A stretch of DNA of 45,671 nt, taken from the NCBI GenBank assembly GCA_023382435.1, contig JAHDVS010000015.1, positions 1-45,671 on the forward strand. Direction: 5' to 3'. The translations under genes were made by a program, and so were the position numbers. This DNA comes from Thermoleophilia bacterium. GTDB taxonomy: Bacteria; Actinomycetota; Thermoleophilia; Gaiellales; Gaiellaceae. Position 1 is the stretch's first letter; every line of letters starts with the position of its first letter. Shown here piece by piece: positions 1 to 45,671 of this stretch. The notes under the pieces are model-generated. The model ran no database searches and was not told the origin of the DNA. It was given only the letters and a program-made list of their open reading frames with translations.

Positions 1-79
1 CAGAGCGGTCGAATGCGGCGGTCTCGAAAACCGTTAGGGGCGGTTCCGTCCCTCGAGAGTTCGAATCTCTCCCCCTCCG
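1..79 (+). tRNA. tRNA-Ser(CGA), 5' end cut by window edge
   Basis: The sequence begins inside a class II tRNA. The anticodon stem-loop has loop CTCGAAA, giving anticodon CGA (serine, UCG codons). A long variable arm follows, then a T arm with a GAGAG/CTCTC stem around TTCGAAT, and the 3' acceptor strand CCCCTCC at 72-78 with discriminator G at 79. CCA is not encoded. The 5' acceptor strand and start of the D arm lie outside the window. Confidence 0.93.
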
Positions 80-89
80 CCTCACGTAG

Positions 90-119
90 CCGAGACCCGC
101 CCGGTCGAGCGGGTCTCGG
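90..119 (+). terminator. hairpin after tRNA-Ser(CGA)
   Basis: A perfect 11-bp stem (CCGAGACCCGC at 90-100 paired with 109-119) encloses an 8-base loop, starting 10 bases after the tRNA 3' end. There is no T tract, as is common in very GC-rich actinobacteria. Position suggests a tRNA terminator; function is inferred. Confidence 0.6.
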
Positions 120-140
120 CCACCCACGACCGGGAAGCCA

Positions 141-408
141 CCAGAGCTTGTACCTGTCTCGGTTGATGAAGAAGCCGCGCCCGGTCGAGATGCTCCAGCA
201 GCGCATCCCGTCTGACCGCGACCCGCACCGGAATCGCCCCGGGTCATGCCATCAGGTCATTCTCGACGAACTCCCTCCAGCGGATGTCGCCACTCGGACT
301 GGAGAATCAGTTGCTCGACCGGTCCTGCGAGAGCGGGAGCGTCCCCTGGGCGGCGCCCACCGGAGAGCAGTGGCCGATGACGATCCCGAGGAGGAGAAGA
401 CGCTTCAT
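141..408 (-). pseudogene. decayed DUF6636-like secreted protein
   Basis: On the minus strand an ATG at 408-406 opens a signal-peptide-like stretch (MKRLLLLGIVIGHC) that meets TGA at 309-307. The same frame then continues FSSPSGDIRWREFVENDLMA before another stop. In a different frame, about 145-225, the sequence reads RFRCGSRSDGMRCW and then GRGFFINRDRYKLW. As I recall the family, DUF6636-type secreted proteins of actinobacteria have an N-terminal signal, an SPSGNI-C block and a C-terminal GxGFFLSRERxRLF block, so both ends are visible but the middle is shortened and interrupted by a stop and a frame change. The terminal stop also seems lost. The family name is from memory of the motifs. The rest of 120-596 shows no convincing gene; it holds the upstream region of the transporter at 597. 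Confidence 0.45.
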
Positions 409-596
409 GCGAGCACCCCGGAAGACGACGACGAATCGAGCCAAAGAACGCGAGCGGTAGCTCGATCGCGCCCGCCGAGACGAGCCGACGATCGCGCTCC
501 CCGGGGGAGTCCCCGGCCGGATCGCTACGGTGCCCGCGAGGTGGAACCGAAGCCGTTATCGCCCCGGATCGAGGCCAGCGAGGGGCGCCTCGACGA

Positions 597-1790
597 ATGA
601 GGAACCCGCTGCTCCGAACGCGGGACGGCCGCCGGCTGTTCGCCGCGCAGGCGCTCAGCCTGGCCGGCCACGGGATCTCGACGGTGGCGCTGCCGTGGCT
701 CGTGCTCGAGCAGGGCGGCTCGAAGGCCGCGGCGGGGCTCGTGTTCACGTTCACGACGCTTCCCTACGTGATGTTCGCGCTGCCGGCCGGTGTGATCGGA
801 GACCGCTTACCAGTGCGGGGCGTGATCTGGGTCTCGCACGCAGCGCAGGCGCTGTGCGCGCTCGCGGTGCCACTGTGGTCGCTCGTGTCGCCCCCGCCGA
901 CCGGGGCGGTGCTCGTGGCCGCGTTCGCGATCGGGGCGGGACGGGTGTTCTCGGACGCGGCCGTGTTCGGAGCGGTGGCCGCGGTCGTGCCCCGGGCGGA
1001 GTTCGTGCGCGGCCAGGCGACGCTCGGCGCTGCCTGGGCGGTGGGGCTGCTCGCCGGGCCCGCGCTCGGCGGGGCGCTCCTGAGCGCGATCGGGCCGGCT
1101 CGGTCGCTCGCGGCCGAGGCTGCGACGCTCGCTCTTGCCGCCCTCGTCGTCCGCACGACGAGGATCCACCTGGACGCCCCGGTCGTCGCCGCCCGTCGCG
1201 CCGCGACGATCCTGCGAGACGGGATCCACTCGATCTTCGGCGACCCCGTGCTGCGAGCCGTCACGTTCCTCGGCGCGGGCTGGGCGCTCGCCTCGGCGGG
1301 CGCCTGGGCGCTGGCCGTCCCGCTCCTTCGCGACGAACTCGACCTCAGCTCGGCCCGCGCAGGCGTTGTGCTCGGCGCCGGCGCGCTCGCCGGAATCGCG
1401 GCCTCGCCGGTCGTGAGCGGGCTCACCCGCCGCCTGAGCGGGATCGGGATCCTGCGCCTGTCGATCCCGCTGTCCGCGCTCGCCACGGCTGCCGTCGGCC
1501 TCTCGCCCGGCTTCGCGTTCGTGCTCGTCGCCTACACGGCGATGTCGCTCGCCGATTACGTGGCAACGGCCGCCTACATCGGCGAGCGCCAGACCCGGGC
1601 GGCGCTCGAGCTCCAGTCCACCGTCGGAATCCTCGGCCGGACGATCGTGATGCTGTCGCTCGCGGCGGCGGTCTCGGTCCGCGCCCTGTACGTGGGGATG
1701 GCAGTCGCGACAGTCGCCGTGGTCGCGGTCGCGACACCGTTCCTGCTCCGCGCCGGTCGCAACGCGCCCGCGCCGGCGACCTCGGCGTAA
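597..1790 (+). CDS. MFS transporter (multidrug-efflux-like)
   Basis: This 397-residue protein has the layout of a major facilitator superfamily carrier: about twelve hydrophobic segments in two halves. The N-terminal part (ALSLAGHGISTVALPWLVLE) resembles MFS helix 1, and the short loop AGVIGDRLPVRGVIW (about residues 64-78) is a loop 2-3 motif A variant, G-x-x-x-D-R. It should sit in the cytoplasmic membrane and export a small molecule by proton antiport; the substrate cannot be told. The ATG at 597 is the first codon before the conserved helix and follows a purine-rich GCGAGGGG. It stands alone, convergent with the thioredoxin-like gene at 1887. Family assignment is firm, subfamily is not. 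Confidence 0.85.
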   Translation: MRNPLLRTRDGRRLFAAQALSLAGHGISTVALPWLVLEQGGSKAAAGLVFTFTTLPYVMFALPAGVIGDRLPVRGVIWVSHAAQALCALAVPLWSLVSPPPTGAVLVAAFAIGAGRVFSDAAVFGAVAAVVPRAEFVRGQATLGAAWAVGLLAGPALGGALLSAIGPARSLAAEAATLALAALVVRTTRIHLDAPVVAARRAATILRDGIHSIFGDPVLRAVTFLGAGWALASAGAWALAVPLLRDELDLSSARAGVVLGAGALAGIAASPVVSGLTRRLSGIGILRLSIPLSALATAAVGLSPGFAFVLVAYTAMSLADYVATAAYIGERQTRAALELQSTVGILGRTIVMLSLAAAVSVRALYVGMAVATVAVVAVATPFLLRAGRNAPAPATSA

Positions 1791-1886
1791 GCCAGAGGCC
1801 GGGTCGGCAACCGCAACCGCCCGCCCTCCACCTACGGGCGGATCATGACCCTCGAGCAGCGGCGCAGGATCGCCGACGAACGGGGG

Positions 1887-2228
1887 TCAGGCAACCCGTC
1901 CCCGCGCCAGCGCCGCCCGGAGCCAGTCGCTCGGCGGCAGCCCGGCCATGCCGTCGCTCTCACGGTAGACCCGGCAGGACATTGCGTAGTCGGTCCGGGC
2001 CTCGGAACCCGGCTCGACGTCCCGCCCGTCGACACGGATGGTCGGGGAGCCGAGGAAACGCAGGCGCTCGGCCGCCTCGGGATGCGGCACGCCGACCAGG
2101 CGCACCTCCGGATCGATCCCGAGCTCGGTCGCGACCTGCTCGACGAGCGCAAGCGCGCCCTCGTGATTGGGACAGCCGTCGAAGTAGAGGATCTCGACCA
2201 ACGGCCGCCCGTCCCTCTTCGTAGTCAC
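1887..2228 (-). CDS. thioredoxin-like CPNH protein (DF/alkylmercury-lyase-like family)
   Basis: A 113-residue protein whose N-terminal strand VEILYFDGCPNHE places a single Cys at residue 19 in a CPNH motif, the position of the CxxC in thioredoxin folds. A second Cys lies near residue 83 (AMSCRVY), and SPTIRVDGRDV is the cis-Pro region of thioredoxin-like proteins. Related actinobacterial proteins are often named DF family (seleno)protein or alkylmercury-lyase-like; here the position is Cys. The GTG at 2228 was chosen because GAGGAGG lies just upstream and the family starts a few residues before VEILYF; in-frame sequence further upstream is not protein-like. It lies directly downstream of a broken ArsR/CmtR-like regulator, so a metal or thiol stress role is a reasonable guess. 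The redox activity is untested. Confidence 0.7.
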   Translation of the reverse strand: MTTKRDGRPLVEILYFDGCPNHEGALALVEQVATELGIDPEVRLVGVPHPEAAERLRFLGSPTIRVDGRDVEPGSEARTDYAMSCRVYRESDGMAGLPPSDWLRAALARGRVA

Positions 2229-2286
2229 GGAGCCTCCTCGATGTGATGGCGGGGCTGCCCGGCCGTGCCCGGACCGCGGCGCATCC

Positions 2287-2642
2287 TCACCCCTCGATCC
2301 GGCGGCAGGCTGCGACGTGCTCGACGTTCTCCTCGAGCAGCGCATGCGCGAGGTCGATCATCTCGACGACGCGCTCGTCGGCGATCCGGTTGTAGACGAC
2401 GCGGTGCTCACGGCGGGTAGCGATGAACCCGCACCAGCGAAGGCAGGCGAGATGGTTGGACACCTTCGGCTGCGCGATGCCAGGCGTGCGACGAGCTCGC
2501 CGACCGAGAGCTCGCCCTCGTCGCGGAGCAGCTCGAGAATCCGGACCCGGGTCGGGTCGACGGGACCACGGAAGTACTTCGCCACGAGGTCGCTCCTGGC
2601 GGGAGCGTCGGGAAGCCGGAACGGAGCAAGCTGCATCATCAT
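2287..2642 (-). pseudogene. ArsR/CmtR-like metal-sensing repressor, frameshifted
   Basis: From ATG 2642 (preceded by GAGAAG) the frame reads a normal ArsR N terminus: RGPVDPTRVRILELLRDEG, then ELSVGELVARL. It then shifts: the recognition helix QPKVSNHLACLRWCGFI and the rest down to the TGA at 2287 are in another frame. Restoring one G at about 2480-2481 (CTGGCATC to CTGGGCATC on the coding strand) rejoins them into one protein of about 118 residues. The CLRWC pair (CxxxC in the recognition helix) and a C-terminal Cys match the Cd/Pb-sensing layout known from mycobacterial CmtR. The sequence is otherwise well preserved, so this is either a very recent mutation or a base-call/assembly error. 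Co-directional with the CPNH protein downstream, its likely regulatory target. Confidence 0.8.
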
Positions 2643-2674
2643 AGCATTCTTCTCTGATGGAAACGCACAAGAGG

Positions 2675-2760
2675 CGTAGGGGCGGGACATGTCCCGCCCG
2701 AGACGATGCCAGCACCGGGCAACGGGACGGGTTGCGGGCCGGACAGGTCCGGCCCCTACG
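2675..2760. repeat. palindromic intergenic repeat, double-hairpin copy
   Basis: The element is bounded by CGTAGGGGC (2675-2683) and its reverse complement GCCCCTACG (2752-2760). Inside are two palindromes: a perfect 20-base one at 2680-2699 centred on ACATGT, and a 9-bp stem with 2-base loop at 2736-2755. A related simple copy lies at 21192-21221. Similarity continues past the right edge: both copies are followed within about 12 bases by GACCGATCC[C/T]GG. It looks like a REP/BIME-type element and fills the space between the ArsR gene and the end of zwf. Confidence 0.65.
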
Positions 2761-2813
2761 CCGTCGCGACCGATCCCGGCCAGCGGTTTGCGGTCGAACG
2801 TCATGACGGGCCG

Positions 2814-4226
2814 CTAGCCGTCGGGGAGGTGCCAGCGGCGAGGCGCGACCAGGTCGTCGGCCGCGCCCGGCCCCCACGTGCCGGCCGGGTACGCCTGGAC
2901 AGGCGGGGGGCTCTCGAGCAGCGGCGTGGCGACCTCCCAGAGGCGCTCGATCCCGTCCGCGCGGGTGAAGAGCGTGCGGTCGCCGATCAAGGCGTCGTGG
3001 ATCAGTCGCTCGTACGCCTCGAGCCGGTTCGACGTGCAGAACGAGTCCTCGTAGGCGAAAGCCATCCGTGCCGGCCCGATCGCCATCGCCGCACCGGGCA
3101 CCTTGGCGAGGAACTCGACGGCGATCCCGCCGGGATCGGCCAGATCGAAAACGAGCTTGTTCGGGCAGAAACCGTCGCCGTCGAACATACGCAGCCGCGG
3201 TTTCTTGAAAGCGATCGTGGTCACGCGCCGGCCCTCCGCGAGCCGCTTGCCGGTGCGCAGGTAGAAGGGCACCCCCGCCCAGCGCGCGTTGTCGATCCGC
3301 ACCTCGAGCGCGACGAACGTGTCGGTCTGCGAGCCGGGGGCGACGCCGTCCTCGGCGAGGTAGCCCTCGTACTGGCCGCGGACCACGCGAGTCGGGTCGA
3401 GCGGCTCCAGCGAGCGGAAGACCCTCACTTTCTCGTCGACGAGCGCCTTCGCGTCGAGGGAAGCCGGCGGCTCCATCGCGACGAAGCCGAGCACCTGGAA
3501 GAGGTGCGTCACGACCATGTCGCGGAAGGCGCCGGTGGACTCGTAGAAGCCGGCCCGCGAGCCGATCGAGAGCGTCTCGGGGACGTCGATCTGGACGTGG
3601 TCGATGTGGTCGCGATTCCAGGCCGGCTCGAACAGGCCGTTCGCGAAGCGCAGCGCGAGGATGTTCTGGACCGTCTCCTTGCCGAGGAAGTGGTCGATGC
3701 GAAAGACCTGCGACTCGTCGAAAGCCAAGTGCACCGCGGCGTTGAGCCTGCGGGCCGAGGCGAGGTCGGTGCCGAACGGCTTTTCCACGATCACGCGCGC
3801 ACCCTCGGCGAGCCCGGCGCGCCCGAGCGCCTCGATGATCCTCACCATCGCCGCGGGCGGCACCGACAGGTAGTGGAGCCGGCGCGGGCCGGAGCCGATC
3901 TCCGCTTCGGCCCGCTCGACCGTCGCGGCGAGAACGCCGAAGTCACCCGCGTCGGAGGGAGCGTACGAGAGCAGGCGAGCGAAGTTCCGCCACGCCTCCT
4001 CCGCTACCTCGCAGCGGCCGAACTCGTCGACGGCTGCGCGAGCGAAGGTGCGAAACTCCTCGTTCGAAAGGCTCTTCCGCGATGTGCCGATGATCCGGCA
4101 GCTCCTCGGGAGGAGCCCCGCGACGGCCAGGCGAAAGAGCCCGGGCAGGAGCTTTCGCCTCGCGAGGTCTCCGGTCGACCCGAAGAGCACGATCACGCGA
4201 TCGTCCGGGACAGGGGCATGCTTCAT
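2814..4226 (-). CDS. zwf: glucose-6-phosphate 1-dehydrogenase
   Basis: Oxidises glucose 6-phosphate to 6-phosphogluconolactone with NADP, the first step of the oxidative pentose phosphate pathway; cytosolic. The 470-residue protein has the N-terminal nucleotide-binding motif GSTGDLARRK (about 14-23), the EKPFG segment (VIVEKPFGTDLASA), and the family active-site signature RIDHFLGKE (about 175) with catalytic His. The C-terminal domain includes FYLRTGKRL and AYERLIHDAL. The ATG at 4226 overlaps the glk stop as ATGA, deciding the start and implying translational coupling. It is the last gene of a gnd-glk-zwf operon; no lactonase (pgl) gene or opcA is seen in the window. Confidence 0.96.
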   Translation of the reverse strand: MKHAPVPDDRVIVLFGSTGDLARRKLLPGLFRLAVAGLLPRSCRIIGTSRKSLSNEEFRTFARAAVDEFGRCEVAEEAWRNFARLLSYAPSDAGDFGVLAATVERAEAEIGSGPRRLHYLSVPPAAMVRIIEALGRAGLAEGARVIVEKPFGTDLASARRLNAAVHLAFDESQVFRIDHFLGKETVQNILALRFANGLFEPAWNRDHIDHVQIDVPETLSIGSRAGFYESTGAFRDMVVTHLFQVLGFVAMEPPASLDAKALVDEKVRVFRSLEPLDPTRVVRGQYEGYLAEDGVAPGSQTDTFVALEVRIDNARWAGVPFYLRTGKRLAEGRRVTTIAFKKPRLRMFDGDGFCPNKLVFDLADPGGIAVEFLAKVPGAAMAIGPARMAFAYEDSFCTSNRLEAYERLIHDALIGDRTLFTRADGIERLWEVATPLLESPPPVQAYPAGTWGPGAADDLVAPRRWHLPDG

Positions 4227-5176
4227 CTCGCACCGCCCGCGGCGACCCGGGCTGCTCCCACTAGCGCCGTCAACTCGTTGAGGATGACGAGCACGGGGAT
4301 CCGCTCCAGCAGGGAGGAGAAGCGCCCCTTGTCCACGAAGGCCCGCATGAAGCCGCCTGACCGAAGGCGGGGCAGGATCTTCGGGGCGATGCCGCCGCCG
4401 AGGTAGACGCCGCCGGTGGCCATCAGGGTCAGCGCCACGTTCCCCGCCTGCGCGCCGTAGACGGAGATCATCAGGTCGAGCGCGCGCAGACACGTCTCGC
4501 CGCCCTGCTCGAACGCCGCCTGCGCGATCGCCGCGCCGTCGAGCTCAACCGTCGCCATCTCCCCGCTCGTGTCGAGCAGGTACCGGTAGACGTTGACGAG
4601 ACCCGGCCCGGAGCAGACGCGCTCGTAGCTGACGTGGCCGTGCTCCCGGGTGAGGTAGCGGCGCAGGCCCTCCTCGAGCTCGTTCCGCGGGGCGAAGTCG
4701 GTGTGGCCGCCCTCGGTCGCGAAGGGGTGATGGCGCTCGCCGTCCCAGTAGAGGCCGGCCTGGCCGAGACCGGTGCCCGCGGAGACGACGGCGCGGTTTC
4801 CGGTCGCGCCCGGGCCGTCCCGGTTGAGGACGGCGAGATCATCCGGGCCGAGTGCGGTCAGGCCGTGCGCGCTCGCCTCGAGATCGTTGAGGAGGATGAC
4901 GCGGTCCGTGCCGGCGACGCCCGCGACGCTCGCGGCGTTCACCGGCCAGGCGAGGTTCGTCGTGTCGGCGCAGCGCCCGTCCCTGACCGGGCCGGCGACG
5001 CCGAATGCGGCGCGCTCGACCATCGCCGGATGGGCGGCCAGGAACGCGCGCACCATCTGCTCGAGCCCGTCGTGCTCCCGACTCGCGTAGATCTCGAGCG
5101 CAGCCGGCTCGCGCTCGCCGTCTGCGAAGAGCGCGAGCCGCGTGCTCGTCCCGCCGATGTCGCCCGCGAGGATCAC
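4223..5176 (-). CDS. glk: glucokinase (E. coli Glk type)
   Basis: Phosphorylates glucose with ATP to supply the dehydrogenase encoded next door. The 317-residue protein starts [17 protein letters not shown], the phosphate-1 motif of the ASKHA fold, continues with [11 protein letters not shown] and LLNDLEA, and contains [14 protein letters not shown] and [10 protein letters not shown], typical of the Glk family (Pfam Glucokinase) rather than ROK kinases, which carry a Cys-rich zinc motif absent here. The C-terminal [13 protein letters not shown] is the adenosine motif. The GTG at 5176 overlaps the gnd TGA as GTGA, fixing the start, and the stop overlaps the zwf ATG. Longer in-frame starts would run into gnd and are not used. 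Confidence 0.93.
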
Positions 5177-6195
5177 CGCCCGCCACCGGCTAGCTCTGAG
5201 TGGCCGCCGAACTCCTTCCGCATCGCGGAGAGGAGCTTGTCGGCGAACTCGGCTTCGCCGCGCGAGCTGAACCGCTCGTACAGGGCCGTCGAGAGCACCG
5301 GCACGGGCACGCCTTCCTCGACGGCGGCGAGCACCGTCCAGCGGCCCTCGCCCGAGTCGGAGACGCGGCCGCTGAACTCCTCGAGCATGGCCGAGCCCGC
5401 GAGCGCGCGCGCGGTCAGATCGAGCAGCCACGACGCGACGACCGAGCCGCGCCGCCAGACCTCGGCGATCTCGACCACGTCGAGGTCGTACTGGTAGTCA
5501 CCCGGGTTGCGCAGCGGGGTAACCTCGGCGCTCGCCTCACGGCTCTCCTTGCCGACGTTCGCCCTGTGCAGCACGTTCAGGCCCTCGGCGTAGGCGGCCA
5601 TGATCCCGTACTCGATCCCGTTGTGGACCATCTTCACGAAGTGGCCGGCCCCGTTCGGGCCGCAGTGCAGGTAGCCGTGCTCCGAGCGCGAGGGCTCACC
5701 ACGCCTGCCCTCGGTACGCGGCGCGGCGCCGATCCCCGGTGCCAGCGTCCGGAAGACCGGGTCGAGGCGCTCGACGATCTCGGTCTCGCCGCCGATCATC
5801 AGGCAGAAGCCGCGCTCGAGGCCGAAGACGCCGCCCGAGGTGCCGACGTCCACGTAGTGGATTTCCTTCCGGGCCAGGGCCTTCGCGCGGTCGATGTCGT
5901 CGCGGTAGTAGCTGTTGCCGCCGTCGATGACGACGTCGCCCGACTCGAGCAGCGGAATCAGCTCGCCGAGGATCCGGTCGACGAGCGCCGCCGGAACCAT
6001 GATCCAGGCGGCGCGCGGGCCGTCGAGCTTGGCGACGAGATCGGCCAGCGACCCGGCGCCGGTTGCGCCCTCGCTCTCGATCTGCGCAACGACGTCGCCG
6101 TCCACGTCATAGACGACGCACTCGTGGCCGTCACGCATCAAGCGGCGGACGATGCTGGCGCCCATCCGTCCCAGTCCGATCACGCCAAGCTGCAT
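5173..6195 (-). CDS. gnd: 6-phosphogluconate dehydrogenase, decarboxylating (short YqeC/GndA type)
   Basis: Converts 6-phosphogluconate to ribulose 5-phosphate and CO2. At 340 residues it belongs to the short form rather than the about 470-residue form. Visible are the Rossmann motif GLGRMGASI (about 6-14), the substrate signature [29 protein letters not shown], and the catalytic [14 protein letters not shown] with Lys. The C-terminal helical domain includes [12 protein letters not shown]. The short class is often NAD-linked, but cofactor preference cannot be read safely here. ATG 6195 follows a GGGGGA Shine-Dalgarno sequence. It is first in the gnd-glk-zwf operon. A TAACCT-like -10 on the minus strand near 6290 could be its promoter. 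Confidence 0.94.
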
Positions 6196-6313
6196 CCCAA
6201 GTCCCCCCGTTCGCTCGCGGTACCCACGTCCTTCGACCCGGATCCCCCGACCGGGATTCACCTCGCCGAACGAGGCACCCACCGGCTAGGTTAGGCGATC
6301 CCGTTCCCGGCGC

Positions 6314-6361
6314 CCGGCGCGGGAGCCTCCGAGCCACGGCAGTCGCGGTCTCCCGCGCCGG
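6314..6361. repeat. 12-bp inverted repeat between gnd and tRNA-Ser(GGA)
   Basis: CCGGCGCGGGAG (6314-6325) is perfectly complementary to 6350-6361, with a 24-base spacer. It lies upstream of both gnd (minus strand) and the tRNA promoter (plus strand), so it could be an operator, an attenuating hairpin or a chance GC-rich stem. No regulator is suggested by neighbours. Confidence 0.5.
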
Positions 6362-6385
6362 TGAATGCCGCTCACGAGCCGCCCG

Positions 6386-6391
6386 TACAAT
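6386..6391 (+). promoter_or_regulatory. -10 element of tRNA-Ser(GGA)
   Basis: TACAAT ends 11 bases before the mature 5' end of the tRNA, a normal distance for a short 5' leader removed by RNase P. No clear -35 hexamer is visible 17 bases upstream. Confidence 0.6.
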
Positions 6392-6402
6392 AGGGGACGC
6401 CC

Positions 6403-6493
6403 GGAGAGGTGTCCGAGTTGGCCTAAGGAGCGCGACTGGAAATCGCGTACCCGGTTACAAGCTGGGTCGCGGGTTCGAATCCCGCCCTCTCCG
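6403..6493 (+). tRNA. tRNA-Ser(GGA)
   Basis: A complete class II tRNA: acceptor GGAGAGG at 6403-6409 pairs with CCTCTCC at 6486-6492, discriminator G at 6493. The anticodon stem CGCGA/TCGCG encloses CTGGAAA, giving anticodon GGA. A long variable arm (about TACCCGGTTACAAGCTGGG) and a T arm GCGGG-TTCGAAT-CCCGC follow. CCA is not encoded. It is a second serine isoacceptor in the window, reading UCC/UCU. Confidence 0.97.
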
Positions 6494-6507
6494 CTTCGAG
6501 CACGAGC

Positions 6508-6523
6508 GCCGGGGACGCCCGGC
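6508..6523. terminator. hairpin between tRNA-Ser and cytochrome c gene
   Basis: GCCGGG (6508-6513), loop GACG, CCCGGC (6518-6523), with an outer GAG/CTC extension across one mismatch. It lies between two convergent transcription units and may serve both. Confidence 0.45.
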
Positions 6524-6530
6524 TCTCCGC

Positions 6531-7043
6531 TCAGCCCCCGGTCGCCTGGGCGACGTACGCGGCGACGTCCGCGATCTCCTGCTCGGAGAGCTGCGGGAAC
6601 GCGGGCATCGCGCCGCGGCCGCTCGTGACGAGCTCGACGACGAGCTCCGCGGCTGGCTTCGACTCATCGAGGCTCGGGCCGACCGTGCCGCTCGCGCCGG
6701 CATCCGCGAGCGTGTGGCACCCGACGCATCCCGCCGAGGCGAACACCTCCTTGCCGGCCACGGGGTCGCCCGCCGCAGTCTCGGGCGGCGGCCCGGTCTC
6801 GGGGGTAGACGTCTCCCGGGGCTGCGTCTCCCCGGGCGTGGCCGCCTCGACCGGCTCCTCGGTGCCGAGGACCTCGACCGCGGCCAACGCCCCGCCCACG
6901 AGAACGAGAGCGACAAAGAGGAACGCGCCGAGGTTCCGACCCGGGAAGCCGGGGGCGCGCCTGGGCAGCACGAGGGCAGCCACGAGGCTGAAGACCACGA
7001 GGACGCCACAGACGGCCGCGAGGATGATCTCGTTCGTACTCAC
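6531..7043 (-). CDS. membrane-anchored c-type cytochrome
   Basis: A 170-residue electron-transfer protein. Two hydrophobic segments (about residues 6-27 and 38-58) anchor it; a Pro/Thr/Glu-rich linker (about 60-93) leads to a small cytochrome c domain with heme-attachment motif CVGCH (106-110) and a likely distal ligand Met146 in GAMPAF. The domain should face outside the membrane. It resembles the single-heme class I cytochrome c domains used as electron shuttles to terminal oxidases, but no oxidase gene is adjacent. The start is GTG 7043 (V-S-T-N-E); only 26 bases separate it from the divergent uppP start, with overlapping -10 elements. Confidence 0.88.
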   Translation of the reverse strand: MSTNEIILAAVCGVLVVFSLVAALVLPRRAPGFPGRNLGAFLFVALVLVGGALAAVEVLGTEEPVEAATPGETQPRETSTPETGPPPETAAGDPVAGKEVFASAGCVGCHTLADAGASGTVGPSLDESKPAAELVVELVTSGRGAMPAFPQLSEQEIADVAAYVAQATGG

Positions 7044-7053
7044 CCGGCATCGG

Positions 7054-7060
7054 TACGATA
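7054..7060. promoter_or_regulatory. shared bidirectional -10 element of cytochrome c and uppP
   Basis: On the plus strand TACGAT (7054-7059) ends 10 bases before the uppP GTG. On the minus strand TATCGT (7060-7055) ends 11 bases before the cytochrome GTG. The two hexamers use the same base pairs within GGTACGATACC, so one melted region could serve both directions. No strong -35 is seen on either side. Confidence 0.55.
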
Positions 7061-7069
7061 CCCCCTCTC

Positions 7070-8008
7070 GTGGGCCGCGTTCGGATCTTCGCCATCTCGG
7101 GCGCGGCCCTGCTCGTCGCGATCGCCCTCGCGGCCGCGGGCGCCGGCGAGGCGCCGGGGGCGCTGACGGGCTGGCAGGCGCTCACGCTCGGCACGGTGCA
7201 GGGGCTCACCGAGCTCCTGCCGATCTCCTCGTCCGGCCACCTGATCGCGGTGCCCTGGCTGGCCGACTGGACGTATCTCGAGACCCACGACGAGTTCAAC
7301 CAGACGTTCGACGTCGCGCTCCACCTGGGGACGCTCGTCGCGGTCGTCGCCTACTTCTGGAGCGACGTCCTGCGCCTCCTCGGGGCGCTGCTCGGCTCTG
7401 TATCGCGCCGGCGGATCGAGAGCGCCGACGAGCGGGTCGCGTGGTTCGTCGTGGTCGCGACGATTCCGGCGGGACTCGCGGGAGCGCTCGGGGAGGACGC
7501 GATCGCAAAACACCTGGGCGAGCCCTGGCAGATCGCGATCTTCTTGACCGTGTTCGGCGTCCTGCTCTGGGTCGCCGATCGCGCCCGTCAGGACCGCGAG
7601 ATGGCCGACCTCGGCCTCGGGCACGCCGTCGCCATGGGCGTCGCGCAGAGCCTCGCGCTGATGCCCGGTGTCTCGCGGTCCGGAATCACGATCACCACGG
7701 GGCGCTTCCTCGGGCTCGACCGGGACTCGGCCGCACGGTTCTCGTTCCTGCTCCTGATCCCGACCGTGCTCGGCGCCGTCGTCTGGAAGGGCGTCAACGA
7801 CGTCCTGCTCGGCGAGTTGCCGGACGGCTGGAAGGGCCCGTTCGTGGTCGGGACGCTCGCCGCGATCGGCAGCGGGCTGCTCGCGATCCGGGGGCTGCTC
7901 GGGTACGTGCGCCGCCACGACTACTCGGCGTTCGTGGTCTACCGCCTGATCGCCGCCGCCGTGATCCTGCTCCTGATCGCGACCGGCGTCCGCGCGGCCA
8001 CGTTCTGA
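7070..8008 (+). CDS. uppP: undecaprenyl-diphosphatase (BacA/UppP)
   Basis: Removes a phosphate from undecaprenyl diphosphate to recycle the lipid carrier for peptidoglycan; integral membrane protein. The 312-residue sequence has the two BacA signatures: Q-G-L-T-E-L-L-P-I-S-S-S-G-H-L (about 44-58) and LMPGVSRSGITITTGRFLG (about 199-217), which form the active site with the E-L-L-P-I-S and P-G-x-S-R-S-G elements. About eight hydrophobic segments are present, starting with a short N-terminal one. GTG 7070 lies 10 bases after a TACGAT -10, so the mRNA should be nearly leaderless; no Shine-Dalgarno sequence is present. Loss or excess of this enzyme family changes bacitracin sensitivity. Confidence 0.95.
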   Translation: MGRVRIFAISGAALLVAIALAAAGAGEAPGALTGWQALTLGTVQGLTELLPISSSGHLIAVPWLADWTYLETHDEFNQTFDVALHLGTLVAVVAYFWSDVLRLLGALLGSVSRRRIESADERVAWFVVVATIPAGLAGALGEDAIAKHLGEPWQIAIFLTVFGVLLWVADRARQDREMADLGLGHAVAMGVAQSLALMPGVSRSGITITTGRFLGLDRDSAARFSFLLLIPTVLGAVVWKGVNDVLLGELPDGWKGPFVVGTLAAIGSGLLAIRGLLGYVRRHDYSAFVVYRLIAAAVILLLIATGVRAATF

Positions 8009-8038
8009 CCGTCGGGCGCGTCCGCTAGCCTCGGGCGG

Positions 8039-8602
8039 ATGCGTGTCCCGGCGGGCGCCGTGCGGCTCGGCCTCCTCTGCCTCGCGATCGTCGCGATCGG
8101 AATGATCCGGCCGCGCCTGACCCAGGGGAGCGCGGGCTGGCTCCTGCTCGCGTGCGGGCTCGTCACGGTCGCGGGCGCCGCCGGCCTCTCGGTCGCGACG
8201 CGCCGCGTCGCCGCGAGGCTACCGCTGGTGGGCGGCTCGCTCAGAGCGGCGCAGGCGGTGCTGGTGCTCGTACGCCGAACCGGCCTGCCGTTTCTCGGCC
8301 TCGCGTTCTTCCTGGTCTGGACGTTCGTCTACCTGGGTCTCTGGTGGTACCACCCGGAGGAGGCATTCGCCGGCCTCACCGACAGCCCGCGCTTCGCCGA
8401 CTTCTTCTACTACGCGGTCATGACCGCGCTGACGTCCCCGCCCGAGGACATCGTCGCGACGAGCCGCGGCGCACGCAGCGCGACGATGATCGAGATCCTG
8501 ACCGGGATCGCGCTCCTGACGACCTACCTGACGAGCCTGCTCGAGGCGCGTCGCGCCCGGGCCCGGGAGGAGGCAAAGCCCCCAGCGGGCCCCGGTAGTT
8601 GA
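8039..8602 (+). CDS. two-TM ion-channel-like membrane protein with non-standard pore loop
   Basis: A 187-residue protein with four hydrophobic segments (about 8-22, 33-52, 85-104, 148-168). The last two flank a re-entrant-looking segment DFFYYAVMTALTSPPEDI (about 121-138), which lines up with the pore helix and filter of K+ channels of the Ion_trans_2 group (typically S-x-T-T-V-G-Y-G-D). Here the filter position reads TSPPEDI and the TVGYG signature is absent, while the following helix IEILTGIALLTTYLTSLLE fits. So the fold is recognisable but potassium selectivity is not supported. ATG 8039 lies 7 bases after TAGCCT, indicating a leaderless transcript. It follows uppP by 30 bases on the same strand. 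Confidence 0.6.
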   Translation: MRVPAGAVRLGLLCLAIVAIGMIRPRLTQGSAGWLLLACGLVTVAGAAGLSVATRRVAARLPLVGGSLRAAQAVLVLVRRTGLPFLGLAFFLVWTFVYLGLWWYHPEEAFAGLTDSPRFADFFYYAVMTALTSPPEDIVATSRGARSATMIEILTGIALLTTYLTSLLEARRARAREEAKPPAGPGS

Positions 8603-8627
8603 CGCGGGTCTGGCGGCTGCGTAGCGT
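8599..8627 (+). promoter_or_regulatory. promoter for the anchored protein at 8640
   Basis: TTGACG (8599-8604), a 17-base spacer, and TAGCGT (8622-8627): the best -35/-10 pair seen in the window. The -10 ends 12 bases before the GTG at 8640, giving a leader of about five bases. Confidence 0.65.
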
Positions 8628-8639
8628 GGCGGCGTCCCC

Positions 8640-9485
8640 GTGACCGATGACCAGGATCTGGGTCTAGCCGCCGCCGGCACTGCCGGCGCGGAGGCGCCGG
8701 CGGCCGCGTCCCGCAGGCTCGCCTGGGCGGTTGCGGGGCTGGCCGCGCTCGCTCTGACGGTGGTACTGGCGTGGCTGCTCGTCCTCCGGGGCGGAGTCGA
8801 CCCGATCTCCGTCGAGCAGGCGGTGCAGGGCTTCCGCGCGGGGGACGCGCCGGCCGTTCCGCTCCCGCCCGGCGTGCCCGTGCCCGAGAGCGGCGTCTAC
8901 GTCTACGACACGCGCGGGTCCGAGTCCGTCGACATCTTCCTCGGACAGACGCACGACTACCCGGAGGTGACCACGATCGCCGTGCGCCCCGGCGGCTGCG
9001 GGCTGACGCTCGCCTGGGCGGCGTTCGACGAGCGCTCGACGACCTGGGAGCTCTGCCCCGCCGGCGGCGGCTGGGAGATCGCGCGCTACACCGAGTACCA
9101 CCGGTTCTTCGGCACGGGCGAGGAGACCGACTACCGCTGCGAGCCCGGGTCGGTGTGGCTGCCCGGGAGCGCCGAAGCCGGCTCGGCCTGGACGAGGACC
9201 TGCGCGACCTCGATCACCGACGAGGTCGCGTCCGGTCGCGTCGTCGGGATGGAGACCGTCCGGGTGGACGGCACGGAGGTGGCGGCGGTCCACGTCTCGC
9301 TCGTGGCCGAGCTGCGAAAGCGGACTCGCGGCCAGGGCACGTTCGACGCCTGGCTGCGGGTGCCGGACGGGCTTCCGGTCAGGCTCGCCTGGCAGAACGA
9401 CAACGTCTCGAAGTCGATCGCGGGTGAGGTCCACTACACGGAGCGAGCGGAGCTCACGCTCGCGTCGCTCGCGCCGGAGCGCTAG
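8640..9485 (+). CDS. membrane-anchored protein of unknown function
   Basis: A 281-residue protein I do not recognise. After an Ala-rich cytoplasmic tail, one transmembrane segment spans about residues 27-50 ([20 protein letters not shown]), and the remaining about 230 residues should be outside the cell. This part has four Cys (in [22 protein letters not shown] and TRTCATS), probably two disulfides, and beta-strand-like alternation. The C-terminal half ([20 protein letters not shown] followed by [11 protein letters not shown]) resembles lipoprotein-like or LolA-like sheets in outline, but I would not assign a family. GTG 8640 is set by the promoter just upstream. The stop overlaps that of scoB on the other strand. 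Confidence 0.75.
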
Positions 9486-10123
9486 CCGAGCTCGACCTCG
9501 TAGGCGGCCGAGGTCGCGCGAGCGACGTCATCGAGCGTCGCCCCGCCCAGCAACTCGACGAGCACGAGCCGGCCCTCGCGCAGCCGGAACACGGACAGCT
9601 CAGTGACGACGACGTCGGCGGCGCCACGGGCGGTCAGCGGGTAGGTGCACTCGGGCACCACCTTCGGCTCGCCCGCCCCGGTGGTCGCGGTCATCGTGAC
9701 GATCACCCGCCGCGCGCCAACGACGAGGTCCATGGCGCCCCCCACCCCGAGCACGTCCCGCCCGGGCACGGCCCAGTTCGCGATGTCCCCGGCCGCCGAG
9801 ACCTGGAGCGCGCCGAGCACCGCCACGTCGACGTGCCCGCCGCGGATCATCGCGAACGAGTCGGCGCTGTCGAAGTAGGCGGCGCCGGGAAGCGCGGTGA
9901 CGGGCAGCTTGGCGGCGTCGACGAGATCCGGGTCGACGGCGTCCTGGGCGGGCCTGGGCCCGACGCCGAGAAGCCCGTTCTCGGTGTGGATCACGACCCC
10001 GGCGTCCGGGGCGAGGATGCCGGGGATCAGGTTCGGAATGCCGATTCCCAGGTTGACGACGTCCCCGGGCTCGAGCTCGAGCGCCGCGCGAGCGGCGATG
10101 CGAGTGCGCGGGTCCCCGCTCAC
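9482..10123 (-). CDS. scoB: 3-oxoacid CoA-transferase subunit B
   Basis: Beta subunit of a class I CoA-transferase moving CoA between succinyl-CoA (or another acyl-CoA) and a 3-oxoacid. At 213 residues it is the standard size. Visible are [10 protein letters not shown] near residue 25-34 and [10 protein letters not shown], with the catalytic Glu at about residue 48 that forms the glutamyl-CoA intermediate. [24 protein letters not shown] and the C-terminal ECTYPLTA also fit the family. GTG 10123 overlaps the scoA stop as GTGA, so the two subunits are coupled. Its own stop shares the palindrome CTAG with the convergent gene at 8640-9485. The natural substrate (acetoacetate or 3-oxoadipate) cannot be decided from sequence. 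Confidence 0.92.
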
Positions 10124-10785
10124 AACCGCTTCGCCCCGACGAGCAGGTCGACGTAGAGGTGCGGCGTCGCGACCGCCTCCGGCTCGATCCCGCCGACCGG
10201 GACGATCTCCCCCGCCTCGGCGATCGTGAGCCCGGCAGCCGCGGCCATCAGCGGGTTGAAGTTGCGGGCCGTGCCGCGGTACCAGAGGTTGCCGAGCTCG
10301 TCGGCGCGGGCGGCGTGGACGAGCGCCACGTCGGCGCGGAGCGGCCGCTCGAGCAGGTGCGGAACGCCGTCGATCAGGCGCTCCTCCTTCCCCTCGGCGA
10401 GCAGCGTGCCCGCGCCCACGGGGGTGTAGAAACCGCCGAGGCCGGCGCCGGCGGCGCGGATCGCCTCCGCGAACGTGCCCTGGGGCAGGAGCTGGTAGTC
10501 GAGCTGGCCGGCGTTGACGGCCGCGACCGCCTCGGGATTCGAGGTGAAGTAGGAGGCGATCGCCTTGCGGATCCGCCCCTGGCGCAGGAGCAGCCCGAGC
10601 CCCCGCCCGGCCTCGCCGACGTTGTTCGAGACGATCGTGAGGTCGCGCGCGTCACTGGTCTCGACGAGCGCGTCGATCAGGGTCAGCGGCGCGCCGACGA
10701 GCCCGAAGCCGCCGACCATGACGACGTCGCCGCTCCTGACACGGGAGATCGCCTGCTCGGCCGAGACGCGCCGGACGCTGGTCAC
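10120..10785 (-). CDS. scoA: 3-oxoacid CoA-transferase subunit A
   Basis: Alpha subunit, 221 residues. The N-terminal [18 protein letters not shown] is the family CoA-transferase signature with Gly-rich loop; [18 protein letters not shown] and [24 protein letters not shown] are also typical, the last being the segment that contacts CoA. GTG 10785 is chosen because the family begins a few residues before the AISRVRSGD block. The first bases overlap, as GTGA, the stop of a HEPN-like fragment upstream, suggesting that this fragment was once (or is) translated ahead of scoA. No promoter was recognised between them. Confidence 0.92.
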
Positions 10786-11054
10786 GGCTCGAGAGCCCCC
10801 GCGACGGCCGCCACGACGGCGCGGGCGTGGGTCGGCCCCACCTCGAGCTCGGCTGGATGAATGAGGCGTGCGCTGTATTCGGATCGGTGGCGTAGTCGCC
10901 GCATCTCGTCGATCGCATCGAGATGATCGGCGATCTGGGGGGCGCGTGCGGCAGTCGCGTACCTCCCGGCCCGCAGCTGCCCGACGATCGCCTTGCGGGC
11001 GGCTTCAGAGTGTTCGCCAAGCGTCGCCTGCTCCGAAATCCGCGTGGGCGTGGG
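10782..11054 (-). pseudogene. C-terminal fragment of a HEPN-like protein, start lost
   Basis: In the frame immediately following the hemerythrin stop, the minus strand reads about 89 protein-like codons, including SEAARKAIVGQLRAGRYATA, HLDAIDEMRRLRHRSEYSAR and [15 protein letters not shown], ending in TGA 10784-10782. The R-x4-H-x-x-x-Y-like element (RRLRHRSEY) and helical character recall the C-terminal half of HEPN domains. No ATG, GTG or TTG start precedes the conserved part; the only in-frame ATG falls inside RDEM/IDEMRRL. Upstream it runs into TAG 11057-11055 through a short CCCACG-rich stretch. The GTGA overlap with scoA suggests it was once the first gene of that operon and lost its 5' half. 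Family call is tentative. Confidence 0.5.
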
Positions 11055-11525
11055 CTACGTGTGGGTGTGGGCGTGCCCGGCGAGCGCAGCCATGCGCTCG
11101 AGGACCGCTTCGGTGACATCGGGCGGAGCGGCATCGAACGCCGGGAGCTGCAAATCCTCCTCCTTGCGGAAATGCACGCCGATCAACGCGTAGAGACCGT
11201 AGAGCAGCTCCTGCAGAGTGTCGATGTCTTCAGGGTCGGTCTCGGCGAGCCGATCGATACGCGCGACGATCGCCACGTGGTCGTGGACCATCGGGACGGC
11301 CGCATCGCCGAAGCCGACGAGCTTCGCCCACTCGGGATACAGCACCTCCTCCTCTGCCTTGGCGTGCGGGACCAGGGTGCCGCGGAGGAACCCGAGCACG
11401 CGAGCGACGACGGCCTCGCGCTCCTCGATCGTCAACCGCGCCACCTTACGAGCCGCCTCGCCGAGGTGCTCGAGGTGCGACAGCAACTCAACATGCTCGC
11501 GCCGGAACGGTTCCGTAGGACGCAT
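11055..11525 (-). CDS. hemerythrin HHE-domain protein
   Basis: A 156-residue four-helix protein that probably binds a di-iron centre and senses or carries O2, NO or iron. Candidate ligands appear in order: His in REHVELLSHLEHL (11-20), His54 and Glu58 in PHAKAEEEVLYPEW, His81 and His83 in MVHDHVAIV, and His118 and Glu122 in VHFRKEEDLQLP, the pattern of HHE cation-binding domains. The C terminus ends in a His-rich GHAHTHT. ATG 11525 follows a strong GAGGGGGG Shine-Dalgarno sequence; a TAAAGT -10 lies at 11569-11564. It is divergent from the CopB-type ATPase, so the two may answer the same metal or redox stress. Confidence 0.88.
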   Translation of the reverse strand: MRPTEPFRREHVELLSHLEHLGEAARKVARLTIEEREAVVARVLGFLRGTLVPHAKAEEEVLYPEWAKLVGFGDAAVPMVHDHVAIVARIDRLAETDPEDIDTLQELLYGLYALIGVHFRKEEDLQLPAFDAAPPDVTEAVLERMAALAGHAHTHT

Positions 11526-11728
11526 TCCGCCCCCCTCTTCGACTCGAGCGATCGCGCACCTCGACTTTATCACCTGCGGATTCTCGGAGCCGGCCGAGCG
11601 GCGCCGGGCACGGGCCCGCGCGCACCCATGGCTCGCGCCTGCCGCTTGGGCAGCCAACGATCCTTCTGGCCGCCCCGACGCCTGCGATCGAGGTTTCCGA
11701 AGGTCAAGGCCGCAATAGGATGATGCAT
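11526..11728. promoter_or_regulatory. divergent promoter region, hemerythrin / CopB-type ATPase
   Basis: The minus-strand gene has -10 TAAAGT at 11569-11564, giving a leader of about 30 bases that carries GAGGGGGG. The plus-strand gene has TAGGAT at 11716-11721. The 8-base palindrome GCGATCGC near 11547-11554 is a possible operator core. No CopY- or CsoR-type regulator gene is nearby. Confidence 0.45.
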
Positions 11729-13852
11729 ATGTCCGCGTCCAATCGCGAGCGCGGAGCGCCGGCCGGCGTCGACCACGAGCGCACCGGTGATGATCATGGC
11801 GGGCACGGCCATGACGGGCGGGGCCTGGGGGCGCATACCGGTCACGGCGCCGGCGCCGATCACGGCCCTGGCCATGGCAAGCACGCCGGCCACAGTGTCG
11901 AGATGTTCCGGCGACGGTTCTGGTGGAGCCTGCTGCTGACGATCCCGGTCGTCCTCACCAGCCAAATGGTGATGGACTGGCTCGGGTACGAACTGGACTT
12001 CCCGGGTATCGGGCTGGTTGGCCCGGTGCTTGGCACGGTGCTCTTCGTGTGGGGCGGCGAGCCGTTCCTGCGGGGTGGCGTGCGCGAGGCCAAGGAGCGC
12101 GCGCCGGGAATGATGTTGCTGATCGCGATGGCGATCACGGTCGCCTACGCGGCATCGATGGCTACCTCGCTCGGCGCGTTCGACCTGGATTTCTGGTGGG
12201 AGCTGGCGGCACTGATCACGGTCATGCTCGCCGGGCACTGGATGGAGATGAAGGCTCTCGGGCAGGCCCAGGACGCCCTGTCGGCACTCGCGGCCCTGCT
12301 GCCGGATGAGGCCGAACGACTGGCCGGCGACGGCACGACGCAGACGATCCCGGCAGCCGAGTTGAAGCCGGGCGACCTCGTGCTCGTACGCTCCGGTGCC
12401 CGCATCCCGGCCGACGGTGAGATCACCGAGGGCGCCGCCGAGTTGGATGAGTCGATGATCACCGGTGAGTCGCGGCCCGTTGCCAAGGCGACCGGTGACA
12501 CGGTCGTCGCCGGCACCGTCTCGACCGACTCGTCGCTCCGCGTCCGCGTGACCGCGATCGGCGACGACACCATGCTCGCCGGTATCGGGCGCCTCGTCGC
12601 CGAGGCGCAGGCCTCCCAGTCGCGCTCGCAGGTGCTCGCCGACCGCGCTGCAGCGCTGCTCTTCTACGTGGCGATGGCGGCGGCGCTGATCACGGCCATC
12701 GTCTGGACCGCGATGGGCGACGGCGACGGGGCCGTCGTGCGCGTCATCACGGTGCTCGTGATCTCCTGCCCGCACGCCCTGGGCCTGGCGATCCCGCTGA
12801 CCACGGCGATCTCGAGCTCGCAGGCAGCGCGTAACGGCATCCTGATCAAGGACCGCCTCGCACTCGAACGCAGCCGCAAGCTCGACGCGGTGCTGTTCGA
12901 CAAGACCGGCACGCTCACCAAAGGTGAGCATGTGGTCGTCGGCGTCGCGCCCGCGGACGGGCTGACCGACGGCGAATTCCTGCGGCTTGCCGGCGCCGTG
13001 GAGGCCGAGAGCGAGCACCCGCTTGCGCGAGCCATCCTGGCCGCTGCCCGAGAACACGACGGCATTGCCCAAGCGAGCGACTTCCGTTCGTTGCCCGGTC
13101 GCGGCGTGCAGGCCACGATCGACCGGGAGACCTACAACGTGGGCGGGCCGGCGCTGCTGCGCGCGGCCGGTGCGAGCGTGCCGGAGTCGATCACCGCCGC
13201 GGTCGACGCCTGGAGGCAGCGCGGCTCCTCGGTGCTCTACCTCGTGCGCGACAGCGAGATCCTCGGTGCGGTCGCCGTCGAAGACGAAGTCCGTCCGGAG
13301 GCGCGCCAGGCCGTCGCCGACCTGCACGCCGCCGGGCGCACCGTCGTGATGATCACGGGGGATGCCCAACAGGTTGCCGAAGCCGTCGCCGCCGACCTCG
13401 GCGTCGACGAGGTGTTCGCCGAGGTGCTGCCCGAAGACAAGGCCGCGAAGGTCGCCGAGCTCCAGGCCCGCGGTCTGCGCGTGGCGATGGTCGGCGATGG
13501 CGTCAACGACGCCCCGGCGCTTGCGCAAGCCGACGTCGGCATCGCGATCGGCGCGGGCACCGACGTCGCGATCGAGTCCGCCGGGCTGATCCTCACGAGC
13601 GACGATCCGCGCGGTGTGACCTCGATCATGAAGCTGTCGGCCGCAGTCCACCGCAAGTCGATCCAGAACCTCGTGTGGGCCGCCGGCTACAACATCCTCG
13701 CCATCCCGATCGCCGCCGGTGCCCTGAGCTGGGCCGGCATCTCGATGGCTCCGGCCGCCGCCGCCGTGCTGATGAGCGTCTCGACGATCGTCGTCGCGCT
13801 CAACGCCCAACTGCTGCGCCGCGTGGATCTCCAGCCTCCAACCGACTCCTGA
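11729..13852 (+). CDS. copB: CopB-type P1B heavy-metal-translocating ATPase
   Basis: Exports copper or silver from the cytoplasm using ATP. After a His-rich N-terminal tail (repeated GHGHD, HTGHGAGADHG, HGKHAGH, about residues 18-55) come membrane helices; TGES (about 244), the CPH motif SCPHALGLAIP (about 345) that marks the CopB subgroup, the phosphorylation site DKTGTLTKG (Asp about 391), SEHPLAR (about 428) and VGDGVNDAPAL (about 588) follow, with two C-terminal helices. There is no CxxC metal-binding domain, usual for this subgroup. I start at ATG 11729 because TAGGAT ends 7 bases before it, as in other leaderless genes here; ATG 11720 lies inside that -10. Codon choice looks less extreme in GC than in neighbours, hinting at transfer. 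Confidence 0.92.
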   Translation: MSASNRERGAPAGVDHERTGDDHGGHGHDGRGLGAHTGHGAGADHGPGHGKHAGHSVEMFRRRFWWSLLLTIPVVLTSQMVMDWLGYELDFPGIGLVGPVLGTVLFVWGGEPFLRGGVREAKERAPGMMLLIAMAITVAYAASMATSLGAFDLDFWWELAALITVMLAGHWMEMKALGQAQDALSALAALLPDEAERLAGDGTTQTIPAAELKPGDLVLVRSGARIPADGEITEGAAELDESMITGESRPVAKATGDTVVAGTVSTDSSLRVRVTAIGDDTMLAGIGRLVAEAQASQSRSQVLADRAAALLFYVAMAAALITAIVWTAMGDGDGAVVRVITVLVISCPHALGLAIPLTTAISSSQAARNGILIKDRLALERSRKLDAVLFDKTGTLTKGEHVVVGVAPADGLTDGEFLRLAGAVEAESEHPLARAILAAAREHDGIAQASDFRSLPGRGVQATIDRETYNVGGPALLRAAGASVPESITAAVDAWRQRGSSVLYLVRDSEILGAVAVEDEVRPEARQAVADLHAAGRTVVMITGDAQQVAEAVAADLGVDEVFAEVLPEDKAAKVAELQARGLRVAMVGDGVNDAPALAQADVGIAIGAGTDVAIESAGLILTSDDPRGVTSIMKLSAAVHRKSIQNLVWAAGYNILAIPIAAGALSWAGISMAPAAAAVLMSVSTIVVALNAQLLRRVDLQPPTDS

Positions 13853-14122
13853 GCCCGCGCGCGGACACCGAGCAGCGCGAAGCCACCGTCGTTGGCTGGT
13901 GCGCACACTGCGAGCTCGCCGCTCTGCTCCCGCTTGACGTCACGGGCGGCCGCTGGGGCCAAGCGGTCCTCGATCTGCCATCCCATCAGCCCACTCCGGG
14001 TCTACCGAAAGCGACCGGATTGTCCTCACGCATGTCGGTTCGCCCTGCCGTACGCACCGACCCACTCACCAACCGGCCTCAACGAGAAAGGCCGCAAGGC
14101 GAGAAACGTCTTCGTTGGGCGA
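13853..14122. other. gap between copB and tRNA-Val, no confident gene
   Basis: About 270 bases. One plus-strand frame, without its own start, reads protein-like around 13890-13980 (VVGWCAHCELAALLPLDVTG), with a CxxC, and could be a gene remnant; there is nothing to name it. Near 14088-14112 the minus strand carries a short GCC-TTGC-GGC hairpin followed by CTTTCTCGTT, a weak terminator candidate for tRNA-Val. Confidence 0.4.
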
Positions 14123-14194
14123 TGGGCGCAGCTGGGATTGAACCAGCGACCTCCCGCGTGTGAAGCGGGCGCTCTCCCGCTGAGCTATGCGCCC
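14123..14194 (-). tRNA. tRNA-Val(CAC)
   Basis: On the minus strand GGGCGCA (14194-14188) pairs with TGCGCCC (14130-14124), with discriminator A at 14123. The anticodon stem CCCGC/GCGGG encloses TTCACAC, anticodon CAC. The T arm GCTGG-TTCAATC-CCAGC is intact. A TATCCT -10 at 14211-14206 lies 11 bases upstream of the 5' end. Confidence 0.96.
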
Positions 14195-14259
14195 GGGCGA
14201 GAGCGAGGATAGCAGGGCGCGTCGAGGCGTTCCCCCGGCTGACCCGAGACGGACGCTGC

Positions 14260-14265
14260 TACCAT
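14260..14265 (+). promoter_or_regulatory. -10 element of SRP RNA gene
   Basis: TACCAT ends exactly 7 bases before the first base of the terminal SRP RNA helix at 14273, matching expected initiation. The -35 is poor: CTGACC at 14239-14244 with a short spacer. Confidence 0.55.
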
Positions 14266-14272
14266 CCCGATG

Positions 14273-14547
14273 CCCGGCCGCGCTAGGTGGGGAGCTAGCG
14301 GTTCCCTGAACCCGCAATCCGCTACAGCGGGGCTGAATTCCTAGCCGAGGAGGCGACGTTCGAGGTAGGGCTTGCGCACGTAAGCGTTGACGGCCAGGTT
14401 CCGCGCGATGGGAGCCTGTGAACCGCGTCAGGTCCGGGAGGAAGCAGCGCTAAGCGGAGCCTCCCAGGTGCCGCGGAGCAGCCTGGCCCGAGCGAGCGTC
14501 GCCGGCACCGCCGCGGGCGATCCTACGAAGCGAGGTGCGCGGCCGGG
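14273..14547 (+). ncRNA. ffs: signal recognition particle RNA, large bacterial type
   Basis: The conserved domain IV hairpin is unmistakable: GTCAGGTCCGGGAGGAAGCA at about 14427-14446, with the GGAA-type loop and asymmetric internal loop that bind Ffh. The 5' domain contains GCTAGGTGGGGAGCTAGCGG and the T-shaped Alu region, so this is the large form (about 275 bases) rather than the 4.5S form. The ends are set by a perfect 11-bp closing helix, 14273-14283 with 14537-14547. It lies immediately upstream of dnaX, a known conserved order. The product targets ribosomes making membrane proteins to FtsY and the translocon. Confidence 0.93.
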
Positions 14548-14601
14548 CGAACGTACGCCGTGCTCGGCACGCGCGGCCAGAAGGGATACCGTAGGGGCAC
14601 C

Positions 14602-14622
14602 ATGACCCCCTCCGCGCCGTGA
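14602..14622 (+). CDS. six-codon mini-ORF coupled to dnaX
   Basis: ATG 14602 opens MTPSAP and stops with TGA 14620-14622, overlapping the dnaX GTG (14619) as GTGA. A TACCGT -10 at 14587-14592 ends 9 bases before this ATG, so it would be the first start codon on a nearly leaderless mRNA. Neither start has a clear Shine-Dalgarno sequence. It may serve to load ribosomes for dnaX; the peptide itself need not have a function. Confidence 0.4.
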   Translation: MTPSAP

Positions 14623-16256
14623 CCGCGCTCTACCGCAAGTACCGGCCGCTCGACTTCGACGAGGTGGTCGGGCAGGAGGCGGTCGTGCGCACGCTACGCA
14701 ACGCGATCGAGCGCGACCTCGTCCGCCAGGCCTACCTGTTCGCAGGCCCGCGCGGGACCGGCAAGACCTCGCTCGCCCGGATCGTCGCGAAGTCGCTCAA
14801 CTGCGAGCAGGGACCGACCGCGACCCCGTGCCGGGAGTGCACGTCCTGCCGCACGATCGCAGCCGGGACGTCCCTCGACGTGGTCGAGATGGACGCCGCC
14901 TCCCAGCGCGGGATCGACGACGTGCGCGAGATCCGCGAGCGGGTCGTCCTCCAGCCCGTCCAGGGCCGCTACAAGGTCTACATCCTCGACGAGGCACACC
15001 AGCTCACGACGGCCGCTTTCAACGCGCTCCTGAAGCTGATCGAGGAGCCGCCGCCCCACCTCGTCTTCATCTTCTGTACGACCGAGCTGGCGAAGATGAT
15101 CGAGACCGTTCGCTCCCGCTGCCAGACGTTCCTGTTCCAGCGCCCGCGGCTCGCGGAGCTGGCGCGGCTCTTGCGACGCGTCGCCGACGGCGAGGGGATC
15201 GAGACGCCCGAAGCCGCGCTCGCCCTGATCGCCCGCAGCGCCCGCGGCAGCTTCCGCGACGCGGTCTCCACGCTCGACCAGATCGCCTCCGCCACCGGCG
15301 GCCACGTCACTGTCCAGTCCGTGCTCGAGCTGCTGGGAGCCGTCGAGGAGGAGGCGCTGTTTCGCCTCTGCGACCTCGTCGTCGACCGCGACGCCGCCGG
15401 CGCGATCCTGTTCGTCGAGGAGCTCGCCGACCAGGGTCACGACCTCGCCCGGCTCGTCACCGACCTGCTCGAGCACCTGCGCCACCTGCTGCTCGTCCAG
15501 CACACCGGCGACCTCCCCGACTCCGTCCCCGTCACCGACGAGACCCGCGAGCGGCTGCGCGCCCAGGCCAACCAGCTCGGCCAGGCCGAGGTGCTGCGCC
15601 TGATCGACCTGCTCGCCGTCGCCGTCGACGATATTCGCCAGGGCGGCGACCCGCGGCTCCCGCTCGAGCTCGCGCTCGTGAAGGTCACCCGGCCCCGGGC
15701 CGACCACTCGCGCGAGGCGCTGCTACTCCGCCTCGAGCAGCTCGAGGGGCGCGCCGGGCGCCCCGAGCCTCCCCCTCCTGTCCCCGCCCCCACGGGCGCC
15801 CCGGCCCGGGTGGCCCCGGCGCCCGAGCCCTCTCCCGCCGAGCCCGAGACCCCGCCCGCGGCCGGCGAGCCGCCGCTCGAGCTCGAGCAGCTCCAGCAGC
15901 TCTGGCGCCAGGCGGTGCTGCCCGCGCTCCAGGAGCGCTCGATCCCGACCGCGTCGATGCTCCACGAGGCGCGCCCGGTCGAGCTCGCGGGTAGCCGCCT
16001 CGTGGTCGAGTTCCCGCCGTCCGCGTCGTTCCATCGCAACCTCGCCGAGGAGCCGCGCAACGCCGGCCTGCTCGCCGAGGTGCTGCACGAGGTCACCGGC
16101 CGGCGGCTAACGCTCGCCTTCGCGGTCGGCGCGGAGGATCCCACCGAGACAACAGGGGAGCCCGCCGGGCAGCCCGCCAGCGAAGAGGAGCTGTTCTCGC
16201 TCCTCAAGGACACGTTCCAGGCCCACGAGCTCGCGGACGGAAAGGACACGCCGTGA
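14619..16256 (+). CDS. dnaX: DNA polymerase III subunit gamma/tau
   Basis: Clamp-loader ATPase that loads the beta clamp and, as tau, tethers polymerase cores. The 545-residue protein starts TALYRKYRPLDFDEVVGQE, then P-loop GPRGTGKTS (43-51), zinc-binding Cys at about 62, 71, 74 and 77, Walker B YILDEAHQL (121-129) and the arginine-finger segment TVRSRCQTF (about 165-173). A Pro/Ala-rich linker (about 385-415) precedes a small C-terminal domain ending near residue 510. I see no run of A or T that would favour programmed frameshifting into a shorter gamma. GTG 14619 fits the family N terminus and overlaps a mini-ORF stop. Its own stop overlaps the ybaB start as GTGA. Confidence 0.96.
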   Translation: MTALYRKYRPLDFDEVVGQEAVVRTLRNAIERDLVRQAYLFAGPRGTGKTSLARIVAKSLNCEQGPTATPCRECTSCRTIAAGTSLDVVEMDAASQRGIDDVREIRERVVLQPVQGRYKVYILDEAHQLTTAAFNALLKLIEEPPPHLVFIFCTTELAKMIETVRSRCQTFLFQRPRLAELARLLRRVADGEGIETPEAALALIARSARGSFRDAVSTLDQIASATGGHVTVQSVLELLGAVEEEALFRLCDLVVDRDAAGAILFVEELADQGHDLARLVTDLLEHLRHLLLVQHTGDLPDSVPVTDETRERLRAQANQLGQAEVLRLIDLLAVAVDDIRQGGDPRLPLELALVKVTRPRADHSREALLLRLEQLEGRAGRPEPPPPVPAPTGAPARVAPAPEPSPAEPETPPAAGEPPLELEQLQQLWRQAVLPALQERSIPTASMLHEARPVELAGSRLVVEFPPSASFHRNLAEEPRNAGLLAEVLHEVTGRRLTLAFAVGAEDPTETTGEPAGQPASEEELFSLLKDTFQAHELADGKDTP

Positions 16257-16573
16257 AGATGGACATGAACAAGATGATGAAGCAGGTTCAGGAGATGCAG
16301 GCCCAGATGGCCAGGGCCCAGGAGGAGCTCGCCGCCGAGACGGTCGAGGCTTCCGCCGGAGGCGGCATCGTGCGCGTCAAGGCGACCGGCGCGGGCGAGG
16401 TGATCGGGGTGAAGATCGCCCCGGAGGCGATCGACCCCGACGACCCGGAGATGCTTGAGGACCTCGTCCTCGCCGCCGTCAACGAGGCGCTGCGAAACGC
16501 GCAGGAGCTGATGCAGTCGCGACTCGGCGGAGCCATGGGCGGCCTCGGAGGCCTCGGCCTCCCCGGCATGTGA
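16253..16573 (+). CDS. ybaB: YbaB/EbfC nucleoid-associated protein
   Basis: A 106-residue DNA-binding dimer that usually sits between dnaX and recR, as here. The N-terminal helix MDMNKMMKQVQEMQAQMARA is Met/Gln-rich and amphipathic; VEASAGGGIVRVKATGAGEV and I-x-P-E-A-I-D-P-D-D-P-E-M-L form the family core. The tail is Gly/Leu/Met-rich (GGLGGLGLPGM). GTG 16253 overlaps the dnaX TGA; an ATG two codons later is possible. Proposed roles in the family are nucleoid organisation and support of RecFOR-type repair. Confidence 0.95.
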   Translation: MKMDMNKMMKQVQEMQAQMARAQEELAAETVEASAGGGIVRVKATGAGEVIGVKIAPEAIDPDDPEMLEDLVLAAVNEALRNAQELMQSRLGGAMGGLGGLGLPGM

Positions 16574-16601
16574 GCGCCGCCCCGCCGGGCAGAATGACGA
16601 C

Positions 16602-17195
16602 GTGTTCAGCCCGGTCGTCGACGAGCTGATCTCGCAGCTGACGCGCCTCCCGGGCGTCGGCACCCGCACGGCCCAGCGGCTCGCCTTCCACCTGCTGCGC
16701 GTGCCGAAAGAGGATGCGCTCGCGCTCGCGGACGCGATCCGGGCGGCGAAGGAGCGGGTCGGGTTCTGCCGCGAGTGCGGCAACCTGACCGAGGAGGAGG
16801 TGTGCCGGGTCTGCGCCGACCCCCGCCGCGACCACACCGTCGTATGCGTCGTCGAGCAGCCCGCCGACGTGCTCTCGCTCGAGCGGACGCACGAGTACCG
16901 CGGCGTCTACCACGTCCTCGGAGGGGCGCTCTCGCCGCTCGACGGCGTCGAGCCCGAGCACCTGCGCATCGCCGCCCTGCTCCGCCGCGTCGAGCGCGAC
17001 GGCGTCGCCGAGGTCGTGCTCGCCACCAACCCGACCATGACCGGCGAGGCGACCGCCGGGTTCATCGCCGAGCGCCTGCGCGGCCGGACACGGGTGACCC
17101 GGCTCGCGAGCGGGCTGCCGGTCGGAAGCGATCTCGAGTACGCGGACGAGGTCACGCTGGGGCGCGCCCTCTCGGGCCGGCGCGAGATGGCGTAG
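16602..17195 (+). CDS. recR: recombination protein RecR
   Basis: A 197-residue ring-forming DNA-binding protein acting with RecO and RecF to load RecA at gaps. It has the N-terminal helix-hairpin-helix LTRLPGVGTRTAQRLAFH (13-30), a zinc finger with Cys at about 56, 59, 68 and 71 (CRECGNLTEEEVCRVC), and the Toprim domain (VCVVEQPADVLSLERT, then YHVLGGALSPLDGVEP). The C-terminal Walker-B-like element ASGLPVGSDLEYADEVTLGRAL is complete. GTG 16602 lies 6 bases after a weak CAGAAT and fits the usual family start M-[YF]-x-P. Confidence 0.96.
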   Translation: MFSPVVDELISQLTRLPGVGTRTAQRLAFHLLRVPKEDALALADAIRAAKERVGFCRECGNLTEEEVCRVCADPRRDHTVVCVVEQPADVLSLERTHEYRGVYHVLGGALSPLDGVEPEHLRIAALLRRVERDGVAEVVLATNPTMTGEATAGFIAERLRGRTRVTRLASGLPVGSDLEYADEVTLGRALSGRREMA

Positions 17196-17213
17196 CCCCG
17201 TCGGGCGCGTCCG

Positions 17214-17219
17214 TACAAT
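17214..17219 (+). promoter_or_regulatory. -10 element of lysC
   Basis: TACAAT ends 9 bases before the lysC ATG at 17229, giving a leader of only about two bases. No -35 of note 17 bases upstream. It supports the longer lysC start rather than ATG 17304. Confidence 0.5.
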
Positions 17220-17228
17220 GGCCCGGCG

Positions 17229-18482
17229 ATGACCGTCTCCGAGCAGACGCTCGTTCCCGGGGCCGGGCGCACGGCAGCGCCACCGCGCCTCGGAACGGTG
17301 GTGATGAAGTTCGGTGGCACGTCCGTTGGCGACCCCGAGAGGATCAAACGGGTCGCCGGGCGCCTCGTCGCCGCGCGGGAGGCCGGCGCGCGCGTCGTCG
17401 GCGTCGTCTCCGCGATGGGGCGCACGACGGACGAGCTGATCGGCCTCGCCCGGGAGGTCGCGTCCCGCCCGGACCCGCGCGAGCTCGACATGCTGCTCTC
17501 GACGGGGGAGCGCATCTCCTGCGCACTCGTCGCGATGGCAGCGCGCGAGCTCGGGCACGAGGCGATCTCGCTGACCGGGTCGCAGGCTGGGATCATCACC
17601 GACTCGGTGCACACGAAGGCCAAGATCGTCGAAGTGCGCGCGACCCGGATCAACGCAGCGCTCGACCGGGCGCAGATCGTCCTCGTCGCCGGGTTCCAGG
17701 GCATGTCCGCGACCAGGGACATCACCACCCTCGGCCGCGGCGGCTCCGACACGACCGCGGTCGCCCTCGCCGCCGCCCTCGGCGCCGACGCGTGTGAGAT
17801 CTACACGGACGTGGATGGCGTCTTCACCGCCGATCCGCGCGTCGTCCCTGACACGCGCAAGCTGGCCGCGGTCACGTACGCCGAGATGCTCGAGCTGGCC
17901 GCGGCGGGCGCAAAGGTGCTTCAGCTACGCTCGGTCGAGTTCGCACGGAACCACGGCGTCAGGCTGCACGTCCGCTCGACGTTCGGAGACGAGCCCGGCA
18001 CGTGGGTCATTGAGGAGGACGAGCACGTGGAGCGAGCGGCCATCTCTGGAGTCACCCACACCGTGGAGGAGGCCGTGTACCGGGTGCAGGGACCGACGCC
18101 CGCCGTGCTCTTCCCCGCGCTCGCGGGCGCGCACGTCAACGTCGACACGATCATCCAGACGAGCTCCGACGTGATCGTGTTCTCGGCGCCGCTCGAGGAC
18201 CGGGGCACCACCGCCGGCGTTCTCGACGAGCTCGGCGCGAGCTGGTCGGAGCGCGACGATCTCGGCAAGGTCAGCATCGTCGGCGCCGGCATGAAGAGCC
18301 ACCCGGGTGTCGCGGCCCGCACGTTCACGACGCTCCGCGACCTGCGGATCGAGCCCCAGTTCATCTCGACGTCGCCGATCAAGATCGCGTTCTACGTCCC
18401 CCACGGCGAGGTCGAGGAGGCCGTTCGGGCACTCCACGCGGCGTTCGAGCTCGGCTCGGACACCGAGGTTCGCCGTGGGTAG
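17229..18482 (+). CDS. lysC: aspartate kinase
   Basis: Phosphorylates aspartate, the first step to lysine, threonine, methionine and diaminopimelate. The 417-residue protein has [17 protein letters not shown] (about 26-42), the kinase signature; [31 protein letters not shown] (about 177-191), and C-terminal tandem ACT domains (about 265-417; [18 protein letters not shown]), which usually bind lysine and/or threonine. The first 25 residues are an extension relative to many homologues; ATG 17229 is supported by the TACAAT element upstream, while the sequence could also start at 17304. Internal initiation to make a separate beta subunit, known in this family, cannot be judged. Overlaps asd by 8 bases. 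Confidence 0.94.
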
Positions 18483-19437
18483 CGCCGCCGGCCCGCGCAT
18501 CGCGGTCGTCGGTGGCACCGGCGCCGTAGGCACGGTCACGCTCGACCTGCTCGCCGGGCGCGGCTTCGCGAGCGTCCGGGCGTTCGCCAGCTCCCGCTCC
18601 GCCGGCAGGACCGTCCGCCTCGGCGAACGGGAACTGCTCGTCGAGGAGGCTACCCCGGAGGCGCTCGAGGCCGGCGACATCGACCTCTGCTTCTTCTCCG
18701 TCGGCACCACGACGTCCAGGAAGCTCGTGCCGCACGCGGTGCGCGGCGGGGCCACCGTGATCGACAAGTCGGACGCGTACCGCCTCACCGACGGGGTCCC
18801 GCTCGTCGTGGCGGGCGTCAACGACGACGCGGTCTCAGCTGCCGACCGGATCGTCGCGAACCCCAACTGCTCGGCGATGCAGCTCACGTGCGCGCTCGCG
18901 CCGCTGCACGAGGCGGCCGGGCTGGCCCGCGTCCGGCTCGCCACCTACCAGTCGATGTCCGGCGCCGGCGACGCGGGGATCGACCGGCTGAAGGCCACGA
19001 AGCCGCTCGAGGCCGACCTCGCGATCGACTGGGAGCCCGAGGGCAACGCGGGCGAGCTGTCCGAGGAGTACAAGCTCCGCGAGGAGACGCGCAAGATCCT
19101 CGGCCTGCCGGAGCTGCCGCTCCACGCCGCCTGCATGCGCGTGCCGGTGCTGGTCGGCCACGCCCAGGCGGTGTGGGTCGAGACCGTCGAGCCGCTCTCC
19201 CCCGAGGCGGCCGCCGCGGTGCTCGAGGCCGCGCCCCACGTTCGGCTCGCAGACGCACCGACCCCCGGGCGGGTCGCCGGGACCGACGAGGTCCACGTCG
19301 GACGCATCCGCCGCGACCCGACCGCCGAGAACGTGCTCGCGCTGCTCGTCGTCAACGACAACCTCCGCAAGGGCGCCGCGCTGAACGCCGTCCAGATCGC
19401 GGAGGGGCTGCTCGCGCGCAGGCTGCTGCCGGCGTAG
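18475..19437 (+). CDS. asd: aspartate-semialdehyde dehydrogenase
   Basis: Reduces aspartyl phosphate with NADPH, directly after LysC. The 320-residue protein starts with [19 protein letters not shown] (Rossmann Gly-rich loop), has SSRSAGRTV and the catalytic Cys at about residue 132 in ANPNCSAMQ, the substrate-binding [15 protein letters not shown], and a C-terminal His in [19 protein letters not shown] 18475 lies upstream of the lysC stop (overlap 8 bases) and matches the usual spacing to the Gly-rich loop. The lysC-asd pair is a common actinobacterial operon. Confidence 0.95.
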
Positions 19438-19446
19438 CGGCCCCGC

Positions 19447-20064
19447 TCAGTAGCGCTCGGGCACCGGCTGGGGCGCGAGCAGCTCGCGGGCGACGCGCCA
19501 TGCGCGACCGAGGCGGCGCTCCTCGACGGGCACGAGGCCGCGCAACTCGAGCCGTGCCAGCTCCACGCGGCCCTCCGCCCGGACGATCACGAAGCCGAAG
19601 TCGGCGAGGAAGTCGGACGGGAACACGGTCCGGTGGGCGAGGAACCGCTCGTGCACGGAGCTGGCCTCCGGGTAGCGATATCCGAACGCCTCGATCGCCC
19701 TCAGCTTGCGATCCCGGGCTTCGCCGATCACCGAGAGGAACAGGCTCTGCATCACCCAGGGACTCGACGGATCGACGAGGTACGCGCAGGTGATCAGAAC
19801 CGCATCCTCCGACGGTGGGCCCGCGGGGAGCTGGAAAGCGCGTGGGAACAGCGTCGCGGGTCCGTACTGGACGAACCCGAGCAGGCGCTCCCCGTCATCC
19901 CGGTAGAGCGTCCCCCAGGCCCCCCACTCCTCTTCGGCCCGCTCGGCCCAGCGGGCCTTGGCGGGCGTGCGGGCGCCACGCGACTGCCAGAAGACGCAGT
20001 CGACGCAGACGGGCGGGGCAGAGGGGAGCGTCGCGGCCGTGACCGGGAGCAGGCGGTAGCTCAT
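19447..20064 (-). CDS. GNAT-like acetyltransferase-family protein (tentative)
   Basis: A 205-residue cytosolic protein starting MSYRLLPVTAATLPSAPPVC. The strand pair GTLYRDDGERLLGFVQYGPAT and AVLITCAYLVDPSSPWVMQSLFLSVIGEARDRKLRAIEAFGYRY follow the GNAT order (central beta strands, then a helix with an acceptor-side loop), and the C-terminal FLADFGFVIVRAEGRVELARLEL is typical of GNAT ends. The Q/R-x-x-G-x-G/A acetyl-CoA loop is not clear, so function as an active enzyme is uncertain. Its CVDCVFW near residue 20 could bind metal. ATG 20064 is the natural start. It stands downstream of the metallophosphoesterase on the same strand. Confidence 0.55.
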   Translation of the reverse strand: MSYRLLPVTAATLPSAPPVCVDCVFWQSRGARTPAKARWAERAEEEWGAWGTLYRDDGERLLGFVQYGPATLFPRAFQLPAGPPSEDAVLITCAYLVDPSSPWVMQSLFLSVIGEARDRKLRAIEAFGYRYPEASSVHERFLAHRTVFPSDFLADFGFVIVRAEGRVELARLELRGLVPVEERRLGRAWRVARELLAPQPVPERY

Positions 20065-20101
20065 GCCGCCAGTGTAGGCCGCCCCGATCCGCGCCAGCGC
20101 C

Positions 20102-20929
20102 CTAGCCGCGGGCCGAGCGCAGCACGAGCTCGACCGCCTCGGGCCGGGCGCAGAGGCGAAACGGGACGAACGTGGTGCCGAGCCCGCGCGACACCGCGAG
20201 AGTCGTCCCACGGACGCGAAAGATCCCCTCCGCGTAGCGCGGCGAGACGTGCGCGAGCCGCACCTTGCCGCCCGGCCAGGGCAGGCAGATCTGCCCGCCG
20301 TGCAGGTGACCGGAGAGGACGAGCTGGAACGCGCCCGGCGCCAGGCCGTCGACGACCTCCGGGAAGTGGCAGAGCAGGATCCGCAGGTCTGCGGCCGGGT
20401 CGGCCAGCTCCCAGGGGCGCGAGCGCCCGGCTGCGTACGCGAGCGGCTCGACGCCGACGAGCTGAACGCGGGCCTCGCCCGCGTCGATCGTGACGGCCTC
20501 GTCGCGAAGGAGCACGGCGCCCGCGGCAGCGAGATCCGCGACCTCGCGGCCGCCGCTGAACGGGTCGCGTGTGACGGCGACGTCGTGGTTCCCGAGCACG
20601 GCGTAGATGCCGTGCCTCGGCCGGAGGCGTCGCAGGCCGTCGACGAGCTGATGCTCGCCACCCGGTCCGGAGACGAGGTCGCCGGTGATCACAACCAGGT
20701 CGGGTCCGCGCGCGGCCGCCCAGGCGAGCGCCTTCGCGACCGCGCGGCGGGCGAGCGAGGGGGTGCCGAGGTGGAAGTCGGAGAGATGCATGACCGTGAG
20801 CCCGTCGAGCGCCCGCGGCAGACCCGGCAAGGCCAGCTCGAGACGGCGAAGCTCGACCCACTGCGACTCGAACAGGCCCCACGCGAGGCCGGCCCCGAGC
20901 GCCGCCCCGAGCGCCCGCCCCCGACTCAC
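20102..20929 (-). CDS. membrane-associated metallophosphoesterase (YkuE-like)
   Basis: A 275-residue calcineurin-like phosphoesterase. Metal-binding motifs appear in order: HLSDFHLG (about 48-55, D-x-H), VVITGDLVSG (GD), VLGNHDVAV (GNHD), LLCHFPEVVD (H), and LVLSGHLHGGQICLP (GHxH). The N terminus (ALGAALGAGLAWGLFESQWV) is hydrophobic and may anchor the protein. Related YkuE-type enzymes are proposed to act on lipid-linked or UDP-sugar phosphate esters such as UDP-diacylglucosamine; the substrate here is unknown. GTG 20929 overlaps the stop of the small upstream membrane protein as GTGA, which fixes the start and implies coupling. Confidence 0.88.
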   Translation of the reverse strand: MSRGRALGAALGAGLAWGLFESQWVELRRLELALPGLPRALDGLTVMHLSDFHLGTPSLARRAVAKALAWAAARGPDLVVITGDLVSGPGGEHQLVDGLRRLRPRHGIYAVLGNHDVAVTRDPFSGGREVADLAAAGAVLLRDEAVTIDAGEARVQLVGVEPLAYAAGRSRPWELADPAADLRILLCHFPEVVDGLAPGAFQLVLSGHLHGGQICLPWPGGKVRLAHVSPRYAEGIFRVRGTTLAVSRGLGTTFVPFRLCARPEAVELVLRSARG

Positions 20930-21117
20930 CCCGGGCGTGAGTCAGCTTCGAGCCGCTCGCACGCCTCGCCGACCATGCGCCGGATCGCCTCGTGGCGGCC
21001 CGAAGAGCCGCCGTTCCCGACCGGGTCGCCCACCGCCACGCGGCGGCGGGAGATCGCTGCCGCGTACGCGGCAGCGGCGGCCCCGGCGAGCAGAGCGAGC
21101 GCGACTTTCCAGCCCAT
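20926..21117 (-). CDS. small single-pass membrane protein
   Basis: About 63 residues. MGWKVALALLAGAAAAAYAAAIS gives one N-terminal transmembrane segment; the rest is a basic/acidic tail (GRHEAIRRMVGEACERLEAD). No family recognised. ATG 21117 is preferred; GTG 21126 is also in frame. The stop overlaps the start of the metallophosphoesterase (GTGA), so it may be its partner, perhaps a membrane tether. Confidence 0.65.
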   Translation of the reverse strand: MGWKVALALLAGAAAAAYAAAISRRRVAVGDPVGNGGSSGRHEAIRRMVGEACERLEADSRPG

Positions 21118-21191
21118 CGAGCCCACATGCTACGCGCCGGCCGCGACGCCCCGCCGGGCCAGGGCGCCCTGCCCCGACCGGCCCCCGCGTA

Positions 21192-21221
21192 CGTAGGGGC
21201 GGGTCATGACCCGCCCCTACG
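21192..21221. repeat. palindromic intergenic repeat, simple copy
   Basis: A perfect 30-base palindrome (15-base half-sites) beginning CGTAGGGGCGGG, centred on TCATGA and ending CCTACG. Its outer halves match the ends of the element at 2675-2760, and both copies are followed by GACCGATCC[C/T]GG. It lies in the gap between the small membrane protein and the end of sdhE and may also act as a hairpin terminator there. Confidence 0.75.
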
Positions 21222-21286
21222 CGTCCGGACGACCGATCCTGGACCCGGCCAACCGCGGCCCGGCCAGCGCACCGGCGTCGTGCCGG

Positions 21287-22171
21287 CTACGCGAGCTCGA
21301 GCTTCTCGAGCACCGGGCGCATCGAGACGACGTGGCGCTTGAACTTCAGCTCCGCCTCCTCGAGCCCGGCGGCGACTCCGATCAGCTGGGCGAGATGAAA
21401 GATCGGCATCTCGAACGGACGCCCGGTCTGCGCCTCGAGCTTCTGCTGCCAGGCATCGAGCGAGAGGTGACAGAGCGGGCACGGCGTCACCATCGCGTCG
21501 GCGCCGGCATCGAGCGCCTGCTGCACCGGCTGGATCAGCTCGCCGAGCGCGATCTCCTCGCGCGCCTGGATGATCGGGAACCCGCAGCACTTGACCTTGG
21601 CGGGGTAGTCGACCGACTCGCCACCGCAGGCGGCGATGATCGCCTCGAGCGTGTGCGGGCGATCGGGGTCGTCGACTCCGAGCAGCTTCGAGGGCCGCAG
21701 GATCTGACAGCCGTAGAACGGCGCGATCCGCAGCCCCTTCAGCCCCTTGTGCGCGACCTGCTTCAGCTTCTCGTAGCCGTCCCCCTCGGAGACGAGCCAG
21801 AGGAAGTGCTTCACCTCGACGCCGCCGTTGTACGGAGGGACGCCCACGGCCTCCAGGTTCTCGTTGACGCGCTCGCGCAGGGCGTCATCGCCCTTCAACT
21901 GGAGATCGGCCTGGCGCAGGTTGAGCGTGCACACGTTGCAGATCGTCATCAGCGTGTCGGCACCCGTCTGCTCCGCGTAGGCGAGGATGCGCGCGTTCAG
22001 GTGCACGTAGTAGTCGGGCTCGGCCTCGTGGATGTCGCCGGCTCCGCAGCAGGTGACCGACTCGAGCTCCTCGAGCTCGAAGCCGAGCCTCGGCGCGAGC
22101 GCCTGCGTGGCGATGTCGAGCTCCTTGGCGGAGAGCGACGCGAGACAGCCCTTGTAGTAGGCGAGCTTCAT
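21287..22171 (-). CDS. succinate dehydrogenase SdhE/HdrB-like subunit (CCG domains)
   Basis: A 294-residue protein with two CCG domains as in heterodisulfide reductase subunit B: TCCGAGDIHEAEPD (about 40-53), CNVCTLNL (about 78), YGCQILRPS, KCCGFPII (about 195) and TPCPLCHLSLD (about 230). In non-classical (type E) succinate:quinone reductases this subunit replaces the heme-b membrane anchor and probably binds a special [4Fe-4S] or two. It has no transmembrane segments. ATG 22171 overlaps the sdhB stop (ATGA). Since it is transcribed with sdhA and sdhB, a role as their third subunit is likely; a stand-alone Hdr-like function is the alternative. Confidence 0.9.
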   Translation of the reverse strand: MKLAYYKGCLASLSAKELDIATQALAPRLGFELEELESVTCCGAGDIHEAEPDYYVHLNARILAYAEQTGADTLMTICNVCTLNLRQADLQLKGDDALRERVNENLEAVGVPPYNGGVEVKHFLWLVSEGDGYEKLKQVAHKGLKGLRIAPFYGCQILRPSKLLGVDDPDRPHTLEAIIAACGGESVDYPAKVKCCGFPIIQAREEIALGELIQPVQQALDAGADAMVTPCPLCHLSLDAWQQKLEAQTGRPFEMPIFHLAQLIGVAAGLEEAELKFKRHVVSMRPVLEKLELA

Positions 22172-23271
22172 CGGGTGGGGCTCCCTTCCTGGGCGGGCGT
22201 CTCGGGCAGGTACGGCTTCGGGAACGAGCCCGGGCCGTACGGGCCGCGCTCGGCCGCCGCGACGTCCTCGTGCTTCTCGATGCGACCGAGGGCCTTCTCC
22301 CCCTGGACGATCCCGGCTGCGCCGTCGCGCCCCTGCACGCGGACGATGTCGTAGAGACGGCGTGATTCCTTGACGTCCTTCGCGACGTGCGGCGGAAACG
22401 GCGACGGCACCTTGCCACGCCGCGCGAGCGAGAGCGCGAACTTGACCTCCCGGATCGACTTCACGATCCCCTGGGTCTTCGGGACGAGCTCCGTCTCGCG
22501 CAGCCAGCCGGTCGTCTTCGCGGAGTGGACGAACCAGTTCGCGTGGCGTGCGCCCATGTCGCGATCGACCCCGTGGCGCATCGCCTCGGCGCCGAGCTTC
22601 GCGATCGCGTCGCGCGGATCGACGCCCTTGGGGCAACGCTCGTTGCAGAAGTAGCAGCGGGTGCAGGCCCAGATCCCGTGATGGTCGGAATACGCCTCGA
22701 GCCGCTCGACGGCCTTGCGGTCGCGCGGGTCGCCGACGAAGCGAAAGCCCTTGGCCAGCGCGGCCGGCCCGAAGAACTCGGGGTCGGACTCCATCGAGTT
22801 GCACTCCGACACGCAGAGGCCGCACATGATGCAGAGCGACTCCTTGTGGATCGGCCGCATCTGCGCGGGCGTGGCGAGGAACTCCCGCTCCGGCACCTCC
22901 TCGTAGCCCGTCTGGAGCCACGGCTCCATCGCGCGCACCTTCGACCAGAACGGGCTCATGTCGACGACGAGGTCCTTCACGACCGGCAGGTTCCCCATCG
23001 GCGAGATCACGGGGATGCGACCGGTCCGGGCGATCGGCTCCATCCGGGTCTTGCAGGCGAGCACGGCGGCCCCGTCCATCCGCATCCCGCAGGAGCCGCA
23101 GATCATCATCCGGCAGCTCTTGCGGTACGAGAGCGAACCGTCCTGGCGATCCTTGACCAGGTCGAGGACGTCGAGCAGGGTTGCCCATTCGGGCGCGTCG
23201 AGCTCGTAGTCCACGAGCCGCCGCTCGCCGCTCGCCGGGTCGAACCTCCAGATCTTGAGCGCTACCTGCAC
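22168..23271 (-). CDS. sdhB: succinate dehydrogenase iron-sulfur subunit
   Basis: Transfers electrons from SdhA through three clusters. The 367-residue protein has the [2Fe-2S] ligands C53, C58, C61 and C73 (CRMMICGSCGMRM), the [4Fe-4S] motif CIMCGLCVSEC (147-157) and the third-cluster motif CTRCYFCNERCP (203-214). In this last motif the second position is Cys in CxxCxxCxxxCP, so a [4Fe-4S] rather than a [3Fe-4S] cluster is possible, as known for some type E enzymes. It is over 100 residues longer than classical SdhB; the extra C-terminal part (about 245-367) has no obvious motif. GTG 23271, 15 bases after the sdhA stop. Confidence 0.95.
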   Translation of the reverse strand: MQVALKIWRFDPASGERRLVDYELDAPEWATLLDVLDLVKDRQDGSLSYRKSCRMMICGSCGMRMDGAAVLACKTRMEPIARTGRIPVISPMGNLPVVKDLVVDMSPFWSKVRAMEPWLQTGYEEVPEREFLATPAQMRPIHKESLCIMCGLCVSECNSMESDPEFFGPAALAKGFRFVGDPRDRKAVERLEAYSDHHGIWACTRCYFCNERCPKGVDPRDAIAKLGAEAMRHGVDRDMGARHANWFVHSAKTTGWLRETELVPKTQGIVKSIREVKFALSLARRGKVPSPFPPHVAKDVKESRRLYDIVRVQGRDGAAGIVQGEKALGRIEKHEDVAAAERGPYGPGSFPKPYLPETPAQEGSPTR

Positions 23272-23286
23272 GTCACGGATCCCTTC

Positions 23287-24972
23287 CTAGTACTTGCGCT
23301 CCTGGGGCTCCCACCTGGTCATCCGCACCGGCTTGTAGCCGAGCTTCGGGCCCCCGTTCTCCCAGGTGACGATCGAATGCTTGAGGAAGCTCTCGTCGTC
23401 GCGGGTCGGGTAGTCGTACGGGCGCGCGTGCGCGCCGCGGCTCTCCTTGCGCGCGATCCCGCCTTCGAGCATGCACGCGGCGATGTCGAGCATCGCGCCA
23501 AGCTCGATCGCCTGCGTGAGGTCGTTGTTGAACACGTCGCCCTTGTCCTCGACGACGACGCCCCGGTAGCGCTCGCGCAGCTCACCGATGATCTCGCGCT
23601 GCCGCAGCATCTTCTCCTCGCGCCGGAAGACCCCGAAGTTGTCGAGCATCGACGTGCCGAGCTCATCGCGGATCGCGTGGGGCCGCTCGCCGCTCGAGCG
23701 GCCGACCAGCTCCGCGATCGCCCGCTCGGCGTCGGCGACGGCAGACTCGGGAACGTCCGCGGGCGCGGAGTCGGAGAGCGCCTGCTCGGCCGCGGCCTTC
23801 CCGGCCCGCCGGCCGAACGTGATCGTCTCCATCAGCGAGTTGCCACCGAGGCGGTTCGCGCCGTGGACGGAGACGCAGGCGACCTCGCCGGCCGCGTACA
23901 GGCCCGGCAGCTCGGTCGCGCCGACATCGTCGGTCTCGACGCCACCCATCTGGTAGTGGGCGCCGGGCCGGACGGGGATCGGGTCGTAGATCGGGTCGAC
24001 GCCCGCGTACGTCATCGCGAGCTCACGCGAGCCGGGAAGCCGCTCGAGGATCTTCTCGGCGCCGAGGTGGCGCAGATCGAGCAGGACGGAGCCGTTGACT
24101 CCTCGTCCGGCGTCGATCTCCGTCTGCTCGGAGCGCGAGACGACGTCGCGGCTGGCGAGCTCGAGCGCGTTCGGTGCGTAGCGCGCCATGAAGCGCTCGC
24201 CGTCCTTGTTCAGGAGGTACCCTCCCTCGCCGCGGCAGCCTTCGGTGATCAGGATCCCGCTGGGGTACATCGTGGTCGGATGGAACTGCATGAACTCGAT
24301 GTCCTTGAGCGGTACGCCGGCACGAAGCGCCATCGACATCCCGTCGCCGGTGCAGGCCCAGGCGTTCGTGGTCGCCTGGTAGATCCGCCCGACCCCGCCG
24401 GTGGCGAGCACCACGGTCTTACCCCCGAGCGCCTTGACCCCACCGCGCATGAGATCCCAGCAGACGACGCCCCTGCAGCGCCCGCCGTCGACGACCAGCT
24501 CGTAGGCGAAATACTCCTCGTAGGTCGGGATCGCCCGGCGCACCACCTGCTCGTAGAGGACGTGCAGGAGGACGTGGCCGGTGATGTCCGCGGCGAAGAC
24601 GGTGCGCGGCGAGCCGGCGGCGCCGAACGGGCGCTGCGCGAGCTTGCCATCGGGGGTGCGCGAGAAGACGCAGCCCCAGTGCTCGAGCTGGTAGATGTCG
24701 CCGGGCGCCTCGGCCGTGAAGATCTCGATCGCGTCCTGGTCGCCGAGGTAGTCGGAGCCCTTGACGGTGTCGAAAGCGTGCTTCTCCGGGCTGTCCTCGG
24801 CGGCATTGCCGAGCGCGGCGTTGATGCCGCCCTCCGCGGCGCCGGAGTGGCTGCGCGTCGGGTGGAGCTTCGAGACGAGCGCCACGTCGGCGCCCGCGTC
24901 GTGTGCCTCGATCGCGGCCCGCATGCCCGCGCAGCCTGCTCCCACGACCAGGACGTCGTGCCTCGCATCCAC
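23287..24972 (-). CDS. sdhA: succinate dehydrogenase/fumarate reductase flavoprotein
   Basis: Catalytic subunit oxidising succinate to fumarate (or the reverse). The 561-residue protein begins VDARHDVLVVGAGCAGMRAA (FAD dinucleotide fold); PTRSHSGAAEGGINAALG carries the His that binds FAD covalently; QFHPTTMYPSG, EGCRGEGGYLLN and VHGANRLGGNSL hold active-site His and Arg residues. The C-terminal helical domain ends TRWEPQERKY. GTG 24972 lies 7 bases after TAGGGT (24985-24980), so the operon mRNA is predicted leaderless. Heads sdhA-sdhB-sdhE and diverges from pckG across 88 bases. Confidence 0.96.
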   Translation of the reverse strand: MDARHDVLVVGAGCAGMRAAIEAHDAGADVALVSKLHPTRSHSGAAEGGINAALGNAAEDSPEKHAFDTVKGSDYLGDQDAIEIFTAEAPGDIYQLEHWGCVFSRTPDGKLAQRPFGAAGSPRTVFAADITGHVLLHVLYEQVVRRAIPTYEEYFAYELVVDGGRCRGVVCWDLMRGGVKALGGKTVVLATGGVGRIYQATTNAWACTGDGMSMALRAGVPLKDIEFMQFHPTTMYPSGILITEGCRGEGGYLLNKDGERFMARYAPNALELASRDVVSRSEQTEIDAGRGVNGSVLLDLRHLGAEKILERLPGSRELAMTYAGVDPIYDPIPVRPGAHYQMGGVETDDVGATELPGLYAAGEVACVSVHGANRLGGNSLMETITFGRRAGKAAAEQALSDSAPADVPESAVADAERAIAELVGRSSGERPHAIRDELGTSMLDNFGVFRREEKMLRQREIIGELRERYRGVVVEDKGDVFNNDLTQAIELGAMLDIAACMLEGGIARKESRGAHARPYDYPTRDDESFLKHSIVTWENGGPKLGYKPVRMTRWEPQERKY

Positions 24973-24979
24973 GTGGCCA

Positions 24980-25053
24980 ACCCTATCGAATCCACCGGCA
25001 CGAACGGGCAGGAACCGCGCACCGTAGCGGCAGCGGCGGCTGCGCGCTAGGCT
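24980..25053. promoter_or_regulatory. divergent promoters sdhA / pckG
   Basis: Minus strand: TAGGGT at 24985-24980, 7 bases before the sdhA GTG. Plus strand: TAGGCT at 25048-25053, 7 bases before the pckG ATG. Equal spacing supports leaderless starts for both. No -35 hexamers match well. Confidence 0.55.
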
Positions 25054-25060
25054 GCCCGCC

Positions 25061-26932
25061 ATGACGCAGCTCGAGGACCGGCTCCGCGGTGCCTCGCCCG
25101 AGCCTCCGAACCTGCGCCACGCCCGCCTGCGGGCCTGGGTCGCGGAGATCGCGGGGCTGTGCCACCCCGACGCCGTCCACTGGTGCGACGGGTCCGACGG
25201 GGAGTACGAGCGGATGTGCGAGCTCCTCGTCGAGAGCGGCACGTTCGTGAGGCTGAACGACCAGACGCGCCCGAACAGCTACCTCGCCCGATCCGATCCC
25301 GGCGACGTCGCCCGCGTCGAGGATCGCACGTTCGTGTGCAGCCTCGCCAGGATCGACGCGGGCCCGACCAACAACTGGGTCGACCCGCGCGAGATGCACG
25401 CGACGCTCGAGCACCTGTTCGACGGGTGCATGCGCGGCCGGACGATGTACGTCGTCCCGTTCAGCATGGGGCCGATCGGCTCCCCGATCGCGTACTGCGG
25501 CGTCGAGGTGACCGACTCCCCGTACGTCGTCGCCTCGATGCGGATCATGACCCGGATGGGCTCACAGGTGCTCGACGCCCTCGGGAGGGACGGCGAGTTC
25601 GCACCCTGCGTGCACAGCGTCGGCAGGCCGCTCGAGCCCGGTGAGGACGACGTCCCGTGGCCGTGCAACGAGGAGAAGTACATCGTCCACTTCCCCGAGG
25701 AACGGGCGATCTGGTCTTACGGATCGGGCTACGGGGGGAATGCGCTCCTGGGCAAGAAGTGCCTGGCGCTGCGGATCGCGTCCACGATCGCCCATGACGA
25801 GGGCTGGCTGGCCGAGCACATGCTGATCCTCGGTGCCGAGTCCCCGGAGGGCGAGAAGACGTACGTGGCGGCTGCCTTCCCGAGCGCGTGTGGCAAGACG
25901 AACTTCGCGATGCTGATCCCGCCGGAGCCGATGTCCGCCTGGAAGGTCACGACCGTCGGCGACGACATCGCCTGGATCAAGCTCGGCGCCGACGGACGCC
26001 TTTACGCGATCAACCCGGAGAACGGCCTGTTCGGAGTCGCCCCGGGCACGTCGTCGAAGTCGAACCCGAACGCGATGGCGTCGTGCGCGGCCAACTCGAT
26101 CTTCACGAACGTGGCGCTGACCCCGGACGGCGACGTCTGGTGGGAGGGGATGACGGACGAGCCGCCGCCGGAGCTCATCGACTGGCGCGGTGAGCCCTGG
26201 TCACCAGGATGCGGCCGGCCCGCGGCGCATCCGAACGCGCGCTTCACGGCCCCGCTCAGCCAGTGCCCGTCGCTCGACCCGGAGTGGGACAACCCGGACG
26301 GCGTTCCGATCAAGGCGTTCGTCTTTGGCGGCCGGCGCCGCGACACGGTACCCCTCGTCTACCAGGCGTACAACTGGACGTACGGCGTCTACCTCGGCGC
26401 GACGATGGGGTCGGAGACGACCGCGGCCGCCGACGACGCGACCGGCGCCGTCCGCCGCGACCCGATGGCGATGCTGCCGTTCTGCGGCTACCACATGGGG
26501 AGCTACTGGAACCACTGGCTCCAGTTCGGGCGCGGGATCCCGGACCCGCCGCGGATCTTCGGCGTCAACTGGTTTCGCAGGGGCGAGGACGACGGGTTCC
26601 TCTGGCCCGGCTTCGGCGACAACCTGCGCGTGCTCGCCTGGATCGTCGAGCGGGCGAACGGCCGCGCCGTCGGCATCGAGAGCCCGCTCGGCTGGATGCC
26701 CCGCTACGAGGACCTCGACTGGCGCGGCCTCGAGGACTTCTCGCCCGAGCGCTTCGGCGAGCTGATGTCGGTCGACCGGGAGGCGTGGTCGCGCGAGCTG
26801 CTCTCCCACGAGGAGCTGTTCTCGAACCTCTACGACCGGCTGCCCAAGGAGATGATCTTCGTCCGTCAGCTGCTGCTCTCCGCGCTCTTTCGCTCGCCGG
26901 CCCGCTGGGAGGTATCTGGCAGCGACAGCTGA
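25061..26932 (+). CDS. pckG: phosphoenolpyruvate carboxykinase (GTP)
   Basis: Interconverts oxaloacetate and PEP with GTP/GDP, linking the TCA cycle to gluconeogenesis. The 623-residue protein is of the GTP-class length and carries [44 protein letters not shown], the P-loop with reactive Cys [21 protein letters not shown] (metal and substrate), [13 protein letters not shown], and the C-terminal [20 protein letters not shown] 25061 is set by the leaderless TAGGCT element. Divergent from sdhA. The two genes share an intergenic region and may be balanced by the same carbon-source signals, which is inference. Confidence 0.97.
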
Positions 26933-26938
26933 CGGCGT

Positions 26939-26958
26939 CCCGCCCGCGCGCAGGCGGG
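26939..26958 (+). terminator. hairpin after pckG
   Basis: CCCGCC (26939-26944) and GGCGGG (26953-26958) around an 8-base loop, 6 bases after the pckG stop and just before the next promoter. No T run. Confidence 0.45.
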
Positions 26959-26961
26959 GGC

Positions 26962-26990
26962 TTGAGTCACATCGCACGATGTGGGACAAT
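26962..26990 (+). promoter_or_regulatory. promoter with internal palindrome for the HExxH/RTX protein
   Basis: TTGAGT (26962-26967), a 17-base spacer and GACAAT (26985-26990). The spacer holds a perfect inverted repeat, CACATCG-CA-CGATGTG (26968-26983), well placed to be an operator that would block RNA polymerase. The -10 ends 6 bases before GTG 26997, so the mRNA should start at or next to the start codon. Confidence 0.6.
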
Positions 26991-26996
26991 CGGGCG

Positions 26997-28391
26997 GTGA
27001 TCGGGCGCCGCTTTCTGCCACTGGTAGCAGCCCTTGGCGCGCTCGTCGCGGTGTTCGGGGCGAGCCCCGGGCAGGCGAGGCCGCTCGAAGACCGGGCCGG
27101 CGGCGTCGAGGCGCTCGTGGCGGGCTGTCCCTCGGCGGCCGAGGTCGCGGGGATCGCGGCCGAGCTCTCGCTCACGTTCGAGTACGACCCGACCGCGCCA
27201 GCGCTCGCGTGCACCGCCGCGACCGGATCCGTGGATATGACCGAGCTCGAGCGGCGCGCCTACCAGGCGCTGCTCGTCATGGACGAGATCCCGTTCGCAC
27301 GCCCGCTGCCGTGGACCGCGGCGACGCCCTACCGCTGGCTCGTCGGCGCGATCGACGGGATCCGCTTCCGCCAGCTGGGGGCGACGGCCGGATTCTGCTG
27401 CGAGCCGGCACGGGTGATCCATGTCGATCCCGACGGCTACCTCCCGGTCACCGCCTGGATCGACCCCCAGAGCGGCTTCGGGCTCACGGGGCTCGTGACC
27501 GTCATCGTCCACGAGTCCCGGCACGCCGAGACGGGGCCGCACACGTGCGGTCCCGTCGACCAGACGATCGCGGAGCTCGGAGCGAACGGCGCGACCTACT
27601 ATCTCGCCCTCTGGCAGGCCCTCTACAGCGGCTCGTACCTCGACTCCACGCTCGCATGGGCGGAGTACAGCCGCGAGCAGGCGCTGCTCTGGACCGAGTC
27701 CCACACCTCGATCTACTGCAACGTCCCCTCGACCGACCTCGCCCTGTCTGCCGATGCCCCGGCGAAGGCGACTGCGGGCTCCCCGATCACCTGGAGCCTC
27801 GTCGCCGCCAATGCCGGCAGCACGGCAGCACCGGAGGCCTACGTCTACGTCGGCGTTCCGGCAACCGCCCGGCTGCTCGCCGCGACGCCCTCGGTTGGAA
27901 CCTGCACCGCGTCCCCGGCTGACGAGCCCGCGGTGATCGGCTGCGCGCTCGGGCCGCTGGCCGCGGGGACATCCGTGGAGGTCGAGGTCGTGCTGCAGCC
28001 GACGATCGCCTCCGGCGTCGTCAGGGGCGGTGGGTACTTCGCGGCGCGCGTGACCGGGCCGGTGCTGGACCCGCTCCGCTCGAACAACGCCGTCCAGCTG
28101 TACACATCGGTCGTGGCCGTGGCGAAGAAGCGGTGCGCGGGTGTGCCGACGGCGGGCGGGCGGGTCATCCGGGGCACACCGGGCAACGACCTGCTCCGGG
28201 GCACGAGCGGCGGCGACGTGATCTGCGGCTTCGGCGGGAACGACGTGATCCGGGGCCGGGGCGGGAACGATCTGCTTCGCGGCGGCAGCGGGAACGACCG
28301 CCTGATCGGAGGCGCCGGCCGCGACCGCTGCATCCCGGGCCGTCCCGGCTTCGGCCGCGGCGATCGGCGCTCGGGCTGCGAGCTCCGCTAG
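26997..28391 (+). CDS. secreted HExxH putative metallohydrolase with DUF11-like and RTX-like repeats
   Basis: A 464-residue exported protein. The N terminus VIGRRFLPLVAALGALVAVFGASPGQA is a signal peptide. The central domain (about 30-245) has eight or so Cys and a zinc-protease-like motif HESRH (about 172-176) followed by a candidate third ligand in TIAELGANGATYY. A DUF11-like beta domain follows (about 245-375; TWSLVAANAGSTAAPEAYVYV). The end holds about five glycine/aspartate repeats (GTPGNDLLRG, GGDVICGFGGNDVIRG, GNDLLRGGSGNDRLIGG), as in RTX calcium-binding proteins. GTG 26997 is chosen because of the promoter; an upstream ATG 26979 would lie in the -10 region. Protease activity is unproven. 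Confidence 0.7.
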   Translation: MIGRRFLPLVAALGALVAVFGASPGQARPLEDRAGGVEALVAGCPSAAEVAGIAAELSLTFEYDPTAPALACTAATGSVDMTELERRAYQALLVMDEIPFARPLPWTAATPYRWLVGAIDGIRFRQLGATAGFCCEPARVIHVDPDGYLPVTAWIDPQSGFGLTGLVTVIVHESRHAETGPHTCGPVDQTIAELGANGATYYLALWQALYSGSYLDSTLAWAEYSREQALLWTESHTSIYCNVPSTDLALSADAPAKATAGSPITWSLVAANAGSTAAPEAYVYVGVPATARLLAATPSVGTCTASPADEPAVIGCALGPLAAGTSVEVEVVLQPTIASGVVRGGGYFAARVTGPVLDPLRSNNAVQLYTSVVAVAKKRCAGVPTAGGRVIRGTPGNDLLRGTSGGDVICGFGGNDVIRGRGGNDLLRGGSGNDRLIGGAGRDRCIPGRPGFGRGDRRSGCELR

Positions 28392-28442
28392 GCACGCGCC
28401 ACTTCAGCGGGTCTGACCCCCGGTCCGAGCGCCACGGGCCGG

Positions 28443-29351
28443 GTGGCGCGATCCCGAACCGGACGAGGCAGGAAGCGGCGGGCCGACCGAGAACCCGCGG
28501 CAGTGGACGTCGGCTCCGCGATCGAGCGCTTCCTCACTCGCCCGTCCCTGTCCGAGGCGACGCGGCGAAGCTACCGTGGCGACCTCGAGGAGTTCGGCGG
28601 GTGGCTGCGCCGTCGCGGCCTCACGCTCGAGCAGGTCGACGCGCGCGTGCTCACCGCCTACGCGACCGAGCTCGGCGGCGCCCGCCCGGGCCGCCGGCCG
28701 CGCAAGCTCGCCCCGGCCACGCTCGCGCGCAAGCTCGCCGCGATCCGGTCGCTTCTGCGTGCGACGGTCGGCCCGGGCCGGGTGCCCGACGTCGCACTCG
28801 CCGGACGCCGGGCGCGGCACCTGCCGCACGCGCCCACGGCACGCGAAACGGACGCTCTCCTCGACACGCTCGACGGCGATGATCCGCTCGCCCTCAGAAA
28901 CCGGGCGCTGTTCGAGCTCGCCTACTCCGCGGGTCTTCGCTCGCAAGAGGTCGTCGACCTCGTCCTCGCAGACGTCGAGTTCGAGCAGGAGGCGATCCGC
29001 GTGCGCGGCAAGGGGGGCAAGGAGCGTGTCGTCCCGCTCGGCGAGGAGGCCGCTTTCAGGCTGCGGCGCTACCTGGCGGACGGCCGCCCGCAACTCGCCC
29101 GCGGCGCCGAGAACGCGCTCTTCCTCTCGACCCGCGGGCGCCCGCTCGACACGTCCACGCTGCGGCGGCTCGTCCGGAACCCGCACCGGCTGCGCCACGC
29201 CTTCGCCACCCACCTGCTCGAGGGCGGCGCCGACCTGCGGACGATCCAGGAGTTGCTCGGCCACTCGTCCCTCTCGACCACGCAGATCTACAGCCACGTC
29301 GACGGCAAGCGCCTTCGCCGCGTCTATGACAGCGCCCATCCCCGCGCCTGA
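28443..29351 (+). CDS. tyrosine recombinase XerC-like, with a short gap before box II
   Basis: A 302-residue integrase-family protein: N-terminal core-binding SAM-like domain (about 24-130), then the catalytic domain with Arg166 (AGLRSQEV), Lys about 190-193 (GKGGKER), HxxR at 248-251 (HRLR), His274 (LLGHSSLSTT) and Tyr283 (QIYSHV). All catalytic residues are present. However, LDTSTLRRLVRNPHRLRHAF is about 13 residues shorter than the matching part of the next gene, lacking the usual segment R-x-A-x-x-A-G-L between the helix and box II. GTG 28443 gives an extra basic tail; GTG 28503 is an alternative. Overlaps xerD by 26 bases. Confidence 0.85.
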   Translation: MARSRTGRGRKRRADREPAAVDVGSAIERFLTRPSLSEATRRSYRGDLEEFGGWLRRRGLTLEQVDARVLTAYATELGGARPGRRPRKLAPATLARKLAAIRSLLRATVGPGRVPDVALAGRRARHLPHAPTARETDALLDTLDGDDPLALRNRALFELAYSAGLRSQEVVDLVLADVEFEQEAIRVRGKGGKERVVPLGEEAAFRLRRYLADGRPQLARGAENALFLSTRGRPLDTSTLRRLVRNPHRLRHAFATHLLEGGADLRTIQELLGHSSLSTTQIYSHVDGKRLRRVYDSAHPRA

Positions 29352-30246
29352 CCCCCACGTCGACGGGTTCCTCGCCCTCCTCGGCGCCCGCCGCTCGCCG
29401 CGAACCCTCGACGCCTACCGCCGCGACCTCGCCGATCTGGCCGCGTTCCTCGGCCGCTCGCCCGCCGGCGCGACCGCCGACGAGATCGAAGCCTGGCTCG
29501 CGACGATGCGCGGGCGCGGACTTGCCGCCAGCTCGATCGCTCGCCGCGCCGCTGCCGCGAGGAGTCTCTACCGCCACCTCGTCCTGCTGGGCGTCCGCCC
29601 GGACAACCCGGCCGCGGAGGTCGAGCTGCCACGTCGGCGGCGGCGCCTGCCGCGGACTCTGTCGCCGGCCGAGGTCGAGCGACTGATCCAGGCTGCGAAC
29701 GGGTTCGCTCCCCGCCAGCTTCGTGATCGCGCCCTCGTCGAGCTGCTTTACGGCGCCGGCCTGCGGGTGAGCGAGGCGGTCGGCCTCGACCGGGCGCGCG
29801 TCGACCTGGCCGAGCGGCTCGTGCGCCCGCTCGGCAAGGGCGACAAGGAGCGGCTTGTCCCGCTCGGGCGGGAGGCGACCGAGGCGCTGCGCCGCTACCT
29901 CTCCCGCGGGCGCCCCTACCTCGATCGGCGCCACCGCCCCGAGTTGTTCCTGAACGCCCAGGGCGGCGCCCTCACCCGCGCGGGCGCGTTCCTCGTCCTG
30001 CGCCGACTGGCCGAGCGGGCGGGGCTCGAGCCGGAGCGCGTCCACCCCCACCTCCTGCGTCACTCGTTCGCCACCCACCTGCTCGAGGGCGGGGCCGACC
30101 TGCGCTCCGTCCAGGAGATGCTCGGCCACGCCGACCTCGCGACCACCGAGCTCTACACGCACGTGTCCGATCGGCGCCGGCGCGAGACCTACTTCAGCGC
30201 GCATCCGCACGCCGTGCGCGGCCGCGGGCATCCTTCGGGGGGATGA
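29326..30246 (+). CDS. xerD: tyrosine recombinase XerD-like
   Basis: A 306-residue site-specific recombinase. The core-binding domain (about 11-105) is followed by catalytic residues Arg147 (AGLRVSEA), Lys171 (GKGDKER), His242/Arg245 (HLLRH), His268 (MLGHADLATT) and Tyr277 (ELYTHV). The order fits Xer proteins that resolve chromosome dimers at dif. ATG 29326 lies inside the 3' end of the preceding recombinase gene (26-base overlap, different frame), and the stop overlaps the PHP gene as ATGA. No dif-like site was recognised. The near-identical motif HLLEGGADLR in both genes suggests a tandem duplication. Confidence 0.9.
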   Translation: MTAPIPAPDPHVDGFLALLGARRSPRTLDAYRRDLADLAAFLGRSPAGATADEIEAWLATMRGRGLAASSIARRAAAARSLYRHLVLLGVRPDNPAAEVELPRRRRRLPRTLSPAEVERLIQAANGFAPRQLRDRALVELLYGAGLRVSEAVGLDRARVDLAERLVRPLGKGDKERLVPLGREATEALRRYLSRGRPYLDRRHRPELFLNAQGGALTRAGAFLVLRRLAERAGLEPERVHPHLLRHSFATHLLEGGADLRSVQEMLGHADLATTELYTHVSDRRRRETYFSAHPHAVRGRGHPSGG

Positions 30247-30956
30247 CCCCGCCCGCCGGTCACCAGCTTCTCGATCTGCACAACCACTCCGATCGCTCGT
30301 ACGACGCGTCCAATACCCTCGCGGACTACGAGCGGGCGCACGCTGACGGACGCTTCGACGTGATTGCGATCACCGACCACAACCGCATCGACGGCGCACG
30401 CGCCTTCGCTGCCGCCGCGACGTTCCCGGTCATCGTCGGGATCGAGATCGACACCGCCGACGGCGAGCTGATCGGCCTGTTCCTGGAGGAGACGATCCCG
30501 CCCGGGCGCCCCGCGCGGGAGACCGCCGAGCGCATCCGCGCGCAGGGCGGGCTCGTCTACCTCCAGCACCCCTTCTACCGCCTGGTCAGAAGGCCCCTGA
30601 CGGCGCGCGCCCGCGAGCAGCTCGCCGACCGAGGGCTCGTGGACGTCGTCGAGGGCCGAAACGGCGGGCCGTTCACCGGCGTACCCGACGCGCGGGCGCG
30701 CGCCTGGGCGAGCGAGCGGGGGCTGCCGCTCGGAGCGGGCAGCGACGCGCACGAGCCGCCCGACATCGGCCGCTGCCTCGTCTCGGTGGCGCCGGGACAG
30801 CTCGGGGCGGCCTCCGTGCTCGAGCGCCTGCGGGACGCGGTGATCGTCGACCGCCACCGCAGCTCGCTGAGCCAGATCGCAACGAAGGCTCGCTACCGCT
30901 TCCTCGCGGAGATCCCCCGCCGACTGCGCGGCGGCTCCCGCCGCCGGCTAGCGTGA
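30243..30956 (+). CDS. PHP-domain metal-dependent phosphoesterase
   Basis: A 237-residue protein with PHP motifs in order: DLHNHSDRSYD (about 11-21), AITDHNRIDGA, VGIEIDTADGE, YLQHPFY and GAGSDAHEPPDIG, which together bind two or three metal ions. This matches PHP-type phosphoesterases that hydrolyse small phosphate esters (relatives of TrpH/YciV, acting on nucleoside 3',5'-bisphosphates or short RNAs). The tail is basic (RRLRGGSRRRLA). ATG 30243 overlaps the xerD stop (ATGA), so it belongs to the Xer transcript. Its last 9 bases overlap the end of the HEAT-repeat gene on the other strand. Confidence 0.85.
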   Translation: MTPPAGHQLLDLHNHSDRSYDASNTLADYERAHADGRFDVIAITDHNRIDGARAFAAAATFPVIVGIEIDTADGELIGLFLEETIPPGRPARETAERIRAQGGLVYLQHPFYRLVRRPLTARAREQLADRGLVDVVEGRNGGPFTGVPDARARAWASERGLPLGAGSDAHEPPDIGRCLVSVAPGQLGAASVLERLRDAVIVDRHRSSLSQIATKARYRFLAEIPRRLRGGSRRRLA

Positions 30957-31454
30957 GCCGCCCGGGCGGCGGTCGCGCTGCTTCTTGCGCAGCCCCTCGG
31001 CAACCCGCTTCGCGGCGCCGCGCAGCTCCGCGTCCTCCTCGTCGGAGGAGGTGATGTGCTCGAGCAGCACGATCGTGTCGGCGTGCGGCGAGCCGTTCCT
31101 GAGCGCGAGGATCGCCATCCGCCTGACCGTCGCGTTCGGGTCGGCGTTCGCAAGCTGGTGGAGAAGCGAGCGGACGGCGTTGACGACACCCGCATGGTCG
31201 CGGGACAGGAGCTCGAGCGAGAGGAGCGCGGAGCCGCGGCAGGCGGGCGACTCGTCCTCGAGCCCCCGTCGCAAGAGCTCGGTCTTCTGGCGGAAGCGCA
31301 ACTGGCCGACCGCCCGATAGGCCACGGCACGCGCCCGGAAATCCTCGTCGCGCGCGGCCGCCTCGAGCTCCTCGTCGACCGCGTGGCGAAGCTGGGCGAG
31401 CTCCCGCTCGTCGGTGATCCCGGCCGCCCGCTCCGCGACCACCGCGAGGTTCAA
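30948..31454 (-). CDS. HEAT-repeat protein
   Basis: A 168-residue all-helical protein. Repeated pairs such as ARAVAYRAVGQLRFRQKTELL, RGSALLSLELLSRDHAGVV and VRRMAILALRNGS are HEAT/PBS-lyase-like repeats (about 40-145); the C terminus is basic (GLRKKQRDRRPGGSR). No catalytic residues, so a scaffold role is likely. The start is TTG 31454, whose TTGA overlaps the citrate synthase stop. A GTG five codons later is an alternative, but the tight overlap supports TTG and coupling to gltA. Its function beside citrate synthase is unknown. Confidence 0.7.
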   Translation of the reverse strand: MNLAVVAERAAGITDERELAQLRHAVDEELEAAARDEDFRARAVAYRAVGQLRFRQKTELLRRGLEDESPACRGSALLSLELLSRDHAGVVNAVRSLLHQLANADPNATVRRMAILALRNGSPHADTIVLLEHITSSDEEDAELRGAAKRVAEGLRKKQRDRRPGGSR

Positions 31455-32581
31455 CTGGCGCCGTCGCGAGCCGGGTATTCGCGGCTATCGGGCCCCACGT
31501 ACAGTGAGCTCGGCCGGATCAGCCGGTTGTCGCGGTGCTGCTCGATCACGTGTGCGGCCCAGCCGACCACGCGGCTCGCGACGAACAGCGTCGTGAACAG
31601 CTCCGTGGGGATGCCGAGGTAGCGGTAGGTGGAGGCCGAGTAGAAATCGACGTTCGGGTAGAGGCCCTTCTCGGCGGTCACGACCCGCTCGATTCGCTCC
31701 GACATCGCGAACCAGTCGGGCTCGGAGCCGTCGGCGCGCCCCGCCAGCCTGCGAGCGAGCTCCTTGAGGATCTCCGCACGGGGATCCATCGTCTTGTAGA
31801 CGCGGTGGCCGAAGCCCATGATTCGCTCGTGCCCGGCGAGACGGCGGCGAATGTCGTCCTCGACACGATCGGGGTCGTCGATCGACTCGAGCGTTCGCAT
31901 CACCTGCTCGTTGGCGCCCCCGTGGAGCGGGCCCTTGAGCGCGCCGATAGCCCCGACGACGGCGGAGTGCATGTCCGCGAGAGTCGACGCGATCACGCGC
32001 GCCGTGAACGTGGACGCGTTCATCTCGTGGTCGGCGTGCAGGATCATCGCCACGTCGAACGTGCGAGCGGCGTCCTCGTCGGGGGGCCGCCCGCTCAGCA
32101 TGGTGAGGAAGCTCTCCGCGTACGAGAGCTCGGGGTCGGGGTCGACCGGCTCGAGCCCGGCACGGCGGCGGTGATAGCGGCAGACGAGCGTCGGGATCTT
32201 CGCGAGCAGGCGGATCGCCTTGCGCTGGTTCGCCTCCTCGGAGTTCGAGTCCTTGTCCGGGTCGTCGAACGACGTCGCGGAGACGGCCGTGCGCAGCATC
32301 TCCATGGGCGCCGCGTCGCGCGCGATCAGGTCGACGACCTGGGCCGCCTCCCCGGACACGGCCCTCGCTTCCCCGAGCTCGGCCGCGAACGCGGCGAGCT
32401 CGGCGGCCGACGGCAGCTCGCCACGAAGGAGCAGGAATGCGACCTCCTCGTAGGTGGCGTGGCGGGCGAGCTCGTGGATGTCGTAGCCGCGGAAGCCGAG
32501 GATGCCCTTCTGACCGTCGATCGAGCACAGCTCCGAGCGTGCGACGACGATCCCTTCGAGCCCTGCCTTCGCGTCGGTCAT
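31451..32581 (-). CDS. gltA: citrate synthase
   Basis: Condenses acetyl-CoA and oxaloacetate. The 376-residue protein is the short, gram-positive/archaeal-size form without the NADH-regulated N-terminal domain. It starts GLEGIVVARSELCSIDGQKG, has the active-site His in LKGPLHGGANEQVM, His and the signature MGFGHRVYKTMDPRAEIL, and catalytic Asp in NVDFYSASTYRYLGIP. ATG 32581 is 10 bases after TAGGAT (32597-32592), implying a leader of about three bases. It is divergent from mdh and coupled to the HEAT-repeat gene downstream. Confidence 0.96.
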   Translation of the reverse strand: MTDAKAGLEGIVVARSELCSIDGQKGILGFRGYDIHELARHATYEEVAFLLLRGELPSAAELAAFAAELGEARAVSGEAAQVVDLIARDAAPMEMLRTAVSATSFDDPDKDSNSEEANQRKAIRLLAKIPTLVCRYHRRRAGLEPVDPDPELSYAESFLTMLSGRPPDEDAARTFDVAMILHADHEMNASTFTARVIASTLADMHSAVVGAIGALKGPLHGGANEQVMRTLESIDDPDRVEDDIRRRLAGHERIMGFGHRVYKTMDPRAEILKELARRLAGRADGSEPDWFAMSERIERVVTAEKGLYPNVDFYSASTYRYLGIPTELFTTLFVASRVVGWAAHVIEQHRDNRLIRPSSLYVGPDSREYPARDGAS

Positions 32582-32591
32582 TCCGCGGCCA

Positions 32592-32663
32592 ATCCTACCG
32601 GGCGCCGGGTCGCCGGGCAGAGCGACAGCAGGCGCGCCCGCGCCCACCGCGGCCGAGTAGAAT
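32592..32663. promoter_or_regulatory. divergent promoters gltA / mdh
   Basis: Minus strand: TAGGAT at 32597-32592 (10 bases before the gltA ATG). Plus strand: TAGAAT at 32658-32663; the mdh transcript then has a leader of about 34 bases with CAGGGAG before ATG 32704. So one of the pair is near leaderless and the other leadered. Confidence 0.5.
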
Positions 32664-32703
32664 CGCGCCCGCCACACGACCGAAACAGGGAGCAGCGATC
32701 CAC

Positions 32704-33627
32704 ATGAGACGCAAGGTCACCGTTGTCGGCGCCGGCAATGTCGGCGCGACGGCAGCACAGGAGATCGCGAGGCGCGACTACGCCGACGTCGTCCTCGTCG
32801 ACATCGTGGAGGGCCTGCCGCAGGGCAAGGCGCTCGACATGAACGAGGCGGGGCCGGTGCTGGGCTACGAGGCGACGGTCGTCGGCACGAACGGCTACGA
32901 GGAGACGGCCGGCTCCGACGTCGTCGTGATCACCTCCGGCCGGCCGCGCGCGCCCGGCATGAGCCGCGACGACCTCGTCACCACGAACCAGGCGATCGTC
33001 AGGACGGTCACGGAAGCGGCCGTCGCCGCGTCGCCCGGGGCGATCGTGGTCGTCGTCACGAACCCGCTCGACGCGATGTGCCATGTCGCGAAGAGCGTGT
33101 CCGGCTTCCCCAAGGAGCGGGTGTTCGGCATGGCCGGGATTCTGGATACCGCGCGCTTCCGCACGTTCATCGCCTGGGAGACGGGCATGTCCGACCGGGA
33201 CGTGCAGGCGGTCGTGCTCGGCGGCCACGGCGACCAGATGGTGCCGGTGGTGTCGGCGACGACGGTCGGCGGCGTGCCGCTGACGAAGCTGACGACGCCG
33301 GAGCGAATCTCCGAGATGGTGGAGCGCACCCGCAAGGGCGGCGGCGAGGTCGTGAACCTGCTCGGCACGTCCGCCTGGTACGCGCCGGGCGCCGCGGTCG
33401 CGGAGATGGTCACGTCGATCATGCTCGACCAGAAGCGGCTGCTGCCCTGCACAGCCCTGCTCGAGGGCGAGTACGGCATCGACGGGCTCTACATGGGCGT
33501 CCCGGTCGTGCTCGGCTCGGGCGGGATCGAGCGGGTGGTCGAGCTCGAGCTGACGGGCGACGAGCAGGCGGAGCTCGGTCGTTCGGCCGACGCGGTCAGG
33601 GAGGTCGTCGCCGTCCTCGGCGGCTAG
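32704..33627 (+). CDS. mdh: malate dehydrogenase
   Basis: Oxidises malate to oxaloacetate with NAD, feeding citrate synthase next to it. The 307-residue protein is of the LDH-like MDH type: KVTVVGAGNVGATAAQEIA (NAD fold), substrate-binding Arg in GRPRAPGMSRDDL (the MDH-specific P-R-x-P-G-M-S-R loop), NPLDAMCHV, the second Arg in DTARFRTF, and catalytic His in GGHGDQMVPV. ATG 32704 follows CAGGGAG with good spacing; in-frame sequence upstream is not protein-like. Ends before a strong GC hairpin. Confidence 0.96.
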   Translation: MRRKVTVVGAGNVGATAAQEIARRDYADVVLVDIVEGLPQGKALDMNEAGPVLGYEATVVGTNGYEETAGSDVVVITSGRPRAPGMSRDDLVTTNQAIVRTVTEAAVAASPGAIVVVVTNPLDAMCHVAKSVSGFPKERVFGMAGILDTARFRTFIAWETGMSDRDVQAVVLGGHGDQMVPVVSATTVGGVPLTKLTTPERISEMVERTRKGGGEVVNLLGTSAWYAPGAAVAEMVTSIMLDQKRLLPCTALLEGEYGIDGLYMGVPVVLGSGGIERVVELELTGDEQAELGRSADAVREVVAVLGG

Positions 33628-33636
33628 CCACGGCTG

Positions 33637-33668
33637 CGCGCGCCCGCGCCGGGGCGCGCGGGCGCGCG
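33637..33668 (+). terminator. 13-bp GC hairpin after mdh
   Basis: Positions 33637-33649 pair perfectly with 33656-33668 around a 6-base loop, all G and C. It starts 10 bases after the mdh stop and ends 2 bases before the -10 of the next gene, so it may both end the mdh message and sit in the -35 zone of the ylbL-like promoter. Confidence 0.6.
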
Positions 33669-33670
33669 GG

Positions 33671-33676
33671 TACGAT
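33671..33676 (+). promoter_or_regulatory. -10 element of the YlbL-like gene
   Basis: TACGAT ends 7 bases before GTG 33684, predicting a leaderless transcript. The same hexamer precedes uppP. No recognisable -35; that space is filled by the mdh hairpin. Confidence 0.5.
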
Positions 33677-33683
33677 CGACTCC

Positions 33684-34706
33684 GTGCGGCGTCCCGCCAG
33701 CTGGCGCAAGGGTCTCGTGCTCGCTCTCGTCGTCGTCGGCGGGATCGGCGGGACGCTCTGGTTCGCCCCCTCGGGGGAGTATCTGCTCCTGCCCGACGAG
33801 GCGAAGCCCGTCGAGCCGCTCGTCGCGATCGAGGGCGAGGACGAGGCAACGGTCGACGCTGCCGGGAGCGGGATCTACATGGTCGACATCCTCGTCCGGA
33901 AGGCGAACCTGCTCGAGCGCCTGTTCCCCGGCCTGCACGAGGGAGCAACACTCGTGCCCGCCGACGTCCTGAACCCGGTCGGCGTGAGCGAGCAGCAGCG
34001 GCGCCAGAGCTCGAGGCTCGACATGACGCGCTCCCAGCAGATCGCCGCGACGGTCGCGCTGCGCACGCTCGGCTACGAGGTGGACGCGGTGCCCGTCGGC
34101 GCCGAGATCTCCCTCGTGCTCCCCGACTCGCCGGCGGCCCGGGCGGAGCTCCAGCCGGGGGACGTGATCGTCCGGGCGCGGGACCGCGATGTACGCACGC
34201 CCCAGGACCTCCGGGACGCGCTCGCCGATCTGGAGCCGGGCGCGGAGGTCACGATCACGGTGGAGCGTGAGGGCGAGACGGCGGTTCACACCGTCGCGAC
34301 GGAGGCGGCCGAGGACGACCCGGAGCGCGCCGTGATCGGCGTGCTCGTGCAGCAGGCGGCGGACATCGACCTGCCCGTCGAGATCGAGATCGACGCGGGG
34401 TCGATCGGTGGCCCCTCCGCCGGCCTCGCGTTCGCGCTCCACATCGTCGACGAGCTCGGCTCCGACGTCGATCGCGGCCGGACGGTGGTGGCCACCGGCG
34501 AGATCCTGCTCGACGGGAGCGTCGGGGCGATCGGCGGCATCCGCCAGAAGGTGATCGGCGCCCGGCGCGCCGAGGCCGACGTGTTCGTCGTGCCCGAGGA
34601 CAACGCCGAGGAGGCCCGCAAGTACGCCGACGGGTTACGCGTCGTGCCCGTGGAGACGTTCGACGAGGCGCTGAGCGCGCTCGGCGCCGCCCCCGCTACG
34701 TCGTGA
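33684..34706 (+). CDS. YlbL-type PDZ and Lon-like protease domain protein
   Basis: A 340-residue membrane-anchored protein: one N-terminal transmembrane segment (about 9-27, GLVLALVVVGGIGGTLWF), an N-terminal domain with the VDILVRKANLLERLFP block typical of the family, a PDZ domain (about 130-205; DSPAARAELQPGDVIVR), and a Lon proteolytic (S16) domain. The catalytic dyad is Ser about 246 (GGPSAGLAFAL) and Lys about 289 (GGIRQKVIGARRA). It faces outside the membrane and probably degrades extracytoplasmic proteins. GTG 33684 follows a leaderless TACGAT. The end overlaps the convergent aminotransferase gene by 11 bases. Confidence 0.9.
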   Translation: MRRPASWRKGLVLALVVVGGIGGTLWFAPSGEYLLLPDEAKPVEPLVAIEGEDEATVDAAGSGIYMVDILVRKANLLERLFPGLHEGATLVPADVLNPVGVSEQQRRQSSRLDMTRSQQIAATVALRTLGYEVDAVPVGAEISLVLPDSPAARAELQPGDVIVRARDRDVRTPQDLRDALADLEPGAEVTITVEREGETAVHTVATEAAEDDPERAVIGVLVQQAADIDLPVEIEIDAGSIGGPSAGLAFALHIVDELGSDVDRGRTVVATGEILLDGSVGAIGGIRQKVIGARRAEADVFVVPEDNAEEARKYADGLRVVPVETFDEALSALGAAPATS

Positions 34707-35796
34707 GGGGGACGGTCGTGCGGACGACCGTCGCGAGCCGCCGCACACCCTCGTGGATCTCGTCCACGGAGGGGAAGCTGAACGCGAGCCGGGCCGAGCT
34801 CTCGCCGCCGGGCCCGGGGAAGAAGTCGCTGCCTTTCACGAACGCGACCCCCGCTTCCGCGGCGCGGTCGAAGACGTCGTCGGTGAGCACGCCGACGGGG
34901 AAGTCGAGCCAGAGGAAGTAGCCGCCCTGCGGGCGGTTCCAGCTCGACCCGACGGGCATCTCGGCGGCTAGCGCCCCGACCATCGCGTCCCGACGGAGCC
35001 TCAGCAGCTCGCGGGCGCGCTCCAGGTTCGGCTCGAAGCCGCCGCGCCGGATCAGCTCGCGGATCGCCGCCTGCGGCAAGAGCGGCGGCGAGATGTACGT
35101 GGCGTTCGCGATCTTCTCGACCGGTGCCGCCAGCTCGGCAGGCACGACCACGTAACCGACCCGGAGGCCCGGAGCGACGGTCTTCGAGAACGACGAGGCG
35201 TAGACCACGCCGTCCCCGTCCGCGAGCTCGTACAGCGACGGCAGCGGCTCGCCCTCGAAGCGCACGAGCCCGTACGGGTCGTCCTCGAACAGCAGGAGCC
35301 CGTGCGTGCGGGCCAGCTCGACGAGCCCGCGGCGGCGCTCGAGGGACAGCGTCCGCCCGGAGGGGTTCTGGAAGGTCGGGATCGTGTAGAGGGCGCGCGG
35401 CGGGTCGTCCCCGGCGAGCAGCTCCTCGACGCGGTCGAGCTCGATCCCGTCGTCGTCCATGGGCACGCCCACGACCCGGGCGCCGAGCTCCCGCAGGACG
35501 AGGATCGTGCGGTCGTAGCTGGGCGCCTCGACGGCGACGCAGGCGCCGTCCCCGACGAGCTGGCGCATCACGAACCGGAAGGCGAGCAGCGAGCTCGGCG
35601 TCACGATCACCTGCGCCGGTGAGACCCCGTGCCGGGACGCGATCCACTCGCGGAGCGGCGCGTAGCCGCCGCCGGCCCCGTAGTTGAGGATCACAGACCC
35701 GTCGCGCTCGACGACGGCGCGGGCGCAGTCGGCGAGCTCCGCGACGGGGAGGATCTCGGGCGTCGGATTGCCGCGGGCGAAGGAGATCGCGTCCAC
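34696..35796 (-). CDS. PLP-dependent aminotransferase, class I/II (LysN/2-aminoadipate-like)
   Basis: A 366-residue fold-type I enzyme. Visible are the Tyr/Gly region LNYGAGGGYAPLREWIASRHG, TPSSLLAFRFVMRQL, NPSGRTLSLERRR (the Asn and Gly contacting PLP), DDPYGLVRFEG, and SSFSKTVAPGLRVGY with the PLP-binding Lys. This pattern matches 2-aminoadipate or MocR-like aminotransferases without the GntR DNA-binding domain. GTG 35796 is 8 bases after TAGACT (35810-35805), predicting a leaderless mRNA. The exact amino donor cannot be told. Divergent from the PFOR gene. Confidence 0.87.
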   Translation of the reverse strand: MDAISFARGNPTPEILPVAELADCARAVVERDGSVILNYGAGGGYAPLREWIASRHGVSPAQVIVTPSSLLAFRFVMRQLVGDGACVAVEAPSYDRTILVLRELGARVVGVPMDDDGIELDRVEELLAGDDPPRALYTIPTFQNPSGRTLSLERRRGLVELARTHGLLLFEDDPYGLVRFEGEPLPSLYELADGDGVVYASSFSKTVAPGLRVGYVVVPAELAAPVEKIANATYISPPLLPQAAIRELIRRGGFEPNLERARELLRLRRDAMVGALAAEMPVGSSWNRPQGGYFLWLDFPVGVLTDDVFDRAAEAGVAFVKGSDFFPGPGGESSARLAFSFPSVDEIHEGVRRLATVVRTTVPLTT

Positions 35797-35804
35797 GAGA
35801 GGCC

Positions 35805-35882
35805 AGTCTAGTCACGACCGCCGCCGGTACGTTCGGGCAGGTGCGCGCCTCCCACCGAACAGGTTGCGGTCCTCTCTAGGAT
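35805..35882. promoter_or_regulatory. divergent promoters aminotransferase / PFOR
   Basis: Minus strand: TAGACT at 35810-35805, 8 bases before the aminotransferase GTG. Plus strand: TAGGAT at 35877-35882. The predicted plus-strand start near 35889 gives a leader of about 32 bases with GGAGGAG (35905-35911), which points to ATG 35921 and not to the ATG at 35881, which lies inside the -10. Confidence 0.5.
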
Positions 35883-35920
35883 GAGGGGCACGGCTGTACG
35901 AGACGGAGGAGAAGACGGCT

Positions 35921-35991
35921 ATGGCCACCGACCTGCCCCGTCCCGGGGTGAAACGCCGCTCCGCGCCGGCGAGAACGGACCGGGTCGTCCG

Positions 35992-35995
<4 letters not shown>
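35921..35995 (+). CDS. 24-residue leader ORF coupled to PFOR
   Basis: ATG 35921 follows GGAGGAG by 9 bases and opens MATDLPRPGVKRRSAPARTD, ending in TGA 35993-35995. That stop overlaps, as GTGA, the GTG 35992 from which the PFOR protein starts. PFOR's own start has no good Shine-Dalgarno, so ribosomes may reach it through this small basic ORF. Alternatively a base error hides an N-terminal extension of PFOR. Peptide function unknown. Confidence 0.45.
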
Positions 35996-39572
<3,577 letters not shown>

Positions 39573-39576
<4 letters not shown>

Positions 39577-40580
39577 GCGTCGACCTCGCTACCCGCTATC
39601 TCGGCCTCGAGCTCGCCAACCCGCTCGTCCCGTCGGCATCGCCGCTCGGGGCCAGGCTCGACACGCTGCGCAGGCTCGAGGAGGCGGGCGCGTCCGCGGT
39701 GGTGCTGCCGTCGCTGTTCGAGGAGCAGTTCGAGCACGAGGCGGTCGCGGCCCACGAGCTGCGCGAGCTCCGGGCCCACAGCTTCGGCGAGGCGACGCTC
39801 GGGTACTTCCCCGTCCTCGAGGACTACCGGACCGGCCCGGAGACGTATCTCGAGCATGTGGCGGCGGCCAAGGCGGCGCTCTCGATCCCCGTCATCGCGT
39901 CGCTCAACGCCGCCTCCGTTGGCGGCTGGACGGGGTACGCGGCCCTGCTCGAGCAGGCGGGCGCGGACGCGCTCGAGCTGAACGTGTACCTGCTCGCCAC
40001 CGACCCGGAGGCGACGGCAGCCGACGTCGAGCAGCGCTACCTCGATCTCGTCGCGGCGGTGCGGGAGGTCGTGTCGATCCCGCTCGCGGTCAAGGTCGGC
40101 CCTTACTTCAGCTCGATGGCGAACATGGCGCGTCGCCTCGTCGCGACCGGCGCGGACGGGCTCGTGCTCTTCAACCGCTTCAACCAGCCCGACATCGACC
40201 TCGACGTCCTCGACGTCGCCCCCACCGTCGAGCTGAGCCGCCCCTGGGAGACGCGGCTGCCGCTCCGGTGGATCGCGATCCTGCGCGGGCGGGTGGCGGC
40301 CTCGCTCGCTGCCACCGGCGGCGTGCAGTCGGCCGCCGAGGTGTTGAAGCTTCTCCTCGTCGGGGCGGACGTGACGATGATGGCCTCGGCGCTGATCCGC
40401 CACGGCCCGGGCCACCTCGAGACCGTGCTGCGCGACACGCGCGCCTGGCTCGAGGCGAACGAGTACGAGTCCGTCGAGCAGCTCAAGGGCAGCCTGAGCC
40501 ACGAGCATTCGCCCGACCCGGCCGCCTTCGAGCGCTCGAACTACATGAAGGCGCTCGCCAGCTGGTGCACGCTGCCGTAG
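39573..40580 (+). CDS. dihydroorotate-dehydrogenase-like flavoprotein
   Basis: A 335-residue TIM-barrel protein of the DHOD-like family often found beside PFOR. LGLELANPLVPSASPLGA, IASLNAASVGGWTGYA, ALELNVYLL, PLAVKVGPYFSSMANMARRL and GADGLVLFNRFNQPDID resemble FMN-binding barrel strands; LRWIAILRGRVAASLAATGG and GADVTMMASALI are the phosphate-binding end. The catalytic Cys/Ser loop of true PyrD is not obvious, so a role in pyrimidine synthesis is doubtful. ATG 39573 overlaps the PFOR stop (ATGA). The strong linkage suggests a redox accessory role; the substrate is unknown. Confidence 0.85.
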
Positions 40581-40584
40581 GCAG

Positions 40585-40615
40585 CGCCGGCGCGCCCGCT
40601 CAGCGGGCGCCGGCG
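40585..40615. terminator. hairpin between convergent dihydroorotate-dehydrogenase-like gene and sucD
   Basis: GCGCCCGC (40592-40599) pairs with 40603-40610 around loop TCA; after a 2-base bulge five more pairs extend it (40585-40589 with 40611-40615). The loop TCA is the complement of the sucD stop codon, so the last sucD codons form half of the stem. It lies 5 bases after the plus-strand stop and may serve both strands. Confidence 0.6.
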
Positions 40616-41478
40616 ACGAGGTCGGCGACGAGGCGGGCTGCCTCGGTCGGGTTCGTGCCGACGCGGACGCCGCGGGCCTCGAGCGCCTCCTGCTTCGCCT
40701 TCGCGGTGCCGGCGGAGCCGGAGATGATCGCGCCCGCATGGCCCATCGTCTTGCCGGGCGGCGCCGTGCGGCCGGCGATGTAGCCGACGACGGGCTTCGT
40801 CATCCGCTCGGCGATGAACGCGGCCGCCTTCTCCTCCTCGGAGCCGCCGATCTCACCGACCATCACGACGAAGCGGGTCTCCGGGTCGGCCTCGAAACGC
40901 TCGAGCGCGTCGATGAACGAGGTGCCGACGACCGGGTCGCCGCCGATGCCGACGATCGTGGACTGGCCGACCCCGAGCTGGGTCAGCTCGTTGCCGATCT
41001 GGTAGGTGAGCGTGCCGGAGCGGCTGACGAGTCCGACGGGGCCGGGCGAGAAGATCTCCGCGGGGATGATCCCGACGTTCGCCTTGCCGGGCGAGAGCAC
41101 GCCCGGGCAGTTCGGCCCGACGAGCGTGACGCCGCGGGGGCGGATGTAGTTGTAGATCCGCAGCATGTCGTGGGCGGGGATGCCCTCGGTGATGCAGATC
41201 ACCGTCTCGATGCCGGCGTCGACGGCCTCGTAGATCGCGTCGGCGGCGAAGCGCGCCGGGACGAAGACCATGCTCGTGTTCGGCTTCGTCTCGGCCATCG
41301 CGTCGCGGACGGAGTCGAAGACGGGGACGCCCTCGACAGCCTCACCGCCCTTGCCGGGGGTGACGCCCGCGACCACGTTCGTCCCGTAGTCGCGGTTGCG
41401 AAGCGCGTGGAACTGCCCCTCGCGACCGGTGATGCCCTGGACGACGAGCCGCGTCGCCGCGTCGACGATGATCGCCAC
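40600..41478 (-). CDS. sucD: succinyl-CoA synthetase (succinate--CoA ligase) alpha subunit
   Basis: Works with SucC to interconvert succinyl-CoA and succinate with ATP or GTP. The 292-residue protein has the CoA-binding fold [88 protein letters not shown] and the phosphohistidine loop [17 protein letters not shown] 41478 overlaps the TAG of the methyltransferase gene by one base (TAGTG); the family N terminus ([17 protein letters not shown]) fits this start. It is separated from sucC by a methyltransferase gene. Confidence 0.96.
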
Positions 41479-42134
41479 TACCTCGCCCCCCTCACGCAGA
41501 TCCTGTCGAGTCGCAGCCGGCCCCCGTCGATCCGGTCGGCGAGGAGCGCCCGCACCCGGTCGGCCTCCGCTCCGGCGCAACCGGCGCGCTCGAGCCAGGG
41601 CCCGAGCTCGATCGCGAGATCGAGCACGCGAACGTCGAGGACGCGCAGACCGGCGGCGTCGAACAGCTCGCGCCAGCCCGCCTCGGTGTAGGTGCGGACG
41701 TGCGAGGGGTCTCGGAGCCTCTCCGCCTCCTCGGCCGCCTCGCCCGCGAACAGGTTGTCGGCGACGAGAACCCGATCGGCGCTGACGCGGGCGAGCTCGC
41801 GCAGCGCCGCGGCCGCGTCCGCGAAGTGGTGCGCGGCGAGCCGCGTCGCGACGACGTCGAAGCTCCCGTCCGCGAACGGGATGTGCTCCGCGCCGCAGAC
41901 GACGTCCGGCCTCATGCCGGGCGCGGGGTCGCAGGTCGTCACCTCGACGCCAGCCTCGCGCAGCCGCCGGGCGACGTGGCCGCCGCCGGTGCCGACGTCG
42001 AGCGCGCTGCTCGCGCCGGCCGACCACTCGACGAGCAGGTCGAGGTCGGGGCCCTGCCGGTGCGCCTCGCTCTCGCGATAGGCGTCGGCGCGGGCGCTCC
42101 AGAGCTCGGCGGCGCCGACCGACCCGGCGCTCAC
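41478..42134 (-). CDS. class I SAM-dependent methyltransferase inside the suc operon
   Basis: A 218-residue protein of the Methyltransf_11 type. SAM-binding motif I is [15 protein letters not shown] (about 43-57); the acidic end of strand beta-2 is [10 protein letters not shown]; motif around [27 protein letters not shown] is typical of ubiquinone/menaquinone-type or small-molecule enzymes. The C-terminal part ([17 protein letters not shown]) also fits. The substrate is unknown. GTG 42134 overlaps the sucC stop (GTGA) and its own TAG overlaps the sucD GTG, so all three are translated together, an unusual place for such an enzyme. Confidence 0.88.
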
Positions 42135-43270
42135 CGGGCCAGCTCCACGACCCGCTCCGCGGCGGACAGCATCGTCGACTCGACGTGGACGTTCGCCGGT
42201 GAGGACTCGGCGAGCAGCCGGCGACCCTCCTCGGCCTCGGTGCCGTCGAGGCGGACGACGACGGGCACGTCGATGCCGATCCGCTCGAGCGCCTCGAGTA
42301 GACCGCGAGCGACCTCTCCGCCGCGGGTGATGCCGCCGAAGATGTTGAACAGGATCGCCTTGACCGGGTCGGCGGTGATCACCTCGAGCGCGCCGACGAC
42401 GACATCGGCCTGGGCCCCGCCGCCGATGTCGCAGAAGTTCGCGGGCCGGCCGCCCGCCTGGGCGACCACGTCGAGCGTGGACATGACGAGCCCGGCGCCG
42501 TTGCCGAGGATGCCGATGTCGCCGTCGAGCTTCACGTAGGCGAGCCCCTTCTCCCGGGCGCGCTGCTCCTGGACGTCAGCGGCCGCGAGGTCGCGTAGCT
42601 CCGCCAGATCGGGATGGCGGTAGAGCGCGTTGTCGTCGATCGTGACCTTCGCGTCGAGCGCTCTCACCTCGCCCGCCGGCGTCACGATCAGCGGGTTGAT
42701 CTCGCACAGCATCGCCTCGCAGGAGACGAACGTCTCGTAGAGCTTCCCGACGATCGCGATCACCTGCTTCTGCTCGGCCGGCTCGCGAATCCCGGCCGCG
42801 AAGCAGAGCCAGCGGGCCTGGAAGGGGTGAAAGCCGACGAGCGGGTCGACGTGGAGGCGGGCGAGCTTCTCGGGCGAGGTGGCTGCGAGCTCCTCGATGT
42901 CGACGCCGCCCTCGGTCGTGAGCATGAACAGCGGCTTCTTCTCGCCGCGGTCGAACGTGACCGAGAGGTAGTACTCGCGCTCGATCTCCGAGGCCTTCTC
43001 GACCCAGAGGCGGTGGACGACGTGGCCGCGGATGTCCATCCCGAGGATGTCGGCGGCTCGCGCCTCGGCCTCCGACGGGCTCGCGGCGAGCTTGATCCCG
43101 CCGGCCTTGCCGCGCCCGCCCGCGTGCACCTGAGCCTTGACGACGACCGCGCCGCCGAGCTCCTGCGCCGCCTGGCGCGCGTCCTCCGGGGAGAGGGCGA
43201 GCCGGCCGTCCGAGACGGGGATCCCGAAGCGGCGGAACAGCTCCTTGCCCTGGTACTCGTAGAGGTCCAC
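42131..43270 (-). CDS. sucC: succinyl-CoA synthetase beta subunit
   Basis: The 379-residue ATP-grasp subunit starts [19 protein letters not shown], and has [19 protein letters not shown] (nucleotide lid), [21 protein letters not shown] (metal ligands), [14 protein letters not shown] and [21 protein letters not shown] 43270 lies 9 bases after TAGACT (43285-43280), giving a leader of two or so bases. The order sucC-methyltransferase-sucD is transcribed away from dodecin. Nucleotide preference (ATP or GTP) cannot be decided. Confidence 0.96.
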
Positions 43271-43279
43271 CGGGGCGGG

Positions 43280-43329
43280 AGTCTAGGCGCTCGCACTATC
43301 CTGTGCTCTGCCAACCGAACCACAGGAGG
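43280..43329. promoter_or_regulatory. divergent promoters sucC / dodecin and dodecin RBS
   Basis: Minus strand: TAGACT 43285-43280 for sucC. Plus strand: TATCCT 43297-43302 for dodecin, followed by a leader of about 26 bases with a strong AGGAGG at 43324-43329, 5 bases before ATG 43335. The two -10s are only 11 bases apart, so the polymerases would compete. Confidence 0.55.
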
Positions 43330-43334
43330 TCACC

Positions 43335-43532
43335 ATGTCGGTCGCGAAGATCGTCGAGCTGACGGCCACGGGCGCGAGCATCGAGGAGGCGGTGGCCGAG
43401 GGTGTTGCGAAGGCAGGCGAGACCGTCCGGAACATCCAGCACGTCTGGGTGGGCAGCATCGAGGCAAACGTCGCAGACGGGCGCGTCGCGAGCTTCCACG
43501 TTCACCTCAAGGTGACGTTCCTCGTCGACTGA
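43335..43532 (+). CDS. dodecin (flavin-binding storage protein)
   Basis: A 65-residue protein whose dodecamer stores riboflavin or FMN (or binds CoA). [20 protein letters not shown], then [18 protein letters not shown] with the flavin-stacking Trp at about residue 38, and [12 protein letters not shown] are standard. It has the clearest Shine-Dalgarno in the window and stops 4 bases before the mutase ATG, so it is co-transcribed with the mutase. Confidence 0.95.
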
Positions 43533-43536
43533 GTCG

Positions 43537-45117
43537 ATGACTGCGGCCGACCGGCGCCTGACAGAGTCCGGGATCGAGGTGGCGCCGGTCTACACGGTCG
43601 CCGACGCCGCCGGTCTCGAAACGGAGCTCCCCGGGGAGTACCCGTTCACGCGCGGCCCCTACGCCACCATGTACCGGGGCCGCCCGTGGACGATCCGCCA
43701 GTACGCCGGTTTCGGAACAGCCGAGGAGACGAACGAGCGGTTTCGCTTCCTGCTCGCGCAGGGCCAGACGGGGCTGTCGGTCGCGTTCGACCTGCCGACG
43801 CAGCTCGGCTACGACTCGGACCACCCCCGCGCGGAAGGCGAGGTCGGACGATCGGGGGTGGCGATCGACGCGCTGCCCGATCTCGAGCGGGTGTTCGAGG
43901 GGATCCCGCTCGACCGGGTCTCGACTTCGATGACGATCAACGCGCCCGCCGCGCTCCTACTTCTTGCCTACGAGCTCGTGGCGGAGCGCCAGGGGGTGGC
44001 GGGCGACAGGCTGCGCGGCACGGTCCAGAACGACATCCTCAAGGAGTACGCGGCCCGCGGGAACTACATCTTCCCGCCGCGCCCGTCGATGCGGATCACG
44101 ACCGACCTGTTCGCCTACTGCCGCGAGCGCCTGCCGCACTGGAACACGATCTCGATCTCCGGCTACCACATCAGGGAGGCGGGCTCGACCGCGGTGCAGG
44201 AGCTCGCGTTCACGCTCGCGAACGGGATCGCGTACTGCGAGGCGGCCGTGGCCGCGGGGCTCTCGCCCGACGAGTTCGGGGAGCGGCTCTCGTTCTTCTT
44301 CAACGCGCACAACCACTTCTTCCAGGAGGTGGCGAAGTTCCGCGCGGCCAGACGGATGTGGGCCCGGATCATGCGCGAGCGACTGGGCGCGACGAACCCG
44401 AAGGCGCTCGCGCTGCGCTTCCACGCCCAGACCGGCGGCTCGACCCTGACGGCCCAGCAGCCGGACAACAACGTCGTGCGCGTGGCGGTGCAGGCGCTTG
44501 CCGCCGTCTGCGGCGGCGCCCAGTCGCTGCACACGAACGGGTTCGACGAGGCGCTCGCGCTGCCGACAGAGCACGCGGCGCAGCTCGCGGTGCGCACCCA
44601 GCAGATCCTCCGGCACGAGGCGGGCACCACGGACACGGCCGACCCCCTCGGCGGCGCCTACTTCGTCGAGGCCTTGACGCGCGAGCTGGAGGAGCGTGCG
44701 ACGGAGCTGATCGAGCGAATCGACGACCTCGGCGGCGCTGTCGCAGCGATCGAAGCCGGCTTCGTCCAGGGCGAGATCGCGGACTCCGCGTTCGCCCACC
44801 AGCGCGAGGTCGAGGCAGGCGAGCGGCTGATCGTCGGCGTGAACGCGTTCGCGACCGACGGCGAGGCCGAGCCCGCGCTGCAGCGGATCGACCCGGAGCT
44901 CGAGCGCCGGCAGGTGGAACGCATCCGCCGGGTTCGCGCGGGCCGCGACGCGGCGGCGGCCCAGGCTGCGCTCGGCCGCGTCCGCGAGACCGCCCGCGGC
45001 AGCACGAACCTCCTCCACCCCATGCGGGAGGCCCTCGCCGCCCTCTGCACGGTCGGCGAGATCTGCGACGTGCTGCGCGAGGAGCTCGGCACCTACGACG
45101 CGCAGACGTCGCTCTGA
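43537..45117 (+). CDS. mutA: methylmalonyl-CoA mutase, large-subunit catalytic domain
   Basis: Rearranges methylmalonyl-CoA to succinyl-CoA with adenosylcobalamin. The 526-residue form holds only the TIM barrel; the B12-binding domain must come from a separate small subunit, not seen here. [20 protein letters not shown] (about 34-53) forms the CoA-binding entry; [40 protein letters not shown] and [14 protein letters not shown] (His about 211, active site) follow, then [15 protein letters not shown]. Substrate residues are close to MCM rather than isobutyryl-CoA mutase, but a related acyl-CoA mutase is possible. It leads to an acyl-CoA carboxylase gene, the enzyme that makes its substrate. Confidence 0.92.
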
Positions 45118-45162
45118 CGGCGCGGCGGGACGGCCGCGGGCACATTCGCCGGCCCGGGCGAA

Positions 45163-45168
45163 TAGTCT
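45163..45168 (+). promoter_or_regulatory. -10 element of the acyl-CoA carboxylase gene
   Basis: TAGTCT ends 6 bases before GTG 45175, so transcription would begin at the start codon. The gene may thus have its own promoter besides read-through from mutA. Confidence 0.5.
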
Positions 45169-45174
45169 CTGCGC

Positions 45175-45671
45175 GTGGCCGCGACGGGGGACCGACCGGA
45201 GCAGACGACGCGCGGGAAGCTCGAGCGGCTCGAGGCGCTTCGCGACGAGGCGGCCCACCAGGGCGACCCGAAAGCGATCGAGCGGCAGCGCTCGCGCGGC
45301 AAGCTGCTCGCCCGCGAGCGGCTCGAGCAGCTGCTCGATCCCGGCAGCTTCGTCGAGCTCGACCGCTACGTTCGCCACCGCAACCCCCACTTTGGAATGA
45401 TGGAGCGCCGGCCCTGGGGCGACGCCGTCGTCACCGGCTACGGGACGGTCTTCGGGCGCAAGGTGTTCGTTTTCTCCCAGGACTTCACCGTCTTCGGCGG
45501 CACGCTGTCGGAGGCGTTCGCCGAGAAGATCTGCAAGGTGATGGATCTCGCGCTGCGCTACGGCTGCCCCCTGATCGGGATCAACGACTCGGGCGGCGCG
45601 CGGATCCAGGAAGGCGTCGTCTCGCTCGGCGGCTACGCGGAGATCTTCTGGCGCAACGTCCAGGCCTCCGG
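45175..45671 (+). CDS. acyl-CoA carboxylase beta (carboxyltransferase) subunit, 3' part outside window
   Basis: No stop before the window edge: 165 codons are visible. The frame reads [79 protein letters not shown] and [20 protein letters not shown], the N-terminal crotonase-fold domain of biotin-dependent carboxyltransferases with its acyl-CoA-binding oxyanion Gly-Gly pair. Next to methylmalonyl-CoA mutase, propionyl-CoA carboxylase (pccB) is the likeliest identity, though actinobacterial enzymes may also take acetyl-CoA. GTG 45175 is supported by the -10 just upstream. Confidence 0.92.

Follow-up and report, generated by a model that had tools for sequence, protein, structure and literature searches.

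Natural P-loop channels that combine the K+-channel fold with the absence of TxGYG are few among those characterised, and each of them has broadened the range of known filter geometries. The NirBac channels of Anaeromyxobacter and Gemmatimonas are devoid of the K+ filter, form tetramers and are non-selective for monovalent cations, and NirBac1.2 does not pass Ca2+ (PMC4607889). NaKTs of Tsukamurella paurometabola (PDB 5CBG/5CBH) has a proline-rich filter, is non-selective and depends on Ca2+, whose binding within the filter opens the channel (PMC5052707). TbIRK of Trypanosoma brucei is without TxGYG, yet it still favours K+ over Na+ by a factor above 7 (PMC5429665). The protein analysed here, which is 187 aa long and has a conserved SPPxD segment at the filter position, offers a small test case for the evolution of selectivity once the filter glycines are gone.

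The window, i.e. the whole stretch of DNA that was analysed, comprises 45,671 nucleotides, and the gene under study is the ORF at 8039-8602, whose translation contains ADFFYYAVMTALTSPPEDIVATSRGARSATMIEILTGIALL, the stretch with TSPPEDI. Its parts are collected in Table 1. The Pfam scan of the protein assigns it to Ion_trans_2 (PF07885; residues 101-169, 24.6 bits for a gathering cut-off of 22.5 bits), with a score of 26.2 bits in the genome-wide profile search. The overlapping match to DUF1345 (PF07077; residues 93-152) stays at 20.4 bits, below the gathering cut-off of 31.8 bits. No match to IRK, the Kir cytoplasmic domain, was found by Pfam, and the chain stops soon after M2. The NCBIfam scan assigned neither this protein nor the scanned AFSPTD, DUF1345-type and NPAPD proteins considered below to a family, and the PDB sequence search returned nothing significant, the weak matches being either the K+ channels TOK1 and Lmo2059 or unrelated proteins. 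TM2 ends in TRRVAAR, which would be consistent with the positive-inside rule. In M2, the alignments place G156 at the position of the K+ channel M2 glycine, and E152 is common to SPPxD and NPAPD proteins.

Table 1. Gene of the filter-less K+-channel-like protein and its putative parts, in window coordinates
Feature	Position	Strand	Basis or remark
Gene of filter-less K+-channel-like protein	8039..8602	+	187 aa plus stop
TM1, extra N-terminal helix, residues 5-22	8051..8104	+	AlphaFold2 model, 59 sequences
TM2, extra N-terminal helix with cytosolic extension, residues 29-60	8123..8218	+	AlphaFold2 model
Slide-like amphipathic helix, residues 66-81	8234..8281	+	AlphaFold2 model; best structural matches are Kir channels
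M1 outer helix, residues 83-104	8285..8350	+	AlphaFold2 model, structural alignment
Pore helix FADFFYYAVMTAL, residues 119-131	8393..8431	+	AlphaFold2 model, ortholog alignment
Filter segment TSPPEDI, residues 132-138, at the place of TVGYGD(I/L)	8432..8452	+	Alignments
M2 inner helix, residues 143-179	8465..8575	+	AlphaFold2 model, alignments

The preliminary description had recognised a channel-like protein with TSPPEDI in place of TVGYG, and this central claim stands. In the family HMM alignments, the GYGD of canonical channels (TVGYGD, TIGFGD etc.) falls without gaps on PPGD/PPED, so that TSPPED occupies the place of the TxG[YF]G of K+-selective channels; the concern that homologues with a normal filter might align elsewhere is removed, since their GYGD lies exactly at SPPED. 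In an alignment of 59 sequences comprising SPPxD, NPAPD, AFSPTD and DUF1345 proteins together with K+ channels, the two glycine columns of the K+ channels (21/21 each) hold P134 and G/E/N136 in the SPPxD family, and the column of D137 is the sole nearly invariant one. Profile-profile comparison of the family with canonical K+ channels gives a score of 64.5 (96.7%), versus 11.5 for the reversed control and 26.0 for the best of 60 shuffled ones, and on sequence grounds this match exceeds chance. The view that the protein contains a K+-channel-type pore module with a truly replaced filter is thus supported both by the alignments and by the predicted structure.

Homologues sharing the motif, for which a search had been suggested at the outset, do exist: four full-length orthologs with ISPP[G/N]DI (47-58% identity) were found in the same bacterial order (genomes G022, G308, G514 and G509), two of the orthologs being present in actinobacterial MAGs. 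The gene is carried by 5 of the 129 genomes of the order, and its distribution is therefore sporadic; since searches of viral contigs and plasmids found no copies in either, an origin from mobile elements was rejected. Among the five orthologs, the filter reads TSPPEDI in the window, ISPPGDI in three proteins and ISPPNDI in the remaining one, with S133, P134, P135, D137 and I138 invariant. The pore helix retains 8 invariant residues out of 13, versus 0/12 for the last 12 residues of the chain; pore helix and filter are the best conserved parts of the protein and the tail varies freely, which argues for selection maintaining the altered filter. Judged by this sequence conservation, this is a conserved gene and not that of a damaged channel, and its product belongs to a small, uncharacterised family. 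Distant relatives in another family of the class (genomes G641, G695 and G786) have ANPAPDLI at the filter place. In the NPAPD relatives L024, L025 and L097, the outer loop that leads into the pore helix carries a conserved cysteine pair (AACPAD...PCAGAF), and a disulfide between the two cysteines could lie at the mouth of the pore.

The AlphaFold2 model computed with the 59-sequence alignment has a pLDDT of 91.5 and a pTM of 0.81, values to be read with the presence of real K+ channels in that alignment, which favours their fold; the model obtained from three orthologs alone (pLDDT 52) was of no use. The filter is modelled as coil between the helices of Table 1, and the succession M1, pore helix, filter and M2 is found in the predicted model only. 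Over residues 79-178, the model can be superposed on the pores of Kir, KirBac and other K+ channels, with rmsd values of 1.3-1.6 Å over ~90 residues and Z reaching 11.8, although Z values below about 13 are not unusual for helical proteins with this structural aligner. Every one of the best 50 Foldseek matches is the pore of a tetrameric channel of K+, NaK or related type, and none of them reaches an E value of 0.001. Because of the composition of the input alignment and of these modest Z values, the sequence evidence is stronger than the structural evidence. According to the model, the architecture is made of two extra N-terminal helices, a Kir-like slide helix and an M1-P-M2 pore. The two-TM channel domain initially described is therefore recognisable as far as its pore module is concerned, but two further helices precede it. 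The fear of a fold unlike that of a tetrameric pore was not borne out, as the predicted monomer adopts the fold of such pores.

Taken together, sequence, model and analogy point to a cation channel that shares the K+-channel fold, assembles as a homotetramer and has a non-K+ filter; it would be weakly selective or non-selective for monovalent cations, and a probability of roughly 0.55 is given to this reading. The protein would be a four-helix member of the K+-channel superfamily, in which two extra N-terminal helices and a slide helix precede M1, pore helix, filter and M2. Assembly would most likely be as a homotetramer round a central pore, a homomer being favoured because the genome of the window has no other Ion_trans_2 protein. 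In K+ channels, the filter glycine next to the tyrosine takes a backbone conformation closed to proline. Since proline replaces both the first filter glycine and the tyrosine, [T/I]SPP[G/E/N]DI should be unable to take the K+ filter geometry, so that the four carbonyl rings of that filter could not form as usual; with this geometry lost, the pore would probably pass monovalent cations with little selectivity. NirBac and NaKTs provide precedents by analogy, whereas the K+ preference of TbIRK without TxGYG counts against a non-selective pore.

With its filter gone, the pore might just as well have ceased to conduct. In the alternative that survives best, although unlikely, the protein would be a tetrameric membrane sensor or scaffold in which the axis is blocked by the SPPxD segment and no ions pass. 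The missing filter glycines and the stiffness of the prolines would suit such a role, as would the existence of the uncharacterised DUF1345/AFSPTD set, which has the same pore motif and is also without any known filter. However, conservation is highest in the pore helix, the filter and the post-filter residues, and M2 retains its glycine, as would be expected in a working pore; no signalling domain is attached, and the filter-less NirBac relatives do conduct (PMC4607889).

A channel permeable to divalent cations or gated by Ca2+, with Ca2+ or Mg2+ bound either by rings of E136 and D137 or by backbone sites that the prolines create, is more doubtful still. This idea draws on NaKTs, with its proline-rich filter opened by bound Ca2+ (PMC5052707), and on the acidic pair that each subunit places at the outer mouth; the preliminary description had noted this pair and listed a path for divalent cations among the possibilities. 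The alignments split this acidic pair: D137 is the ordinary aspartate of GYGD, nearly invariant in the 59 aligned proteins, and E136, replaced by G, G, G and N in the four orthologs, is private to the genome of the window. Given this non-conservation of E136, a divalent path through the pair is not supported. Furthermore, the prolines of NaKTs occupy other filter positions, and NirBac1.2 is impermeant to Ca2+ (PMC4607889). As to a silent or modulatory subunit joining canonical K+ channel subunits and spoiling or tuning their filter, each of the four ortholog genomes has at least one canonical Ion_trans_2 channel, but these differ in architecture, and as the profile search found no second Ion_trans_2 or DUF1345 match in the genome of the window (2.73 Mb, 96% complete), this genome holds no partner and such a heteromer was rejected as highly improbable.

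The gene neighbourhood was also considered. The uppP/BacA gene (undecaprenyl-diphosphatase, 268 bits), at 7070-8008, ends 30 bp before the channel gene and has the same direction; an operon of the two was discarded and the adjacency is given no functional weight, because the orthologs inspected showed no adjacent uppP. The product of the downstream ORF at 8640-9485 (281 aa) has a membrane segment at its N-terminus and no Pfam match. Orthologs L013 and L018 share their neighbours, namely a diverging gene for a PfkB-like kinase upstream and, directly downstream, a flippase-like gene (lysylphosphatidylglycerol synthase TM type, by eye).

Beyond the close family, the SPPxD proteins match both the Ion_trans_2 and the DUF1345 models; for the latter, all five orthologs match at E values up to 1, with 7.4e-6 as the best. 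Of the 199 genomes of the class, 66 have matches to the DUF1345 model, just 12 above the cut-off; many of the matches are AFSP[T/A]D proteins, and seven others, with T[YF]QVSD or a close variant of it, are DUF1345 proper. Strong Ion_trans_2 K+-channel genes (G361:C26, G372:C27, G428:C126, G446:C2 and G520:C16) have DUF1345 matches at the same coordinates, which suggests that DUF1345 lies in the ion-channel clan; L063, the one inspected among the double matches, has a GFGD filter. The AFSP[T/A]D proteins (L042-L064, L030, L034 and L010) are uncharacterised membrane proteins of wide occurrence, in which AFSP[T/A]D stands at the filter place of a K+-channel-like pore motif; most of them are under the DUF1345 cut-off, and those scanned have no NCBIfam name. 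In one protein of the AFSPTD type (L060:1492-1905), the segment reads FGPTLEG and the nearly invariant filter aspartate is lost.

Within the class, DUF1345 and AFSPTD/WSPAD proteins share with the protein at 8039-8602 the P-x-[FL]-x-D-[YF]-x-[YF] pore helix, the filter aspartate, the absence of GYG and an R/K after the filter, with weak cross-matches both ways; DUF1345 and AFSPTD proteins differ by their filters (T[YF]QVSD or AFSP[T/A]D), their size of about 220-300 aa and another N-terminal part. Profile-profile scores are 39.3 for SPPxD versus AFSPTD (controls at most 31.3) and 29.1 for SPPxD versus DUF1345 (controls at most 26.0). A direct link from the DUF1345 profile to K+ channels proved weak (2%), the connection being carried only via the SPPxD/AFSPTD intermediates and HMM cross-matches on the same genes. 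In the pore-module tree (106 columns), SPPxD and NPAPD proteins form one clade (support 100/98), which joins AFSPTD and DUF1345 proteins apart from the canonical channels with moderate support (88/79). Given this support and the weak direct comparison, one common filter-less branch is plausible and not proven. The larger proposal, that SPPxD, NPAPD, AFSP[T/A]D and DUF1345 proteins make up a single large unrecognised branch of the K+-channel superfamily, present in many bacteria, which lost the K+ filter once and retained the aspartate together with a filter of proline or QVS type, new in both geometry and selectivity, is put forward tentatively. No literature treating DUF1345 as a channel was found, and the sequence bridge suggests that the members of this widespread family, which is of unknown function, are channel-like pores.

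For the protein at 8039-8602, the preferred reading of a weakly selective or non-selective cation channel can finally be set against known systems. With canonical K+ channels (KcsA, the Lmo2059/KvLm pore), it shares M1, pore helix, filter position, filter aspartate and M2 glycine, but TVGYG in the former is [T/I]SPP[G/E/N] in the SPPxD family. TbIRK is similarly K+-channel-like without TxGYG, but it is eukaryotic, and its filter GGYVG keeps glycines and the K+ preference (PMC5429665). NaKTs resembles the protein at 8039-8602 in being a pore-loop channel from an actinobacterium and in having an unusual filter rich in prolines; however, TSPPEDI corresponds neither to TVGDG of NaK nor to LPMGNGPLSP of NaKTs, where both glycines are kept (GNG) and prolines stand at the T75 and D80 places (PMC5052707). 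In the present protein, prolines are at the G77 and Y78 places and D80 is kept, and there are four membrane helices versus two in NaKTs. The NirBacs likewise have a K+-channel-superfamily pore with TxGYG replaced, and they are homologs of KirBac, whose pores are, with those of Kir, the structural neighbours of the model; they differ in carrying the Kir cytoplasmic domain, in contrast to the two extra N-terminal helices and the absence of an IRK match here, and SPPxD does not appear among their filters described in the available part of PMC4607889 (e.g. TTGTD in NirBac2.1). SPPxD may thus represent a new filter variant within a known kind of system, with DUF1345 as a possible larger story.
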